Positions 1 through 64,000 of a DNA stretch of 64,000 nucleotides are shown piece after piece. The notes below the pieces were generated by a model, which did not search any database, was not told where the DNA came from, and worked only from the letters and a program-made list of their open reading frames with translations. Every line of letters begins with the position of its first letter. Within the stretch, counting starts at the first letter, position 1. The position numbers were made by a program, and so were the translations under genes. The stretch comes from Candidatus Gastranaerophilales bacterium (GTDB taxonomy: Bacteria > Cyanobacteriota > Vampirovibrionia > Gastranaerophilales > Gastranaerophilaceae): contig CALVBO010000003.1 of the NCBI GenBank assembly GCA_944325835.1, positions 124,001 to 188,000 of the forward strand, given 5' to 3'.

Positions 1-4
1 GTAC

Positions 5-2271
<2,267 letters not shown>

Positions 2272-2273
2272 AT

Positions 2274-3743
2274 TTAAACCCTGAATTTTGACAAATTAGT
2301 AAGAACTACAGATAGAAAAATAAATGCGAAATACAGGCTTAACCAGCAGGCATATTTATTTTCAGGTGCGGTTTTGAGCAAGGTTTTTGAAAGTACAGTT
2401 TTCAAGATGCTAATAAAAACCGCGATTATGCAGACTATAATGAACGCTTGCAAAATCCACCTTGTACGGAAATTATTCATCAGCGTAAAATGGTATATTG
2501 TAATATCTATTTGTCTTAGTGCGATGAAGTTTAAAATTAACTCTATCTGTAAAAATATTTTGTAGAAAAGTTCTGAATTACGGCATTGCGCGACGACGAT
2601 ACCGGCAAAGATGAAAATTAAGCACAGATAGTTCTGTGAGTATATAAAGCATTCCTGATTTCCGTAAAAGAAGAGAAGGACGGTATTTATAAGAATTATT
2701 AGCGCGATAGTTGCCAGCAGTCCGGAATTTTGAGGGCGTTTTTTGAATAAAATTACCAGCGGAGCCAGATATAAGCTTACACCTGCAAGAATGTTTTGCC
2801 AGCAGAATTCGCAGTTTACATAAAAATTTGGCATTGTTTTGATAATTTTTTCATCCGGAATCAGATAAAAATCCGGAGCCAGAATTGGTGCTGTAAACAT
2901 TTGTATAAAAGTTGTGTTTACTTTTGCAAGGTTAAATCCAAAGTCCAGATATTTAATTTCACTGTGCGTTGCCGGATTTTTTATCAGGTTACACAAAAAA
3001 TCAAGCAGGGAAGGAGCATGGAAAAAAGCCGCTTCTTGAATAAAAGTGAACAACAGCAATAAAACACAAAAAGAAAATATTGTTTTCACTAAACCTGCAA
3101 TGAAAAGCCTTGGCTTATTAGTATAGATACCACGTAGAAGCCAGCATATTATTATCAAAAAATTGATTACATTGGCAAGAATTATTCCGGTGCTTATCAT
3201 CCCTAAAACCGCAAGTGTAAGAATGTTTTTATAGTTAAGGTTTCCTTTGTTTTTGATATTTAGTGCGTAATATAGCAGTAGTAATTGCGAAAACGCAGAG
3301 AAAATATATGTTTCCGGAATGGAAGTAAAAATAAGCGTTGAAAAGCTCAATCCGTAAAGAGAGGCAAAAATGACTGATATATTTCTGTTATGCGTAAGTA
3401 GTTTTAGGATTGAAAATATCAGGCAAACATTTGCGCTTGCAATTAAAGATTGCAACAGAACGACCGTTCGGCTCATGTCGTGAAAAAGGCTGTCGATGAG
3501 TGAAACTAAAGGCTGCAAAAGTAAAAGCATAAGCGGATGTACGCTAATCCTGTAGTGGTTCGTAACAGGTTCTGTCAAATCTCTGAACACCCGTGCGGTA
3601 TCGCTGCCGAAAAAAGTATTATTATCCGTAACAATGAAAGTATTATTGTAACTCAACCATAGTCCGGCGGTAATATATAAAAATGTAAAGAAAAAGAATA
3701 ATATAAGTGTGAAATGTTTATCTAAAAATTTTTTAACGGCCAT
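2274..3743 (-). CDS. Polytopic membrane protein, GT-C glycosyltransferase-like
   Basis: 489 aa with roughly ten to eleven hydrophobic segments. After the first membrane segment comes a loop with FFGSDTARVFRDLTEP and RISVHPL, the acidic first extracytoplasmic loop pattern seen in GT-C enzymes that use polyprenyl-phosphate sugars (PMT/ArnT/arabinosyltransferase type). I do not recognise the exact family. It lies 10 nt after the EndoQ-UvrD gene and 2 nt before the UbiA-like gene, and GAGGAT precedes its ATG. Pairing with a lipid-phosphoribose enzyme suggests transfer of a pentose to a cell-surface glycan, but this is inference. Confidence 0.55.
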   Translation of the reverse strand: MAVKKFLDKHFTLILFFFFTFLYITAGLWLSYNNTFIVTDNNTFFGSDTARVFRDLTEPVTNHYRISVHPLMLLLLQPLVSLIDSLFHDMSRTVVLLQSLIASANVCLIFSILKLLTHNRNISVIFASLYGLSFSTLIFTSIPETYIFSAFSQLLLLYYALNIKNKGNLNYKNILTLAVLGMISTGIILANVINFLIIICWLLRGIYTNKPRLFIAGLVKTIFSFCVLLLLFTFIQEAAFFHAPSLLDFLCNLIKNPATHSEIKYLDFGFNLAKVNTTFIQMFTAPILAPDFYLIPDEKIIKTMPNFYVNCEFCWQNILAGVSLYLAPLVILFKKRPQNSGLLATIALIILINTVLLFFYGNQECFIYSQNYLCLIFIFAGIVVAQCRNSELFYKIFLQIELILNFIALRQIDITIYHFTLMNNFRTRWILQAFIIVCIIAVFISILKTVLSKTLLKTAPENKYACWLSLYFAFIFLSVVLTNLSKFRV

Positions 3744-3753
3744 ATTATCCTCA

Positions 3754-6663
3754 TTAGAATAGCGTTAGTTGCAGCGAGTTGTCTTTTTCTTTGAAAACTT
3801 TTTCAAATTTAGTCAAATTCAAAAGATCGTTTTCGATTTTTTCTAAGAAAGGTGAAATCGACAGTTCGCGAATCATGCCCTGCCATTTGCGCTTTTGAGC
3901 GCGCGTAAGGAAAAGACGTTCTTCGGCTCTGGTCATACCGACATAAAGCAGCCGGCGTTCTTCTTCAATTTCGTTCTGCTCTTTTGCACGGTAAAGCGGT
4001 AAAATTCCGTCCTCAAGCCCTGTGATAAACACGCATTTGAATTCCAGCCCCTTTGATAAATGGAGCGTCATAAGCGTAATTCTGTCTGCGCGATTGTCGA
4101 GTGTGTCAGCTTCATTTGCCATAGAAACTTCATGGATAAAATCATCTTTTCCCCTGTAAGTTTGTGCAAGATTAATGAGGAAATTCCAGATGTTATCTTC
4201 AATTTTGTCCGCGAAATCCTCTTTTAAACGGGAAAGCTGCACATCAACATCTTCTTCCGCCCTCAGGCATGAAAGGAGTTTATGTACGGTTTTTTTCTCG
4301 CACAAAGGCTCATTTGAAACCGCAACAAAAGGCATACCTGTTCTCTGTAAGGCTTCAATGAGCGGCGGAAGCTGGGAGGAGGTTCTATATAGAATTGCAA
4401 AATCTGAGAAGGAATATTCGCACTCCTGTCCTGTCGAACGGTCGGAATCTATTGAAAACAGACTGTGCCCGCCGATAAGTTTTTCGATTGTACTTGCAAC
4501 GAATTCCGCTTCTGCTTTGTCGGTCGGTGCTGTGTGGATTGTGATTTTATCGTGTGGCTTGTCATACATTGAAACAATATTGAACTCCTGAATCATCTGG
4601 TTAGATGCATTTACAATGTTTCCTGTTGAACGGTAATTATTTTTCAAGTTTACGGCCTTTGCCTCCGGATAGTCCTGCGTAAAATTCTTGAAGAATTTGG
4701 AATCCCCGCCGCGAAATCCGTAAATTGCCTGATTAGGATCGCCGATTACACAAATTCTCCCGTCAGTCGGAACCAGCAGGCGGATTAATTTGTACTGGTT
4801 TTCGTCGATATCCTGATATTCATCAACAGACACATATTGAAAACGCTCCCTGTAACAGTTTGTAATTTCCGGATTTTCCTCAAGTAATTTGACAGTAAGC
4901 GTGATAAGTTCGTCAAAGTTGAGAGTATTTTCAAGTAATTTGGGGTCGGTACAGAGTTCCTTCTCCTGCTCGCTCATAACTCTGAAATCAGGATTTAAAC
5001 CCGCTGCCTCATAATTCTCTTTCAAAATATTAAAACAGAGTGAGTGGAAGGTGTGAATAGCCAAATCTTTTGCACGTTCTCCGAGAAGTTTTGCAAGTCG
5101 GGTGCGCATTTCCTGTGCTGCGCGGCGGGTGAAAGTTATGGCAAGACAGTTCTCCGGCTTCAAATTCTTGTCCGAAATCAAATGCGCAATCCTACGGGTA
5201 AGAACGGTTGTTTTTCCTGAACCGGGGCCGGCAACTATTAAAAGCTGTTTTTCCTCACTATTCACCGCTGCAAGCTGTTCTTCATCAAGCCCTTTGGCTT
5301 TAGGCTTTTCCTGTACTTCAATTTTGGTTTCTGCCGGAGAAGGATTTTTATGCTGTGCCGGCTTCTCGGCAGCAGGTTTTTCTGTTGGAATGTTAACAAG
5401 TTTTAGATTTACATACTTTTTGTTTTCGAGTTCATCCTCTTCAAATAGTTTAATCACACCGTATTCGCCGTCATAGCCGGCATGCTTGATAACTTTCCCC
5501 TGACGCAGGCGCGAAATCCCTTCCCCGAGCAACGGCGACAATTTTGTAATATCTTCAATCGGGATTTCGCGCAGGATTGAAAGTTCTGAGCCGAGTTTTT
5601 GCGTTACCCGCTCATACTCTTTCACAACCGATTTACTCCCGACACCTACGCCCAGAATTTCCGAGATAATTTCAGGGAGCGGCACAAGACTGTAAACCTG
5701 ACCGGCTGTGGCAGGCGGTGTAAAATCACCTTTGCGGTCTGATAGTTCATTCACGCGGTAAGAAACACCGATTGTTAACGGCTTTCCGCAAACAGGACAA
5801 ATTCCGTTGAGAGCCTTTGTTTCCTCCGGCGTCAGACAAACGTTACATTTGCGGTGTCCGTCCTCGTGGTATTTTCCTTCTTCCGGAAAGAATTCAACTG
5901 TTCCGACATAGCCTTCACCGGTTTTTAAGGCATTCATAATCCCGTAATAATCGGGAGTCGTGTCAAAAACTGTTGCTTCGCGTGCAAGTTTTGCTGGGGA
6001 ATGCGCATCAGAATTTGACACAAGCCTGAACCTGTCGAGCTTTGATACGCGCCAGTTCATCTCAGGGTCAGATGACAGCCCTGTTTCTACCGCAAAAATA
6101 TGGTCTGACAAATCTTCATAGCAATCCTCAATAGAGTCAAATCCTGACTTTGACCCCAATGCAGAAAACCACGGAGTCCAGATATGGGCAGGGATTATAA
6201 ACGCGCCCTCACCTGATTCCAGAGTCGTTTCTAAAAGGCTTCTTGAATCCAACCCTAAAATTGGCCTGCCGTCAGAATTGATATTACCGATTGCACCGAG
6301 TTTCCGGCGGAAATTCTCCGCACTTTCCAAATCCGGCATAAAACATACGTGGTGAACTTTTCTTGTTCTATCCCACTTTTTGTAAATAGTTGAAATTTCG
6401 ACCGATAAAATAAATCTTACCGGCTCTTCCTCCGGAGAAAAGATAGTTTTTTCGATATCCGGCCGGAGTCTGTAGACGCCGTTTCCGGCAGGAACAAGCT
6501 TTTCCTTTATTTCACTGAACCACGCAGGATGAGTGAAATCACCTGTTGATATAACGCTTAACCCCTTTTTCTTAGCCCAGAAAGCAAGCTGTTCAAGATT
6601 GCAGTCGCGGCTTGTTGCACGCGAATACTTTGAATGGATGTGAAGATCCGAATAAAAAAACAT
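3754..6663 (-). CDS. EndoQ-like PHP nuclease fused to UvrD/PcrA helicase
   Basis: 969 aa in two parts. Residues 1 to about 410 resemble endonuclease Q, which cuts 5' of deaminated or abasic sites: PHP metal motifs DLHIHSKYS, STGDFTHP, PAHIW, ETGLSSDPEMNWR and SNSDAHSP, then a four-cysteine zinc site (CNVC near 272, CPVCG near 291). After a Pro/Lys/Glu-rich linker (about 420-455) comes a superfamily 1 helicase with Walker A AGPGSGKTT near 478, the DEYQD box near 613 and a final motif GMTRAEERLFL. The last residues, QLTLF, match the bacterial sliding-clamp binding consensus QL[SD]LF. It heads an operon with two membrane protein genes. The repair role is inferred from the two domain families. 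Confidence 0.88.
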   Translation of the reverse strand: MFFYSDLHIHSKYSRATSRDCNLEQLAFWAKKKGLSVISTGDFTHPAWFSEIKEKLVPAGNGVYRLRPDIEKTIFSPEEEPVRFILSVEISTIYKKWDRTRKVHHVCFMPDLESAENFRRKLGAIGNINSDGRPILGLDSRSLLETTLESGEGAFIIPAHIWTPWFSALGSKSGFDSIEDCYEDLSDHIFAVETGLSSDPEMNWRVSKLDRFRLVSNSDAHSPAKLAREATVFDTTPDYYGIMNALKTGEGYVGTVEFFPEEGKYHEDGHRKCNVCLTPEETKALNGICPVCGKPLTIGVSYRVNELSDRKGDFTPPATAGQVYSLVPLPEIISEILGVGVGSKSVVKEYERVTQKLGSELSILREIPIEDITKLSPLLGEGISRLRQGKVIKHAGYDGEYGVIKLFEEDELENKKYVNLKLVNIPTEKPAAEKPAQHKNPSPAETKIEVQEKPKAKGLDEEQLAAVNSEEKQLLIVAGPGSGKTTVLTRRIAHLISDKNLKPENCLAITFTRRAAQEMRTRLAKLLGERAKDLAIHTFHSLCFNILKENYEAAGLNPDFRVMSEQEKELCTDPKLLENTLNFDELITLTVKLLEENPEITNCYRERFQYVSVDEYQDIDENQYKLIRLLVPTDGRICVIGDPNQAIYGFRGGDSKFFKNFTQDYPEAKAVNLKNNYRSTGNIVNASNQMIQEFNIVSMYDKPHDKITIHTAPTDKAEAEFVASTIEKLIGGHSLFSIDSDRSTGQECEYSFSDFAILYRTSSQLPPLIEALQRTGMPFVAVSNEPLCEKKTVHKLLSCLRAEEDVDVQLSRLKEDFADKIEDNIWNFLINLAQTYRGKDDFIHEVSMANEADTLDNRADRITLMTLHLSKGLEFKCVFITGLEDGILPLYRAKEQNEIEEERRLLYVGMTRAEERLFLTRAQKRKWQGMIRELSISPFLEKIENDLLNLTKFEKVFKEKDNSLQLTLF

Positions 6664-6685
6664 ACACTTTTCCCCTTCCGGCTTT

Positions 6686-6714
6686 ATTGTATCAGGGATA
6701 AGAAAATTTTACAA
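6686..6714 (-). promoter_or_regulatory. Promoter for the EndoQ-UvrD operon
   Basis: On the minus strand TTGTAA (6709-6714) and TACAAT (6686-6691) are 17 nt apart. A GGAAGGGGA ribosome site follows before the ATG at 6663. Confidence 0.75.
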
Positions 6715-6728
6715 ACTTGATACAATCG

Positions 6729-7211
6729 CTAAACAATGTATTTTTGCAGTATAAGTTTTTTTAATGCTTTGGCGTTTACGGCATCGGGTTCGATTTGAAT
6801 AAGTTTTTCAAGGTATTCAAGTGCAGTATGATAATTCCCGAGTTTTTTCTGTGCTGCGGCCATTGCGTAAAGCGCATCTATAAATTTCGGATCGAGTTCA
6901 AGCGCTTTATTTAAATCCTCAACTGTTTTTTGCAGGTCGGGATTTTGAATATCTTTTCTGGTGAGGTTTATATATGCGCGGTTGTAGTAAGCATCGGTCA
7001 TACGCGGGTTAAGCTGAATAGCTTTTGTGTAATCCAGCAGGGCATCGTTAAATTCCCCCAATGCCTGATACGCGACGGCACGGTAGAAATAAGAGATTTC
7101 CCAATCGCGTTTAAGCTCAATGGATTGGTTAATTTTCTGAACTGCATCCTCAAACCTGCCGTTTCTTATATCAAAAATCCCGTCATCTAAAAGCGTTTTG
7201 TAGTCGGACAT
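6729..7211 (-). CDS. Tetratricopeptide repeat protein
   Basis: 160 aa with no signal peptide or membrane segment, made almost entirely of TPR helices. Repeats with the usual alanine, tyrosine and proline positions are visible, for example YFYRAVAYQALGEFNDALLD, AYYNRAYINL, and ALYAMAAAQKKLGNYHTALE, followed by IEPDAVNAKAL. About three to four repeats cover residues 5-150. Such proteins are protein-binding scaffolds. The ATG lies 1 nt after the stop of the Fic gene, so the two are probably co-translated and may act together, although nothing in the sequence shows the partner. Confidence 0.85.
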   Translation of the reverse strand: MSDYKTLLDDGIFDIRNGRFEDAVQKINQSIELKRDWEISYFYRAVAYQALGEFNDALLDYTKAIQLNPRMTDAYYNRAYINLTRKDIQNPDLQKTVEDLNKALELDPKFIDALYAMAAAQKKLGNYHTALEYLEKLIQIEPDAVNAKALKKLILQKYIV

Positions 7212-7212
7212 G

Positions 7213-8343
7213 CTAAATTTCCCCGTATGAATTAAATACTAAGTTATGATATTTTTCAAAGATAAAAGATCTATTACGTTTGTTCTCGCCAAATGGAACT
7301 AAAAGTCCCATTGTGACAAAATTTTCTATAATTTTGTTGGCGCCCTGATATGTCAGCCCTAAATAACCGGCTAACTCTTTTACGCTTATAATGGGGGTTT
7401 CATTTATCAGGTAGTCAAGCGTTCTTAAATGATTATATGGGGATTTAATGCTGGAACGAATTTCTTCAATATAATCATTTTTTAGTTTTATGATTTTGAC
7501 AATCGTTTCAATTCGTTCATTTCCCGTTGAAATTATTGATTGAATAAAGAAACGTATCCAATGTTCAAGGTTACGTGTATATCTTGCAATGGTTAATGCT
7601 TCATAATATTGTCCTTTATTTTTTTTCCAGTAATCAGAAAGACATAATACAGGTAAATCCAGCAGACCGCTGTCACGTAATTGCAAAGAAATTAACAGCC
7701 GGCCGGTGCGTCCGTTGCCGTCAACAAACGGGTGGATTGTTTCAAATTGAAAATGATATATTGCTATTTTAATTAATTTAGGAATAAAATAACTGTCATT
7801 AAGCCAAAAATCATTCAGATCCTTCATTAATTTTTTGACCATTTCAGGAGGTGCAGGAATGAAGGAGGCGCTAAGAATATTTGTTCCGCCCACAAAGTTT
7901 TGAAAATTCCTTACTTTGCCGGTGTAATGATTGATTGAAGTAACTTTTTTGAACAGATCTTTATTTATTTTTTCTATGGTTTTTGTACAATATAACTCCG
8001 CTCCGGTGAGTTCCTTATTATTAAAATAATAATGTGTTGTATCGTATAAATTCCAGACTTTTTGAACATCTTCATTATCCCTTTTTGTATGCTGAAACAG
8101 GTCTTTTATTTCGGCATGAGTGCCTTCAATTTCGCTGGAACATAGAGCTTCAAGATGCACATACATGTTTGCAAGGATATTATTAAAATCCATAAATTGG
8201 CATATTGTATTCAATTCACTGAGTACACTTGCGCCCTGTTCCAGTAACATAAAAATCCGGTTGTCATTAAAGGTGTAATTGTGGTTAATTAAATCCGGAA
8301 TGTAAGCAGTATATTGATTTTCATAAGAATTATTTTTTGTCAT
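7213..8343 (-). CDS. Fic family protein (adenylyltransferase type)
   Basis: Fic-domain enzyme, normally transferring AMP to hydroxyl side chains of target proteins. The full active-site motif HPFVDGNGRTGR is present near the middle, so the catalytic histidine is intact. Near residue 70 the helix SSEIEGTH matches the self-inhibitory (S/T)xxxE(G/N) motif, placed N-terminal of the Fic core as in class II Fic proteins. The C-terminal 80 residues look like a winged helix (ISVKELAGYLGLTYQGANKII). An ATG at 8373 would add 10 residues but lies inside the -10 box of the promoter and has no ribosome site; the ATG at 8343 has AAGAGA 9 nt upstream. A TPR gene follows directly. Confidence 0.88.
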   Translation of the reverse strand: MTKNNSYENQYTAYIPDLINHNYTFNDNRIFMLLEQGASVLSELNTICQFMDFNNILANMYVHLEALCSSEIEGTHAEIKDLFQHTKRDNEDVQKVWNLYDTTHYYFNNKELTGAELYCTKTIEKINKDLFKKVTSINHYTGKVRNFQNFVGGTNILSASFIPAPPEMVKKLMKDLNDFWLNDSYFIPKLIKIAIYHFQFETIHPFVDGNGRTGRLLISLQLRDSGLLDLPVLCLSDYWKKNKGQYYEALTIARYTRNLEHWIRFFIQSIISTGNERIETIVKIIKLKNDYIEEIRSSIKSPYNHLRTLDYLINETPIISVKELAGYLGLTYQGANKIIENFVTMGLLVPFGENKRNRSFIFEKYHNLVFNSYGEI

Positions 8344-8363
8344 TTTTTGTAATCTCTTGTTGT

Positions 8364-8391
8364 ATAATATCATAAATTAGCAAATTTGCAA
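8364..8391 (-). promoter_or_regulatory. Promoter for the fic-TPR operon
   Basis: Minus-strand TTGCAA (8386-8391) and TATTAT (8364-8369) are spaced by 16 nt. The -10 box overlaps the upstream candidate ATG, which argues for translation from 8343. Confidence 0.6.
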
Positions 8392-8483
8392 GTCCTTCAG
8401 TATATTTATTTAACACATATTGTATATTAGTTTAATAAAATAAGGTGTTAATTCGTAAAACATGCATAAATAAAAATAAAGAG

Positions 8484-8512
8484 TTGACTGGTTTTAAATT
8501 TTATGCTAAAAT
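8484..8512 (+). promoter_or_regulatory. Promoter of the structured-leader gene
   Basis: TTGACT (8484-8489), 17 nt, then TAAAAT (8507-8512) preceded by an extended TGc. Transcription should start near 8519. Confidence 0.75.
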
Positions 8513-8518
8513 CGTAAT

Positions 8519-8706
8519 ATAAAGTTGAAAGAGAGCATGCGCTCAGGCAACTTTTACGAGAAGAAAAATCTTCAGACACGGGGCAGATTTTGGTAAAAAG
8601 TTTGTTATGTTGATGAATGATAATGTGTAGTAGTAACCCGCCGGCGGTCGGTTCGGCACACTGGAAATGTGTAAAAGGTACAAATGTCTTGAAAGGAGAC
8701 ACCACC
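8519..8706 (+). ncRNA. Structured 5' leader or small RNA
   Basis: About 190 nt between a strong promoter and the next ribosome site. Several stems can be drawn: AAAGTTG paired with CAACTTT enclosing GAGC-atgc-GCTC (8520s-8550s), GAAGA-aaaa-TCTTC near 8562-8576, a GC-rich CCGCCGGCGG palindrome near 8640, and ACAC/GTGT shortly before the ribosome site. I do not recognise it as 6S RNA, tmRNA, RNase P RNA or a known riboswitch. It may regulate the small downstream gene or act alone. Confidence 0.4.
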
Positions 8707-8862
8707 ATGAGGAAAGTTTGTTTTACCAGAGTGGAGGCAGATGGAAAAGAGTACATCTACATAAATTACCGGAGAATTAGAGGTATGATTATCTTTAACA
8801 AAAACGGTAAATGTTGTAAGTATGAACTAAAAAAACGTGCCACAAATAATGATAATTCGTAA
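8707..8862 (+). CDS. Small basic protein of unknown function
   Basis: 51 aa, beginning MRKVCFTRVEADGKEYIYIN and ending in a lysine-rich stretch; three cysteines, no signal peptide. The ATG has a strong AAAGGAG site 9 nt upstream, and the gene sits between a good promoter and a terminator hairpin, so it looks like a real single-gene transcript. An in-frame ATG at 8617 has no ribosome site. I do not recognise the family; the strand and spacing are the main support. Confidence 0.55.
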   Translation: MRKVCFTRVEADGKEYIYINYRRIRGMIIFNKNGKCCKYELKKRATNNDNS

Positions 8863-8881
8863 CACGTATAAATTCCATTTG

Positions 8882-8903
8882 TAGAGGGGCTTCGGCTCCT
8901 CTA
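8882..8903 (+). terminator. UUCG-capped hairpin terminator
   Basis: A 9-bp stem (TAGAGGGGC / GCTCCTCTA, one G-T pair) closes a TTCG tetraloop 19 nt after the small gene. The following T tract is weak, so termination strength is uncertain. Confidence 0.55.
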
Positions 8904-8943
8904 TCCCCTATATTAAAACACAAGATTTAACTTTTGACAAGTA

Positions 8944-9675
8944 TTATATTTCCATAAATTTTACGTCGTCGCTTACTTTGAAGTCTGCCGTAACGCTTGC
9001 TTTAATATCGTCTATGGTAAAAAGCGGGTTCACTTCTGTTAATAAAAGTCCGTCAGGTGTAACCTTGAATACGCAGCGTTCCGTGATAATCAAGTCTACT
9101 TCACGGTAAGCCGTAAGCGGAAGATCGCATTTTTTGACGATTTTAATCGCGCCCTTTGAAGTGTGCTCCATTGCAACGATTACTTTTTTCGCGCCCACCA
9201 CAAGATCCATTGAGCCGCCCATTCCCGGAACCATTTTCCCCGGAATAAGCCAGCTTGCAAGGCTTCCTTCTTCATCAACCTGCAATGCGCCTAAAACCGT
9301 TGCGTCAATATGCCCCCCGCGCATCATTGTAAACGCCATTTGTGAATCATAAAAACAAGCGCCTTTTTTCGGTTCGACATATCCGCCGCCGGCATTGATA
9401 ATCCGCGGGTCAATTTTATCACCGCTCTGGCTCTTGCCAACGCCCAGAAGGCCGTTTTCTGACTGGAAAATAACATGTTTTTCTTCCGGAACATAATCCG
9501 CAACAGCTGTCGGCAAGCCGATTCCTAAAGTTACGACATCACCTTCTTTAAACTCTTTTGCCGCGCGTCTGGCGATAATTTCTCTTATCTGCTCTTTTGT
9601 CAGTGCAAAATCGGCTGAGCGTTGATACTGTTGTTCGATTTTTTCCTGTAAAGCCTGATTGATTGTTAAGTTCAT
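8944..9675 (-). CDS. 3-oxoacid/acetate CoA-transferase subunit B
   Basis: Beta subunit of a two-subunit class I CoA-transferase that moves CoA between acetoacetate or butyrate and another acyl-CoA. The SENG motif holding the catalytic glutamate is in QSENGLLGVG near residue 92, and LGIGLPTAV precedes it. At 243 aa it is about 25 residues longer than many homologues at the N-terminus (up to QRSADFALTKEQIRE). Its ATG overlaps the TGA of the A-subunit gene (ATGA), so translation is coupled. The exact acyl substrate cannot be told from sequence alone. Confidence 0.9.
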   Translation of the reverse strand: MNLTINQALQEKIEQQYQRSADFALTKEQIREIIARRAAKEFKEGDVVTLGIGLPTAVADYVPEEKHVIFQSENGLLGVGKSQSGDKIDPRIINAGGGYVEPKKGACFYDSQMAFTMMRGGHIDATVLGALQVDEEGSLASWLIPGKMVPGMGGSMDLVVGAKKVIVAMEHTSKGAIKIVKKCDLPLTAYREVDLIITERCVFKVTPDGLLLTEVNPLFTIDDIKASVTADFKVSDDVKFMEI

Positions 9676-10328
9676 TCGTTTTCTCCGCTGCTTACAACAA
9701 TGTAATCAATAAATAATCCCGGGATTACGACTTCATTCGGGTCAAGGCAGTCGACGAATTCTTCCGCCTGAACGATAACTGTATCTGCGGCAGTTGCCAT
9801 AACAGTGTTGAGGTTGCGCGTTGTTCCGTAGAACGCAACGTTGCCGTATTGGTCGACTTTGGAGCCGTAAATCAAGGCAAAATCCGCGCCGATAGGACGT
9901 TCAAATATAAATTTTTTACCGTCTATCGTCATTGTTTCTTTATTTTCTTCAAGAATTGTGCCGACACCTGTAGGCGTCAAAACCCCGCCGAGTCCCGTTC
10001 CTTTTGCGCGAATACGTTCAATCAAAGTTCCCATAGGAACAAGTTCGACATCCAGTTCGCCGGAGTGCATCTGACGTCCTGTTTCCGGATTGGTGCCAAT
10101 GTGAGAGGTTATAATCTTTTTGATTTGTTTATTGACGATTAATTTGCCTTTATCCACCGACGGAATTGACGTGTCATTAGATATCATTGTTAATTTCTGA
10201 ACATTTTGTTCAACAAGTTCGTCAATCAATTTGTCCGGAGCGCCGCAGCTTAAAAATCCGCCAACCATTATCGTTGCGCCGTCTTTTATCTGGCTTATTG
10301 CTTCTTTCGCTGAAACTATCTTTTTCAT
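9672..10328 (-). CDS. 3-oxoacid/acetate CoA-transferase subunit A
   Basis: Alpha subunit of 218 aa, typical length. The glycine-rich N-terminal segment GATIMVGGFLSCGAP near residues 17-31 and GLGGVLTPTGVGT near residue 112 are characteristic of AtoD/ScoA/CtfA proteins. It is first in a two-gene operon with the B subunit and has its own promoter just upstream. In a fermenting gut bacterium the likely role is acetate, acetoacetate or butyrate exchange; that is inference. Confidence 0.9.
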   Translation of the reverse strand: MKKIVSAKEAISQIKDGATIMVGGFLSCGAPDKLIDELVEQNVQKLTMISNDTSIPSVDKGKLIVNKQIKKIITSHIGTNPETGRQMHSGELDVELVPMGTLIERIRAKGTGLGGVLTPTGVGTILEENKETMTIDGKKFIFERPIGADFALIYGSKVDQYGNVAFYGTTRNLNTVMATAADTVIVQAEEFVDCLDPNEVVIPGLFIDYIVVSSGENE

Positions 10329-10355
10329 ATACCCCTAATATTTTTTGATGTCATT

Positions 10356-10384
10356 ATTCTAGTACAAAAAATATATTTTGTAAA
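10356..10384 (-). promoter_or_regulatory. Promoter for the CoA-transferase operon
   Basis: Minus-strand TTTACA (10379-10384), 17 nt, TAGAAT (10356-10361), about 28 nt before the A-subunit ATG. Confidence 0.65.
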
Positions 10385-10424
10385 ATGATTAACGTTCGGG
10401 CAGCAAAAAATTTGCGCATTAAAA

Positions 10425-10450
10425 TTAAAAGGGGAAGTTTCCCCTTTTAA
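10425..10450 (-). terminator. Terminator after the AsmA-like gene
   Basis: A perfect 12-bp inverted repeat with AAAAGGGGAA and TTCCCCTTTT arms and flanking A/T tracts. It lies 6 nt past the stop of the minus-strand AsmA-like gene and could work in both directions. Confidence 0.8.
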
Positions 10451-10455
10451 AATTT

Positions 10456-13305
10456 CTATTTAATTTTCTTCAAGCTTGAGAGGAAGTTGTTATGTTCAAC
10501 GTCGCCTTCTACCTGTGTCAGGAATACCTGTGTATCTTCATTTTTTGCTTCGATTGGCGGAAGGTCTTTAAGTTCTGCCGCGTAGTAGTTGGCATCGTTT
10601 CTGCCGCTCAGTTTAACCTTGTTGGCAAGCGCGTTCAGGGAGAAGTTTCTCAAAAATCCGGCAAAACCTTTATGGCTGCTTGAAAATCTTGTGTAAATTC
10701 TAAGAGAAGCATCTGCTTTTTCAAGGTCGTAACGTCCTCGGATAAGTGCGCTGAGGGTCGGGGAATAGGATTTTATATTCATCCGCTGGATAACATTATC
10801 TTTAAGTGTCAGTTCGCCTTCAATCTTATCAAAATTGCCTTCCGGAATATTGACTATATCCATAATCGTTGCCGGTGAAATCATGGCAACCGGATTTCTG
10901 AAAATTGAGGCAACTTTCATCAGGTATTCAACAAGGCCGATTTTGCCGATTGTACCGTCATTAATCATAAATTTTATTGAGCCGTTAAGTTTCATTGACG
11001 CATCGGAGGTTAGTTCAATCAGACCGCTGGCTTTGCCCGAAATTTCTTTACTAAGATTTAAAATTGCGGTTGAGAACATGTCGGAATTAACATCTTTCAC
11101 CCCTAATCTTATATAATATTTCAGGGTTTTAAGATCGCAGTTGATTTTCAGAGTTGAAATCCCTTCTGCTATATCAAATCTATTTGATTGCAGATTGAAA
11201 ATTCCGTTGCGATCAAGAGTCATATTTGCTTCAATGTTGCCGAAAGTCAGGCCGTTGTAGTAGCCTTCTTTGAGCCTGAAAGCGCATTTTTCAATTGCAA
11301 TCAGGTTAGTGTCAAACATATAGTTGTCATCTGCTTCGCATTCTTCGCCGTTCTCATCGAGGCATTCTTCTTCCGGTGTTTCGTTAACGGCAACGGTTTC
11401 AGGCAGTGGATTTTCCGGTGCAGGAATTGCTTGCGCAGGCGTAGTTGAACCTTCCGGTTGATGCTGGTTGTTTAAAGATTTAAGGAGTCTGTCAACATCG
11501 ACTTTATCCAGATTCAGTTCCAAATCTTTAACTATAACCGGAGTTACGAGTTCGTTTTTGATAACGCCTGCAAGGTCGTATTTTACACGTTTAAACCTGC
11601 CGTTTGCATTGATTTTTATATCTTCTCGGTTAGTTTGGAGTGTTGCGTTTTTGATGAAAAGACGCTGTGACGGAATACGTGCTTTCGCGATTTGCATATC
11701 CGCTTTAACTTTAGGAATATTGTTTCTGAAAAGAACGTGCAAACTTCCTTTCATAGTTCCGCCTTTAAATAGTTTCCGGCGTACAAAAACATTCAGGAAT
11801 TCACTCGGAAGTTCACGCCCGAAGCTGAAGCCGGCCTCGTGAAGTTCGCCGGTTGCTATATTCATTTTCCCGTCGAAAATTAGTATAGGGTCGATTTTGC
11901 CCATACCTCTATGGATGTCCTGGGCGATATAGTAATTAAGATTTTTAATATCCAATTCGTTTCCGTCAAGGATAAATTCACCTGTTACCGCTCTGTCATA
12001 ATCGTTAAGTGCGGACGGGGTGTCGTCAATACCGATGCTTACACCTTTGGCGATTTTTGTGAGCCAGGTGATATCCATTTTATTGTTGACGGCTTTATAG
12101 ATTACCCTTGTCGGAATATCTTTTGAGATTTTTATGGTCGTGCCGCCGATGAGTCCTGCAAGATAATCCGCTAAAAACTCATTTGTTGCAACGGTGTCAA
12201 TGGTTAGGTCTGAATCAAAAGTTTTATAGTAATCCTTTATTGTACCTGAAACTTTGATAGTATTGGATTTATTTTTGCCATAGTACCCGTTAAAGTCTGA
12301 AAAGACCATTCTGTCAGGGTAAATAGTTATCAAACCCTTTGGCATAACAAGCGGCAGAGCGCCTAAATCTTTTACGGCAGCTCTTGCATTTTTCATGCCG
12401 ATAGTCCCTGAAAGTTCGTCATTGTGAAGTTTTACGTCAAAACTTACAGCACCGCCCGGATTGGTAAGAGGGCTTAACATTTCCTTGCCGTTCGGGATAA
12501 TAAGGTTTGAATTTACTAAATCAAAAATATCTTTGACAAAAAACCTGTCAGATTTTACATTAACATCAAAAGTTTTTCTGTTTATGAGTGAGGCAAGCGT
12601 TACGATTGATTTGTTGATATCAATTTGTAAATTGTCCACAACGATTGATTTATTTTGAAGTTTTACTTTATTTTCATCGTTAACTTCAAAAGTCAGAAGC
12701 GGTTTGTTGTTTTGTATAATATCCGTTCTTGTATTGATGTGCAGGTATTTTGCATCAGGTGTTTGTTCAAGCTGTGCGTTTTTGATACCTATTCTGATTT
12801 TGGTTTCAGGGGTATAGTTATAAGAAATGAAGGCTTTTTTGACGCCCAGATTTGCATTAAAGAAATCTATATCCCAGTCGAATTCAGCGGGTTCTGAATT
12901 TTGTTCTGTCTGCGGCGTTGGAAGCGCATTCAAAAGTCCGTCAACATCAAGGGTTAAGTTGTCGGCGGTAAGTTTGTCGAGGGTGATGTTTTTGAAAAGA
13001 ATTTTGCCGAAACGAACTTTTGTTTCAAGATTTTTAATATTCATTAATTCCTGTTCGTCTTTTTTTAGAACCAGATTTTTTACTTCAAATCCGGCCTGCG
13101 GCAGAATGTGAGGTTTAAAAACAGGTTTTTCAACGGTCAGGTTTAATTTAGTATACTTGTTGACAAGGTTTTCGACCAAATTAATTGTCCTGCTTGATGA
13201 AATAATCACCGGCAGGCACGCGAGGTAAAATATAAACCATACAACAATAATGCTTCCTAATGTAATGACTGTTTTTAATGCTATTTCTTGAACTCTATTT
13301 TTCAT
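10456..13305 (-). CDS. AsmA-like membrane-anchored envelope protein
   Basis: 949 aa with one N-terminal membrane segment (residues about 10-35), then a long beta-rich periplasmic body. Features of the AsmA/YhdP/TamB group include the early pattern of repeated strands (NLVLKKDEQELMNIKNLETKV) and a C-terminal AsmA-like region with GASGLIEL-type segments (SGKASGLIELTSDASMKLNG near residue 790). An acidic, proline-rich, low-complexity insert with EEECLDENGEECEADD lies near residue 660. Proteins of this type bridge the envelope and help move phospholipid to the outer membrane. It fits the diderm envelope implied by the porin and MlaD-like protein elsewhere in the window. Confidence 0.75.
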   Translation of the reverse strand: MKNRVQEIALKTVITLGSIIVVWFIFYLACLPVIISSSRTINLVENLVNKYTKLNLTVEKPVFKPHILPQAGFEVKNLVLKKDEQELMNIKNLETKVRFGKILFKNITLDKLTADNLTLDVDGLLNALPTPQTEQNSEPAEFDWDIDFFNANLGVKKAFISYNYTPETKIRIGIKNAQLEQTPDAKYLHINTRTDIIQNNKPLLTFEVNDENKVKLQNKSIVVDNLQIDINKSIVTLASLINRKTFDVNVKSDRFFVKDIFDLVNSNLIIPNGKEMLSPLTNPGGAVSFDVKLHNDELSGTIGMKNARAAVKDLGALPLVMPKGLITIYPDRMVFSDFNGYYGKNKSNTIKVSGTIKDYYKTFDSDLTIDTVATNEFLADYLAGLIGGTTIKISKDIPTRVIYKAVNNKMDITWLTKIAKGVSIGIDDTPSALNDYDRAVTGEFILDGNELDIKNLNYYIAQDIHRGMGKIDPILIFDGKMNIATGELHEAGFSFGRELPSEFLNVFVRRKLFKGGTMKGSLHVLFRNNIPKVKADMQIAKARIPSQRLFIKNATLQTNREDIKINANGRFKRVKYDLAGVIKNELVTPVIVKDLELNLDKVDVDRLLKSLNNQHQPEGSTTPAQAIPAPENPLPETVAVNETPEEECLDENGEECEADDNYMFDTNLIAIEKCAFRLKEGYYNGLTFGNIEANMTLDRNGIFNLQSNRFDIAEGISTLKINCDLKTLKYYIRLGVKDVNSDMFSTAILNLSKEISGKASGLIELTSDASMKLNGSIKFMINDGTIGKIGLVEYLMKVASIFRNPVAMISPATIMDIVNIPEGNFDKIEGELTLKDNVIQRMNIKSYSPTLSALIRGRYDLEKADASLRIYTRFSSSHKGFAGFLRNFSLNALANKVKLSGRNDANYYAAELKDLPPIEAKNEDTQVFLTQVEGDVEHNNFLSSLKKIK

Positions 13306-13333
13306 AATATCCCTTAATTCTCTCTACAAAAAA

Positions 13334-13339
13334 ATTATA
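13334..13339 (-). promoter_or_regulatory. Extended -10 for the AsmA-like gene
   Basis: Minus-strand TGgTATAAT with the hexamer at 13334-13339; no clear -35. It overlaps the divergent promoter of the WG-repeat gene, so the two genes share a very compact 65-bp control region. Confidence 0.5.
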
Positions 13340-13364
13340 CCATAAATTTATTTTATGCTATTAT
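13335..13364 (+). promoter_or_regulatory. Promoter of the WG-repeat gene, leaderless type
   Basis: Extended -10 TGcTATTAT with the hexamer at 13359-13364, exactly 6 nt before the ATG at 13371; a weak TTATAC lies at 13335-13340. No Shine-Dalgarno sequence fits, so the mRNA probably begins at or next to the start codon. Confidence 0.55.
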
Positions 13365-13370
13365 TGTATT

Positions 13371-14285
13371 ATGAAAAAGGTATTTTTAACATTATTATTT
13401 TTGGTTTTGTTAAACGGTTCGGCACTGGCAATCGAAAGCGGTGTTACGACGTATTCCGAGGACGGCAAATTCGGTCTGAAAACGCTTGACGGACAAATCG
13501 TGACTGAGGCGGATTATAAAAAATTAATCCGTGTTGGTGAAGGCGGCTGGATTGTACAGAAAGGTTCCAAATTCGGGCTTATGAACGATAACGGGGAATA
13601 CCTTATAAAGCCGAAATATAAAAATGCCGAAAGACTGTTAGGGCGTTATGTAAAACTTGGCAGCGGCAGCACTTACGGACTTTATGATGATAAAGGAAAT
13701 GTTGTTGTTGAACATAAATATTCTTCAATAGATCTTCTTTTCGGGCAGATGTTTCTGGTCGGGAAAAACTATAAATACGGGCTTGTCGGGTTTGACGGAA
13801 GAATTATTCTTGAACCGGTCGTTGATGATATTTATATGCCAAAACCTACTTTGATGAAAATTCAATACGAAGGTAAATGGTATGAAATAGAACAGCTTCA
13901 CGGTGAAACTCTTGAGCTGCCTGAAAATATAAGAATGGTTACAGAGGATACCGAAAATTTTAAGGTAACGGAACTTATAACAAACCCTGTAACGTCAACA
14001 GGATACGGCGTTGTGAGCGCAGGTGATTATTTTTTGAAGATTTTTTCATCAATTTCGCCGGCGTATGAACAAACGATTGATGAACTTGTTCTTAATCACG
14101 GCGCGGATGTAGCGGGGATTTTGATGAAATCGGGCTGGATTGTCCAATTTCCTGTTGCCTATGCAAGAAACTATTACCATACTCTGAAAGCTCCGAATAA
14201 CGGGCCGTTAAGTGATGTTAAAAGTAGTTTAAAATATAAGATTAAAGAGAATGCGAATAAGCAGTCTGAGAATGTTTCGCTATAA
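13371..14285 (+). CDS. Secreted WG-repeat protein
   Basis: 304 aa with a clear signal peptide (MKKVFLTLLFLVLLNGSALA, cleavage near residue 20). Four WG-type repeats follow, each with a K-(F/Y)-G-L core and a later D/N-G pair: KFGLKTLDG, KFGLMNDNG, TYGLYDDKG, KYGLVGFDG, covering residues about 30-145. The C-terminal half is a different globular part with no motif I recognise. WG repeats form beta-hairpins in exported proteins of many gut bacteria; ligand unknown. It is transcribed alone, probably as a leaderless message. Confidence 0.85.
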   Translation: MKKVFLTLLFLVLLNGSALAIESGVTTYSEDGKFGLKTLDGQIVTEADYKKLIRVGEGGWIVQKGSKFGLMNDNGEYLIKPKYKNAERLLGRYVKLGSGSTYGLYDDKGNVVVEHKYSSIDLLFGQMFLVGKNYKYGLVGFDGRIILEPVVDDIYMPKPTLMKIQYEGKWYEIEQLHGETLELPENIRMVTEDTENFKVTELITNPVTSTGYGVVSAGDYFLKIFSSISPAYEQTIDELVLNHGADVAGILMKSGWIVQFPVAYARNYYHTLKAPNNGPLSDVKSSLKYKIKENANKQSENVSL

Positions 14286-14313
14286 GAAACGTGAGCGTGA
14301 ATGAAAGCCGGTT

Positions 14314-14889
14314 TTATAACAAATCGTATTGCCGCTTAATTTCCTGAATATCCTGCCACATAAGCCATTTAGGACTGCCTTTTTCACGTGAATCATTGCG
14401 CAGCAGATAGGACGGGTGGAAAATCGGCATCATTTTTGAACCGTAAGGACCTTCAAACCATTTGCCCCTGACTTTTGTAATTCCACTGTATTGCGGAAGC
14501 ATTGACTGAAGTGCAACACCTCCGCAAAGCAGAATAATTTTTGGCTGCAAAATTTCAAGCTGGGCATCAAGATATTCTCTGCACGCCGCTTTTTCTTCCG
14601 GAAGCGGATTACGGTTATCCGGCGGGCGGCATTTAAGCGTGTTGCAGATATAAACATCTTGCTCGCGCGAAAGTCCGACAGATGCAAAAATTTTATCCAG
14701 AAGCTGACCCGCCTTGCCGACAAAAGGTTTTCCTTTTTGATCTTCCCAGTATCCGGGTGCTTCGCCTATCAAAACAAGCTTGTGGTTTGGAATCCCGTCC
14801 CCGAAAACTATGTTTGTACGCGTTTCACACAACGGACACTTCCGGCAGGCCAGACATTTTTCTTTAATCTTTGCAAGTTCGGATTGCAT
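14314..14889 (-). CDS. Family 4 uracil-DNA glycosylase (copy 1)
   Basis: Removes uracil from DNA to start base excision repair. The family 4 active-site motif GEAPGYWEDQKGKPFVGKAG lies near residues 43-62 and the second motif FHPSYLLR near 157. Cysteines for the [4Fe-4S] cluster are present: CLACRKC at the N-terminus and CRPP and LLCGG in the middle. Length 191 aa is normal. A second family 4 enzyme is at 60965-61606. AGGTGAGG precedes the ATG. It follows the SIMPL gene closely and may be transcribed with it. Confidence 0.92.
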   Translation of the reverse strand: MQSELAKIKEKCLACRKCPLCETRTNIVFGDGIPNHKLVLIGEAPGYWEDQKGKPFVGKAGQLLDKIFASVGLSREQDVYICNTLKCRPPDNRNPLPEEKAACREYLDAQLEILQPKIILLCGGVALQSMLPQYSGITKVRGKWFEGPYGSKMMPIFHPSYLLRNDSREKGSPKWLMWQDIQEIKRQYDLL

Positions 14890-14899
14890 TTTGCCTCAC

Positions 14900-15637
14900 C
14901 TATTTAACATTAAATGTTACGTTAACAGTTGAGATGACTTTCTTTTCAAGAGAAGATGTGTCATTTATGCCGTAGTCCGAAACTTCTGTTGAATTTACCG
15001 GAACAATTTGGAACACGCCCATTCTTGCACTGTTCATTGTGCCGATTTTGCTGTTTGTGCCGGCAACCATGCTTTCAGCGCGTGCTTTAGCGTTTTTGGT
15101 AGCTTCGCCGACCATTTTAACTTTGAGGTCATCAAGGTTTGAAACCAGATATTCAACATTGTTCAAATTGATATTGACGTTCTGATTTACGAGCGAGCCG
15201 GCATCTTTTGAAATTTGCGCAAGTTTTTTGACATCTTTTGATGAAACTTTTACCCAGCGTGAAACATTGTATCCTTCAATTTCGTTAGAAGAATACGCTC
15301 CGTTTCTGCGGTAGTATTCGTAGCTGTCAACCGGATAAACGTCAATAGTGCTTGCATCAATGCCGTTTTTGACCAGAAAGTCTTTAATTATATTGGCATC
15401 GTTTTCCATTTTTGCATAACCGCTTTTCAAATCCGGAGTTCTTGCCGTAATTCTAAGAGCGAGTGTTGCGAAGTCAGAAGTTACATTCTGGCTTGCCGAA
15501 CCAGTTACACGGATTGTCTGGTTTTGCAGTTTCTGGAATTCAACGACCGCGTTTGAAAGTATTGTTGTTGAAAGTATTGCACCTGCTGCAATTAACAAAC
15601 CCAGTATTACTACCTGATAGTCTTTAATGTTGTACAT
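14900..15637 (-). CDS. SIMPL (DUF541) domain envelope protein
   Basis: 245 aa with an N-terminal hydrophobic anchor (residues about 8-28), then a SIMPL domain starting TIRVTGSASQNVTSDFATLA and carrying the conserved middle EIEGYNVSRWVKVSSKDVKK. SIMPL proteins are periplasmic or membrane-anchored and are linked to oxidative stress or oligomeric barrels; no enzymatic residue is known. The ATG overlaps the end of the serpin-like gene by 14 nt, so the pair is translationally coupled, suggesting a shared envelope function. Confidence 0.85.
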   Translation of the reverse strand: MYNIKDYQVVILGLLIAAGAILSTTILSNAVVEFQKLQNQTIRVTGSASQNVTSDFATLALRITARTPDLKSGYAKMENDANIIKDFLVKNGIDASTIDVYPVDSYEYYRRNGAYSSNEIEGYNVSRWVKVSSKDVKKLAQISKDAGSLVNQNVNINLNNVEYLVSNLDDLKVKMVGEATKNAKARAESMVAGTNSKIGTMNSARMGVFQIVPVNSTEVSDYGINDTSSLEKKVISTVNVTFNVK

Positions 15638-16691
15638 CTTCTTCTGCTCCTTTTTCTAAAAATTCAGTATTATCAATTCTTGCGGCAAAATACGGTTTGT
15701 CTTTGCCCTGTTCTTTCAGAAACATTACGAACGGCTGGTTAAAGTCAAAATGACGGCCGGTTTCCGGTGCCAGCGACATACGCATAATTCCTATCACAGC
15801 TTCGCTTTTTAAAGTTCCGCCCTTGTTGTCCATTTTGAATTTGATTGTTTGAAGTGCTTTTGTAATCTTTTTGTTAGTACCGAGAATTCTTTTTTCACAG
15901 AGTTCATCGTAGGAAATTGTTTTGTCGATATTAATATTCGGAACTTTCAACTCATCATTTTTTGTCATTTTTTCAGGTTTTGCGATAGAGTTAACATAGT
16001 TGTAGAGTTCCGTAAAATCTCCTGTTTTGTCGGATTTCAGGAGTATAACTTCTTCATTTTCATTGGTGAGAAGTTTTACGGCGTATTCACCTTCATTGTA
16101 ATAGAGAACCTGAACGTTATCTTTAAGTTTTTTGTCGGAATCCTTGTTTATACCGAAATATTTAACGTTTTCGGCAGAACCCGCAAACGGTTCTTCAGCA
16201 AGAATGTTAAACGGATTGCGGAAGGTGAAATCTTTTTTCAGCATTGCGTAGAAAAGATATCCGTCTTTAACGTGCCAGTCTATCATATCAAGGACATCGC
16301 TGGTTTCTTTGAATTTTTTATAGATAGCTTTTTCTATTTGTTTTTTCAGTTTAGGTTTAATTTCACCCTGAGTTTTGTAGTAAGAGTCCGGTGAAAGAAT
16401 GTCCGAGGTGTAAAGTTTTTTGTTTAATTCGTCCGCAATCGGCGGGTTGCCGCCTGCAAGCTGAACAGGTTTACCGTTCGTGAACTTGTCCATTAAATCA
16501 TTCCAGACTAGCTGGAAGGTTACACACCATACAGAATCTTTTACACTTTCATACCCCTGTGTTACGGTTGTTGTTGCTGCCGGAACAGGTTTTTCCCTGT
16601 GAAAGAACGGGAATCTGAATCCACTGCACAATAAACTTACGCCGATAAGAGCGCCAACGCCTGCGGCGGTCATACTTTTACCAATTTTCAT
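15624..16691 (-). CDS. Exported protein with serpin-like C-terminal half
   Basis: 355 aa from the ATG at 16691, which has AAGGAG 6 nt upstream (an ATG at 16715 lacks a site). Residues 1-30 are a signal or anchor segment with one cysteine (SLLCSG) that is not a good lipobox. The second half has the order of features seen in serpins: YLFYAMLKKDFTFRNPF, then VQVLYYNEGEYAVKLLT, then KFKMDNKGGTLKSEAV, then FNQPFVMFLKEQG and YFAARIDN at the end. A normal reactive loop and breach motif are not obvious, so protease inhibition is unproven. The likeness is from reading motifs, not from a search. Confidence 0.45.
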   Translation of the reverse strand: MKIGKSMTAAGVGALIGVSLLCSGFRFPFFHREKPVPAATTTVTQGYESVKDSVWCVTFQLVWNDLMDKFTNGKPVQLAGGNPPIADELNKKLYTSDILSPDSYYKTQGEIKPKLKKQIEKAIYKKFKETSDVLDMIDWHVKDGYLFYAMLKKDFTFRNPFNILAEEPFAGSAENVKYFGINKDSDKKLKDNVQVLYYNEGEYAVKLLTNENEEVILLKSDKTGDFTELYNYVNSIAKPEKMTKNDELKVPNINIDKTISYDELCEKRILGTNKKITKALQTIKFKMDNKGGTLKSEAVIGIMRMSLAPETGRHFDFNQPFVMFLKEQGKDKPYFAARIDNTEFLEKGAEEDVQH

Positions 16692-16715
16692 ATCTAACTC
16701 CTTTTCAACACACAA

Positions 16716-16744
16716 ATTTTAACATAAATTATCTTGCACTGCAA
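16716..16744 (-). promoter_or_regulatory. Promoter for the serpin-like/SIMPL operon
   Basis: Minus-strand TTGCAG (16739-16744), 17 nt, TAAAAT (16716-16721) with an extended TGt. Confidence 0.75.
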
Positions 16745-16803
16745 CTTGCTTGTGATAGAATATATGGTGTATAGAGTACAATTAAAAAAAGGAATAAGAA
16801 TAT

Positions 16804-18228
16804 ATGTTAAAATCTAGCGGAGTAAAAATAGTAGCTACATTAGGCCCCTCGGTCAATAATGAAGAAAAGATTGAAGAATTAATTAAAGCCGGCGCGAGCA
16901 TGTTCAGGGTAAACTCATCCCACTCAACGCCGGAGGCTCACAAAGAAACCATTGATATGGTCAGAAAAGTTGCGGCAAAATTAGGCACCAACACAGCGAT
17001 ACTTCTTGACCTGCAAGGCCCTAAAATCAGAGTCGCAAAACTTGAAGCGCCAATAGAACTCGTAGAAGGCGAAAACGTTAAACTTCGTCACGACACTGAA
17101 TATAAAGATAATATTATACCGGTTGATTACGAAGGTATTGCGCGCGACGTGAAAAGCGGCGACACAATTTATCTTGATGACGGAAAACTTGAATTGAGAG
17201 TAAATTCAACAGACGGCACGGTTATTAGTGCACTGGTTGTAAGAGGCGGACTTTTAAAAGCAAACAAGGGTTTAAATCTTCCGGGCAGAACCGCAAGCCT
17301 TTCTGCGATTACAAAGAAAGATATTGAATATATCAAATTAGGTCTTGAATGGAAAGTTGATTATATGGCGCTTTCTTTTGTAAGAACAGGAGAAGATGTT
17401 CTGAAAGCAAAACACTGCATGGAAATGTACGGCGGTCAAATTCCGTTGATTTCTAAAATCGAAAAGCCGGAAGCGCTTGCAAATATTGATGAAATTATTA
17501 AAAATTCAGAAGGTATAATGGTAGCGCGCGGCGATTTGGGTATTGAAATTTCAGCAGAAAAAGTTCCGGCAGCGCAAAAACGACTTATTAAAGAATGTAA
17601 TGCGAAAAATAAAGTCGTAATCGTTGCAACCCAAATGCTTGAAACTATGATAGAACAACCTATTCCGACCCGTGCGGAAGCCTCTGACGTCGCAAACGCA
17701 ATTCTTGACGGCGCTGATGCAATAATGCTTTCGGGTGAAACCGCTGTTGGTAAATACCCTGTTGAAGCTGTTAAAATGATGTCAAAAATTTCACAAAACC
17801 TTGAAGAAAACAACGTTATCAGACATAACTATTATTCAAGAAAAATGGAAGAATTTGATAATCAGGAAGCGTTTGCAATGTGCCACGCAATGATTACAAT
17901 GCTGGATTCATTGCCGATTAAAGCGCTTGTAACCTTTACAACAACGGGCTACACTCCGGCGCTTTTGAGTAAAGCGAAACCTAGTGTTCCAATCTATGCG
18001 CTTGCGCAAAACGATAAAGTATGCCGTCAGATGAACCTTTTCCGCGACGTTATACCGTTCCAGTACGATTGGCAGCAAGAAATCAGCCTTTCAACTTTGA
18101 AGGCGTTAAATGCACTTTTGATTAAAGAATTTAAAATGAAAAAAGGTGATAAAGTTATTTTGACAGGTGTTGTTCCATATACCCCTGGTCATACGACTAA
18201 CTTTATCAAGCTGAAAACTATTGAGTAA
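16804..18228 (+). CDS. pyk: Pyruvate kinase
   Basis: Converts phosphoenolpyruvate and ADP to pyruvate and ATP, the last step of glycolysis. 474 aa, a normal length. The N-terminal KIVATLGPS, the substrate site FRVNSSH, the beta-barrel motif LLDLQGPKIR, the active-site lysine in LISKIEKPEAL and the MVARGDLGIEI segment are all intact, followed by the ATQMLETMI and PTRAEASDVANAILDG signatures. A ribosome site AAAGGAA precedes the ATG. Transcribed alone; a minus-strand nuclease gene converges on its end. Confidence 0.97.
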   Translation: MLKSSGVKIVATLGPSVNNEEKIEELIKAGASMFRVNSSHSTPEAHKETIDMVRKVAAKLGTNTAILLDLQGPKIRVAKLEAPIELVEGENVKLRHDTEYKDNIIPVDYEGIARDVKSGDTIYLDDGKLELRVNSTDGTVISALVVRGGLLKANKGLNLPGRTASLSAITKKDIEYIKLGLEWKVDYMALSFVRTGEDVLKAKHCMEMYGGQIPLISKIEKPEALANIDEIIKNSEGIMVARGDLGIEISAEKVPAAQKRLIKECNAKNKVVIVATQMLETMIEQPIPTRAEASDVANAILDGADAIMLSGETAVGKYPVEAVKMMSKISQNLEENNVIRHNYYSRKMEEFDNQEAFAMCHAMITMLDSLPIKALVTFTTTGYTPALLSKAKPSVPIYALAQNDKVCRQMNLFRDVIPFQYDWQQEISLSTLKALNALLIKEFKMKKGDKVILTGVVPYTPGHTTNFIKLKTIE

Positions 18229-18245
18229 TGTGCGTAAGGGGCATG

Positions 18246-18683
18246 TTATCCGGCGGAAAAGTCCGGATACGCCATGCAGCCGCCGTGCTGCATTAAACTT
18301 TCGTTAACATTAATTTTACCAAAATAAAGAACTCCCAGCACCCTGTTATAGATATCAAGTCCTTTGAAATCTAAGAAGGTCTGGGAGTTTTTGTTTTGGT
18401 TATGGAGCTTTTCCAGATAAAGTTTAGAGTTTAAGCCTTTGTCAATAACTTCATCTATTGATAAATTGTTTTTGTAAGCCTGTTTGTACGCTCTATTGTT
18501 GTTAGATGTTTCATAGCAGTCAATGCCAATGAGCCTGACCCTGAATTTATTGTTGCCGATTTGTGCTACGACGGTGTCGCCGTCGGTAATTTTGGTTATT
18601 TCGACGGGCGTACGCGTGTCCGCAAGCGCAGGAAGTGCAATTAAGAGTAATAATACAATAAGGCTATATTGAATTTTAATCAT
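18246..18683 (-). CDS. Secreted thermonuclease-like (SNase) protein
   Basis: 145 aa with a signal peptide ending near ALPALADT. The SNase/OB-fold motif ITDGDTVVAQ and the catalytic set are visible: an arginine in RVRLIGID, the glutamate after CYET, and the arginine in YNRVLGVLYF. Such enzymes cleave DNA and RNA with calcium. AAAGGAG precedes the ATG. The promoter overlaps a long palindrome shared with the divergent XRE regulator, so the gene is probably repressed by that protein. Confidence 0.85.
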   Translation of the reverse strand: MIKIQYSLIVLLLLIALPALADTRTPVEITKITDGDTVVAQIGNNKFRVRLIGIDCYETSNNNRAYKQAYKNNLSIDEVIDKGLNSKLYLEKLHNQNKNSQTFLDFKGLDIYNRVLGVLYFGKINVNESLMQHGGCMAYPDFSAG

Positions 18684-18701
18684 GCATTCTCCTTTGAAAT
18701 G

Positions 18702-18730
18702 ATTATAATGTACACATTATAATTAGTCAA
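18702..18730 (-). promoter_or_regulatory. Promoter and palindromic operator of the SNase gene
   Basis: Minus-strand TTGACT (18725-18730) and TATAAT (18702-18707) are 17 nt apart. A palindrome with perfect 10-nt arms, ATTATAATGT and ACATTATAAT around a 2-nt centre (18702-18723), covers the -10 box and the whole spacer. Binding there should block RNA polymerase; the nearby XRE gene is the obvious candidate. Confidence 0.75.
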
Positions 18731-18784
18731 TATTATAAGGTGAAGTATATCCTCATAATTAATATTCTTTATTAAGATAATTAT

Positions 18785-19120
18785 ATGGATGAAGCACAAA
18801 TCAAAACTGAATTGGGTTTAAGAATCCGAGCTTATAGAAATCAAAAGAATCTTTCACAAGAAAAGTTTTGTAATCTTATTGGTTTAGAACAACCGAGTCT
18901 TTCTAATATTGAAAATGGTAAAAATCTTCCGGACGCAACGACGTTATGTTCACTTATCTACAAAGGTGGAATTGAACCGGACTATTTGTTAGGTTTTTTG
19001 CGTGAGGAGAATGTAAAGTATGATGCTATTGATTTTGCAATTCTTCGACTGATTATTGATTTACCTTATACAACCAAAGAACATATAAAGAATTTGTTGT
19101 TATCTCTACCAAAGTCATAA
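18785..19120 (+). CDS. XRE-family transcriptional regulator
   Basis: 111 aa. A Cro/CI-type helix-turn-helix occupies residues about 10-66 (LGLRIRAYRNQKNLSQEKFC, then LEQPSLSNIENGKNLPD), followed by a short helical C-terminus. It faces the secreted nuclease gene and the 10-2-10 palindrome between them, which suggests control of that gene and perhaps of itself. No good ribosome site precedes the ATG; a TAAGAT hexamer sits 6 nt upstream, as in the leaderless genes elsewhere here. Confidence 0.85.
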   Translation: MDEAQIKTELGLRIRAYRNQKNLSQEKFCNLIGLEQPSLSNIENGKNLPDATTLCSLIYKGGIEPDYLLGFLREENVKYDAIDFAILRLIIDLPYTTKEHIKNLLLSLPKS

Positions 19121-19182
19121 TTGTTTTCCAATTTAACAAAAAATGTTTTGTGTGCAACAGAATAAACGAACCTTGCTTTTAA

Positions 19183-19269
19183 TGTCATTCCGTACTTGAT
19201 ACGGAATCTCACCGGCGATACCGGCAGCACGCAACGCTGGCCAGATCCTGAATCAAGTTCAGGATGACA
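19183..19269. repeat. Palindromic repeat family F2, short copy
   Basis: 87 bp bounded by TGTCAT...ATGACA. The left arm forms ATTCCGTA/TACGGAAT and the right arm GATCCTGAA/TTCAGGATG, with a CCGG-rich middle. A longer relative in the opposite orientation is at 49146-49298. Just beyond it (19283-19300) GAAGAACTGTTTTATTT resembles the right end of repeat family F1. The stretch 19121-19383 holds no gene apart from these repeats. Confidence 0.7.
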
Positions 19270-19383
19270 ATATATTTGATGTGCGAAGAACTGTTTTATT
19301 TACACACTAAAAAGGACTAGCTCCATCTTTCTTTACAAATGAAACTAATCCTTTCTGTTTGACCAAATTTTGTCCGGCTCGCG

Positions 19384-19587
19384 TTAATTGTTACTCATTA
19401 CCAGTTTTAACGCAAGCAATGAACGTACTGAAAACATCGTATGTTTGTAGTGCTGTTCGTGCGCCAGATTGAAAATTCTGATAATTCTTGAAATCTCTTC
19501 CAGATCTTTTCTTGTTTCAATTTTATATACATTTTCAATCGGATCTGTAACAACCGACATAATTGTGTTTAATTCCTTTTCGTTCAT
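19384..19587 (-). CDS. Small hypothetical protein
   Basis: 67 aa, mostly helical, with no signal peptide (MNEKELNTIMSVVTDPIENV at the start). The AGAGGA site 8 nt before the ATG supports translation. Family not recognised; the charged segment ETRKDLEEISRII and the later HEQHYKH could be a helical bundle. It is alone between a repeat and the divergent porin gene. Confidence 0.55.
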   Translation of the reverse strand: MNEKELNTIMSVVTDPIENVYKIETRKDLEEISRIIRIFNLAHEQHYKHTMFSVRSLLALKLVMSNN

Positions 19588-19705
19588 TGAATTGTCCTCT
19601 TTTCCTTACTTATATATAAAGTTTTTTTATCCGGCAAAATTGCTTTTTTAATTTAGTAGTGCTTAATATTTGTTTACAAATTCCCAAAACCTGCAAACGA
19701 TTGGC

Positions 19706-19734
19706 TTGATTATATTTTTCCTCTATGTTACAAT
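19706..19734 (+). promoter_or_regulatory. Porin promoter, near-leaderless
   Basis: TTGATT (19706-19711), 17 nt, TACAAT (19729-19734) with extended TGt. The ATG is 9 nt after the -10 box, leaving a leader of about 3 nt. Confidence 0.7.
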
Positions 19735-19743
19735 CGAAAAACA

Positions 19744-20964
19744 ATGAATGTTTTATTAAAAATATCAATCTTAATTCTAATGTTTACCCTTGCACAGCCG
19801 TTGGTATTTGCAGTGGAGCAGCCTGCAGAGGTTAGGTTAGAAACAAATACGCTTAAAGAAGAGCTTTATAACAAACACCGCAAAATGTACGGACGTAAGG
19901 ACGTTATCATTGAAAAAAACCGCGAGTTGGAGCACATTGAAGAAGGTTCGTTTATGAGCAAGCTCCAAAAAGTTTATAAATTGGAAGTTCACCAGACGGA
20001 TACGCCGGTTTATCTCTTGGAAGATATTTTGACGGTTCGCCCGAAGAAAGGGTTTATCAAAGATATGCAGCTTTTCGGGGCATATCGCGGGAATATGAAT
20101 ATTAATCTGGCGGATAACGAGGATACTGATACTTTTTATGATGTGACGGCAATTGAAGCGGGTATTGAAGGGGAATTTGTAAACGGCTGGGATTATAAGT
20201 TTAAAACCCGTCTTGCACCTTCTAACCAGTGGAGTTTCTGGCAAAATCTGATTTCAGATATGTATATTACAAACGATAATATTAAAAATCATAAAATTCT
20301 TCTCGGGAATTCAAAGCTTCCGATTGGTGTCGAGGGCGGTCAGAGTACATCAACGCTGTTATTCTTGAACAGGTCGCAATTTGCAAGAACTTTTGCTAAT
20401 TCCAGAAAAGTCGGGCTGAGGGTCATCGGTGATTTGGATTTAGTTGACTACGACTTCGGGGTTTACAGCTCTGACACGTATTTCCGGGAATTCTTCCCCG
20501 GTGTGGATTTTACGGGGTGGGTTGATTTTAAACCGCTTGGAAAAACAAAGGGCGAATACGGTGATTTGACTCTCGGTACAGGTATCAGTGCCGGAACTCA
20601 CCACACGGATTATGCCGTTGGCGGCGCGTATTTTGGCTATGAATATAAAGACTTCCTTATAAACTGTGAAGGCTCTATTGCAGACGGTTATAACGGGCAG
20701 GTAGGGTTAAGTGATAAGAAAGCATCAGGTTTTTACACTACGCTTGGCTATCATCTGACCCCGAAAATTCAAATGGTTGCGCGTTTTGATACTTTTGACC
20801 CGAATAGAGAAATGGAAAATGATGAAAGACAGGAATATACTGCCGGTCTGAACTATTATATTAAAGGTCAGGCGTTGAAATTGATGCTGAACTATATTTT
20901 CTGTCAGGATGAGGCGCGTGAAGACAGTCACAGGCTTTTCCTCGGGACACAAATTCTTTTATAA
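19744..20964 (+). CDS. Outer-membrane porin, OprP/OprO-like
   Basis: 406 aa with a signal peptide ending near VFAVEQPA. After an N-terminal helical region rich in charged residues (about 30-85), the rest is a series of alternating strands ending in aromatic residues, e.g. MQLFGAYRGNMNINL, WDYKFKTRLAP, LLGNSKLPIGVEGGQ and RKVGLRVIGD, the pattern of phosphate-selective porin O/P barrels. The C-terminus LFLGTQILL ends in leucine rather than the usual phenylalanine. It would allow anion or phosphate uptake across the outer membrane; the substrate is inferred. A terminator follows directly. Confidence 0.8.
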   Translation: MNVLLKISILILMFTLAQPLVFAVEQPAEVRLETNTLKEELYNKHRKMYGRKDVIIEKNRELEHIEEGSFMSKLQKVYKLEVHQTDTPVYLLEDILTVRPKKGFIKDMQLFGAYRGNMNINLADNEDTDTFYDVTAIEAGIEGEFVNGWDYKFKTRLAPSNQWSFWQNLISDMYITNDNIKNHKILLGNSKLPIGVEGGQSTSTLLFLNRSQFARTFANSRKVGLRVIGDLDLVDYDFGVYSSDTYFREFFPGVDFTGWVDFKPLGKTKGEYGDLTLGTGISAGTHHTDYAVGGAYFGYEYKDFLINCEGSIADGYNGQVGLSDKKASGFYTTLGYHLTPKIQMVARFDTFDPNREMENDERQEYTAGLNYYIKGQALKLMLNYIFCQDEAREDSHRLFLGTQILL

Positions 20965-20968
20965 AACA

Positions 20969-20996
20969 AAAACGCCGAACCAAAGTTCGACGTTTT
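20969..20996 (+). terminator. Terminator after the porin gene
   Basis: Stem AAAACGCCGAAC / GTTCGACGTTTT with a CAAA loop and one mismatch, then a T-rich run; 5 nt after the stop codon. Confidence 0.8.
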
Positions 20997-21009
20997 CGTT
21001 TTATATAAT

Positions 21010-21135
21010 TTTGCTCCTGGCAAATTCCTTGCAATTGTACTAAACAATTGCGGAATTTGAAACGTCGCTGACGTAATGTTCCGTGCCCTGCCTGCTACAC
21101 TAACGTGTACCAGCACCGGCACTCCACACCGAGCT
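21010..21135. repeat. Segment related to repeat family F1
   Basis: The stretch TTTGAAACGTCGCTGACGTA, then GCCTGC and later CAGCACCGGC, follows the same order as the middle of the F1 copies at 23601 and 59219. The F1 ends are absent. It fills the space between the porin terminator and rpsU. Confidence 0.45.
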
Positions 21136-21138
21136 ACG

Positions 21139-21309
21139 CTATTTGCGTTTTCTAGCTGCTTCTGATTTGCGTTTTCTTTTTACGCTTGGCTTTTCGTATC
21201 TTTCGCGTTTTTTGATTTCAGAAAGAATTCCTGCCTTTTGGATTTTTTTCTTGAAACGTCTTAATGCGCTTTCAATACTTTCGTTTTCGCCAACTTTTAC
21301 TTCTGCCAT
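21139..21309 (-). CDS. rpsU: 30S ribosomal protein S21
   Basis: 56 aa, [20 protein letters not shown] at the start, then the typical [17 protein letters not shown] tail. S21 joins the small subunit late and helps mRNA base-pair with the ribosome. AAAGGTGG precedes the ATG. It is transcribed alone on the minus strand. Confidence 0.95.
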
Positions 21310-21520
21310 TTATTTTTTCACCACCTTTATAGCAATTTAAGAGTGTAATATTTTGTTTTGTACTGTTATTGTAGTACAAATAAAAATAAAATCAAGTCTG
21401 GTGAGGGATTTGCGTCTTATGTAATTTCATATAAAGACGCATATAAAGATTTTATAAGGAAATCCTGATTCGTTATTTTTTGGTTTTATAATTATAATAT
21501 AAGATTTGATGGAGATAATT

Positions 21521-21805
21521 ATGGAAACTATAAATGAAATTTTATCAAAATTAGACACAGCAGACAATTCAAACAAAAATGAATTAGAAAACAAACTGGT
21601 AAGCATCGGTGATAAAGCTCTGCCGGTTTTAGTTGAAGAATTACAAAGCATCAAGGGTTTAAAAAGAGGCGTTATCGCAATGACTCTTATCAGACTTGGC
21701 GAACAGTCTGTTAAATATCTGGAAGATGCTGCAAAGAAAAATAAAGATTTCCAATGGATTGCTGATTACTTAATCAGAGAGATTAACGGCTGTCAGGCTG
21801 CGTAG
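21521..21805 (+). CDS. Small HEAT-like repeat protein
   Basis: 94 aa, all helical. The segment IGDKALPVLVEELQSIKGLK followed by RGVIAMTLIRLGEQSVKYLE looks like two HEAT-type helical pairs, the kind used for protein binding. The ATG at 21521 has GGAG 6 nt upstream; in-frame starts before it have none. A strong terminator follows, so it is a single-gene unit. Partner unknown. Confidence 0.6.
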   Translation: METINEILSKLDTADNSNKNELENKLVSIGDKALPVLVEELQSIKGLKRGVIAMTLIRLGEQSVKYLEDAAKKNKDFQWIADYLIREINGCQAA

Positions 21806-21836
21806 TATTAAGTAAATCAACGGATTGATTTTTATA

Positions 21837-21873
21837 AAAAAGACTGCTTTATTTATAAAAAGCAGTCTTTTTT
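21837..21873 (+). terminator. Strong terminator after the HEAT-like gene
   Basis: AAAAGACTGCTTT / AAAGCAGTCTTTT stem with an ATTTAT-type loop and a T run. Its T run merges with the promoter of the patatin gene. Confidence 0.9.
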
Positions 21874-21877
21874 GTGG

Positions 21878-21883
21878 TATAAG
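21878..21883 (+). promoter_or_regulatory. Extended -10 of the patatin gene, leaderless type
   Basis: TGgTATAAG with the hexamer at 21878-21883, exactly 6 nt before the ATG at 21890, and no Shine-Dalgarno sequence. It starts 5 nt after the preceding terminator. Confidence 0.5.
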
Positions 21884-21889
21884 AAGAAT

Positions 21890-23086
21890 ATGAATAAAAA
21901 TGATTTGAAATATGCTTGTTTATTTGGCGGCGGTGCAATCCGCGGAATGGCTCATATCGGGGTTGTAAGAGCTTTAAATGAAATGGGTGTCGGGCTGGGA
22001 ACTCTTGCGGGTTCGTCGGTCGGGGCGATTGTTGCGGCTGCGCTTGCGGTCGGGTATTCGGATGAAGAGTTGGAGAAAATTTTTCTTGATGTGGATTTTG
22101 AACTCTTTAGAGATATAAATTTCAGTAAATCGCTTGCGCTCAGTAAGGGTGATATTTTTCTTGAGTGGATGCGTGAGATTATTGAAACCAAGTTTTATGG
22201 CGTAACATATTCCAAAGGGAAGAATAAGCCCGTAACTTTTGCGGATATTGATAGAAATTGCGTTATCATCACAACGGATTTAACAAATTTTTGCTGTAAA
22301 GAGTTTTCGCGTATAACAACGCCGGATTTTGAGATAGCAGAAGCCGTGAGAATTTCTGCTTGTATGCCGGGGTTGATGAAAGCGATTGAGGTAGGCGATG
22401 TGACGCTTGTTGACGGAGATTTGCAAAAAAGCTGGCCGATGTGGAAATTATGCGACACTCTGGCAAATCTTAAAGAAAATATTCTGGAAATCCGTTTAGA
22501 GGGTACGCCTTGCGGGGATTTAACCAATCCGATAAGTTTTATAAATTCGGTCTACAGCTGCATAACGTCTGTTGCGAGTGAGTTTGTGGTTAATCTTTAT
22601 GAGCGGGATGAAACCCACGATTGCCTTGTTGTTAATACGGGTGACGTTGTAATCGTTAATTTTCAGATGAAAGAGGCTGAACGTAAAGCTTTGATTGAGG
22701 ACGGGTATAATCAAACGATTGCCTATTTTAAGAATATTTTGCCGAAGAAAAAGGCGCACCTGCTGGATAATTATATTAAAATTAAAAATTTTATTGTTGA
22801 TATTCATGATTTACTTTTAAATGATAAAGTTGCTGATGCTCAAGTAAAATATGCTAATCTTTTAGCTTTATTGTGTGATATCAAATTTGAAATTGAGGAT
22901 AAAATTTATTCTGAAATCAAAGAGTTAGCTGTTGAAATCCTGGACAATACTGCTAAAACATTGTTTTTACGCCAAGTATATTTAAAGAATTTCCGTTTTG
23001 TTATAAAAAAACTTGATGATATAGAAGCGGCTTTGTGCGAAAAAAATATTTTTTTGAAAAATACGCTGAAACTTATTGAAAGCTAG
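21890..23086 (+). CDS. Patatin-like phospholipase
   Basis: 398 aa, cytoplasmic by sequence. The patatin oxyanion motif GGGAIRGMAH is near residue 13-22, the nucleophile elbow GSSVGA near 45 and the catalytic aspartate in VDGDLQ near 172, so the Ser-Asp dyad is intact. The last 150 residues form an extra helical region with no motif I know. It would cleave acyl groups from phospholipids. A TTG at 21872 could extend it by six residues but overlaps the -10 box. Confidence 0.88.
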   Translation: MNKNDLKYACLFGGGAIRGMAHIGVVRALNEMGVGLGTLAGSSVGAIVAAALAVGYSDEELEKIFLDVDFELFRDINFSKSLALSKGDIFLEWMREIIETKFYGVTYSKGKNKPVTFADIDRNCVIITTDLTNFCCKEFSRITTPDFEIAEAVRISACMPGLMKAIEVGDVTLVDGDLQKSWPMWKLCDTLANLKENILEIRLEGTPCGDLTNPISFINSVYSCITSVASEFVVNLYERDETHDCLVVNTGDVVIVNFQMKEAERKALIEDGYNQTIAYFKNILPKKKAHLLDNYIKIKNFIVDIHDLLLNDKVADAQVKYANLLALLCDIKFEIEDKIYSEIKELAVEILDNTAKTLFLRQVYLKNFRFVIKKLDDIEAALCEKNIFLKNTLKLIES

Positions 23087-23087
23087 G

Positions 23088-23116
23088 TTGTATAATGTTA
23101 CTAAATATGTTATAAT
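23088..23116 (+). promoter_or_regulatory. Promoter of the thioredoxin-like gene, leaderless type
   Basis: TTGTAT (23088-23093), 17 nt, perfect TATAAT (23111-23116) with extended TGt; the ATG is exactly 6 nt later at 23123. Confidence 0.7.
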
Positions 23117-23122
23117 TTTTGT

Positions 23123-23599
23123 ATGAAAAAGATTGTTATTTGTTTAATAATGTTGTTTACCCTATTGGTTTCGCCATATTGTTATGCGGATGAAGTTAAT
23201 TTGGACTATTTATTTGAACTTGCAAAATCTAAAAATATTGATGTGAATGAAGTTTTAAATCAACCCTACATTGGAACTTCATATTCTCAAATAAAAAATG
23301 GTAGAAAACCTTATTTAATTGTGTTTGCAGATTTCTCAGATTTTGCCACCGCTGCGAGATATGTTAATAACGGATATTTTGTTTATAACAATTTACAGAA
23401 AGATTATGGATTTAGCGTTTTAAGTTACAAACATCCTGATAATAGTTCATTGGTGAAAAAACTTAAAGTTCGGACATTACCTTATGTTGTTATCGTAAAC
23501 CCTTCGCATGATGAAATTTTACCTATAAAACCTGCATTATACGAAAATCCTCAAAAATTGGTTTCGCTTTTAAAGGTGTATTTAAGAAAATCTAATTAG
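23123..23599 (+). CDS. Exported thioredoxin-fold-like protein without CXXC
   Basis: 158 aa with a signal peptide (cut near YCYADE). The later part, KPYLIVFADFSDFATAARYV and then VRTLPYVVIVNPS, has the strand-helix layout and the cis-proline pattern of thioredoxin folds, but no CXXC redox pair is present. It may be a non-redox binding protein. The message is predicted to be leaderless. Ends 1 nt before repeat F1 begins. Confidence 0.55.
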   Translation: MKKIVICLIMLFTLLVSPYCYADEVNLDYLFELAKSKNIDVNEVLNQPYIGTSYSQIKNGRKPYLIVFADFSDFATAARYVNNGYFVYNNLQKDYGFSVLSYKHPDNSSLVKKLKVRTLPYVVIVNPSHDEILPIKPALYENPQKLVSLLKVYLRKSN

Positions 23600-23600
23600 T

Positions 23601-23825
23601 TGTCCGAGAAAATCTCGCGATAAGGAACGTGAGCGAGATTTTAGAGTGGCGTATTAGACAGCGAGCCACAGTGCAGGCTTGCGATTACTGTCTGACAAAT
23701 CAAAGATTTGAAACGGTAGAGATGTAATGCTCGCCTGCTTGTCATACTCATGTGTGCCAACATTGCGAGCACCGGCTGATGCTTTGAGCAAGCCTGGTAG
23801 GTGGCGAAGAACTGCTTTATCTTTT
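23601..23825. repeat. Palindromic repeat family F1, copy 1
   Basis: Begins TGTCCGAGAAAA and ends GAACTGCTTTATCTTTT. The defining stem is AAAATCTCGC (23609-23618) with GCGAGATTTT (23633-23642) around a 14-nt loop. The middle has ATTTGAAACGG and GCGAGCACCGGCTGA. The right end overlaps the TAA stop of the minus-strand MlaD-like gene. Confidence 0.8.
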
Positions 23826-24686
23826 AGAAACCGGTGTGCCAAAGATTAATCTTGCACCGCCCATGCGTTTTTGCAGTGTGTTGCCTATACCTTTCACTAT
23901 GGTATTTATATTATCAATTAATGTTTTCAAACTGCAAATTGTTGCATTGACTGCAGGAAGTGTTTTCGTGTTGATAAGAAGAGTTGTGCCTTCAAAGTTT
24001 TTGGTCGTATTCTGGACATTGAAGATTGAATTGGATATATATTTATCATCAATAGATCTTTCAAGTTTTGCAGACATTAGATTGAGGTTTGCGGTTGTGT
24101 TTGAAAGATTATTCGCAGCAGTCGTAATCTGCGGGTGAATATCTTTCAGGATTGAGGTTATCTCTTCTAAAAGTGCGCTTACGTTTTTTGCGGCATCGTT
24201 TGCACTGTCGAGCAGATTGTTGGCGTTGCCTTTTAATTCATCCAGCCCGCCGCCTTCCGCAACGTTATTGATAATATCGCTCCAGTCGCGGGATACAATG
24301 CCTTCAACCTTATCGCCATATTTTATACGTGTAAGCGAAGGCGAACCCGGATAAAGAATTTCCATGTAGTCAACATCGGAATCTTTTTGGGCTTTCTGGA
24401 CTTTTACCTTAATATTATTTGGCAGGTTGTAAGTCCAGCTGTTCAGCGCGATTGTCACTCTGGTTGTCAAAAAATCTTTGCTTGGAACAACTTTTACTGC
24501 GCGTCCGATTTTGAACCCTTTATAGTAAACATTTATATTGGAAAAAGGTTCTAATTCCGTAAACACAGCGGTTATACGCATGTGCGAAAGGTCAATGGCT
24601 TTGAGTATTATAAGTCCTAAAATTAGAACTATAAATACAATTTTAAATTTTGCTAAAAATCTTATAAATTCATCTTTAAATTTCAT
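23817..24686 (-). CDS. MCE/MlaD-family lipid transport protein
   Basis: 289 aa with one N-terminal membrane anchor (about 15-32), then an MCE domain: RITAVFTELEPFSNINVYYK and GFKIGRAVKV, typical strand pattern of MlaD. The rest (150-280) is long alpha-helix with repeated Asn/Ala heptads (NNLLDSANDAAKNVSALLEE), as in the tunnel-forming helices of MCE proteins. It binds phospholipids between membranes. No mlaE or mlaF gene is adjacent here. No Shine-Dalgarno sequence is seen. The stop codon is the TAA inside the F1 repeat end. Confidence 0.85.
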   Translation of the reverse strand: MKFKDEFIRFLAKFKIVFIVLILGLIILKAIDLSHMRITAVFTELEPFSNINVYYKGFKIGRAVKVVPSKDFLTTRVTIALNSWTYNLPNNIKVKVQKAQKDSDVDYMEILYPGSPSLTRIKYGDKVEGIVSRDWSDIINNVAEGGGLDELKGNANNLLDSANDAAKNVSALLEEITSILKDIHPQITTAANNLSNTTANLNLMSAKLERSIDDKYISNSIFNVQNTTKNFEGTTLLINTKTLPAVNATICSLKTLIDNINTIVKGIGNTLQKRMGGARLIFGTPVSKR

Positions 24687-24741
24687 ACAAATATTGAAAA
24701 ATATCTGTACGGTTTCCTCAATTGCCGAACCTGCTTAATAC

Positions 24742-24894
24742 TGTCCGAGAAAGGCTCGCGATAAGGAACGTGGCGTGAATGAGTTGCGAAGCAACTCCCG
24801 CTCACGCAAGCGAGCCTTTTGAGTGGCGTATTAGACAGCGAAGCCGCCACGGCTCGCGGTTCAGCGAGGCGGAGCGGCGGAGAACTGCTTTATT
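24742..24894. repeat. Palindromic repeat family F1, copy 2
   Basis: Stem AAAGGCTCGC (24750-24759) with GCGAGCCTTT (24810-24819). The 50-nt loop holds its own nested hairpin (AGTTGC-gaa-GCAACT inside CGTGA/TCACG). The right half reads GAGTGGCGTATTAGACAGCG, ending AACTGCTTTATT 1 nt before the stop of the TolC-like gene. Confidence 0.8.
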
Positions 24895-26274
24895 TTATAA
24901 ATCAGTTGTTTCTTCGCCGGTTTGAAGATAATTTTCACCGCCAAGCGCCTTATAAAGATTTATTGTTGAAACAATGTAGTTAATTTTTTCGTTGACAAGT
25001 TCCTGCTCAAGTTTGAGTGCATATTTTTCCGCAACGAGTTCATCGAATTGTGATATTGAGCCGATTTCGAGTTCGCGTTGTTTTAGTCTTAACTTTTCAT
25101 GTTCAATCGTAATTTTTTCTATATCTTTTTCGTAGTTAGCTTTGCAGGTTTTTGCGCTGACAAGTGCGTCGTTAAGCTCCTGAAGCGAGGTGAGAATTGT
25201 TTTTTCATAGTATTCAAGTGCTTTTTTGTATTCGTGTTTTTTCAAATTCAAGTTTGCTTTTTTAGCACCGCCCGTGAATAAATCCACCTGAGGCATAACG
25301 CCGATACTGCTTAAGAGAGTATTAGGGGCAAACAATCTTGAGAAACTGTAAGCGTTAAAACCGAATTGGCCGAACAGAATAAATTTTGGTAAAAATTCAC
25401 GGCGTGCAACTTTTACATCAATACCGATTTTTTTGATATAGAATTCTGTTTTCTTAAGATCCGGTCTGTTCTGAATACGTTCGGAGTCGATTTCTTCCGG
25501 TATATCAAAAGTTTTGATATCATCATAGGCGATTGTGTCAAACTCTTTCAGGTTTCTGTTGCCAAGCTGAACCATTAATTCATCATTAATTAAATCAAGA
25601 CTTTTTTCCAAAAGGTTTAAGTCCATTTCAATTTTTGCAAGTTCCTGTTTTTCATTCAAAACTTCCGTAATTGAGGCAAGGCCTTTTGCGTATTTTTTCT
25701 CCGTTTTTGCTACAAGGTCGACTTCAATTTCTTTTATCTTGCGCATATTTTTCAACAATTGTTTAATTTTAATAAGGTTATAATAATCGCCTGCAAAGTT
25801 GGAAGTTATTGAAATATAAGCACTTCTTTCATCCTGTCGGATAATTTCATCAACCATTTTTACGCTTTTTGTTTTGAGGTAATTTTTGCCCCAGATGTCC
25901 ACTTCATAGGACATTGCCAGCGGAAGAAGCAAATTATACTGATGATAGCTCGGGATTAAAACATCACCAAATCTTTGATCTGCGGCATGCGGTTCCCACA
26001 TATACCTTCCTTGAAAACCTAAATACGGAAGTTGATTCGCAAATTGCATTTTAATACTGTCCTGTGACTGCAGAGAATTTAACTTCGCGATTTTTAAATC
26101 CTGATTGTTTTCATACAAATCTTTAAGATATTTATTCAAATATTCGTCGTTATAATTTTCCCAGTATTCAAGATTAAGGTACTGAATCCCTTTATCTTCA
26201 ATGGTTTTCGCTTGTACACTTCCGGCTAATAAAATCAAATTTATTAAAATAATTAAACATTTTTTTATTGTCAT
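24895..26274 (-). CDS. TolC-family outer-membrane efflux channel
   Basis: 459 aa from the ATG at 26274 (AGGTG 6 nt upstream), giving a signal peptide ending near GSVQAK; an ATG at 26331 would lie upstream of the operator palindrome and is rejected. Two repeats of the OEP type with long coiled helices are visible (LKIAKLNSLQSQDSIKMQ, and LQELNDALVSAKTCKANYEK in the second half). It forms the trimeric outer-membrane exit duct. Divergently paired with marR-emrA-emrB, so the four genes make a complete tripartite pump controlled from one operator. Confidence 0.9.
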   Translation of the reverse strand: MTIKKCLIILINLILLAGSVQAKTIEDKGIQYLNLEYWENYNDEYLNKYLKDLYENNQDLKIAKLNSLQSQDSIKMQFANQLPYLGFQGRYMWEPHAADQRFGDVLIPSYHQYNLLLPLAMSYEVDIWGKNYLKTKSVKMVDEIIRQDERSAYISITSNFAGDYYNLIKIKQLLKNMRKIKEIEVDLVAKTEKKYAKGLASITEVLNEKQELAKIEMDLNLLEKSLDLINDELMVQLGNRNLKEFDTIAYDDIKTFDIPEEIDSERIQNRPDLKKTEFYIKKIGIDVKVARREFLPKFILFGQFGFNAYSFSRLFAPNTLLSSIGVMPQVDLFTGGAKKANLNLKKHEYKKALEYYEKTILTSLQELNDALVSAKTCKANYEKDIEKITIEHEKLRLKQRELEIGSISQFDELVAEKYALKLEQELVNEKINYIVSTINLYKALGGENYLQTGEETTDL

Positions 26275-26291
26275 CTGGACACCTGTTATTC

Positions 26292-26313
26292 TTGTGTTAT
26301 GATGATAACACAA
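26292..26313. promoter_or_regulatory. MarR operator between tolC-like and marR genes
   Basis: Perfect inverted repeat TTGTGTTAT-gatg-ATAACACAA in the divergent intergenic region, 12 nt before the marR ATG. Its size and position fit a MarR dimer site that controls both directions. Confidence 0.8.
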
Positions 26314-26325
26314 AGGGAATAAAAA

Positions 26326-26784
26326 ATGCAAGCGAAATTTTTATTAAATCAAAAAATAGGATTACTTTTGACGCAGATAGGTCTGTTGTCAAGGGTTTTC
26401 GCTATTCAATCTTTTTCTAAAAATGTTTGTGAAATAACACCGGAACAGTTTACGGTGCTTGCGGCATTGAAGGAGCATGGTGATCTTTATCAGCGTCAAA
26501 TCTCTGCGATTACATTGAAAGACAGGGCTAATATCACAAGAATTATCTCAATTTTAGAAACCCAGGGCTTTATTACCCGTAAGGTTGAAAGTCAGGGACG
26601 GCAAATTCAAAAGGTAAGTATTACGGATAAAGGAAGTGAAATGGTTGAAAAAGCCCTGCCGTTTATTCTGGATATCTGGGCAAAAACTGTTGAAAATATT
26701 GATGAAGATGAGATGAATGCCTGCTTTTTAACCCTTCAAAAAATTAAAGAAAATTTACAAAATAATACTACCCTGAATTTATAA
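26326..26784 (+). CDS. MarR-family repressor of the efflux operon
   Basis: 152 aa with the winged helix-turn-helix of the MarR family: TPEQFTVLAALKEHGDLYQ, then LKDRANITRIISILETQGFI and the wing ITRKVESQGRQIQKVSITDKG up to about residue 100. Dimerising helices lie at both ends. It probably binds the 9-4-9 palindrome just upstream and is released by toxic compounds. AAAGGGA precedes the ATG. First gene of an operon with emrA- and emrB-like genes. Confidence 0.92.
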   Translation: MQAKFLLNQKIGLLLTQIGLLSRVFAIQSFSKNVCEITPEQFTVLAALKEHGDLYQRQISAITLKDRANITRIISILETQGFITRKVESQGRQIQKVSITDKGSEMVEKALPFILDIWAKTVENIDEDEMNACFLTLQKIKENLQNNTTLNL

Positions 26785-26795
26785 GGAATATAAAT

Positions 26796-27869
26796 ATGAA
26801 AGCATCAGAAAAATTAAGAAAAAGTCGAAATAGAACGGAAATTAGTAAGAAACGTGTATTTGTACCGATTGTGAGCGCGGTTGTATTGATTACTCTCGGG
26901 ATTATCGGTGCGGTGCATGCAACGTTTTATCAATCAACGGACGATGCCTTTGTTGAAGGAAGATTGATTTCTATTGCCCCGCGTGTTTCGGGGCCGGTTG
27001 TGAAACTTCTTGTTGATGATAACGATGAGGTTCAAAAAGGTGATTTACTTTTTGAAATTGATCCGGAACCTTATGAAGTAACTTTGCAGAAGAAACTGGC
27101 AGAACTTGAGGTCGCCAAAGCAAAACTCGGTGTTGTTGAAAAGCAGGTTGAAGAAAAACATTCCAACTTGAGCCAGTCGCGTGAAGATATCGTTTCTGCC
27201 ACGTCTAAGTATGACTTTGCCAAAAGTGATTTTGACCGTTATCAGGAGATGTATAAAGAAGGAATAGTTTCCAAACAGGACTATGAACGCGCTCTGACAG
27301 GATTAACCGTTGCGGATGCCGGCAAAAACGCAACACACGACGCGCATCGCGCAATGGAATCGGCTCTGCATTCGGATCAGGCAAAACGCGAAGCAACGCT
27401 TGCCGAAATCGACAAGATTAAAGCCGAAATCGCACAGGCTGAACTTGATCTTTCCTATACAAAAATTTATGCGCCGCAATCCGGACGCGTAAGCGCAAGA
27501 ACGGTTGAAGTCGGTAATTACCTGCAAGTTGCGCAGCCGGTTATGTCGATTGTTCCGAAAGAAGTCTGGGTTGTTGCAAACTTTAAAGAAAACCAGCTTA
27601 CCCATATGAAGGAAGGGCAGGAAGTTAAAATTAAAATAGACACCTACCCGAACAAACGTTTCAAGGGCGTAGTAGACAGTATTCAGTATGCCTCCGGCGC
27701 TAAATCAAGTCTTTTCCCGCCTGAAAACGCTGTCGGAAGTTATGTAAAAATTGTTCAGAGAATTCCTGTAAAAATCCGTTTTACCGAAGACTTTTCGGAT
27801 TATAACGTAATTCCCGGTATGTCAGTTGTTCCGAAGGTGAAAATTCGCGGATATAAAGAAAAAGCATAG
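26796..27869 (+). CDS. EmrA-like membrane-fusion protein
   Basis: 357 aa with one membrane anchor near residues 25-45. The HlyD/EmrA layout is complete: first lipoyl half STDDAFVEGRLISIAPRVSG, long coiled-coil hairpin (about 90-215), second lipoyl half IYAPQSGRVSARTVEVGNYL, and a beta-barrel with VWVVANFKENQL. It joins the inner-membrane pump to the TolC-like channel. 11 nt after marR and 9 nt before the emrB-like gene. Confidence 0.93.
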   Translation: MKASEKLRKSRNRTEISKKRVFVPIVSAVVLITLGIIGAVHATFYQSTDDAFVEGRLISIAPRVSGPVVKLLVDDNDEVQKGDLLFEIDPEPYEVTLQKKLAELEVAKAKLGVVEKQVEEKHSNLSQSREDIVSATSKYDFAKSDFDRYQEMYKEGIVSKQDYERALTGLTVADAGKNATHDAHRAMESALHSDQAKREATLAEIDKIKAEIAQAELDLSYTKIYAPQSGRVSARTVEVGNYLQVAQPVMSIVPKEVWVVANFKENQLTHMKEGQEVKIKIDTYPNKRFKGVVDSIQYASGAKSSLFPPENAVGSYVKIVQRIPVKIRFTEDFSDYNVIPGMSVVPKVKIRGYKEKA

Positions 27870-27878
27870 GATTTAGTC

Positions 27879-29435
27879 TTGAAGGAAGAAGCAGTGGAAG
27901 AAGTACAGGAAAAACCCGTAAATCCGTATGTCGTGGCATTTTCAATGATGCTGCCAACATTTTTTGCCATGGTTGCGACCTCCGGAACAAACGTTTGTCT
28001 GCCATACATTGCCGGATATTATGGCGCTACGCAGTATGAATCAAATACAGTTATTACAAGTTATATGATTTCAAACGGCATAATGCTGCCGATGACGGGC
28101 TGGCTTTTGAGAACTTTTGGTAAAGTCAGACTGATTAACGGTTGTATTATAACGTTTATGCTGGGTTCTTTCTTATGTATAATCTCGCCAAATCTGATGA
28201 CATTAATTATTTCCCGTTTAATTCAAGGGGTTGGCGGCGGTGCGCTGATGCCTCTTTGTCAGAGTATTTTGCTGGAGGCATTTCCGCAAAAACGCGGAAC
28301 CGCAATGGGCTTATTCGGATTTGCCGTAATACTTGCCCCTTTAATCGGCCCTCTTCTGGGCGGCTTCCTGACAGAAAACTATTCCTGGCAGTGGGTTTTT
28401 ATCGTCAATCTGCCTTTTTGTTTTATTTCGGTAATTCTGGTGAAACTTTTTATCAAAGAAAACTTTAAGCCTTCAAAGAAAAAGATTGATTTTGATATTG
28501 TAGGCTTTTCGGCGATAATTCTCTGGCTTGGAAGTATGCAGGTCGTTCTCGACAAGGGCGAACAGTTTAACTGGTTTGATGAAACATGGGTTTGCTGGCT
28601 TACAGGATTTTCGGTTTTTGCAATGATTTTCTTTATTGTCTGGGAACTTGAATACAAAAAACCTTTCGTTAATATTCGGGTTTTGAAAAACGTTAACTTT
28701 ATCTGCGGAACAACAATTGCTGCGGTTGTAAATATAATGTTATATTCATCTATTTTACTTGTGCCGCAGTTCGTCCAAAGTTTACTTGGTTATAATGCGT
28801 ATCTGTCGGGTTTATCAGTGTTCCCGCGGGTTATTTCGTGCGCGGTTATGCTTCCTATTGTCGGAAAACTTGCTGATGTTATTGATAACAGAATTTTAAT
28901 CGCAATCGGGTTATTTATCCTTGGCAGTACTACATTTTTGTTCTCTAATATGACACTGGAAACTTCTCTTGAATGCGTTCAGTTAATAAATTTGCTTTTC
29001 GGATTTGGTATTGCGTTTACATTTATTCCGGTCAGTGCTATTTCGTTTGCAACGCTTTCAAAACGTAAAACCCCTGACGGTGCAGGTCTGCAAAGTCTTT
29101 TTAAATGCTCGATTACCGCAATTGCAACTTCTGTTTCAACAACTTTTATTATGCGTGTTTCTCAGGTTCACCAAACCTACCTTACACACAATCTCGGGGT
29201 GACGGATTTACAATTCTATACACGCCTTGCAATGTTTAAGGCAAAATTTATGACGTATTTTGCACCGTACCTTGCACAGAAAAAAGCTTATATTTTACTC
29301 TACAAACAGCTGTTAAAACAGGCAAGATTAAGTGCGTTTTATGATGCGTTTCTGGTATTGAGCCTCGTTGCATTTATTGTAATCCCGTTGATTCTTTTAC
29401 TTAAAAATAAAAGAAAACCTTTAACTCATCTGTAA
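27879..29435 (+). CDS. EmrB/QacA-type multidrug transporter (DHA2, 14 TM)
   Basis: 518 aa with about 14 membrane segments. The DHA2 family motif near LIQGVGGGALMPLCQSILLE, the MFS motif GWLLRTFGKVRLI between segments 2 and 3, and motif C region FGFAVILAPLIGPLLGGFL are present. It exports drugs by proton antiport through EmrA and TolC. Start may be TTG at 27879 (AGGA upstream) or GTG at 27894 (GGAAGAA upstream); the protein changes by only five residues. Confidence 0.93.
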   Translation: MKEEAVEEVQEKPVNPYVVAFSMMLPTFFAMVATSGTNVCLPYIAGYYGATQYESNTVITSYMISNGIMLPMTGWLLRTFGKVRLINGCIITFMLGSFLCIISPNLMTLIISRLIQGVGGGALMPLCQSILLEAFPQKRGTAMGLFGFAVILAPLIGPLLGGFLTENYSWQWVFIVNLPFCFISVILVKLFIKENFKPSKKKIDFDIVGFSAIILWLGSMQVVLDKGEQFNWFDETWVCWLTGFSVFAMIFFIVWELEYKKPFVNIRVLKNVNFICGTTIAAVVNIMLYSSILLVPQFVQSLLGYNAYLSGLSVFPRVISCAVMLPIVGKLADVIDNRILIAIGLFILGSTTFLFSNMTLETSLECVQLINLLFGFGIAFTFIPVSAISFATLSKRKTPDGAGLQSLFKCSITAIATSVSTTFIMRVSQVHQTYLTHNLGVTDLQFYTRLAMFKAKFMTYFAPYLAQKKAYILLYKQLLKQARLSAFYDAFLVLSLVAFIVIPLILLLKNKRKPLTHL

Positions 29436-29507
29436 TATTGCCCAAACAAACAATGACGTTTGCGCCTATTTATGTCATAATATGATGTACTGTAAGGAGA
29501 GATAGTC

Positions 29508-29723
29508 ATGTTAAAATTGTTGTCGCCAAGTGAGTTTATCGTATTGCGTTTTATCGCAGACGGCAATACTAATGCCGAAATAGGTGCAAAGCTTTTTGCT
29601 CCGGTTGCCGTAATAGACGATAATATGCAATCTGTTTTTAAAAAGTTGAAAGTAAGAAACTGCTTTCAGGCAGCAATAAAACTTGCTTTATATATGGAAA
29701 AGCAGAAAAGTAAATTAATTTAA
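29508..29723 (+). CDS. Single-domain LuxR-type HTH protein
   Basis: 71 aa consisting of only a GerE/LuxR helix-turn-helix: LSPSEFIVLRFIADGNTNAE, then VIDDNMQSVFKKLKVRNCFQ. No receiver or ligand domain is attached, so its signal must come from elsewhere. AAGGAGAG precedes the ATG. Its end overlaps the convergent tmk gene by 4 nt. Related free-standing domains exist in Cyanobacteria relatives. Confidence 0.75.
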   Translation: MLKLLSPSEFIVLRFIADGNTNAEIGAKLFAPVAVIDDNMQSVFKKLKVRNCFQAAIKLALYMEKQKSKLI

Positions 29724-30331
29724 AGCAGTGGTGCAATTGTGCCAAGGACTTCCTGATGCAGTTGTTCTATGGTTTTTCTTGAGTCAAAAACTCTAATACG
29801 TTTTGGCTCGGCTTTAGCGAGTTCAAGGTATCCCCTGCGGACTTTTTCCTGAAATTCTATGCCTGCGCTTTCCATTCTGTCTTTATTTTTACCCACGCGT
29901 GCCATTGAAGTTTCGGTATCAACATCAAAAAGCAGGGTTAAATTTGGTTTTAACCCGCTTGTTGCAATGTTATTGAGATAATTTATTTGGTCAATGTCAA
30001 GCCCTCTGCCATATCCCTGGTATGCAGCAGTTGAGTCAATGTGTCTGTCACAAAGTACGATTTTACCCTGATAAATTGCAGGTTTTACAATAGTGTCTAT
30101 ATGTTGGGCTCTGTCTGCTAAAAATAAAAAAGATTCGCAGTTGGATGAAACTTCCCCATCATAATTAAGTAAAATTTCGCGCAATTGAACCCCTAAACCC
30201 TTAGCGCCAGGTTCTCTTGTTGTTATGACTGAAAACCCTTGTGTGTTTAAGTATTTTGCTAAAAGCTCTAATTGTGTTGTTTTTCCGCACCCGTCACAGC
30301 CCTCAAATGTTATAAATAATCCTTTTTCCAC
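29720..30331 (-). CDS. tmk: Thymidylate kinase
   Basis: Phosphorylates dTMP to dTDP. 203 aa. The P-loop FEGCDGCGKTTQ (residues 8-19), the TREPG motif near 40, the DRHIDSTAAYQGYGRGL segment and the lid region are intact. The start is GTG at 30331 with AGGAGG 7 nt upstream; TGtTATAAT lies just before it as the -10 box. No other nucleotide gene is adjacent. Confidence 0.95.
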   Translation of the reverse strand: MEKGLFITFEGCDGCGKTTQLELLAKYLNTQGFSVITTREPGAKGLGVQLREILLNYDGEVSSNCESFLFLADRAQHIDTIVKPAIYQGKIVLCDRHIDSTAAYQGYGRGLDIDQINYLNNIATSGLKPNLTLLFDVDTETSMARVGKNKDRMESAGIEFQEKVRRGYLELAKAEPKRIRVFDSRKTIEQLHQEVLGTIAPLL

Positions 30332-30574
30332 GTCCTGCCTCCTGCCCTATTATAACATAAATTTATCGTTTTATACAACGAACTGCTCGACTGCCATTTG
30401 CATCTGCGGAAACCTGTGAGTGAACAAAGCCACCTGAAAATGCCAGTGCCCAAACTTCTTTATTCTTAATAGGCTAAACGTACTTGACATATAAGTCCAT
30501 GGCGGAAATCCAAAAACATCTTTATAGTAAATGCAGTATATTTCATAATTTCTATCCTTTCTTAACATATTTAA

Positions 30575-30712
30575 ATTTATAATAAAGGTAAACCTTATTC
30601 TGTTCAGAATTTGTCAGCCAAGTTGAAAAAAGGTACTGCAAATTTTAATGAACTGAGCGTTATTTTAGAAGAATTAGGATATACTATAGAATTTAAGAAG
30701 TTAGAGCATTAA
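30575..30712 (+). pseudogene. C-terminal remnant of an HTH protein
   Basis: An open frame without a start codon reads KGKPYSVQNLSAKLKKGTAN, then NELSVILEELGYTIEF, and stops at 30710-30712. This matches the second half of small XRE-type regulators often carried by phages and mobile DNA. The first half is missing and a stop lies just upstream (30572-30574). It lies in a 425-bp gap between tmk and rplA; I see nothing else convincing in 30332-30574. Confidence 0.55.
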
Positions 30713-30742
30713 AAAAACGCCCCTTTTCAGGAGCGGTTTTTT
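30711..30742 (-). terminator. Terminator of the rplA operon
   Basis: On the minus strand CGCTCC-tgaaaa-GGGGCG followed by seven T residues, 15 nt after the rplA stop. A run also flanks the other side, so it may act in both directions. Confidence 0.85.
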
Positions 30743-30756
30743 ATAATCTGTTTCAA

Positions 30757-31479
30757 CTAAACAAGTTCTTTAACTTCGTTTGCGATGTTTTTAGGATCAA
30801 GTTTCAAGCCAGGGCCCATTGTAGTTGAAAGGTAGATAGATTTAACGAATGTACCTTTTGCTGCTGAAGGTTTTGCTCTTAAAATAGCGTCAACCAGTGT
30901 TGCAAAGTTCTTAGTCAAATCTTCTTCACTGAATTCAACTTTACCGATAGGGCAGTGAATCATACCTTGTTTGTCCGCTCTGAATTCAACTTTACCTGCT
31001 TTTGCATCTTTAACTGCTTTTGCGATATCCATTGTTACAGTACCTGTTTTAGGGTTTGGCATCAAGCCTTTAGGACCGAGAACACGACCTAATTTACCGA
31101 GCATACCCATGCAATCCGGTGTCGCAATCAATGTATCAAATTCAAACCAGCCGCCTGCAATTTTTTCAACAATTTCTTCAGCGCCTGCGTATTCAGCACC
31201 TGCTGTTGTTGCTTCTGTTGCTTTAGGGCCTTTTGCAATAACGCAAACTCTTACTTCTTTACCAAGACCGGCAGGAAGTACGATTGTTGATCTGATTTGC
31301 TGGTCAGCTTGACGAACGTCAATGCCTAATCTCATGTGGCATTCTACTGTTTCGTTGAATTTAGAAACTTCTTTTGAGATTTCTTTAAGTTTTTTTATTG
31401 TTTCAACAGCGCTTGCCGGTTGTTCAAAACCTGCGAGCATCTCTTGCATTTTCTTTTGTTTTTTAGTTAATTTACTCAT
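30757..31479 (-). CDS. rplA: 50S ribosomal protein L1
   Basis: 240 aa. The signature [20 protein letters not shown] with [15 protein letters not shown] is intact near residues 118-150. L1 forms the mobile stalk at the ribosomal E site and represses its own operon in many bacteria. It follows rplK after 55 nt. Unusually, no rplJ/rplL or rpoB follows; the operon ends here with a terminator. Confidence 0.97.
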
Positions 31480-31534
31480 TTGTTTAAATTCCTTTCATGG
31501 TGTTAGCGGATTGGTTAAATCCTTCCATTTGTTA

Positions 31535-31963
31535 TTACTCAGCCTTCACCGTAACGCCCATAGCTCTGCAAGAACCTTTAATCATTTCTACAGCTGCTTC
31601 AAGCGTTGTTGCGTTAAGGTCGTTCATTTTAATTTTAGCGATTTCTTCAAGTTGAGCTTGAGTGATTTCACCAACTTTGTCCTTGTTTGGAGTTGCTGAA
31701 CCTTTTGACAGGCCCAGAGCTTTTTTAATCAATACAGGAGCCGGAGGTGATTTTGTTACGAAAGTGAAACTTCTATCTTCGTAAACATCAATAACAACCG
31801 GGATGATATATCCTGCTTGAGATTCAGTTCTAGCGTTGAACTGTTTGCAGAAATCCATGATGTTAACACCGTGTTGACCTAAAGCAGGACCAACCGGAGG
31901 TGACGGATTTGCTTTTCCGGCTTCGATTTGAAGCTTAATTTTTCCTGTTACTTTTTTTGCCAT
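31535..31963 (-). CDS. rplK: 50S ribosomal protein L11
   Basis: 142 aa from the ATG at 31963 with AAAAGGAG 7 nt upstream; an in-frame ATG at 32005 adds 14 non-family residues. The family signature [20 protein letters not shown], then [18 protein letters not shown], is complete. L11 binds 23S rRNA at the GTPase centre. It is separated from nusG by a 259-nt spacer. Confidence 0.97.
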
Positions 31964-32222
31964 TGTTTTCTCCTTTTGTGGTGATAGCGGGGGCGTCCCT
32001 TCCACATTGTGTTGTACTACTCAACCCTTGCGGATTGATTTTACTGATAATTAAAATTGTTTTACCGCCTGTCAAATTTTCTTAAAAGCATTGCTTTTGA
32101 AAATTTGTTCGCTCCTTTCACTCCCGTTCCAGTCGCAACGGTGTCCGGCTGAGCCGGTTTTATATTTAGTTCACAGGTGAAATGTTGCCGTCCAGCCTAA
32201 TATGACTGTCGACTCAGTCGAC
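31964..32222 (-). other. Long nusG-rplK spacer without a gene
   Basis: No coding signal apart from short frames. It holds a GTCGAC-tga-GTCGAC hairpin directly after the nusG stop (32208-32222), a CCGGC-tca-GCCGG hairpin near 32140-32155, and an AAGCAATGCTTT palindrome near 32085. It may contain an internal promoter, a repeat remnant or a ribosomal leader; I cannot tell which. Confidence 0.4.
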
Positions 32223-32849
32223 CTATAGCTTGTTAATTTGTTTATATTCCAATTCAACCGGAGTTTCGCGGCCGAAGATTGAAACATTTGCTCTGAGTTT
32301 AGCCTTATCAGGGTAAACTTCAATAATATCCGCAACAAATTCTGCGAACGGCCCTGATGTAATTCTGACTTTGTCGCCGACTTTAACATCAAGTTCAATT
32401 TTTTGTGTTTGAGAAGATGAGCGGTTAATAATCTTTTTAATTTCGCTGTCTTTTGCCGGAATAGGTTTTTTAGCAGAGCCAACGAATTTTGCAACACCGG
32501 TTGTGTGTCTTACAACGTACCAGGTTTCTTCGTCCATAATCATTTCGACTAAGACGTAGCCCGGAAATACTTTTTCTTCTTTTTCGGTTTTTTTGCCGCC
32601 TTTAATCTGGGTGACTGTTTTTTGAGGAACTTCTATACGGAAAATTCTGTCGCCGAGTCCCTGGTTTTCAATCATTTTTTCAAGGTTTACTTTAACCTTG
32701 TTTTCGTAACCCGAGTATGTATGAACAATATACCAGCGTTTTTGGTTAGCTTTATTTTTCTTAGCCTGAGCTTTTGCTTCTTCTTCAGCTAATTCTTGAA
32801 GTTTATCTTCGTTCAATTGTTCTTCCATTGTTTTTTCATTCTTCGTCAT
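32223..32849 (-). CDS. nusG: Transcription factor NusG
   Basis: 208 aa. After an acidic, lysine-rich N-terminal extension of about 35 residues, the NGN domain begins KRWYIVHTYSGYENKVKVNL and carries the PGYVLVEM motif; the KOW domain has VGDKVRITSGPFAEF near residue 155. NusG binds RNA polymerase and links it to the ribosome or Rho. AAAGGTGG precedes the ATG at 32849. It follows secE by 14 nt. Confidence 0.97.
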   Translation of the reverse strand: MTKNEKTMEEQLNEDKLQELAEEEAKAQAKKNKANQKRWYIVHTYSGYENKVKVNLEKMIENQGLGDRIFRIEVPQKTVTQIKGGKKTEKEEKVFPGYVLVEMIMDEETWYVVRHTTGVAKFVGSAKKPIPAKDSEIKKIINRSSSQTQKIELDVKVGDKVRITSGPFAEFVADIIEVYPDKAKLRANVSIFGRETPVELEYKQINKL

Positions 32850-32863
32850 AAGCCACCTTTAAT

Positions 32864-33055
32864 TTATTTTATCAGCCCGAATAAGCCTTTGTAGATTAAA
32901 TCCATAAGATAAATTGCTATAGTAAACACAAATACGATTGCGACGACAAAACAGGTTTCAACAAAGACCTGACGTCTTTCAGGCCAGGTAATTTTTCCCC
33001 ATTCCTGTTTAACGCCTTTAAAGTATGTTTTGATTTCGTCTGTAATTTGTGCCAT
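32864..33055 (-). CDS. secE: Preprotein translocase subunit SecE
   Basis: 63 aa from the ATG at 33055 (AAAAAGGA upstream); an upstream in-frame ATG lies inside the tRNA gene and is rejected. The amphipathic helix FKGVKQEWGKITWPERRQV is followed by a single membrane segment, the minimal SecE form. It clamps SecY in the inner membrane. Confidence 0.96.
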   Translation of the reverse strand: MAQITDEIKTYFKGVKQEWGKITWPERRQVFVETCFVVAIVFVFTIAIYLMDLIYKGLFGLIK

Positions 33056-33082
33056 TTTATTTTCCTTTTTACTTTTTAAAAT

Positions 33083-33155
33083 CGCGCCCTGAAGGACTCG
33101 AACCCTCGACATCCGGTTTTGGAGACCGACGTTCTACCAACTGAACTAAGGACGC
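33083..33155 (-). tRNA. tRNA-Trp (CCA)
   Basis: 73 nt on the minus strand. The acceptor stem GCGTCCT/AGGGCGC, D stem GTTC/GAAC, anticodon stem TCGGT/ACCGG with loop CTCCAAA (anticodon CCA) and T stem GAGGG/CCTTC fold correctly; discriminator base G, no encoded CCA tail. The order tRNA-Trp, secE, nusG is common in bacteria. A GGGGAT/ATCCCC hairpin (33160-33174) precedes it and may mark processing. Confidence 0.95.
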
Positions 33156-33343
33156 CTGTGGGGATTGTATCCCCTTGTTTATTTTTTGTACATTAGCTAT
33201 AAAGATAATGTCTTGGATTATTGCTTCACGCTCCGCTGCCACTCACTCCCGTTTTACCTTTGTAAAACTACCGTTCGTTAGCTCCGCGCTATTTCGTGCT
33301 GGGTTCGTGCCATGCACTCACACGGCGCACTACGCAAAATCCG

Positions 33344-33511
33344 CTATTTTGTTTCTTTGTGGTTAGTGTGTCTTTTGCAAGTCGGGCAGTATTTGCTCAA
33401 CTCTAAGCGTTCTTTGATATTCTTTTTGTTTTTAACTGTTGTGTAGTTTCTTTCTTTGCATTCTTCACAGGCTAGAACTACCATTCTGTCGTTTTTTCCT
33501 TTGATACCCAT
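33344..33511 (-). CDS. rpmG: 50S ribosomal protein L33
   Basis: 55 aa, [20 protein letters not shown] at the start. Two CXXC pairs (CEEC and CPTC) form a zinc ribbon, so this is the zinc-binding form. It is first in the rpmG, tRNA-Trp, secE, nusG, rplK, rplA transcript. The 190-nt gap to the tRNA is GC-richer than its surroundings and may hold a repeat remnant. Confidence 0.95.
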
Positions 33512-33605
33512 TGTTTTTATTCCTTTTTGTGTTTTTAAATAATTCTTTTCTATTTAAGTCGGATGTATTTAGAAAACACATCCTGACTTTTCGGCTTATA
33601 GTAAC

Positions 33606-33633
33606 ATTCTAAAACAAACAAAATAAAATGCAA
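33606..33633 (-). promoter_or_regulatory. Promoter of the rpmG-secE-nusG-rplKA operon
   Basis: Minus-strand TTGCAT (33628-33633), 16 nt, TAGAAT (33606-33611). The leader before rpmG contains a hairpin with arms near AAGTCGGATGT and ACATCCTGACTT (33556-33592). Confidence 0.6.
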
Positions 33634-33668
33634 ACAATTGTAAACAAAGTATAAGAAGTTGACAAAGT

Positions 33669-33977
33669 TTATGGCTGCCTGTCATAAATAACAATATAAT
33701 TTTTAAGGATTTCTTCCTGAAACGATTTCGGCAGATTGTCAAACTCTTGTATATCTACCAGAAACGGAATATTGCTGTTGCTTATGATTTCTTTTAGCTG
33801 GAAAGCTTTGATGTTATTAGCATTAAATGTTTTTACAACCAGATCAAGGTCACTGCCGTCGTGCGCCTGACCGTTTATTCGGCTTCCATAAGCCCAGATT
33901 TCAGCGCGCGGGCAATATTCATCAAAAATATCCGTCAGCATCTTGAGATATTGCGGTTTGATAAAAAGATTACTCAT
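33669..33977 (-). CDS. MntA-like nucleotidyltransferase antitoxin
   Basis: 102 aa minimal nucleotidyltransferase. The motif GSRINGQAHDGSDLDLV is an exact GSX10DXD, the signature of MntA antitoxins that add AMP to a partner HEPN toxin. The ATG at 33977 overlaps the end of the hepT-like gene (ATGAGTAA); a TTG at 33983 would add two residues. The gene pair is a type VII toxin-antitoxin system by motif and order. Confidence 0.85.
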   Translation of the reverse strand: MSNLFIKPQYLKMLTDIFDEYCPRAEIWAYGSRINGQAHDGSDLDLVVKTFNANNIKAFQLKEIISNSNIPFLVDIQEFDNLPKSFQEEILKNYIVIYDRQP

Positions 33978-34383
33978 TTTCAATCATTACCTTAAATTTT
34001 TGTACATCTTTTATAAAATCGTCAATCAAAAGCAGTGTATCTTCGGCAAATCCTACGCCATAGTCGTGTGCAGTATTGTTGCGGTTATCTCTGTATTTAA
34101 ACCAGCGGTTGACTTCATTTTCTGTCATAAGTGAGAATTTGAGTGCATAACGGAAAAGGTCTTTAAAATTCAGGCTGTCCACGGCTTTTTTGCCGGCAAA
34201 AAACGGTGTCAGTTTTTTACGTAAAAGTTTACCGGCCTGTTCGAGCGTCATTTCAAAACTTTTTACAAGAGAGTTTCGGTACATTTCGTATTCAATAGAG
34301 CCTTCCTTTGCTCCTTTAATCATTGAATAAGATTTTTCGAGAGTTTCTAAACATCTTTGCAGATATTCCGTGTTAAGAGTCAT
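33970..34383 (-). CDS. HepT-like HEPN toxin
   Basis: 137 aa, all alpha-helical. The sequence RNNTAHDY matches RX4HXY, the RNase and AMP-acceptor motif of HepT toxins (HI0074 family), near residues 100-107. HEPN toxins cleave RNA, often tRNA, and are silenced when MntA adenylylates the tyrosine. It is the upstream gene and overlaps mntA by 8 nt. Confidence 0.85.
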   Translation of the reverse strand: MTLNTEYLQRCLETLEKSYSMIKGAKEGSIEYEMYRNSLVKSFEMTLEQAGKLLRKKLTPFFAGKKAVDSLNFKDLFRYALKFSLMTENEVNRWFKYRDNRNNTAHDYGVGFAEDTLLLIDDFIKDVQKFKVMIENE

Positions 34384-34437
34384 TTTAAAACCGCCTTTTG
34401 GATTAAATTATTGCATAAATAAACTACCTTTGCAACC

Positions 34438-34471
34438 AAAAACCTCCGGTCTGTTGCAGCCGGAGGTTTTT
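34438..34471 (-). terminator. Terminator after the coiled-coil gene
   Basis: A 12-bp stem AAAAACCTCCGG / CCGGAGGTTTTT with a 10-nt loop; symmetrical A and T tracts, so usable in both directions. 17 nt beyond the stop of the minus-strand gene. Confidence 0.88.
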
Positions 34472-34488
34472 GTGTTCGTTTGTATATT

Positions 34489-35097
34489 TTATAATGTGAA
34501 GCTTGTATCGACAGGAGGTTTATTTTCGCGGTTTCTGTCGCGGTAAGTTAAGTCGTAGCCGCCTGTTGTTGATTCTGAACGAAGTTTTTCCATATAGATT
34601 TGGCCGTTTTTAACAACCTGTTGAAGTTGTCCTAAATCTCTTTCGAGGTTTGTCAAAACTTGTTCTGCATAAATTTCGGCGCCTTCGCGGGTTTTCATGG
34701 CATCTTCCGTTGCCTGAATTCTTATATTTTCGGCATCATCAAGAGCTTTTCGTTTAATTTCTTCGCATTCTTGTTGAACCTGTGTTCTTATTCTGTTGCC
34801 TTCGCGCTCAAGTGCTTTTATAAAATCAGCTTCGCTCAGGCGTTTATCTGCTTCTTCCTGAGCATCAGCAATAATTTTTTCTGCTTTTTGTCTTGCTTCC
34901 GTTTGTAATTCATCGCGGCGTCTTAGAAATGCGCGTGCTTCCTGAATTTCAGTTGGAATTGAGGCATAAATTTTTTCGATTAAAGAGCCGACTTCCTTGG
35001 TTTTTACAACCGAGAACGCGCCCGGAATGATAGGGAAACCTTCTTCCAGTGAAACTTCCAGTGCTCTTAATAAATCATATACTCCATTTTGCTGCAT
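34489..35097 (-). CDS. Coiled-coil protein next to coaD
   Basis: 202 aa. A short N-terminal domain (VYDLLRALEVSLEEGFPIIP) is followed from about residue 55 to 175 by a continuous charged coiled coil rich in Ala/Glu/Arg (ARQKAEKIIADAQEEADKRL), like V-ATPase subunit H or DivIVA-type proteins. Proteins with this layout sit beside coaD in Firmicutes, and it does so here as well. Role unknown, possibly septum or envelope scaffolding. ATG at 35097 has AAAGG 9 nt upstream; an ATG at 35103 is too close to it. Confidence 0.65.
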   Translation of the reverse strand: MQQNGVYDLLRALEVSLEEGFPIIPGAFSVVKTKEVGSLIEKIYASIPTEIQEARAFLRRRDELQTEARQKAEKIIADAQEEADKRLSEADFIKALEREGNRIRTQVQQECEEIKRKALDDAENIRIQATEDAMKTREGAEIYAEQVLTNLERDLGQLQQVVKNGQIYMEKLRSESTTGGYDLTYRDRNRENKPPVDTSFTL

Positions 35098-35168
35098 ACA
35101 CATGTACCTTTCACAATGAACATTTTACAAGAGTAATAGTAAAATGTCAAATGCTTTCATTCAAATGG

Positions 35169-35645
35169 TTAAGAATACTTTTTGACGAGATAATCTTTAA
35201 CCGCGTCCGGAACAAATTGAGTGATATCGCCGCCGTTTAAAAGAATTTCTCTGACTGAACTTGATGAAATAAAGTTGTAAATAGGTTTTGTGATGAGGAA
35301 AACGGTTTTGATATTATGGTTAAGGGCGCTATTGTTTTGTGATAATTGCATTTCGTATTCAAAATCTGATACAGCGCGCAGGCCTCTTAGTAGAACAGTT
35401 GCGCCTTTTTGCGCAGCGTAGTCGATTGTCAGTCCGTCGAAACTGTCGACTTCAACATTGTTGAGGTGTACGCAGGATTTGCGGATGAGTTCCACGCGCT
35501 CGTCAATTGTCAGGAACCCTAATTTTTCACTGTTTTTTGCAACGGCAATAATAACTTTGTCAAAAATTTCGGCGCCTGTTTCCAAAACGTCAAGATGTCC
35601 TTTTGTAATAGGGTCAAAGCTGCCCGGATATATCGCTATTTTCAT
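35169..35645 (-). CDS. coaD: Phosphopantetheine adenylyltransferase
   Basis: Fourth step of coenzyme A synthesis: 4'-phosphopantetheine plus ATP gives dephospho-CoA. 158 aa. YPGSFDPITKGHLDVL with the TKGH nucleotide motif is at the N-terminus and ISSSSVREIL near residue 127 is the second ATP motif. AAGGAA precedes the ATG, and TATAAT lies shortly upstream beside a terminator. The coiled-coil gene follows. Confidence 0.97.
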   Translation of the reverse strand: MKIAIYPGSFDPITKGHLDVLETGAEIFDKVIIAVAKNSEKLGFLTIDERVELIRKSCVHLNNVEVDSFDGLTIDYAAQKGATVLLRGLRAVSDFEYEMQLSQNNSALNHNIKTVFLITKPIYNFISSSSVREILLNGGDITQFVPDAVKDYLVKKYS

Positions 35646-35674
35646 AAAAATTCCTTTTTTATAGATTATACAAT

Positions 35675-35704
35675 AAAAATGCCGTGTTAGAACACGGCAT
35701 TTTT
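35675..35704 (-). terminator. Terminator after the winged-helix gene
   Basis: Perfect 14-bp inverted repeat, AAAAATGCCGTGTT and its complement, with flanking A and T runs. It lies between the winged-helix gene and the coaD promoter. Confidence 0.92.
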
Positions 35705-35729
35705 ATTTTTTGTTTATGTAAACCCTTAA

Positions 35730-35954
35730 CTATTTAAGTCTTACGTTTACAGAAGTACCTTTTTTAGAAATTTCAACTTTATCTTCTCTTGCTAACCAGC
35801 CTAAGCCTAAATCAGCAAAGTTGCCTTTCAAGTCTAATTCTTTTTTCATTTTAGCGAAGCTTGATTCACCGTTTACGTTTAAGTAGTTGTAAATTTCGCC
35901 TGCTGAAGTTCCAATCATTTCTTGTAATTGAACATCTTGTGTTTTTGTTGCCAT
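35730..35954 (-). CDS. Small winged-helix protein (DUF2582-like)
   Basis: 74 aa from the ATG at 35954, which has GGAGG 9 nt upstream; an ATG at 35999 would add 15 residues outside the family. The fold reads IGTSAGEIYNYLNVNGESSF then LGLGWLAREDKVEISKKGTS, a winged helix like PF10771 proteins of gut bacteria. It likely binds DNA; targets unknown. Single-gene unit with its own terminator. Confidence 0.75.
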   Translation of the reverse strand: MATKTQDVQLQEMIGTSAGEIYNYLNVNGESSFAKMKKELDLKGNFADLGLGWLAREDKVEISKKGTSVNVRLK

Positions 35955-36106
35955 AGTTTTAAAACCTCCGTTAAAATATAAAACCTTTTTTACTTGCATT
36001 TCTGCACTACAATAATAATATATGAACTTTTTCCAAAATGCAATAGCTTAACATATAATATTTGAACTATTTTTTGATATAATTTACACTAAAGGGAGTA
36101 TTTACA

Positions 36107-39100
36107 TTGCTTATTCAGGGTAGCCTGTCGGCTAATAAAACAGATTTTTTGATTGAAAAATATGTTAAGCTGCTTAACAGCGGGGTTTCAGCATCAAAAA
36201 TTCTGGTGCTCGTTCAAAATTCCACTCTGAAACAAAATTTTATTAATGCAGTGTTGGAGAGGCTGGAGATTGACAGTTTTGAAAAATTGAGGGTGCACTC
36301 ATTTTTCTCGCTTGTTTACAATTCGGTTTCTGATAACTGGGCGGTTTTAGAAAATGTAAACCCTGACAAAAACCGTTCCGTAATATTACCTAATCTGGTC
36401 GGATTAGAGGTTTCGCAATTTATATTGAAAAATATTATTAAGGATGTTAAATTCCGCGGTTACAATTCGCGCAAATCTCTTTTGCATCAGATTTTCAGAC
36501 GTTATTCCCTGATTGTGCAGAACAATCTTTCTAAAGAGGAGGTTGAGGCGCGTGCAAAGATTTTGAAGGAGCCTTTTAAGGAGGATATTGACCTTACTTT
36601 AAAACTTTTCTTGCAAAAAACATTAAAATTAAGAAGTTTTGATTACCTGCGCCAGTGTCTTGTATTTAATTATATATATAAGAATACGGATTATTTTAAG
36701 GAAATTGAGTATCTGCTTCTTGATGACGGGGACGAAATCACACCTGTATGTTTTGATTTTATCGAACATCTGGCGCCGCAGCTGAAGGAGTGGTATATTT
36801 GTTATGACTTTAAAGGTTCTTCGCGGGTCGGGTATTTGAGCGCGGACAAGCCTGCGGTTTGGGAGTTTGAACGGGTATTTAAGGAAAAAACGGTCGAACT
36901 GGAGCCGCAGGGTAAAATGTGGAGTACGGCTGAGAAAATTTTTGATAACGTGCTTTATGATAAGGAAAATATTCTCACCGGTTTTTCGCTTCAATCGCCT
37001 TCAAAGCGTTCCGGCATGATAGATATGGCGGTGAAAGAGATTAAATCGCTTCTTGATAGCGGCGTGCTTCCTTGTGAAATTTCGCTTGTTACGCCGTGCG
37101 TTGATGAGATGTTAAAGTTTACCCTTATTGAAAAACTTGCCCGCAGAGTAAAACTTAAACCGCTCTCGGGCAGTGAGAAACTTATTCAAAACAGGCTTGT
37201 GCTTTCGGTTTTGAATATTTTGAAACTCAATACCGCTCTTGTTGCGGGACTTTCTGAATTCAATCTGCGTCCGGTTTTCAATGATTTTTTGAATATTCCG
37301 CTAAAATATTGCGGCAAGATTTTGCAGGTGTTTGAGGAGGAAAAGCGGCTGATTGATTTTGAGTTCCCAAATCCGGAACACACAGAAAAATATCGTGCGT
37401 TTTTAGAGTTCCTAAACGGACAGGATTGCAAAAAACTTTCGCAGCAGGCGTTTGAAGTTTTTGATAAATTTGCGTTTTTGTCGGCCTGCACGCGTGAAGA
37501 AATCAGCAAGTTTAACTTTTTCCTCAAGGAGTTGAAAGATTTTGAGGATGTCTTTGCGGATGAGATTGCCGGACATGAGGCGGAAATTCTGCTGCAGATT
37601 GAAAATTCAATTATTTCCGAAAACCCGTATTCTACTTTAGAGGTAGGCGAAAATGACCTCATCCTTGCCACGCCGCAAAAGATTATTGATAATCAAATTC
37701 GTACAAAGTATCAATTCTGGCTGGATGTTTCAAGCCAGGAGTGGGTAAAATCCGACATAGGGCCGCTTTATAACGCGTGGGTTTACCAGAAGGGCTGGGA
37801 GAAGGAAACCTTTACTGTTGAGGACAATTTGCAGCTATCCAGGGACAAGACCGCACGGATTTTGCGCAAACTTACACTTCTGGCAGGCGAGCGGGTATCT
37901 GCTTATTCGAGCCTTTTTGACGGAAACGGGCTGGAGAATTTTGGCGGTATTGAGGATTATATAAAAGTTGCACATACGGAGAGTACAAAGTCCGGCGGGT
38001 TCAGGATTACCCCGCGTGAAGATCAAAAACCGGTTCTGGATTATCGCTCCGGCAGAATGGCGATTTCTGCGGTTCCGGGGGCAGGCAAAACTACTATTTT
38101 GCTGGCGTTGATTGTTAAACTTTTAGAAGCAAAGGTTCCGGCGGAAAATATTTTTGTGATGACTTATATGGAATCTGCTGCGAGAAATTTCCGCGACAGG
38201 ATAAAAAATATTTTTCCGGATTCGGCGCAGCTGCCAAATATAAGTACAATTCACGGGCTGGCTCTCAGAATATTAAAAGAAAACAACAATTTTGAACGGC
38301 TGGGGCTGTCGGGGGATTTTGAAATCTGTGATGATACGGTTCGCGGGCGTTTGATTAGACAAATCGCGGCAAAGACAGGCGTTGCGGAGGATGAACTCGC
38401 GGATTTTGACCGTGCGGTTTCGATTTTTAAATTCTTACAGGTGGAAACCCCGCAGTCGACGGATGCAAAAATTAACAAATTCCTGAGGTTCTTTGCTGTG
38501 TATCGTCAGGCGCTTTTGAGCCGGAATTTGATTGATTATGATGACATTCTGCTCTATTCTGTACAGCTTCTTGAGCGTTTTGAAGATGTGAGGGAGTATT
38601 ATCAAAATATCTGTCATTTTATTATAGAAGATGAAGCGCAGGATTCGTCCTCCTTGCAGCAGCGGCTTATTAATCTTTTGAGTGCAAAGCACGGAAATCT
38701 TATCCGCTGCGGGGATATAAATCAGGCGATTACAACGACTTTTTCAAATGCGGATGTCGAGGGTTTCTGGAGATTTATTGAGGAAAGCCGTAATGTTTCA
38801 ATGGATTGTTCGCAGCGCTGCACAAAAGATGTTTGGACACTTGCGAATAATTTAATCTCGTGGTCGGAGGGTAAGGAATTTTTGAAGGGTTCTTTTTATC
38901 CGATGTTTATGCGCCCTGTTGAGGGGAGAAATCCTGTTGTTAAAAATGCGGTTGAGGCTAAAGTTTTTCCGGCGCCTAAGGAGGAAAAGGACTTTATTGT
39001 CAAAGAAATCAGGGATATTATCAAGCACGACCCGAAGGCAACTATCGGTATTCTTTTAAGGAGTAATTATCAGGTTAACCTCTGGGCGTCACACATTGAA

Positions 39101-39961
39101 AGCTGCGGGCTGAAAACGATTACCCGTACGGAATGCCTTGCGCAAAAATTGATATTCCGTGTGATTTTTGCTCTGTTGAAGGTTGTACTCACTCCGTTTG
39201 ACAATGAAACCTGTGCGAATGCTTACGAAATACTTTCTGAACTCGGGGCGTTTAAGCTTAAAAATACGAATTATATTCGTGAGGCAAAAATTCCGTTTGT
39301 GCAATTTAATCCGGATGAGATTACGGATGTGGAATTTTCGCGTTTTTACTGGGAGATTTTATACTGGGTTTCGCAAACCTCACTAACGCCGGAAGAGCTT
39401 GCAATGAAAATAGGGCTTTATTATTTCAATACGGAAATTGAAAAGTCCAATGTTTATTTAATTGCAACACTTGTTAAGCGTCTTTCTTTGAATACTCAGG
39501 GCGGCTTGAAGGGAATTGTTGCGCAGCTTGAGGAGCTGTCACGCAAAAATCGTGTGAGCGGGTTTAACTTCTTTTCGCAGGAGGATGAAAACGATAAAGG
39601 ATTTTTTGAGGGTAAAATTCAGATTATGACAATGCACAAGTCCAAGGGTGATGAGTTTGATTACGTATTTATTCCGGAACTTACCGAGCGTAATTTGACC
39701 TTTGAGGTTTCGGAGTTGAAATTAAAACCTTCTGACATTTTTAACGAAAATCTCCGCCGGCTTTCGCCTGCATACCGGCCGAAGTCGCAAAAAGATATGA
39801 TGAAACAGATTTTGACGGAAAACCTTAAACTTTTATATGTTGCGATTACGCGTGCGAGGAAGCATTTGTATATTTCCACGTACGAAAAACAACGCCCGAA
39901 CGATAAGTATACAAAAGTGAATATAATTTTCCGCGAGTTATTGGGGGTGCGTGAAGAATGA
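36107..39961 (+). CDS. AddAB/RecBC-like double helicase
   Basis: 1284 aa. The C-terminal half is an active UvrD-type helicase: Walker A AVPGAGKTT near 656, IIEDEAQDSS near 838, and motif VI LLYVAITRARKHLYIS near the end. The N-terminal half is a second, degraded helicase-like unit with a motif I relic (GSLSANKT near residue 5) and a motif II relic (LLLDDGDEITP near 205), as in AddB or RecC. Start is TTG at 36107, set by GGGAG 8 nt upstream. It overlaps a separate nuclease gene (ATGA). Together they would process double-strand breaks; the assignment is by architecture. Confidence 0.8.
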   Translation: MLIQGSLSANKTDFLIEKYVKLLNSGVSASKILVLVQNSTLKQNFINAVLERLEIDSFEKLRVHSFFSLVYNSVSDNWAVLENVNPDKNRSVILPNLVGLEVSQFILKNIIKDVKFRGYNSRKSLLHQIFRRYSLIVQNNLSKEEVEARAKILKEPFKEDIDLTLKLFLQKTLKLRSFDYLRQCLVFNYIYKNTDYFKEIEYLLLDDGDEITPVCFDFIEHLAPQLKEWYICYDFKGSSRVGYLSADKPAVWEFERVFKEKTVELEPQGKMWSTAEKIFDNVLYDKENILTGFSLQSPSKRSGMIDMAVKEIKSLLDSGVLPCEISLVTPCVDEMLKFTLIEKLARRVKLKPLSGSEKLIQNRLVLSVLNILKLNTALVAGLSEFNLRPVFNDFLNIPLKYCGKILQVFEEEKRLIDFEFPNPEHTEKYRAFLEFLNGQDCKKLSQQAFEVFDKFAFLSACTREEISKFNFFLKELKDFEDVFADEIAGHEAEILLQIENSIISENPYSTLEVGENDLILATPQKIIDNQIRTKYQFWLDVSSQEWVKSDIGPLYNAWVYQKGWEKETFTVEDNLQLSRDKTARILRKLTLLAGERVSAYSSLFDGNGLENFGGIEDYIKVAHTESTKSGGFRITPREDQKPVLDYRSGRMAISAVPGAGKTTILLALIVKLLEAKVPAENIFVMTYMESAARNFRDRIKNIFPDSAQLPNISTIHGLALRILKENNNFERLGLSGDFEICDDTVRGRLIRQIAAKTGVAEDELADFDRAVSIFKFLQVETPQSTDAKINKFLRFFAVYRQALLSRNLIDYDDILLYSVQLLERFEDVREYYQNICHFIIEDEAQDSSSLQQRLINLLSAKHGNLIRCGDINQAITTTFSNADVEGFWRFIEESRNVSMDCSQRCTKDVWTLANNLISWSEGKEFLKGSFYPMFMRPVEGRNPVVKNAVEAKVFPAPKEEKDFIVKEIRDIIKHDPKATIGILLRSNYQVNLWASHIESCGLKTITRTECLAQKLIFRVIFALLKVVLTPFDNETCANAYEILSELGAFKLKNTNYIREAKIPFVQFNPDEITDVEFSRFYWEILYWVSQTSLTPEELAMKIGLYYFNTEIEKSNVYLIATLVKRLSLNTQGGLKGIVAQLEELSRKNRVSGFNFFSQEDENDKGFFEGKIQIMTMHKSKGDEFDYVFIPELTERNLTFEVSELKLKPSDIFNENLRRLSPAYRPKSQKDMMKQILTENLKLLYVAITRARKHLYISTYEKQRPNDKYTKVNIIFRELLGVREE

Positions 39962-40590
39962 TTTATTCCGCAAATATGTTGAAAACTTATAAGCTTTGTC
40001 CGCTTAAATACAAATTAAAATATGTTGAGCATTTTTCCCTGCCGCAAAAGTTTGAGGTTTTTGAAAAGGGGAAGAAAATTCACGCTCTGGCGTATTATTA
40101 TTTAAAAGGCGATGATATTTCAAAAATGGAAACCGCACTGACGCCTGATGAAAGTACCGTTTGGACACGGCTTAAAGAAAACGAAATTTTCAATATGAAA
40201 ACGTACCGTGCAGAGTTTGAGCTTAATTGTAAAATCGGCGGCTATTGGGTAGGTGGCCGGCTTGATGCTGTTGTGTATGATGAGGATAATAATTATTATA
40301 TATTAGATTATAAAACCGGTGCGGTTCCGAAAAATCCGCAAGAAGATTTGCAAACTTTAGTATATCTTTCGGCACTCGAGGCTCATTTGAAGGGTAATTT
40401 TAAAAGTTTAAAATTTGTCTATATAGATTTGAAAAATAATAAAAATCATATTATAGACAGCGAGCTTATTCATCCTGAAATTGTTGAACATATCTGCCGT
40501 CAGATTGAGTGTGGGAAATTCCCGCCATGTGAGAGTGATGATGCGTGCAGGGATTGTGAATATAAACATCATTGCGGTTTTTTAAATTAA
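39958..40590 (+). CDS. PD-(D/E)XK nuclease with iron-sulfur cysteines
   Basis: 210 aa RecB/Cas4-type nuclease. The catalytic residues are in GRLDAVVYDEDNNYYILDYK (Asp, then Asp-x-Lys) near 101-120. One cysteine at the start (YKLCPLKY) and three at the end (ACRDCEYKHHC) match the four-cysteine [4Fe-4S] staple of AddB/Cas4 enzymes. The ATG overlaps the helicase stop. In AddAB this domain is normally fused to the helicase chain; here it is free. Confidence 0.88.
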   Translation: MIYSANMLKTYKLCPLKYKLKYVEHFSLPQKFEVFEKGKKIHALAYYYLKGDDISKMETALTPDESTVWTRLKENEIFNMKTYRAEFELNCKIGGYWVGGRLDAVVYDEDNNYYILDYKTGAVPKNPQEDLQTLVYLSALEAHLKGNFKSLKFVYIDLKNNKNHIIDSELIHPEIVEHICRQIECGKFPPCESDDACRDCEYKHHCGFLN

Positions 40591-40619
40591 TTGACTTATG
40601 TAAAAAAATATGCTCTAAT
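40591..40619 (+). promoter_or_regulatory. Promoter of the secreted protein-alr operon
   Basis: TTGACT (40591-40596), 17 nt, TCTAAT (40614-40619) with extended TGc. AGGAGG lies just before the ATG at 40655. Confidence 0.7.
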
Positions 40620-40654
40620 AAATTTGCGCATTTTGGCGCTGAGTAGGAGGGTTT

Positions 40655-41323
40655 ATGAGAAGATTTTGGAAAAAATGTGTACTTTCTGTATTTCTTATTT
40701 CTTTTTTCGCACTTGGTGCTTATGCGCAGAAAAATTTTGATGCGGATTATCCCACAGATACCATTTATGAAAACAATCAGGTGGTTTATACTCCGAGTAC
40801 GGAATTGTGGTCTTTTAGCAGTGTAGCAGAGGATAAAATTACTCTTACGAAAAAGATTTCGGCAGGCTCCGGAAGCTATTCGGAATTTGTTTATAGCAAT
40901 AACAATGCTCCTGCATTCTCTTTCGGAACAGGTTTTGAATTCCTGTACCACGATAAACTTATTGCACAGGACAGGTATGCTCTTAAATTCTTCTCGGTAA
41001 GTTATGACCCCGAAACAAAAACATTTTTTAGAAAAGATTTGTCCTCTGCAAAACTGAAAGAAATTTTCCATGACGTGAAAATTATTCAGATATCGCAGTT
41101 TAAAGATAATAAATATCATTTGAGGAAAGTTCCGTTCAGACCGGTAAAAATTCTTCTTGTAAACGATACACCGGAATATTTCTATAAATATCATTTCTAC
41201 GGTGATAACTTTGAAACATATAATCTGTTCGGCCTGTTGGAAGTCAACAAAATGGGAACAATAGAGTTTCATCATCCGGCACCGGAATATAGAAATTTGT
41301 TTATTAAAGTAAGTCCGTTCTAA
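40655..41323 (+). CDS. Secreted protein of unknown function
   Basis: 222 aa with a signal peptide ending near LGAYAQ. The mature part is beta-rich with many aromatic residues (FSFGTGFEFLYHDKLIAQDR); no family recognised. It lies 10 nt before alr in the same direction, so it is probably co-transcribed, but nothing shows a shared function. Confidence 0.65.
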   Translation: MRRFWKKCVLSVFLISFFALGAYAQKNFDADYPTDTIYENNQVVYTPSTELWSFSSVAEDKITLTKKISAGSGSYSEFVYSNNNAPAFSFGTGFEFLYHDKLIAQDRYALKFFSVSYDPETKTFFRKDLSSAKLKEIFHDVKIIQISQFKDNKYHLRKVPFRPVKILLVNDTPEYFYKYHFYGDNFETYNLFGLLEVNKMGTIEFHHPAPEYRNLFIKVSPF

Positions 41324-41333
41324 GGCATAAATC

Positions 41334-42578
41334 ATGAAAAATATCAGACAGTCAAATATAAGTATCCATAGGGATTCCTGGGTTGAAATTAACCTTGAAA
41401 ATCTTGCATATAATATAAAAGAAATCAGAAAAAGTGTTCCAGAGGGCAAAAAACTTCTTGCAGTAGTAAAAGCGGACGCTTACGGACACGGGGCGGTTAT
41501 GCTTGCACCGACTATTCTTGCAAGCGGCTGCGACATGCTCGGCGTTGCTTCAATTGACGAGGGCATTGACCTTAGAAACGCAAAAATCAGCTGTGAAATT
41601 CTTGTCCTCGGGGCGGTTCCGGTCTGGGCTGTAGAAAGCGCCGTAAATGCGGGAATTTCAATCGCAATTTTTTCAAAAGAACACCTTGCAGCCTGCAAAC
41701 AGGCTTATGAAAGAACAGGTGTGAAACCTAAAGTCCACGTTAAAATTGATACCGGCATGAACAGAATCGGGGTTCAGCCCGCTGATGCCGTTGATTTTAT
41801 CCGTGAAGTTCAGGCGGCAGATTATTTACAAATTCAGGGGATATTTACCCACCTTTATGAGGCGGAAAGCGTTGAGGAAACGGTCAAACAGGTTAACATT
41901 TGGAACAGCATAATCTCACAAATTGATACTACGGGTCTTTTATTGCATATTCAAAATACCGCGGGAACTCTTTGTTATGATGTTCCGACATCTAATATGC
42001 TGAGAATTGGTATAGGGCTTTATGGACTGGCTCCTGATTATCCAACCCGAGAAAGTCTCGCAACGTTTCAATTGAGCGAGACTTTGGAGTGGCGGGGGAG
42101 ACAGCGCAGCCACGGGTTGGCAAACCACGTTTGCCAAGCAGGTGGCGGAGAACTGCTTTTCACAGACAAGGATTTTAAAAAACCGGAATTGAAGCCTTTA
42201 ATGTCTTTGAAAGGTAGAATTGTGCACATTCACGAAACCGGTGCACCGGCAGGCGTCAGCTATTGCCACACCTTTAAAACAGATGTTCCGGTAAAAGTTG
42301 CGACAATTCCTGTCGGCTACGCGGACGGAGTTTCAAGGCTTTTATCTAACAGGATTACGGCTGAACTCAACGGCAAAAAAATTCGTCAGATAGGCAATAT
42401 CACAATGGATCAGATGATGTTTGACATAACCGGTGTGGACGCGTCTGTCGGGGATGTTGTGACACTTATCGGCGACGGTGCAATGACAATTGATGAGTGG
42501 GCAAAAATTCTCGGCACAATCAATTATGAGCTGACATGCCGTTTGAAAGTCCGGTTGCCGCGGGTTTATACACGTTAA
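41334..42578 (+). CDS. alr: Alanine racemase carrying an in-frame repeat insert
   Basis: Interconverts L- and D-alanine for peptidoglycan, using PLP. 414 aa, about 40 more than usual. The PLP lysine is in VVKADAYGHG near residue 44 and the catalytic tyrosine in GVSYCHTF near 306. Between LYGLAPDYP and KPELKPLMSLKG, two blocks that are normally nearly contiguous, lie about 38 residues encoded by an F1 repeat copy (RESLATFQLSETLEWRGRQR and onward). The frame is kept and no stop arises, so the protein may still work with a surface loop. Confidence 0.93.
   Translation: MKNIRQSNISIHRDSWVEINLENLAYNIKEIRKSVPEGKKLLAVVKADAYGHGAVMLAPTILASGCDMLGVASIDEGIDLRNAKISCEILVLGAVPVWAVESAVNAGISIAIFSKEHLAACKQAYERTGVKPKVHVKIDTGMNRIGVQPADAVDFIREVQAADYLQIQGIFTHLYEAESVEETVKQVNIWNSIISQIDTTGLLLHIQNTAGTLCYDVPTSNMLRIGIGLYGLAPDYPTRESLATFQLSETLEWRGRQRSHGLANHVCQAGGGELLFTDKDFKKPELKPLMSLKGRIVHIHETGAPAGVSYCHTFKTDVPVKVATIPVGYADGVSRLLSNRITAELNGKKIRQIGNITMDQMMFDITGVDASVGDVVTLIGDGAMTIDEWAKILGTINYELTCRLKVRLPRVYTR
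42047..42162. repeat. Palindromic repeat F1, copy 3, inside alr
   Basis: Starts CCGAGAAAGTCTCGC and ends GGAGAACTGCTTTTC. Stem AAAGTCTCGC (42052-42061) with GCGAGACTTT (42076-42085), loop 14 nt, then GGAGTGGCGG and GAGACAGCGCAGCCACGGG. It is read in frame as protein and keeps both arms of the stem. Confidence 0.85.
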
Positions 42579-42631
42579 ATACCGGTCAGGGCGGTTTCTT
42601 ACTTGAATTTGCATAATAGGTAGAGGTGTTA

Positions 42632-43861
42632 ATGAATAAAGAATATGATTTAGGGATAATCGGCGGCGGGCCGGCAGGATATACAGCTGCGCTTCATGCA
42701 AGAAAATGCGGGTTAAGTGTTGTTCTTTTTGAAAAAGATAAAATCGGCGGCGTTTGTTTAAACCGCGGCTGTATTCCGACAAAAACAATTCTACATAGCG
42801 CGGAACTTTTTTCACAAATCTCAAACGCGGCAGAACTCGGGGTTACTGTGGAAGGCGTAAAAGCGGATTTTTCTGCGATAATGGCGCATAAAGATGCCGT
42901 TGTTGAAAAACTCCGAAAAAATTTGGAACTCTCGATTAGAAATGCAAAAATTGATGTTGTAAATTCCCTTGCTGCTATCAAAGACCGCAATCACATTGAA
43001 GCGGCCGGCGAAATCTTTGAATGCGCAAAAATTATTGCGGCAACAGGTTCTATACCGCGTGAACTTCCAAATATAAAATTTGACCATGAATTTATTTTGA
43101 GTTCGGATGATATTCTGGCTCTGACAGAACTTCCGCAAAGTATTCTCATAATCGGCTCAGGGGCAATCGGGCTTGAATGGGCGCGGATTTTTTCTGCACT
43201 TGGAACTGAAGTTACTGTCGTTGAGGTCGCCAAAAATTTACTGCCTATTGCGGATATTGAGGTTTCAAAACGTGTTGAGAGAATTTTTAAATCTAAAAAA
43301 ATAAAATTTTATACAGGAACCTCCGTTGAGAGTGTCGTAAACGGTGAAGTTAAGCTTTCAAACGGGGAGATAATTAAGCCGGAAAAAGTTTTGATGTCTG
43401 TGGGCAGGGTTCCGGCCGCATGTGAAAAAGTCGAGGGTGTTGAATATCTCGGAGATGTTTCCGGCGGAATTCAGCTTGCACACTGCGCAATTAAGCAGGC
43501 TATGCGTTCGGTAGAAGGAATTGCGTTTGATGAAACCCTGGTTCCGTCAGTGATTTACGGAACTCCTGAAATTGCCTGGGTCGGCGCGCGCGAACAGGAT
43601 TTGGAAGCTGGAAGTTTTGAAAAATCAATGATTTTAATCTCGGCTCTTGGCAAATCTCACTGCGATAACTGTACTGACGGGTTTATAAAACTTTTGACGC
43701 AAAACGGTTTAATCGTCGGGGCGCATATTATTTCTAAAGAAGCGTCCTCACTGATACATCAGGTTTTAATCGCTATACAAAACAAAATTCCTGCCGAAAA
43801 ACTTAAAGAAGTGTGCTTTGCGCACCCGACTTATTCGGAAGGAATTTTAGAATGTTTATAA
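42632..43861 (+). CDS. Dihydrolipoamide dehydrogenase, shortened
   Basis: FAD enzyme that reoxidises lipoyl groups of 2-oxoacid or glycine cleavage complexes. The FAD motif IIGGGPAGYTAA, the redox pair in GGVCLNRGCIPTK, the NAD motif IIGSGAIGLEWARIF and the C-terminal HPTYSE are intact. At 409 aa it is 50-60 shorter than usual; part of the loss lies between VGRVPAACEKVEG and YLGDVSGG, where the last FAD-domain strand normally sits. ATG 42632 is preferred (AGAGGTG upstream). lipA lies nearby in the same direction. Confidence 0.85.
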   Translation: MNKEYDLGIIGGGPAGYTAALHARKCGLSVVLFEKDKIGGVCLNRGCIPTKTILHSAELFSQISNAAELGVTVEGVKADFSAIMAHKDAVVEKLRKNLELSIRNAKIDVVNSLAAIKDRNHIEAAGEIFECAKIIAATGSIPRELPNIKFDHEFILSSDDILALTELPQSILIIGSGAIGLEWARIFSALGTEVTVVEVAKNLLPIADIEVSKRVERIFKSKKIKFYTGTSVESVVNGEVKLSNGEIIKPEKVLMSVGRVPAACEKVEGVEYLGDVSGGIQLAHCAIKQAMRSVEGIAFDETLVPSVIYGTPEIAWVGAREQDLEAGSFEKSMILISALGKSHCDNCTDGFIKLLTQNGLIVGAHIISKEASSLIHQVLIAIQNKIPAEKLKEVCFAHPTYSEGILECL

Positions 43862-43930
43862 ACTGTTCTGCGCTTTGCGGTGAAAGCCGCCGTGCACGCA
43901 TTCAGCCAAAACTCAGTCCGGCTCGGCAGG

Positions 43931-44230
43931 TTAGAATCTGCCGGTTTCGCCGTAGTTTGGCTGTCCGAAGTTCCAGTATGTGTTAATCCAGCTTGAGCCT
44001 TCGTTACCGAATCTTATTCTTTTTTTGCCTTTGACAGTTTTTTTAACAACTTTTGTTGTGGTTACGGTTTCGCCCGTAGTTGTGCCGGAGGTATTGTTTA
44101 CGGCGCTTGTATCAACAGGGATTGCTTGATATTCCGGTGTCTGTGTGTAATCAAAATAATCTCTGTCCAATGCAGCAAATGCAGTCTGGGCTACGCACAA
44201 TGCACATATAATCATTAAGAATTTTTTCAT
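43931..44230 (-). CDS. Small secreted protein of unknown function
   Basis: 99 aa with a signal peptide cut near TAFAAL. The middle is Thr/Ser-rich, followed by a basic patch KKTVKGKKRIR and an aromatic tail (WINTYWNFGQPNYGETGRF). AGGAGA precedes the ATG. No family recognised; it lies alone, divergent from lipA. Confidence 0.6.
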   Translation of the reverse strand: MKKFLMIICALCVAQTAFAALDRDYFDYTQTPEYQAIPVDTSAVNNTSGTTTGETVTTTKVVKKTVKGKKRIRFGNEGSSWINTYWNFGQPNYGETGRF

Positions 44231-44301
44231 AATTTTATCTCCTGTTATATATATTTATATTACTTTTTATTAAAAAAATCAACATTTTTCGGACATTGAT
44301 A

Positions 44302-44307
44302 TATAAT
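44302..44307 (+). promoter_or_regulatory. -10 box of lipA, near-leaderless
   Basis: Perfect TATAAT at 44302-44307, 9 nt before the ATG at 44317; no Shine-Dalgarno sequence and no clear -35 box. Confidence 0.45.
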
Positions 44308-44316
44308 TCGTAATAT

Positions 44317-45165
44317 ATGAGAGAAAGATTACCGGAATTTTTAAAACGACCGATTATTGATACGGAAACAACACGGAATGTACGCAGGGTTTTGCGCAAC
44401 AACTGTTTGAACACAGTTTGCGAAAACGCACGCTGCCCTAACAAAAACGAATGTTATACAAAAAACACAGCAACTTTTCTGATTATGGGTAATGTCTGTA
44501 CACGAAACTGCCGCTATTGCAATATTTCCTGCGAGCGTCCGGAGGCGCTTGACCCTATGGAGCCGGAACACGTTGCAAAAGCTGTTGCGGATCTGGGGCT
44601 TAAATATGCGGTTATAACTTCTGTGACCCGTGACGATTTGCCTGATGGGGGGGCACAACATTTCGCACGCTGCATTGAAGAAATCAGAAAAATTTCGCCG
44701 GCCACAAAAATTGAAATTCTGACTCCGGATTTTAAAGGTGAAAAAGAGGCGCTTGATATTATTATTAAAGCGCATCCGGACGTTTTTAACCACAATATTG
44801 AAACCGTCGAGGCCGTTTTTAAAACCGCACGCCCGCAGGGTAATTACAGAACCTCGCTTGAGGTCTTAAAATATATCAAGGAAAATTCTGACATTAAAAC
44901 AAAGTCCGGTTTGATGATAGGTCTGGGCGAAACCTTTGACCAGATTGAAGCGACTTTCAACGATTTACGTGAAGTCGGGTGTGATATTTTAACTGTCGGG
45001 CAATACATTCAGCCTTCTAAACAGCACCTTGAAGTCGCAAAATATTACTCGCTTGAAGAATATGAGGACTTGAAGGCTCTGGCGCGTAAATGCGGGTTCA
45101 AAAATTTTCAAATAGGCCCGCTTGTCAGAAGTTCATATAATGCATACGAGTGTGCAGGTATCTAA
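44317..45165 (+). CDS. lipA: Lipoyl synthase
   Basis: Radical SAM enzyme that inserts two sulfur atoms into octanoyl groups on lipoyl domains. 282 aa. The auxiliary cluster cysteines CENARCPNKNEC are near 39-50 and the radical SAM motif CTRNCRYC near 65-72; the final RSSYNA motif holds the serine ligand. The neighbouring dihydrolipoamide dehydrogenase suggests a lipoate-dependent complex. No lipB or lplA is in the window. Confidence 0.97.
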   Translation: MRERLPEFLKRPIIDTETTRNVRRVLRNNCLNTVCENARCPNKNECYTKNTATFLIMGNVCTRNCRYCNISCERPEALDPMEPEHVAKAVADLGLKYAVITSVTRDDLPDGGAQHFARCIEEIRKISPATKIEILTPDFKGEKEALDIIIKAHPDVFNHNIETVEAVFKTARPQGNYRTSLEVLKYIKENSDIKTKSGLMIGLGETFDQIEATFNDLREVGCDILTVGQYIQPSKQHLEVAKYYSLEEYEDLKALARKCGFKNFQIGPLVRSSYNAYECAGI

Positions 45166-45180
45166 ATTTATTTTTTATGA

Positions 45181-45186
45181 TAAAAT
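45181..45186 (+). promoter_or_regulatory. Extended -10 of wecB, leaderless type
   Basis: TGaTAAAAT with the hexamer at 45181-45186, exactly 6 nt before the ATG; no Shine-Dalgarno sequence. Confidence 0.5.
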
Positions 45187-45192
45187 GAGTTT

Positions 45193-46305
45193 ATGAAGAG
45201 AATTTTGTTTGTATTCGGGACGCGTCCCGAGGTTATAAAGTTAGCACCGTTAATCCTTGAGTTGAGAAAGTTTCCGGAACTTTACGATGTTCGTATTTGT
45301 AACACCGAGCAGCAGAAGGAACTTTCTAACCAGACACTTGAATATTTCGGGCTGAAGGCTGATTACAATCTGGATTGTATGAAACCTGATCAAACATTAC
45401 TGGAAGTTCAGGCACGTTTGTTGAAGGCGCTGGACGGGGTTTATAAGTCTGAAACCTTTGATGCAACAGTCGTTCAGGGGGACACAATTACTGTTTTGAG
45501 CGGTGCTCTGGCAAGTTTTTATAATAAAATTCCTGTGCTTCACGTTGAAGCAGGGCTGCGTTCTTATGACCTTTTTGAGCCGTATCCGGAGGAAGCTATG
45601 CGGCAGATGACATCCCGCATTGCGGCGTTAAACTTCTGTCCGACCGAAACAAATAAAAATGCACTTTTGAAAGAAAATATATCTGCCGATACGATTTTTG
45701 TGACAGGAAACACCGTTATTGACGCACTTTTCTGTCTGACGGAAGAAACACTAAACCGTGCGGGAGAATTCTTTGCCGCTCAAGGTGTAAAAATTGATGA
45801 TAAATTAGTTCTGATTACGGTGCACAGACGCGAAAATCACGGTGAAAGACTGGATAGAATTCTTTCTGCGATTGAATTTCTTGTCAAAAAGTATACTAAT
45901 CATACATTTGTTATACCTGTTCATCCAAATCCGAACGTTAAGGATAAAATTCATGCGCGGCTCGGCGGTTATGAGAATGTAAAACTTTTAACTCCGCTTG
46001 ACTATCCTAATCTGGTATATCTTATGAAAAATGCCAAATTAATACTGACGGATTCCGGCGGAATTCAGGAGGAAGCACCGTCTTTTGCCTGCCCGACAAT
46101 AGTTTTACGCTATGAAACCGAACGTAAAGAAGGTATTGACGCAGGTGTTTCTATTCTGGTCGGGGCTGATTATGACAAAATTATTGCAGAAAGTGAAAAA
46201 GTTCTTTCCGTTGAACGCTCCGCGTCACGCCTGAAAGCCCAAAATCCTTATGGAAATGGAAAATCTGCCCAAATCATTGAGCAGATTATTCGTGAAAGGA
46301 TTTAA
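45193..46305 (+). CDS. wecB: UDP-N-acetylglucosamine 2-epimerase (non-hydrolysing)
   Basis: Makes UDP-ManNAc from UDP-GlcNAc for surface polysaccharide. 370 aa. Family motifs: VFGTRPEVIKLAPL at the N-terminus, VQGDTITVLSGALASF, HVEAGLRSYD, TVHRRENHG and TDSGGIQEEAPSF are all intact. No other nucleotide-sugar gene is adjacent, so the target glycan is unknown; the window has a family 2 glycosyltransferase 4 kb away. Confidence 0.95.
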   Translation: MKRILFVFGTRPEVIKLAPLILELRKFPELYDVRICNTEQQKELSNQTLEYFGLKADYNLDCMKPDQTLLEVQARLLKALDGVYKSETFDATVVQGDTITVLSGALASFYNKIPVLHVEAGLRSYDLFEPYPEEAMRQMTSRIAALNFCPTETNKNALLKENISADTIFVTGNTVIDALFCLTEETLNRAGEFFAAQGVKIDDKLVLITVHRRENHGERLDRILSAIEFLVKKYTNHTFVIPVHPNPNVKDKIHARLGGYENVKLLTPLDYPNLVYLMKNAKLILTDSGGIQEEAPSFACPTIVLRYETERKEGIDAGVSILVGADYDKIIAESEKVLSVERSASRLKAQNPYGNGKSAQIIEQIIRERI

Positions 46306-46341
46306 GTTTTAGTGTTGGCTTGTTAAAAAAGATTTATATTC

Positions 46342-46932
46342 TTATTTGAGTATAGTTTCTTTTTTAATTGTGTTCATTGCGTATTTATATTCCGGTTTGT
46401 AGTTCATACTAGGTAATTTTGCTTTGTAGAATTCTATTTCTCTGTCGCGCAGTTCTCTTCTCTGGCAGACTTTTCTTGTTCTTCTGTTTGTAGAATAGAG
46501 GACAATTCCGGCAAGAGTCAGAACAGTGAGCGTCCAGTTGAGTTTTTCGTGTCCAAATCTTTCGCCTACAAATATCGGAGCGGAATCAGGTGTGTTGAAA
46601 ATTATGTTTGCACTTGCCGCATTTGGTGCCTGAATTTGAAGCTTAAGTTCGTTTTCTCCTGTGTTTTCTATTACCAGCGGGTTTGCGCCTTTTACGTTTT
46701 TATAAATCGTATTTATGTTATTTGCCGGTTTAATACCTTTCAGGGTAAGTGTAATTTTGTCGCTGCCCTGAGAGCTTTTTTTCACCTTTGCAGGCGTATC
46801 GGAACGCAGAACAATATTATATTGCCCTTCGTTTTGCTCAAAGACAACAGAGTTCAAAAAGTTCTCTGCTGCAAAACTCACCGGTGCAGCCATCCCCAGG
46901 ACTATTAATGATGTTAAAACTCTTTTGAACAT
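46342..46932 (-). CDS. Secreted AMIN-like domain protein with membrane segment
   Basis: 196 aa. Signal peptide (cut near VSFAAE), then a beta-rich domain of AMIN type (VVFEQNEGQYNIVLRSDTPA, then SDKITLTLKGI) to about residue 115. A single membrane segment follows near 128-146 (LNWTLTVLTLAGIVLYS) and a basic tail of 45 residues that would face the cytoplasm. AMIN domains bind peptidoglycan or secretin partners; the match is by pattern only. Confidence 0.55.
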   Translation of the reverse strand: MFKRVLTSLIVLGMAAPVSFAAENFLNSVVFEQNEGQYNIVLRSDTPAKVKKSSQGSDKITLTLKGIKPANNINTIYKNVKGANPLVIENTGENELKLQIQAPNAASANIIFNTPDSAPIFVGERFGHEKLNWTLTVLTLAGIVLYSTNRRTRKVCQRRELRDREIEFYKAKLPSMNYKPEYKYAMNTIKKETILK

Positions 46933-47063
46933 TTATCCCTCTTTTCTTACACATCAATATTACTTGTTTTTAAATCAACAGACATCAATCAACAGGTTTA
47001 TATGCATAAACCAATAGGATGAAATCGAGGGATTGAAAATTAATCTGTCGGATATTATCCGTG

Positions 47064-47720
47064 TTAATTGTACCAGATATTGAACACCGGTTCTGAGTTG
47101 TTCGGGTTTATGTCAACTTCATTACCGCGGAAAATCATTGTGCAATAATTAATAGCTCTCTTCCAGCGCGGATTATACCATTTTAACGTGTTCAGACCTG
47201 TTAACAGCAGTTCTGAATTAAAAGTAGAAAGTTTACCCTGCGCGTTTCTGACACGGAAAGTCTTAAATTCTATTTCTGCATGGTCGGCAAGACAGCCGTT
47301 TTCTTTGACAAAATCGACCGTACCATACATTGTCACACCTTTTTTGATAAAGAGCTTACCATTTTTATAAACATCTTCAACTACAAGAAACGGAATATTA
47401 TCGCCGACCTCGGTTTCGTCATAGGCCGTTGAAATCGGCTCAAGCGGTGAGATCTTAATCGGAATTTTTTCTTCCGCAGCAATCGTCAGACCTGCATTAA
47501 ACAGTAGTAAAAGTGTTATAAAAATTGTCCGAGAAAGGCTCGCGCCCAGTTGAGCCGGAGCCATATTTGTATCAATCGCTACCATAAACTCATGAACCAA
47601 ATGGGGGAGCCACTTAGTGGCCGAGCCTTTTGAGTGACGTATTAGACAGCGCAGTCGCGGGTTGACCTGCGGGAGCAGGGCAAGCAGGCGACGTAGAACT
47701 GCTTTATTTATTTTTTTCAT
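47064..47720 (-). CDS. Secreted protein with repeat inserted in its signal peptide
   Basis: 218 aa. The ATG at 47720 overlaps the upstream stop (ATGA). It reads MKKI, then about 60 residues encoded by an F1 repeat (NKAVLRRLLALLPQVNPRLR onward), then FITLLLLFNAGLTIAAEEKI. Joining the two outer parts gives a perfect signal peptide, so the repeat entered the n-region in frame. Whether the protein is still exported is open. The mature part (IPIKISPLEPISTAYDETEV...) resembles the product of the preceding gene; family unknown. Confidence 0.7.
   Translation of the reverse strand: MKKINKAVLRRLLALLPQVNPRLRCLIRHSKGSATKWLPHLVHEFMVAIDTNMAPAQLGASLSRTIFITLLLLFNAGLTIAAEEKIPIKISPLEPISTAYDETEVGDNIPFLVVEDVYKNGKLFIKKGVTMYGTVDFVKENGCLADHAEIEFKTFRVRNAQGKLSTFNSELLLTGLNTLKWYNPRWKRAINYCTMIFRGNEVDINPNNSEPVFNIWYN
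47526..47708. repeat. Palindromic repeat F1, copy 4
   Basis: Stem AAAGGCTCG (47534-47542) with CGAGCCTTT (47622-47630). The loop (GCCGGAGCCATATTTGTATC onward) is almost identical to that of the copy at 59219. The right half reads GAGTGACGTATTAGACAGCG and ends GTAGAACTGCTTTATTTA. It is read in frame on the minus strand in the gene at 47064-47720. Confidence 0.85.
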
Positions 47721-48130
47721 TCTTCTCTCCATAAGCCAAATACATCTTTATCCGGCAAAATTGTAACTTCGCCGCCACGCGCCCATAAATCAAACCAGGT
47801 GAGATATTCCATAACCTCATTGTGCTGGCTGCCGTTCAGGGCAAGCGTCCCGGTATATTTTTCGCCGCTTTGGGTATCATAAAACTGATCTATTACAAGA
47901 ATTGCCTCTTTGCCAAGCATTCCGTTAGGTTCATATTTAACCACCAGTCCGCGGAGGATTTTGTCGGTATTTACTATTTTAAAGTTAACATAATCACCTT
48001 CCATAACTTTGTCATTGGCTGTCGTTATCTTTTCAACAGGTGTTATGTTGACGAGTTCTTTCTTTGCAAAAGCCGGGGTTACACTAAGCGGCAGGTTTGC
48101 CAGTATGAATAACAGCAGAAACTTTTTCAT
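47717..48130 (-). CDS. Secreted protein, paralogue of its downstream neighbour
   Basis: 137 aa with a signal peptide cut near TPAFAKK. The mature start LVNITPVEKITTANDKVMEG aligns with the equivalent part of the next gene (IPIKISPLEPISTAYDETEV), so the two are diverged copies. No enzyme motif is seen. It starts at the last base of the M48 protease stop and ends overlapping the next ATG, so three genes form one tight operon. Confidence 0.65.
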   Translation of the reverse strand: MKKFLLLFILANLPLSVTPAFAKKELVNITPVEKITTANDKVMEGDYVNFKIVNTDKILRGLVVKYEPNGMLGKEAILVIDQFYDTQSGEKYTGTLALNGSQHNEVMEYLTWFDLWARGGEVTILPDKDVFGLWREE

Positions 48131-48840
48131 TACAGTGCCTCGCGTTCCTGTTGTTTTTGTTTGCGCACTGATTCGCTATGGCGGAAGCCTTTTAACTCTT
48201 CTTCAAACATATATTCAAAATTTTTGTAATACGCATCGTTGGTTTTTGAGCTTGATAAATATTGCGGATATTTTCTGTAAATATATTTGTACATAGCAAG
48301 CAATCTTTTAGAACCTTTCGGGTGTGTGTTTAAAAATCCCCAATCGCTCAAAGGTTCAGCAGAAAATTTATTGAGCATTATCATAGCAGAGATAGGGTCA
48401 TAACCTGCGTTTACCATATAATCGATAGCTTTTAAATCGGATTTGTATTCATAAGATTTAGAATTCCATTGATTAACAATAATTTTAAACGGCCCGTCGT
48501 AAGATTCAACCGCGTGCGCCATTTCGTGTCCGATAATAAAAGCCAGTTCATCATCGTTGTCAATCAACCCCAGAATTCCTGAATAAATTTCTATCTGACG
48601 TGTAAGAGGGTTAGTAACGGCATTGACTTCTGTATTGCTGGTTACAATGACCGGAACTCTTTTGTTGATTTTGTTTTTAAGTATTAAATTTTTGCTGACC
48701 TGCGAAATTTTCTCCTGTGATTTACCGGTTTTAGACCAGAAGTTATACATGTCTAAATCCGTAATCATAATAGTATCCTGCGCAATTGCGCCGGTTCCTA
48801 ATAGTAAGCTGAATGCTAATAAAACGATGCCTTTTTTCAT
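48130..48840 (-). CDS. Exported M48-family metallopeptidase
   Basis: 236 aa with a signal peptide cut near GAIAQ. The zinc motif is in IIGHEMAHAVE near residues 103-113 and the third ligand is in the YEYKSDLKAIDYM helix, so the active site looks complete. The short LNTHPKGSKRLLAMYKY segment is typical of the BepA/LoiP group, which does quality control of outer-membrane proteins. First gene of an operon with two secreted paralogues, possible substrates or partners. Confidence 0.85.
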   Translation of the reverse strand: MKKGIVLLAFSLLLGTGAIAQDTIMITDLDMYNFWSKTGKSQEKISQVSKNLILKNKINKRVPVIVTSNTEVNAVTNPLTRQIEIYSGILGLIDNDDELAFIIGHEMAHAVESYDGPFKIIVNQWNSKSYEYKSDLKAIDYMVNAGYDPISAMIMLNKFSAEPLSDWGFLNTHPKGSKRLLAMYKYIYRKYPQYLSSSKTNDAYYKNFEYMFEEELKGFRHSESVRKQKQQEREAL

Positions 48841-48917
48841 AACTTTCCCTCTACTCTGATGTGCTTTATGATACTATAAATAATAACTTCTGACAACTAT
48901 TTATTTGAGCATACCGG

Positions 48918-48946
48918 TTGACATAATACGGAACATGGTACATAAT
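48918..48946 (+). promoter_or_regulatory. Promoter of the first prepilin-like gene
   Basis: Consensus TTGACA (48918-48923), 17 nt, CATAAT (48941-48946). The leader to 49042 holds two direct repeats of GGCAATAAGT and a TAAGGCAA/TTGCCTTA long-range stem. Confidence 0.75.
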
Positions 48947-49042
48947 GAAAGAGGCAATAAGTAAATAAGGCAATAAGTCGTAATGGCCGAATGGATGAGA
49001 TAGAATAGTCCTGTTGCCTTATGATAAAGAAAGGATGGAAAA

Positions 49043-50387
49043 ATGAAAAAACAGAAAAGTGTAATGAGTTGTACGGGGGGGGGGGGGGCCTGCTGAGCCG
49101 GTTCTACAACCGGAATGCGTGCTCACGGACGACGTAAAAAGTACCTGTCATCCTGAACTCGATTCAGGATCTATCCAGCGATGCGAGCTACCGGTGTCGT
49201 TGGACAGATTCCGAAACGGTCTTGCTCGACTCGCGGAAAACGTGCCTACGTGCTTTCAGCACTCCGCACTCCGCTCGCTCGCGCAGTTCGGAATGACACC
49301 GCCGGTCAAGGCGGCTTCCTGTTTTGGTTGGTCGTTAAAAAGTCATGTTCAACCCTTGTGGATGGCACTCAGTGCCTTTACCATGGCAGCCCGGCTGAGC
49401 CGGTTCCATAATGGGCTGCTCGGCTTACGGTCAGCGTTCACAATGGCGGAAATATTATTATCCCTGACGATAATCGGTGTGGTTGCAGCGATAACGTTGC
49501 CAAGCCTCACCGGTAACATTAATGAACGCACGTGGAATACGCAAAGAAAAGCGCTTTATGCCAGATTTTCACAGGCAATCGCCCTGATGCCGGCACTGAA
49601 CGGTTACGGAACATTGAAAGAAGAAAGTTCCTCAGGTGCCGGTGATGCAGTGGACACGGCAACAGAAACCTTCCTCTCTGCAGGGTTAAGCAAGGTGTTA
49701 AAAATAAATAATATCTGTGATTATGAACATCTTACTGACTGCGGGTTTGTTGAAAATATTGTAAACCTTGGCGGTTCAACGATTTCAACGCCGCGAACTC
49801 TCGGTGAGTTAAATTCTAAAATTATTCATATTTCAGCAGACAGTTTAACGGTTACTTCTTCTTATTCACAGATTGATACGAAGGCTGCGGCTTTTGAAAC
49901 CCAGAACGGTGAAACGGTTATTGCTTATTACAATCCGTATTGTCAGGGAAATATGAATGAATTGAGTACTGGAAACTGGTATTTTGTACAACGTAAAGTT
50001 TGTGCTAATTTTATTTATGATCTTAACGGCAATAAGGGGCCGAATACCGTAGGAAAAGATATCGGATTTATGAGTGCGCTTTATCCTACAGATTCTGTGA
50101 TAGTGGCTCCATTTGTTGTCAGTTCAAAAGAAAAGGACTCTGTAAGCTATGAAGAGGCGTTGAAGTATTGCACATCGCTGGATCAGGAATACAGGCTGCC
50201 TAATGTTGATGAACTGGCGTCTATGTTTTTTAATCAGGAGTTGATGAATATTTACGACAGATTTTTCTGGTCGTCAACGGTCTTTGATTCGCGAACTACC
50301 TGGATGCAGAGCTTGAATGTAGGCCGGAGAATTCGTGGTGACAAAATAAGAGATGACGCAAGCGCTGTTTGTGTAAAAAGAAATTAA
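49043..50387 (+). CDS. Prepilin-like lectin-domain protein, out of frame at poly-G
   Basis: The ATG at 49043 has AAAGGAT upstream, as in the paralogue at 59907. With the 14-G tract at 49075-49088 the frame stops at 49094-49096 after 17 codons; with 13 G (or 16) it would read through to 50387. The continued frame passes an F2 repeat and then the class III-type prepilin segment FTMAEILLSLTIIGVVAAIT (from 49437). The C-terminal part ends YRLPNVDELASMFFN ... FFWSSTVFD ... CVKRN, a DUF1566-like lectin fold. Translation from GTG 49119 is possible but has no ribosome site. Either phase-variable, inactivated, or a sequencing error in the tract. Confidence 0.6.
49075..49088 (+). repeat. Homopolymeric tract of 14 G
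   Basis: Uninterrupted G run ten codons into the prepilin-like gene; one base fewer restores the frame. Such tracts slip during replication. Confidence 0.8.
49146..49298. repeat. Palindromic repeat F2, long copy
   Basis: Bounded by TGTCATCCTGAA on the left and TTCGGAATGACA on the right, the reverse order of the copy at 19183. Inner arms TCCTGAA/TTCAGGA and TTCCG/CGGAA pair. It is read through in the restored frame of the prepilin-like gene. Confidence 0.7.
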
Positions 50388-50397
50388 AAATGTTTTT

Positions 50398-50433
50398 GAC
50401 GGGTGGCGGAGTTTACTCTGCGCCCGTCTTTTG
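50398..50433 (+). terminator. Terminator after the first prepilin-like gene
   Basis: Nested stem GACGGG / CCCGTC with inner GCGGAG-ttta-CTCTGC, then TTTTG. Confidence 0.85.
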
Positions 50434-50533
50434 TTAATAATTGTGAAATATTTGCCCGCTATTTTTAATTTCTTATAGAAAAAATTTTTCCTTTTTTATA
50501 CAATATTGTCATAAAGGTGGAAAATTAAAAATT

Positions 50534-52075
50534 ATGCAGATTATTTTGAATTTATTATATATTTATGTAGCTATTTACACAGCCTACTTTTTCGCTTTAG
50601 CAGTAAGAAATTTATTTGACAGAAAATATAAAATCGAAAAAAGAGTTTCGACCGGTATTGAGGAAGAAAATCTCGCTGTTGTAATCTATTCGCATAATAA
50701 TAAACTTACACTCGGCAAACTTATCAATCAGATAAAACTCCAGAACTATCCGATTGACAGGTTTAAAATATACGTTATTCTTGATAACTGCATTGACGGC
50801 TCTGAAGAACTTTTTGAAAATGAACGCTATGTCAGCGTAATTAATATTAAAGAAATAGGCACTATCGGTAAGGATGAGGCTATTTCTCAGTTTATTAAAC
50901 GTTTTGTATTTAATCGTGAATTTGACGCATACGTATTTATTGACGGGGACAGAAGTATTCCTGTAGATTTTCTCTCGTCAGTAAACAGTGCATTGAAATC
51001 TTCAAATGTTGTGTGCGGTGAAACGATTTTATTATTTGAAAATCTGCTTTTTGCCGAAAAAATTAAATCTGCATTCCAAAAATATAATATGAATTTTATC
51101 CAGAAAGCACGCGGTCTTTTCGGACTTGCCTGCCTGCCTGACAGCGGGGTGCTCGCCGTAAGAAAACCTTTGCTTGATCAGATTAAACAAATTGATTTTA
51201 AAAATATTGATGAAGAACTTAAATACAATCTTCTTCTTTCAAAAATCAAAACACCTTGTATTTATAATCCGAATATTCAATCCTGCGTTGAAACTTACGA
51301 GTATGAATTTAAACGCCCGCGGCTTTCAACCAGATTGCGGCTTTTTGCAAAATGTATCACTCAAATTTTTACCAAAAATTGGGTGTTTGTGGAACACGTT
51401 TTTTCACTTTTGCAGCCGAACATCTGCCTGACGGGGTTAATATACCTCTTGCTTCTCGGTTTCGCGTATAAATACTATTTCTTTGTCGGATTTAAGGGTG
51501 TTGTGCTGACATTAATGGTATTTATCGTTGGATTTTTACTGAGCCTTTTGAATTCAAGATTGAACTTCAAGGAAACAGTATATCTTGCGATGTATCCGTT
51601 TTATTCTGTTGCGCATATTGTTAAACATTTCCCGCCTGTAAAATATCTGACACAGTTTATTTTCAACAAAATCCACGGGATTGTTGATGTGGAAAAATTT
51701 ACGATTGACGTTATGGTTCAGGTCGGTCAGGCGCAGCTTCCTTGCAAACTTGAATTTATATCAGAAAATGACTTTGCAAAAGTTAAGTTTGTATATAAGA
51801 GAAAATCCTTTGTAACGCAAAAACATATCAGAATGATTGACGCGTTGCAGGAATTGAGGGTTAAACTCAGTGAGTACGGATATGTTCTGAGAATTTGCGG
51901 AGCCTGCGAATACTTCCAGTCAACAAATGACGGAACAAAAAATATGCTCAAAGGCTGCTGTAATTGTACAAAGCCGAGTATTACGTTACAGCCGGTAAAA
52001 GAAACTCTTGTTTGGAATTCGTGCTCAGAATTCTCACCGAGCCAAAAGCTTAACGTATATAATGACGTTCGTTAA
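50534..52075 (+). CDS. Family 2 glycosyltransferase with Cys-rich C-terminus
   Basis: 513 aa. An N-terminal membrane segment (about 3-22) is followed by a GT-A domain with NLAVVIYSHNN, VYVFIDGDRS-type DxD near residue 137 and a QxxRxxG-like FIQKARGLFG. Two to four membrane segments lie near 295-345. The last 100 residues are different: CGACEYF, KGCCNC and WNSCSEF give a cysteine cluster that could hold zinc or an iron-sulfur centre. It probably adds sugars to a surface glycan. AAAGGTGG precedes the ATG. Overlaps the convergent folC by 26 nt. Confidence 0.75.
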   Translation: MQIILNLLYIYVAIYTAYFFALAVRNLFDRKYKIEKRVSTGIEEENLAVVIYSHNNKLTLGKLINQIKLQNYPIDRFKIYVILDNCIDGSEELFENERYVSVINIKEIGTIGKDEAISQFIKRFVFNREFDAYVFIDGDRSIPVDFLSSVNSALKSSNVVCGETILLFENLLFAEKIKSAFQKYNMNFIQKARGLFGLACLPDSGVLAVRKPLLDQIKQIDFKNIDEELKYNLLLSKIKTPCIYNPNIQSCVETYEYEFKRPRLSTRLRLFAKCITQIFTKNWVFVEHVFSLLQPNICLTGLIYLLLLGFAYKYYFFVGFKGVVLTLMVFIVGFLLSLLNSRLNFKETVYLAMYPFYSVAHIVKHFPPVKYLTQFIFNKIHGIVDVEKFTIDVMVQVGQAQLPCKLEFISENDFAKVKFVYKRKSFVTQKHIRMIDALQELRVKLSEYGYVLRICGACEYFQSTNDGTKNMLKGCCNCTKPSITLQPVKETLVWNSCSEFSPSQKLNVYNDVR

Positions 52076-53219
52076 TTAATTCTTTTATCATATAAAATGA
52101 CCCGCAGATTATGTTGAGTTTGTCGGGTGTAATCTCTTTGCCGGTGTAGGGTTTTGACGGGTAAGGGCAGATGCAGGCGAGTTCTTCTGCCGGCATGGAG
52201 TTGGGATTGTTAAAATGATAAAAATAGATTTCATCATTCGGGGTAAAAAGTGTATTCATCATTTTTTCGTAATCTTTGTTGCGCAGAACACCGAAGATAA
52301 ACCGCCGCGGCTCGGACGGGAAATAGGTGTCAAGGCTTTCTCTGAGCGCGAGGGCGCCATTCGGGTTGTGGGCACCGTCTATGATTAAGTTCGCATCAGG
52401 GTGAAATTCAAACCGGCACGGGTGCTGAACTTTTCCTAGCGCCTTTTTAACTGTTGATTGCGGAATTTGCGGGAAAAGTAGTTGAATACAGTTCAGTGCA
52501 AGGGCAAGATTTTCTGCCTGATATGTACCTTTCAGTGCCAAATCGCTGGTATCGGAAAATGGTGTTACAAGAAGAAACAGGGAATTATTTTTGTCTGCGG
52601 CGTCTTTAATTTCTTCGTAGCCTTCTGACGTTATGACAGGGCAGTTTGGTTTAATTATTCCGGCTTTTTCAAACGCGATTTTTGAGCGTGTATTGCCAAG
52701 GCGTTCTGTATGATCAAGGTCAATGTGCGTTATAATTGCGCAGAGATTTGATTTGATAACATTTGTTGCGTCAAACCTTCCGCCCAGCCCTGTTTCCAGT
52801 ATGGCGTAATCTATATTTTCATCCGCAAAATACTTGAACATTACAGCTGTCAGAATTTCGAATTCCGTAAGGTCAATGTTATTGGCGTTCGCAAGTTTGA
52901 TAATTTCCGATACGAGTTTCGCAAATTTTTCTTTTGTAATGTCTGTCCCGTTAATTTTAATGCGTTCTGTATATTCAAAAATGTGAGGGCTTGTGTAAAG
53001 TCCTGTTTTAAATCCGGCTTCTTTTAAAATTTCTGCAAGAATTGCGCAGACAGAACCTTTGCCGTTGGTACCGGCAACGTGGATACATTTTAGTTTATCC
53101 TGCGGGTTGCCGAGTAGCTCTAAAATTGCGCTTATTCTTTCCAGCCCGAGGTTAATTTTAAACTTACCCTGAGATGTTAAAAGTTTAATTGCATCGTTGT
53201 ATGAAAGAATATTTTGCAT
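52050..53219 (-). CDS. folC: Folylpolyglutamate/dihydrofolate synthase
   Basis: Mur-ligase family enzyme adding glutamate to folates. 389 aa. The P-loop HVAGTNGKGSVCAIL is near residue 50, GLYTSPHIFEYTERIKING near 73-91 and ILETGLGGRFDATN near 140 are FolC signatures; DGAHNPNGA is the C-terminal motif. It shares the A of TAATG with the murG stop and so is the last gene of the cell-wall operon. Confidence 0.95.
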   Translation of the reverse strand: MQNILSYNDAIKLLTSQGKFKINLGLERISAILELLGNPQDKLKCIHVAGTNGKGSVCAILAEILKEAGFKTGLYTSPHIFEYTERIKINGTDITKEKFAKLVSEIIKLANANNIDLTEFEILTAVMFKYFADENIDYAILETGLGGRFDATNVIKSNLCAIITHIDLDHTERLGNTRSKIAFEKAGIIKPNCPVITSEGYEEIKDAADKNNSLFLLVTPFSDTSDLALKGTYQAENLALALNCIQLLFPQIPQSTVKKALGKVQHPCRFEFHPDANLIIDGAHNPNGALALRESLDTYFPSEPRRFIFGVLRNKDYEKMMNTLFTPNDEIYFYHFNNPNSMPAEELACICPYPSKPYTGKEITPDKLNIICGSFYMIKELINERHYIR

Positions 53220-54346
53220 TATACAAGTCCTTCATTTAACTGCATTACAATTTTGTCAACGCCGTTGAGCCGTGCCATTCTTGACGCATTCTTTTTAATT
53301 GTATCTAATTTCTCCTGATCATGCGCTAACTCCGAAAGGCAGGAGTATAATTTTTCGGGTGTTGCCTGGGAATCTTCAAGATAGATTGCAGCGTTATTCA
53401 TACTCAAAAATTTTGCGTTAATTCTCTGGTGATCGGCGGCTGCGTGCGGGTACGGGATTAAAATTGATGCGACACCGCTTGCACAGATTTCCGATAAACT
53501 CAGAGAGCCCGAACGGGAAACCGCAATATCAGAAGCTTTCAGTACGGAAACCATGTCCTCAAAATACGGACGTACAATCAGGTTTTTATCTCTTTTGTAG
53601 TTCGGGTAAATTTTTAATAATTCTTCGTTAACTTTAGAGAAATGTCGCTTACCTGTCTGAAAAATGACCTGCAGACCTTCTTTTGAGAGCTGTTCCAGAA
53701 TTTGTACCGCTGCACTGTTAATGGAATTTGCACCCTGAGAACCGCCCATAATGAGTATTGTAAGTCTGTTTTCAATGCCGAGATTTTTAACAGCCTGTTC
53801 GCGTGTTACGGTTCTGAATTCTTTTCGTATAGGGTTGCCGTTTACATAAAGTTTTTTGTTGTTAAGGTAATTTTTTGCGGAATCAAAAGCGAGCGAAATG
53901 CTTTTTGCACCGGGTGCAAGTTTTCTTGTGACAAGCCCGGGTTTTGCGTCGCAGTCGTGCAGGACATACGGAACGTGTAAAAGCCAGCCGGCCATAACGG
54001 TTGGGGCAGATACATAACCACCGGTGCCAAAAATAGCGTCCGGTCTGTATTTAAGAATATAAAAACAGGATTTTATGACTGCAAGAAAAAGTTTTACACC
54101 CCACATAAAAAAGTGCGGGTCGGCTTTTCGCGGCATACCTTCGACATCTACGTCAAGAAATTTGTAATTTTTTGAGCGGATTATTCCGTATTCAAGATTT
54201 TTTCTATTCCCGATATAATAAATATCTTTTGTTGTATCTCTTTTCAATAGTTCTTCAAAGATAGCAAGCGCGGGATAAATATGTCCGCCGGTTCCGCCGC
54301 CGGTTATAAAATATGTTAGTTTATGCTTTTTATGCTTTTTGTCCAT
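53219..54346 (-). CDS. murG: MurG, lipid II-forming GlcNAc transferase
   Basis: Adds GlcNAc to lipid I at the inner face of the membrane. 375 aa from the ATG at 54346 (GTG at 54355 is an alternative). TGGGTGGHIYPALA is the first glycine motif; GGYVSAPTVMAGW and LIMGGSQGANSIN follow, and SRSGSLSLSEICASGVASI is the UDP-sugar site. A basic N-terminus (MDKKHKKHKL) may help membrane binding. Overlaps ftsW by 17 nt. Confidence 0.96.
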   Translation of the reverse strand: MDKKHKKHKLTYFITGGGTGGHIYPALAIFEELLKRDTTKDIYYIGNRKNLEYGIIRSKNYKFLDVDVEGMPRKADPHFFMWGVKLFLAVIKSCFYILKYRPDAIFGTGGYVSAPTVMAGWLLHVPYVLHDCDAKPGLVTRKLAPGAKSISLAFDSAKNYLNNKKLYVNGNPIRKEFRTVTREQAVKNLGIENRLTILIMGGSQGANSINSAAVQILEQLSKEGLQVIFQTGKRHFSKVNEELLKIYPNYKRDKNLIVRPYFEDMVSVLKASDIAVSRSGSLSLSEICASGVASILIPYPHAAADHQRINAKFLSMNNAAIYLEDSQATPEKLYSCLSELAHDQEKLDTIKKNASRMARLNGVDKIVMQLNEGLV

Positions 54347-55547
54347 TCTCTTCACTACCTATTTTTGTGATTCTTTTTTTAGAGATATTTAATAAAATTC
54401 CAATCATAATCATAGAGGTAACGAGTGACGATCCCCCATAACTTATGAACGGAAGCGGTACGCCTGTTGCCGGAATAAATGAACTTGTTACCCCCATATT
54501 TATGAACCCTTGAATTCCGATTGAAAAAGTCAGCCCGATTGCGAGGAGTTTGCCGTACATATCCTGCGAGCTTGAGGCGATTAAAATCCCGCGGTACATA
54601 ATTGTGAGGAAAAGGATTATTATGAACACGCACCCGACAAAGCCCCATTCTTCTGCGATTACGGCAAAAATAAAGTCTGTGTGGCATTCCGGCAGATACG
54701 CACGTTTTTGAACAGACGCGCCGTATCCGAGTCCCATAAATCCGCCCGAGGCGAAAGCTATCAGAGATTGAATGATATTATAGCCTTTGCCAAGGGGATC
54801 CAGTTCAGGGTTAAGCCATGTTTTGATACGTCCGAGCTGGTATGCTTTAATCGCGCCGCCGCCTGCGATTGCAGAACTTGCCAATTTTACGATAATTGCC
54901 ATAACACCTGCCCCGAATGCGCCTATAACGCCCCAGATTACAGGGAGTGCGCCGCCTGCGCAGATGTACATTACAAATGCAGTTATGCACAGAAGCATTA
55001 CCATACTAAGGTTTGGCTGGATAAGAATTAAAAGAAGCGCAACTATAAGCGGGAAGAAGGTATAAGTCCATTTTTTCGGGTCAATAATACTTGCGTTGCG
55101 TTTGAATGCTGACGCTAAAAGCATTACAAAAATCGGTTTTGCAAACTCTGACGGCTGTAATTGCAGACCGCAGAAATTTATCCATCTGGTTGCACCGTTT
55201 ACATTGACGCCCAGCGGGGTGAATTTTACCATAATCAAAAGTACAATAAGTGTTCCGAATGCAATTCCGTTATATTTTTCAAGATTTTTGTAGTTAAAGT
55301 TTGTGAAGAAAAGCATCGCAAAAAAACCTACAACAAATGCTGCGACCTGTTTTTGCAGAAAAATAAAAGGCGAAACCCCGTCAGATAGACATTTAGGGCC
55401 TGTGGCAGAAAAAATTGCCATAAATCCGATTATAATGAGGAACATAACCGCAGCGAGCAGGGTTTTGTCGGGCGGTGAAACTATCAGGCTTTTAATTTTA
55501 CTTCTTGAAGCATTCAGGGGCGTTTTATTGTAATTTGCTTCTGACAT
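54330..55547 (-). CDS. ftsW: FtsW, septal peptidoglycan glycosyltransferase
   Basis: 405 aa from the ATG at 55547 with AAGGA 5 nt upstream. About ten membrane segments. SEDS motifs: GATRWINFCGLQLQPSEFAK, the catalytic-loop region, and C-terminal ATGVPLPFISYGGSSL. Position between murD and murG makes FtsW more likely than RodA. The first 20 residues are hydrophilic and serine-rich. Confidence 0.93.
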   Translation of the reverse strand: MSEANYNKTPLNASRSKIKSLIVSPPDKTLLAAVMFLIIIGFMAIFSATGPKCLSDGVSPFIFLQKQVAAFVVGFFAMLFFTNFNYKNLEKYNGIAFGTLIVLLIMVKFTPLGVNVNGATRWINFCGLQLQPSEFAKPIFVMLLASAFKRNASIIDPKKWTYTFFPLIVALLLILIQPNLSMVMLLCITAFVMYICAGGALPVIWGVIGAFGAGVMAIIVKLASSAIAGGGAIKAYQLGRIKTWLNPELDPLGKGYNIIQSLIAFASGGFMGLGYGASVQKRAYLPECHTDFIFAVIAEEWGFVGCVFIIILFLTIMYRGILIASSSQDMYGKLLAIGLTFSIGIQGFINMGVTSSFIPATGVPLPFISYGGSSLVTSMIMIGILLNISKKRITKIGSEENGQKA

Positions 55548-56871
55548 AGTCCTTAAATACCTTTCCTCTTTCTTCGTAGCTGGAGAACATATCGAAACTT
55601 GCGCACGCCGGCGATAATAAAACAACATCCGGTTTCAGACTGATAGCTTTATCAATTGCGCCGGTGAATGTCCCTTCATTAATTATATTATTGAACCCGT
55701 TTTCGCGCAAATTTGTTTCAAATCTTTGCGCAGCCTCACCGATTAGGATAACGGTTTTGATGTGATTTTTTATGGAATTACAAAATTCTGTTAAATCGGT
55801 ATTTTTATCGCGGCCGCCTGCGATTAGGGCAACGTCACAATTGTTGAATGAATCAATAGCAACAATTGCGGCTTCCGGGTTTGTGGCTTTTGAATCGTTG
55901 TAGAAGGTTATTCCGTTCAATTCGCCGCATTTTTCAAGACGGTGTTCGGGAGCTTTAAACTCCATAATTTTTTCCCGGATATTTTGGCTTGTTATGCCGA
56001 TGAGTTTTGCGGCAATTATTGCGCACATAATATTTTGATAATTATGCTGACCGATTAGCTGGCATTCGCAAAGCTTAATAATTTTTTCTTCAACGCCGTT
56101 TTCTTTGTAGATGATTTCGCCGTCGCGGATGAAGGCGCAGTTTTCGCCCCTGTCGCCGTCAAAGAAGAATACTTTACCTCGGCATTTCGGTGCCAGCTCA
56201 ACGAGTTTTTTATCCTGAGCATTAAGGATTGCAAAATCGGCCCCCTGCTCCCCTGCAAAAATTTTTGCTTTCGCATTGAAATAGTTTTCAAGTCCCTGAT
56301 GCCAGTCAATGTGATCAGGTGTAAAGTTTGTAAATACTGCGATTTTCGGGCGGAAGGTGTTACTTGTTTCAAGCTGGAAGGAGCTTGCTTCCAAAATAAA
56401 CCAGTCCAAATTTTCCTCAAGCAATTCGCACGGCGGAAGCCCTATATTTCCGCAGGCTTCTGCCTTAAATTGACTTTTGACGATATATGCTGTCAATGCT
56501 GTCGTCGTTGTTTTTCCGTTTGTGCCGGTGATTACGGCAAAGGGGGTTTTTGTAAGCCGCCATGCAAGTTCAATTTCGGAAATTATTTCAACCCCGCGGG
56601 TTTTGATTTTTTGTATAACTTCCGCATGCGGCGGAATCCCCGGGCTTGTAACTACGAGATCCGCGCTGTTGATGAAATCATCGCTGTGGCCTTCTGTTTC
56701 AATTTTTGTACCAACTGCCTGCAGGCTTTTTACTATAGGCTCAAATTCAGGTTTTACAGAGCGTCCCTCGCTGATAAAAATTTTTGCACCCTGTTTTTGT
56801 GCGGCATGCGCTGCTGCGATTCCGCTTTTTGACAGACCCAATATAAGAACATTTTTATTATTTAATTCCAT
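55525..56871 (-). CDS. murD: MurD, UDP-MurNAc-L-Ala:D-Glu ligase
   Basis: 448 aa Mur ligase. The N-terminal Rossmann motif LILGLSKSGIAAA, the ATP loop ITGTNGKTTTTALTAYI near residue 115, FTPDHIDWHQ and the ending LLSPACASFDMFSSYEERG are intact. It adds D-glutamate to the cytoplasmic precursor. Overlaps mraY by 14 nt upstream and ftsW by 23 nt downstream. Confidence 0.96.
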   Translation of the reverse strand: MELNNKNVLILGLSKSGIAAAHAAQKQGAKIFISEGRSVKPEFEPIVKSLQAVGTKIETEGHSDDFINSADLVVTSPGIPPHAEVIQKIKTRGVEIISEIELAWRLTKTPFAVITGTNGKTTTTALTAYIVKSQFKAEACGNIGLPPCELLEENLDWFILEASSFQLETSNTFRPKIAVFTNFTPDHIDWHQGLENYFNAKAKIFAGEQGADFAILNAQDKKLVELAPKCRGKVFFFDGDRGENCAFIRDGEIIYKENGVEEKIIKLCECQLIGQHNYQNIMCAIIAAKLIGITSQNIREKIMEFKAPEHRLEKCGELNGITFYNDSKATNPEAAIVAIDSFNNCDVALIAGGRDKNTDLTEFCNSIKNHIKTVILIGEAAQRFETNLRENGFNNIINEGTFTGAIDKAISLKPDVVLLSPACASFDMFSSYEERGKVFKDYVRSKLQ

Positions 56872-57835
56872 ATAAACTCCAGTGTATTAAAAATGCTATT
56901 ACTGATAAAACGGCTGACGTAAGCCCGAAAACAAGAACAATTTTTTTCTCAGACCACCCGCAGAGTTCAAAATGGTGGTGGATAGGCGCCATTTTGAATA
57001 CTCTTTTTCCGGTCAATTTGAAGCTTGCAACCTGAATCATAACGGATAGAGTTTCAATGACAAAAACCCCGCCGATAATTACAAGGAGTAATTCAAATTT
57101 CCCCATAACTGCGATTACGCCGAGTAACCCGCCAAGAGCCAGAGAGCCGGTGTCACCCATAAACACCTGAGCTTTGGGCTTGTTATATTTTAAAAATCCT
57201 GCCAGCGCACCTACAACCGTTGCGGAAATAATTGCTTCCTGATAAGCACCTTTTACCCAGCAAATAATTGAACACGCTGCAAAGGCAAAAACGCCCGTAA
57301 AAGACGCCAGTCCGTCCAGCCCGTCAGTCAGGTTGTAAGCGTTTGAGGCACCCGTAATTACAAAAACCGCAAAAATCGGATAAAACCAGCCGAGTTCCAG
57401 TGTCAAATGACCGACTTGCAGTTCAGTTGCGTGTGGATTCATCATCATCATATATGCAACCGGCAGAACCCCGATTGCTATCTGGCGCAAAAGTTTACCC
57501 CGTGCACTCAAACCGTCGTTGCCGTGACCCTTGATTTTAATATAGTCGTCCTGAAACCCTGCAAAAAAGTAAAAAAGCAAAGTCATAAGGATTATAATAC
57601 TCGTTGTTGAAAATTTTTCCGCTAAAAACAGTGTCACTATTGACGAAAAAATAATCGCCGCAACGATAAAAACCCCACCCATTGTCGGTGTTCCCTGTTT
57701 TTTTGCGTGAGCTTCCGGCGCAAGTTCTTTTATGTACTGACCTATCATTTTCTTTTTCAAAAAGTCAATGAACGGTACCCCGAAAAGGATACACAAAATC
57801 ATACTTAATAAAAATCCGACAAAGAGCATTGTCAT
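56858..57835 (-). CDS. mraY: MraY, phospho-MurNAc-pentapeptide transferase
   Basis: 325 aa with ten membrane segments; forms lipid I. The family signature KKQGTPTMGGVFIV near residue 45, DDYIK near 95, NLTDGLDGLA near 168 and MAPIHHHFELCGWSE near 283 are complete. GGAG lies 9 nt before the ATG. Six nt after murF. Confidence 0.97.
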   Translation of the reverse strand: MTMLFVGFLLSMILCILFGVPFIDFLKKKMIGQYIKELAPEAHAKKQGTPTMGGVFIVAAIIFSSIVTLFLAEKFSTTSIIILMTLLFYFFAGFQDDYIKIKGHGNDGLSARGKLLRQIAIGVLPVAYMMMMNPHATELQVGHLTLELGWFYPIFAVFVITGASNAYNLTDGLDGLASFTGVFAFAACSIICWVKGAYQEAIISATVVGALAGFLKYNKPKAQVFMGDTGSLALGGLLGVIAVMGKFELLLVIIGGVFVIETLSVMIQVASFKLTGKRVFKMAPIHHHFELCGWSEKKIVLVFGLTSAVLSVIAFLIHWSLYGIK

Positions 57836-57841
57836 TGGTTA

Positions 57842-59158
57842 TCACTCCTTTTTAATATCATTTATAATCTCTTCAAACTTCATTGCGCGCGAAGCTTTAA
57901 GGAAAACATTAGAACCTTTTGGCGCGTGTTTTTGCAGGAATTCTGCGGCTTCTTTGTTTGTGTCGACACTGGTAACATCAAATCCTTTGAGGGCGTCTGC
58001 AATATTGCGGCTTAAATTACCTACGGTTAGAAATTTTGTTCCTTCCGGTGCAATTTTTGCCAGAGCCTCACCGACCTGTGAATGAAGCCGTGCTTCCTGT
58101 TCGCCGAGTTCGCCCATATCGCCTAAGACAACAACGGGTTTCGGGTACAGCCCTAAAAATGCGGCAACAGATGCCTTCATTGATTCAGGATTCGCGTTAT
58201 AACTGTCATTTATAATGTTTAATCCTGCAATATTTTCGGCTTCCCAGCGTTTTTCAATAGGTTTATAAGATGCAAGCCCGTGGTTGATTTCCGCAGGTGC
58301 CATTTGTAACGCTAATCCTGCTTCTATTGCGCTTATCGCGTTTTCGACATTAAAGTCGCCTTCCGTGAAAATTTCGTATTCATCCTCTTTATAAATAAAT
58401 TTTGTATAGCCGGCTTTGCGTTCTATGACTTTTGCGCCGCTAATTGAGAAAAATGTTTTTTTACCGGCGAAGTTATTGAATTTGCGTAAACGTTCGCAGT
58501 CGTGCGCGATTAAAACGCCCTGCGGGTTAAGGTGCTGCGCGATTTCGCATTTGGCAATCGCTATGTTGTCAAGCGAACCTAAACGCCCGAGGTGCGCGGT
58601 TCCTGCGTTTGTGATAATCGCAACATCAGGTTCGGCATAGCGCGAGAGAAGTTCAATTTCGCCAAGCCCGCGCATTCCCATTTCGACTATTAAAACTTCG
58701 GTATCAGGCGTCATAGAAAAAATTGTCTGACAAAGTCCGATTTCATTGTTGTGGTTAGAAAGAGTTTTTACAGTATTAAATTTTTCCTTTAGAACTGCAA
58801 AAACCATTTCTTTTGTGGTCGTTTTGCCCGAACTTCCCGTAATCGCGATGACTTTTGGCGCGATTTTGTGCCGGTAGAAGTTTGCAAGTTTTAGATAAGT
58901 TTCAAGCGTGTCTGAAACTTTGAGAACGATTTTTGCATTTTCCGGGTAATCATCACGGGTTATAAAACACCCGATTGCGCCGCTTTCGATTGCTTTATCA
59001 AGAAAATTTTCGCCGTCAAAATTTGCGCCTTTCAACGGAAGATAAAAATCACCCTTTTTAATCGTCCTTGTATCGGTCGAAATTTCAATATTATCAATAG
59101 TTTCGATTGTTTTTATAACCTGCGCGCCGGACGCTGAAATAATCTCTTCTAACTTCAT
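57842..59158 (-). CDS. murF: MurF, D-Ala-D-Ala-adding ligase
   Basis: 438 aa. First gene of the cell-wall operon. ISTDTRTIKKGDFYLPLKG near residue 27, the ATP loop ITGSSGKTTTKEMV near 105, NHNNEIGLC and YNANPESMKASV are family motifs. It joins D-Ala-D-Ala, made from the product of alr. The message should begin at or next to the ATG. murE, murC and ftsI are not in the cluster. Confidence 0.96.
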   Translation of the reverse strand: MKLEEIISASGAQVIKTIETIDNIEISTDTRTIKKGDFYLPLKGANFDGENFLDKAIESGAIGCFITRDDYPENAKIVLKVSDTLETYLKLANFYRHKIAPKVIAITGSSGKTTTKEMVFAVLKEKFNTVKTLSNHNNEIGLCQTIFSMTPDTEVLIVEMGMRGLGEIELLSRYAEPDVAIITNAGTAHLGRLGSLDNIAIAKCEIAQHLNPQGVLIAHDCERLRKFNNFAGKKTFFSISGAKVIERKAGYTKFIYKEDEYEIFTEGDFNVENAISAIEAGLALQMAPAEINHGLASYKPIEKRWEAENIAGLNIINDSYNANPESMKASVAAFLGLYPKPVVVLGDMGELGEQEARLHSQVGEALAKIAPEGTKFLTVGNLSRNIADALKGFDVTSVDTNKEAAEFLQKHAPKGSNVFLKASRAMKFEEIINDIKKE

Positions 59159-59164
59159 ATTTTA

Positions 59165-59170
59165 ATTATA
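59165..59170 (-). promoter_or_regulatory. -10 box of the cell-wall operon, leaderless type
   Basis: Minus-strand TATAAT at 59165-59170, exactly 6 nt before the murF ATG; no Shine-Dalgarno sequence and a poor -35 region. Confidence 0.5.
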
Positions 59171-59218
59171 CCGCTAACACATGCACAGTGGCGATTGTTT
59201 AAGAAATGTGTAGTTAAT

Positions 59219-59502
59219 TGTCCGAGAAAGACTCGCGCCCGGCTGAGCCGGAGCCATACTTGTATCAATCGCTACCGTAAGCGTATGAACCAAATGGGGG
59301 GAGCCACTCAGTGGCCGAGTCTTTTGAGTGGCGTGTTAGACAGCGAAGTCGCGGGTTGACCTGCGTTACCCGCCTGACAAATCAAAGATTTGAAACGGCG
59401 GTGATATTATGCTCGCCTGCTCCCCTCGTTCCCACGAGGTGACCCCGCGAGCACCGGCTGACGCTTTAAGCAGGGCAAGCAGGCGACGGAGAACTGCTTT
59501 AT
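59219..59502. repeat. Palindromic repeat F1, copy 5 (longest)
   Basis: Stem AAAGACTCG (59227-59235) with CGAGTCTTT (59316-59324). Contains both the loop of copy 4 and the middle of copy 1 (ATTTGAAACGGCGGTGATAT, GCGAGCACCGGCTGACGC), so it may be the most complete form. The right end GAACTGCTTTATT supplies the TAA stop of the XRE gene. The 340-bp gap 59159-59498 holds nothing else. Confidence 0.85.
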
Positions 59503-59753
59503 TCTTCCACAAGCGTATAATCAAGCGGTAAGTCCCTTAGAAGCTCTTCAATTTTAATGTTTAGCATAGCTGAGGCTTTAACCAGCGAAGAAAATTTTGC
59601 ATCGAATTTTCCGTTCTCAAGTCTGCTCCACGATGCAGTCGTAAGCCCGCCTCTGGTCATTACAAAAGCATTCAGTGATTCCGATTGTTTCAGCCTTAAT
59701 TCTTTAATCCTTTTCCCCAAAATAATGGAATTTTCTTTCTCAACGTATTGCAT
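59499..59753 (-). CDS. XRE-family regulator next to prepilin-like gene
   Basis: 84 aa from the ATG at 59753, followed by IILGKRIKELRLKQSESLNA and SWSRLENGKFDAKFSSLVKA, a Cro/CI helix-turn-helix covering residues 10-68. An ATG at 59816 would add 21 residues read through the operator and is less likely. The stop TAA belongs to the F1 repeat. It faces the second prepilin-like gene across two palindromes and is the likely regulator of that gene and itself. Confidence 0.8.
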   Translation of the reverse strand: MQYVEKENSIILGKRIKELRLKQSESLNAFVMTRGGLTTASWSRLENGKFDAKFSSLVKASAMLNIKIEELLRDLPLDYTLVEE

Positions 59754-59803
59754 ACATGTAATAGTAGTGTTATAATGGAAATAAATCATTACACGCGTGT
59801 AAT
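59748..59803 (+). promoter_or_regulatory. Promoter with two operators for second prepilin-like gene
   Basis: TTGCAT (59748-59753), 17 nt, TATAAT (59771-59776) with extended TGt. A perfect 16-bp palindrome ATTACACGCGTGTAAT (59788-59803) lies just after the start point, and a related site ATACATGTAAT (59752-59762) overlaps the -35 box and the XRE start codon. The pair fits repression by the divergent XRE protein. Confidence 0.75.
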
Positions 59804-59906
59804 ATGTCGGAACCAAATTATACGTATGGATTTAAAAGAAAGGATAGCAGGCTGTGTCTGTTATAAATTAGACGCAGGCAAACTCAAAGAAAGAAAGGAT
59901 AGATAA

Positions 59907-60905
59907 ATGAAAAAAACATTCACAATGATGTTAGGCTTTACTATGGCGGAAATATTACTGTCATTGACAATTATTGGCGTTGTCGCAGCGATAACGTTGC
60001 CAAGTTTGACCGGTAACATTAACGAGAGAACATGGAACACGCAACGGAAGGCCCTCTATGCACGATTTTCCCAAGCAATTGCGCTTATGCCTTCACTCAA
60101 TGGATACGGCACCTTGAAGGAAGAAAGTTCCGCAGGCGCAGGGGACGGTGTGGATAATGCGGCCGAAACTTTCATCTCCGGCGGATTGAGCAAAGTCTTA
60201 AAAATTAACAACATCTGTGACAATGATCATCTTGAGGATTGCGGCATTGTAAGTCAATTCACAAACCTTAACGGCAGCCAGAAAACTATACCGCTTACCT
60301 TGAGCGAGTTACACTCAACTCTCACTGCCCGCAGTGCATTTACTATAAGCGGCGTGTCTTATCCGGCGTTTTCCCAGCCGGATGTTAAAGCTGCCGCCTT
60401 TGAAACAGCTAATGGCGAAAGCATTGCTTTATATTACAACCCCACATGTGTTCCTGATTTAGCTGAAACAGGTTCTAATATGGTTATGCAAAGAAAAATG
60501 TGTGTAAATCTCATATATGACCTGAACGGAAATAAAGGCCCGAATACTGTCGGTAAAGATATGGGTGTGATGGCGGTATTTTATCCGTCAGACAGCCTTG
60601 TAGTGACTGCGACGCCGTCAGTTCAGGATGCCGTAAGCGGTACCGTAACTAACTCTGAAGCCAGTAAAGCTTGTAATGCAATGAGTGAAGATTACAGGCT
60701 GCCAAATAGGGAAGAACTGGTTACAATTTATATAAATACTAATTTATTTGGCAGAACCAGCGGGCGTTACTGGTCATCAACGAGAACCGCACCGCACGGT
60801 TATGCTGTCCAATGGCATGTTGGGCTTGACAACGGAATTTTGGGCTGGGATGCGACTAGTTCTACGAGTCATAAGTGGAAAGTTTTATGTGTTAAACGCA
60901 GCTAG
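59907..60905 (+). CDS. Prepilin-like protein with lectin-type C-terminus
   Basis: 332 aa. MKKTFTMMLG is the leader, with cleavage expected after Gly10 before FTMAEILLSLTIIGVVAAIT, the type IV pilin/pseudopilin helix with its conserved Glu5. A pilin-type domain follows (TWNTQRKALYARFSQAIALM). The end, DYRLPNREELVTIYIN ... YWSSTRTAPHG ... VLCVKR, has the DUF1566/Lcl pattern of a C-type-lectin-like fold. Several cysteine pairs suggest disulfides. It is probably a pilus or secretion-system tip adhesin. The N-terminal 90 residues are nearly identical to the copy at 49043. Confidence 0.8.
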   Translation: MKKTFTMMLGFTMAEILLSLTIIGVVAAITLPSLTGNINERTWNTQRKALYARFSQAIALMPSLNGYGTLKEESSAGAGDGVDNAAETFISGGLSKVLKINNICDNDHLEDCGIVSQFTNLNGSQKTIPLTLSELHSTLTARSAFTISGVSYPAFSQPDVKAAAFETANGESIALYYNPTCVPDLAETGSNMVMQRKMCVNLIYDLNGNKGPNTVGKDMGVMAVFYPSDSLVVTATPSVQDAVSGTVTNSEASKACNAMSEDYRLPNREELVTIYINTNLFGRTSGRYWSSTRTAPHGYAVQWHVGLDNGILGWDATSSTSHKWKVLCVKRS

Positions 60906-60910
60906 TAAAG

Positions 60911-60944
60911 AAAAGCGGGAACTTTTTTAAAGTTCCCGCTTTTA
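60911..60944 (+). terminator. Terminator after second prepilin-like gene
   Basis: Stem AAAAGCGGGAACT / AGTTCCCGCTTTT with a T-rich loop and trailing T residues. Confidence 0.92.
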
Positions 60945-60964
60945 TTATATTTACTTTATCTGTA

Positions 60965-61606
60965 CTACACACCTGCCATTTGAGGTTGTGAATTGTTCAT
61001 CCAGCTTCTGTCGCTTAAGATTTGGTTTTTAATTTCTGCCAGATCCTGCTGCATCAATCTTCTTGGAGAACCTTCTTCCATTGAGTGGTTTCTCAACAGA
61101 TATGAAGGGTGGAAGATTGTAATTGCTCGGTAGTCAACACCGTCGACGCTTATTGTCATCCACTGACCGCGAACTTTTGAGATAGTTGTTTTCTTGTCAA
61201 GTTCTACAAATGATTTAAGGGCAGTTGCACCGCAAAGTACGATTGCCTGAGGCTTAATGATGTCAATTTGTGCTTTTAAGAATTTGCTGCAGCATGCTTT
61301 TTCCAAATCAGTAGGAACTCTGTTTTCAGGCGGTCTGCATTTTACTGTGTTGATAACGTATAAATCATCCTGTCTTGAGATGCCTGCTTCTGCCAAAAAT
61401 TCGTCCAAAAGTTGTCCGGCTCTGCCTACAAACGGTTTACCTTCCAAATCTTCTGTTTCACCCGGAGCTTCACCTATTAAAACGATTCTTGCCGTTTCAG
61501 GGTTGCCGTCTGAAAATACCAAATTTGTACGTGTTGCGCCCAGTGCACAAGACTTACAGCTTTGACATTTCTTTTCTACTATCTCCAAACATTCTTTCTT
61601 CATCAT
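60965..61606 (-). CDS. Family 4 uracil-DNA glycosylase (copy 2)
   Basis: 213 aa. GEAPGETEDLEGKPFVGRAG is the family 4 motif and FHPSYLLRNHS the second active-site motif; CQSCKSC, KCRPPENR and VLCGA supply the [4Fe-4S] cysteines. It differs widely from the copy at 14314, so the two are old paralogues. AAGGAGAG precedes the ATG; the start overlaps the end of the symporter gene by 53 nt, so both are read from one message. Confidence 0.92.
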   Translation of the reverse strand: MMKKECLEIVEKKCQSCKSCALGATRTNLVFSDGNPETARIVLIGEAPGETEDLEGKPFVGRAGQLLDEFLAEAGISRQDDLYVINTVKCRPPENRVPTDLEKACCSKFLKAQIDIIKPQAIVLCGATALKSFVELDKKTTISKVRGQWMTISVDGVDYRAITIFHPSYLLRNHSMEEGSPRRLMQQDLAEIKNQILSDRSWMNNSQPQMAGV

Positions 61607-63071
61607 TAAGTCTCTCCTTACTGCTATATATTCCTATATTATATCTTTTACAATATCTCTTAAGTTCTTTAATTACAAGGTTTGAAAGCAAAAATACTGC
61701 AAATAGATTAGGTACTGCCAAAAATAACGTAAAAGCATCAGACAAATTGATGATACTTTTGAAATTCATAGCAGAACCGATGACTATGAATAAACAATAT
61801 ATTACCTGAAAAGTGCGGGTTGTCAATTTTGTATCGCCGAATAAAAATGTCCAGCTTTTAACCCCGTAGTATGAGCCGCAAAGCATTGTGGAAAGTACAA
61901 AGCAGCTTGCCATAAATGTTAAGAGAACAGGGAAAAACGGACATACACTTCCGAACGCTTTTGAGGTCAATTCAATTCCTGCAAGTCCCGTATTTTGCAG
62001 GTAAACTCCGGAAACAACGATAATGAATGCTGTTGCGGAACCAACGATTACTGTATCAACAAACGGCTGCAGCATTGCAATGAAGGCTTGCGCAACAGGT
62101 TTAGAAGTTCTTACTGCCGAGAAGGCAATCGGGGCTGTGCCTAAACCTGCTTCGTTAGCGAACATGGCACGTCTGAACCCCCAGAGTAAGCAGGCAAACA
62201 TTCCGCCCTGCATAGCTTTAGGTTCAAACGCCTCTTTCACAATGGTGACAATAGTTTCAGGGATATGGTGGATATTCACCAGACAAATTATAAACGCTGA
62301 AATTACATACAACGAGCACATAACCGGTGTTACTTTTGAGGTAAATTTTCCGATAGCTTTAATCCCGCCGATTATCGTGACAAATGTGATAACAGCAACG
62401 ATTAAACCAAGAAGCCAGCTTTGACCTGCGAAAAAGCTGCTCTCGCCGCCCGTAACCTCTGTAATCTGTGCGGTCATTGCGTTTATCTGGAATAAGTTCC
62501 ACCCGCCAATCATTGCAAAAATACAACATAAGGCATAGATTTTTGCCAGATGCGGTGCAATCGGCGCAAGATATTTCCCTTTTAAACCGCCCAGAATATA
62601 ATACATCGGCCCGCCGGCAACTGTTCCGTCTTTATTAATTTTACGGAACTTCAATCCGAGCAGAACCTCTGCAAACTTTAACGCCATTGAGAAAAAGCCT
62701 GCTATAATCATCCAGAAAATTACACCCGGCCCGCCGATTGAAACCGCAGCAGCCGAACCCGCAACGTTGCCTATTCCGGCAGATGCCGAAATGGTTGCCG
62801 TCAAAGCCTGAAAAGACGAAACTTCTCCCTTTTTTTTGCGTTTGAAGTTGTCTTTATGCTCATAACGTTTTGCAATCAGGCGGATTGCGTGTTTAAACCC
62901 CCAGATTCCGATAAATCTCAGGCGGAAAGTAAAATACAGTGCCGCTGTAATAAGCAATGCCACAAGCAGTTCAACCTTTACTCCTCCAATAGTTACGGAG
63001 CAAAAAATAAGGCTTGAAATTTTATCGGCTACAGGTGAGAGTAAGCTGTCAATTATGCTATCTAAACTCAT
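61554..63071 (-). CDS. Sodium:alanine/glycine symporter (AGCS family)
   Basis: 505 aa with about ten to eleven membrane segments. The family signature SAGIGNVAGSAAAVSIGGPG lies near residue 95, followed by FWMIIAGFFSMALKFAEVLL, GGPMYYI and FANEAGLGTAPIAFSA, all typical of AlsT/DagA transporters. It imports alanine or glycine with sodium, which fits the D-alanine needs of the cell-wall genes in general terms. TATAAT lies 11 nt before the ATG with AGGA between. Confidence 0.93.
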   Translation of the reverse strand: MSLDSIIDSLLSPVADKISSLIFCSVTIGGVKVELLVALLITAALYFTFRLRFIGIWGFKHAIRLIAKRYEHKDNFKRKKKGEVSSFQALTATISASAGIGNVAGSAAAVSIGGPGVIFWMIIAGFFSMALKFAEVLLGLKFRKINKDGTVAGGPMYYILGGLKGKYLAPIAPHLAKIYALCCIFAMIGGWNLFQINAMTAQITEVTGGESSFFAGQSWLLGLIVAVITFVTIIGGIKAIGKFTSKVTPVMCSLYVISAFIICLVNIHHIPETIVTIVKEAFEPKAMQGGMFACLLWGFRRAMFANEAGLGTAPIAFSAVRTSKPVAQAFIAMLQPFVDTVIVGSATAFIIVVSGVYLQNTGLAGIELTSKAFGSVCPFFPVLLTFMASCFVLSTMLCGSYYGVKSWTFLFGDTKLTTRTFQVIYCLFIVIGSAMNFKSIINLSDAFTLFLAVPNLFAVFLLSNLVIKELKRYCKRYNIGIYSSKERLNDEERMFGDSRKEMSKL

Positions 63072-63133
63072 TCCTATATAATATTATAAATAGTTTTTTA
63101 TATCAACCCATGGATTGAAAGGCAGGCAGGAGT

Positions 63134-64000
63134 TTAATTTTGAGCTTCCATTTTTCTAAGACAGTGTCTGAAATATGTAAGCATTATAATACACAGAACA
63201 ATTGCGCTCACAATCAGGCTTATCCAGAAGCCTAAAATCGTCAGGTTATATTTAAAAGCAAGCGTATAGCCCAGCGGAATTGAAATCAGCCAGTACGCCG
63301 TAAAGTTTGAAATCATAACGATTTTGGTATTCTTCAAGCCCTTGAAAATTCCGGCAAGGGAAATTTGCAGCCCGTCGAAGATTTGGAAAATCCCGAGAAA
63401 AATAACAACAGGAACTGTAATTTTTATCAGTTCCGCATCTTTTGTAAAGAAACCGATTAACGTAGAAGGGAATAAGGTTACAACCACGGCGCTTATTGCC
63501 ATAAAGCCCGTTGCCATTGCCATACCAATAAAGGAATAGCGTTTGAAATCCACCAAATTTTTAGCGCCGTTTGCATAACCGGTTTTAACAGCAATGGCAT
63601 TCGCAATCGCCAGCGGAACCATAAATGAAACGGTCGTCAGTGTACAGATAATATTTTGCGCTGCCGCATAAACGCCCGAAACTTTACCTAAGAATATAAC
63701 AATAATATTAAACGCGACAAATTCTACAAGAATTGCGCAGGAAATCGGCAGCCCTACCTGGATTAAAGTTTTATAAAAACCGGTTCGGTGATAATTTCTC
63801 GGGTGCATTTTGTACAATGCGTAAAAATACAGGCTTAAGCCCATAACATATCGTACAATCAAGCTGGCAATAGCAAGCCCCGCGACTCCCAGCGATGGGA
63901 TAGGGCCCCAGCCGAAAACCAGAACTATATTCAAAAATACATTTAAAAATACGCAAAATACAGTTACAAGATTAGGTATGAATACTATTTCAAACGCTTG
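63134..64000 (-). CDS. MATE-family efflux transporter, 5' end outside window
   Basis: The frame is open to the window edge on the minus strand, giving the C-terminal 288 residues of a protein normally near 450. The first visible part reads QAFEIVFIPNLVTVFCVFLN, then NIVLVFGWGPIPSLGVAGLAIA, the typical end of the first MATE half, and the second half is complete with about six membrane segments. It exports cationic compounds with sodium or protons. The true start lies beyond 64000. Confidence 0.88.
   Translation of the reverse strand, partial: QAFEIVFIPNLVTVFCVFLNVFLNIVLVFGWGPIPSLGVAGLAIASLIVRYVMGLSLYFYALYKMHPRNYHRTGFYKTLIQVGLPISCAILVEFVAFNIIVIFLGKVSGVYAAAQNIICTLTTVSFMVPLAIANAIAVKTGYANGAKNLVDFKRYSFIGMAMATGFMAISAVVVTLFPSTLIGFFTKDAELIKITVPVVIFLGIFQIFDGLQISLAGIFKGLKNTKIVMISNFTAYWLISIPLGYTLAFKYNLTILGFWISLIVSAIVLCIIMLTYFRHCLRKMEAQN

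Follow-up and report, generated by a model that had tools for sequence, protein, structure and literature searches.

An F1 copy in frame within alanine racemase

The alanine racemase gene (alr) of a gut Gastranaerophilales bacterium contains a 120-nt copy of the repeat family F1, which is very probably a mobile element that landed in the gene in frame, is translated, is tolerated as a passive passenger and is already eroding in the sister species. The gene lies in a window of 64,000 nucleotides (the whole stretch of DNA analysed) from genome G000 (contig C3, 124001–188000), whose genus includes Candidatus Gastranaerophilus phascolarctosicola. In this 1.95-Mb, 44-contig, 99.3% complete genome no second alr was matched. 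The product scores 328 bits against NCBIfam TIGR00492 (curated cut-off 168) and contains Pfam Ala_racemase_N (PF01168) at residues 19–234 and Ala_racemase_C (PF00842) at 290–412. The features of the gene and of the insert are the following:

41334–42578, + strand: alr, alanine racemase, 414 aa (TIGR00492, both Pfam domains)
41469–41471, + strand: codon of catalytic Lys46 (VVKADAYGHG), invariant in the alignment and unaffected by the insert
42043–42162, + strand: F1 element, in frame, 120 nt = 40 codons, residues about 238–277 (TRESLATFQLSETLEWRGRQRSHGLANHVCQAGGGELLFT); gap in four congeners, remnant in the sister, leave-one-out profile
42046–42055, + strand: conserved 5′ end motif of F1 (CCCGAGAAAG; family consensus TGTCCGAGAAAG)
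42052–42061, + strand: hairpin 1, 5′ arm AAAGTCTCGC (fold, covariation)
42076–42085, + strand: hairpin 1, 3′ arm GCGAGACTTT (fold, covariation)
42109–42113, + strand: hairpin 2, basal 5′ arm GCCAC (fold, covariation)
42117–42125, + strand: hairpin 2, apical 5′ arm TTGGCAAAC (fold)
42129–42137, + strand: hairpin 2, apical 3′ arm GTTTGCCAA (fold)
42142–42146, + strand: hairpin 2, basal 3′ arm GTGGC (fold, covariation)
42144–42160, + strand: conserved 3′ end motif of F1 (GGCGGAGAACTGCTTTT)
42261–42263, + strand: codon of catalytic Tyr310 (GVSYCHTF), invariant in the alignment, 3′ of the insert

The original prediction had placed an F1 repeat of about 38 codons at 42047–42162, between two blocks of the enzyme and upstream of the catalytic tyrosine, with both stem arms intact and no stop or frameshift. 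The repeat is indeed present, and alignment to the empty site of congeners moves its boundaries to 42043–42162, or 40 codons. It is located as predicted, between the two Pfam domains and before Tyr310, the peptide stretch TRESLATFQLSETLEWRGRQR... being part of it, and the 414-aa reading frame is open throughout, insert included. The copy has both conserved F1 ends and two hairpins with all stem pairs formed, the first of 10 bp and the second of 5 bp plus a 9-bp apical stem, which confirms the intact arms; the fold z-scores on the two strands are −2.9 and −3.5. A DNA profile (nhmmer) built from 21 other F1 copies, with the alr copy excluded, matched 42046–42160 over profile positions 3–117 of 119 (E=1.5e-20).

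Empty, full and eroded forms of the insertion

Six congeners were compared. The empty site in alr is clean in four of them (G001, G003, G004 and G006), and in G005 the contig ends before the insert site. The sister genome, G002, encodes an Alr of 385 aa that is 97% identical to the G000 protein, and at the insert site it has 33 nt in which the start of the F1 5′ end (acccgggaaagtttcac) is fused to the F1 3′ end (agaactgcttttcac); compared with G000, 87 nt (29 codons) are missing and the frame is kept. Since this remnant has both F1 ends, the insertion predates the split between G000 and G002 and was followed by loss in G002. The full-length insert is seen in one MAG (G000) and the eroded form in a second genome. 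Among 80 named relatives, 19 of them aligned and the rest assessed by length, Alr measures 372–374 or 392 aa, 385 in the sister, against 414 in G000, and the sister is the only one with F1 at the hinge. The insert is thus absent from four congeners and from the wider family, and a homologous loop of the same length, the observation that would have spoken against an F1 origin, was not seen in any F1-free relative.

The 392-aa proteins belong to a clade formed by CAG:439 and relatives (L145, L148, L151, L152, L159, L177, L190), where this hinge between the domains carries an unrelated insert of 18 codons. Such a hinge could also have grown a lineage-specific loop in G000 whose likeness to F1 is coincidental. 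This is extremely unlikely, because the F1 match runs end to end even with the alr copy left out of the profile, congeners have empty sites, the insert boundaries are the F1 ends, and the sister remnant starts and stops with F1 ends. An artefact of assembly or binning, by which an F1 copy was wrongly joined into alr, might be suspected from the several G000 contigs that end within F1 copies. It is very improbable: the sister genome, an independent assembly, has the element inserted at the identical position with both F1 ends, and the F1 copy in alr has diverged, whereas the copies by which assemblers are confused are nearly identical.

Over their 374 common codons, the alr genes of G000 and G002 show 32 synonymous against 8 non-synonymous codon differences, with 35 of the 43 base changes at third positions. 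As synonymous and third-position changes predominate, alr is under purifying selection. The insert could have been kept for a function, serving the protein as a loop (in oligomer contact or regulation) or the mRNA as a hairpin that tunes alr translation, and the full pairing of both hairpins and the survival of the insertion through a species split would fit with this. We consider it unlikely: the sister has lost three quarters of the insert, including both hairpins, while its alr is still constrained, and the insert ends common to both genomes diverge more than the remaining alr. We infer that the insert has no function in Alr.

A predicted flexible linker segment

The length of the insert is a multiple of three and its frame has no stop, which argues that it is translated. 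Ribosomes hop over hairpin elements in some yeast mitochondria, a precedent for the alternative that the insert is missing from the final protein through ribosome bypass, splicing or the production of two chains. However, the frame is open, and both the insertion and the later deletion are multiples of three, as is expected only under translation, so that bypass seems highly improbable. The 414-aa Alr would therefore be made as a protein, and it is presumably active.

An AlphaFold2 model of Alr, built on 39 sequences, is of moderate quality (mean pLDDT 73.6). Both domains are predicted with good confidence, and pLDDT within the insert is about 22–39. The best fold matches of the model in the PDB are alanine racemases, and the secondary structure of both domains matches that of an insert-free homologue with an offset of 40 residues. 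Because pLDDT is low in the insert and the domain elements are merely shifted by 40 residues, the insert is predicted to be a flexible segment of the interdomain linker, unstructured between two folded domains. This agrees with the extra loop of the original prediction, and the loop is probably exposed.

The most probable history, that of a tolerated mobile element, would run as follows. An F1 copy entered alr in the common ancestor of the G000 species and G002, where it would have been translated as an extra 40-residue, probably flexible linker segment between the PLP-barrel and the C-terminal β domains. The unrelated insert of the CAG:439 clade indicates that this hinge tolerates insertions; being already variable and tolerant, it would have left the enzyme working, and the insertion would for that reason not have been purged. 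It would now be a passive passenger; in the sister, 29 of its 40 codons have been eroded without a frameshift.

The F1 family

F1 is present in about 100 copies in the genome. A covariance model gave 96 matches, and searches with the 5′ and 3′ ends gave 97 and 141 matches, respectively, against 0 and 31 for the reversed patterns. The ends are sharp, TGTCCGAGAAAG at 5′ and GGAGAACTGCTTTATT at 3′, whereas the middle consists of variable modules, and the length ranges from about 115 to 360 nt with peaks at about 117–120, 153 and 183 nt. The flanks are AT-rich. Other copies in the window are:

23601–23821, + strand: F1 copy, longer modular form
24742–24894, + strand: intergenic F1 copy, 153 nt, with the cleanest empty site, in sister G002; without target duplication
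47526–47708, + strand: F1 copy, 183 nt, in frame on the minus strand in an apparent signal-peptide segment (MKKI...FITLLLLFNAG); minus frame open; empty in G001, G004 and G006, common to G002
59219–59503, + strand: F1 copy, 285 nt, missing from the orthologous place in G002

Several G000 copies are missing at the orthologous G002 places, one of them at base-pair resolution; F1 is therefore a mobile family. No target-site duplication was found at the empty site of 24742–24894, and two further loci (L062 and L068) are consistent with this within one ambiguous T. Terminal inverted repeats are absent, the ends TGTCCGAG and GCTTTATT not being inverted copies of each other across 82 elements.

The two-hairpin fold is well conserved, with 97.9% of cells paired in an alignment of 22 short copies. 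Compensatory changes altered 8 pairs on both sides, compared with a mean of 4.6 in shuffles, none of which (0/500) reached 8, and the pairing signal was lost when the stem partners were slid along the alignment. This covariation shows that the folded form is important for F1, whether as RNA or as single-stranded DNA.

All seven genomes of the genus contain F1. In a class-wide sample, 16 of 194 genomes matched it, all 16 in Gastranaerophilaceae. F1-like elements in other genera of the family (L307–L314) keep hairpin 1 and the loop GATAAGGAACGTGAGC and have a different 3′ part, several of them ending in GACACTAGATTAGA instead of GGAGAACTGCTTTATT; on this sequence comparison, they suggest that F1 belongs to a superfamily with an interchangeable 3′ half. 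F1 is unmatched in Rfam at the gathering threshold, the single match in the window being a tRNA, and a search of the literature on repeats in Gastranaerophilales/Melainabacteria found nothing on an F1-like element.

F1 copies in other genes

In-frame F1 insertions occur in at least five genes (alr, NFACT/RqcH, an MMPL exporter and two signal-peptide genes), and each of the four besides alr has an empty site in relatives. In NFACT/RqcH (contig C20, L139) an antisense F1 adds exactly 40 codons at a site that is empty in five congeners, and in the MMPL-family exporter (contig C24, L278) 87 extra codons come from F1, with G002 empty. A third copy, of 117 nt, lies within an apparent signal-peptide coding stretch (L062), also empty in G002. 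The frame of hairpin 1 is identical in the alr, MMPL and L062 copies and reads V/T-R-E-x-L-A.

Other copies have broken their host genes. The cas1 frame is interrupted by a 118-nt copy (L093, G000:C24:12900-17400), a 154-nt copy splits the gene of an aldo/keto reductase (L137, G000:C2:151000-154200), and a prepilin-like gene is disrupted by F1 in G002. The CRISPR locus within L093 (2075-4501) encodes a C-terminus that is Cas9-like by sequence, Cas1 and Cas2, and from these genes it looks like type II. The aldo/keto reductase gene has a second F1 at its 3′ end.

Of 81 copies, 44 have a length divisible by three, and the chance that a random gene insertion keeps the frame and lacks stops is about 0.10. 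Among the seven copies recognised inside genes, five keep the frame (P about 1.5e-4, to be taken as indicative, the seven not being an exhaustive set). Selection on F1 itself to stay open was rejected, with 1.05 open frames per copy compared with 1.03 in dinucleotide shuffles. Since the frames of F1 are open no more often than those of shuffles, yet in-frame copies exceed chance, their survival looks like purifying selection against broken genes, and because such selection leaves an in-frame excess of this kind, F1 needs no special coding role. Random insertion, with selection then removing copies that break the frame of needed genes, would account for the other in-frame copies as well.

At another locus (L279, G000:C15:12500-15700), a bioD-like gene has an F1 on the minus strand at 1546–1654 that stops immediately ahead of its likely start codon and may supply its leader; hairpin 2 of this F1 is the nearest to that of the alr copy. 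The bioD-like gene (L123/L279) and some N-terminal open frames that have F1 upstream were considered as in-frame fusions and set aside as probable leader insertions of F1.

Search for a mobiliser

The Y1 transposase family PF01797 had no match in G000 (99% complete), which is not proof of its absence, while control genomes were positive. Autonomous F1 elements with an ORF between the ends were sought in 14 stretches around 5′ ends without an obvious 3′ end; these contained truncated copies, copies whose 3′ end had diverged, or contig ends, and no F1 bearing a transposase was seen. A reverse transcriptase (PF00078) is likewise an improbable mobiliser. The only one in G000 follows an Avd-like gene (L302, contig C9, 425–2466 for both genes) and, because of this neighbour, it most likely belongs to a diversity-generating retroelement.

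Our tentative proposal, which may well prove wrong, is that F1 represents a class of structured mobile element, in gut Gastranaerophilaceae, that has yet to be described. Machinery acting in trans would move it in a folded, single-stranded form (RNA or ssDNA), without terminal repeats or target duplication, and it would repeatedly add segments to core proteins.

Relation to known elements

In-frame palindromic elements have largely been regarded as a peculiarity of Rickettsia and Wolbachia. Rickettsia palindromic elements (RPEs) lie in frame within unrelated genes (Ogata et al. 2000 and 2002, cited after the review PMC10969869). Both F1 and RPEs are palindromic, multicopy and about 100–150 bp long, and both are found in intergenic regions and in frame in unrelated protein genes, as a fold-compatible extra segment. 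The likeness to RPEs drawn in the original prediction is apt as a way of working, given the in-frame copies in several unrelated genes and their empty sites; alr does not stand alone, however, at least five genes having in-frame F1 copies. F1 differs in its architecture, a pair of hairpins into which modules are inserted (about 115 to 360 nt), in being read in frame in both orientations with frames no more open than shuffled sequence, and, as far as descriptions of RPEs go, in its host, which belongs to Gastranaerophilaceae and not to Rickettsiales, its matches being confined to that family within the 194-genome class sample. By analogy, F1 resembles RPEs in a new phylum, as an apparently unrelated element.

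Like MITEs, F1 is short, non-coding, multicopy, recently mobile and sometimes fused in frame to genes, but it lacks terminal inverted repeats, and its cleanest empty site shows no target-site duplication. Subterminal hairpins, an AT-rich target, conserved ends and the lack of target duplication recall REP/BIME and IS200/IS605-type (Y1 HUH) elements; in contrast to these, the F1 host has no PF01797 match, F1 has no GTAG/CGTC-type tag, and it is much longer than REPs. The BOX elements of pneumococcus are modular, their ends being fixed and their middle variable. F1 shares this organization and differs, again by description, in sequence, host and module structure.

Three stages of one insertion, empty, full and eroded, are found within sister species of a single genus. 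They offer a way to test two views of such insertions, as neutral passengers that selection filters or as suppliers of new protein segments. For annotation, an unusual loop in a protein of Gastranaerophilaceae may turn out to be an F1 copy. In the G000 assembly, ends of contigs C10, C13, C15, C21, C24, C28, C29 and C38 fall inside F1 copies, and F1 is apparently a leading reason for the breaks in assemblies of these F1-bearing genomes.
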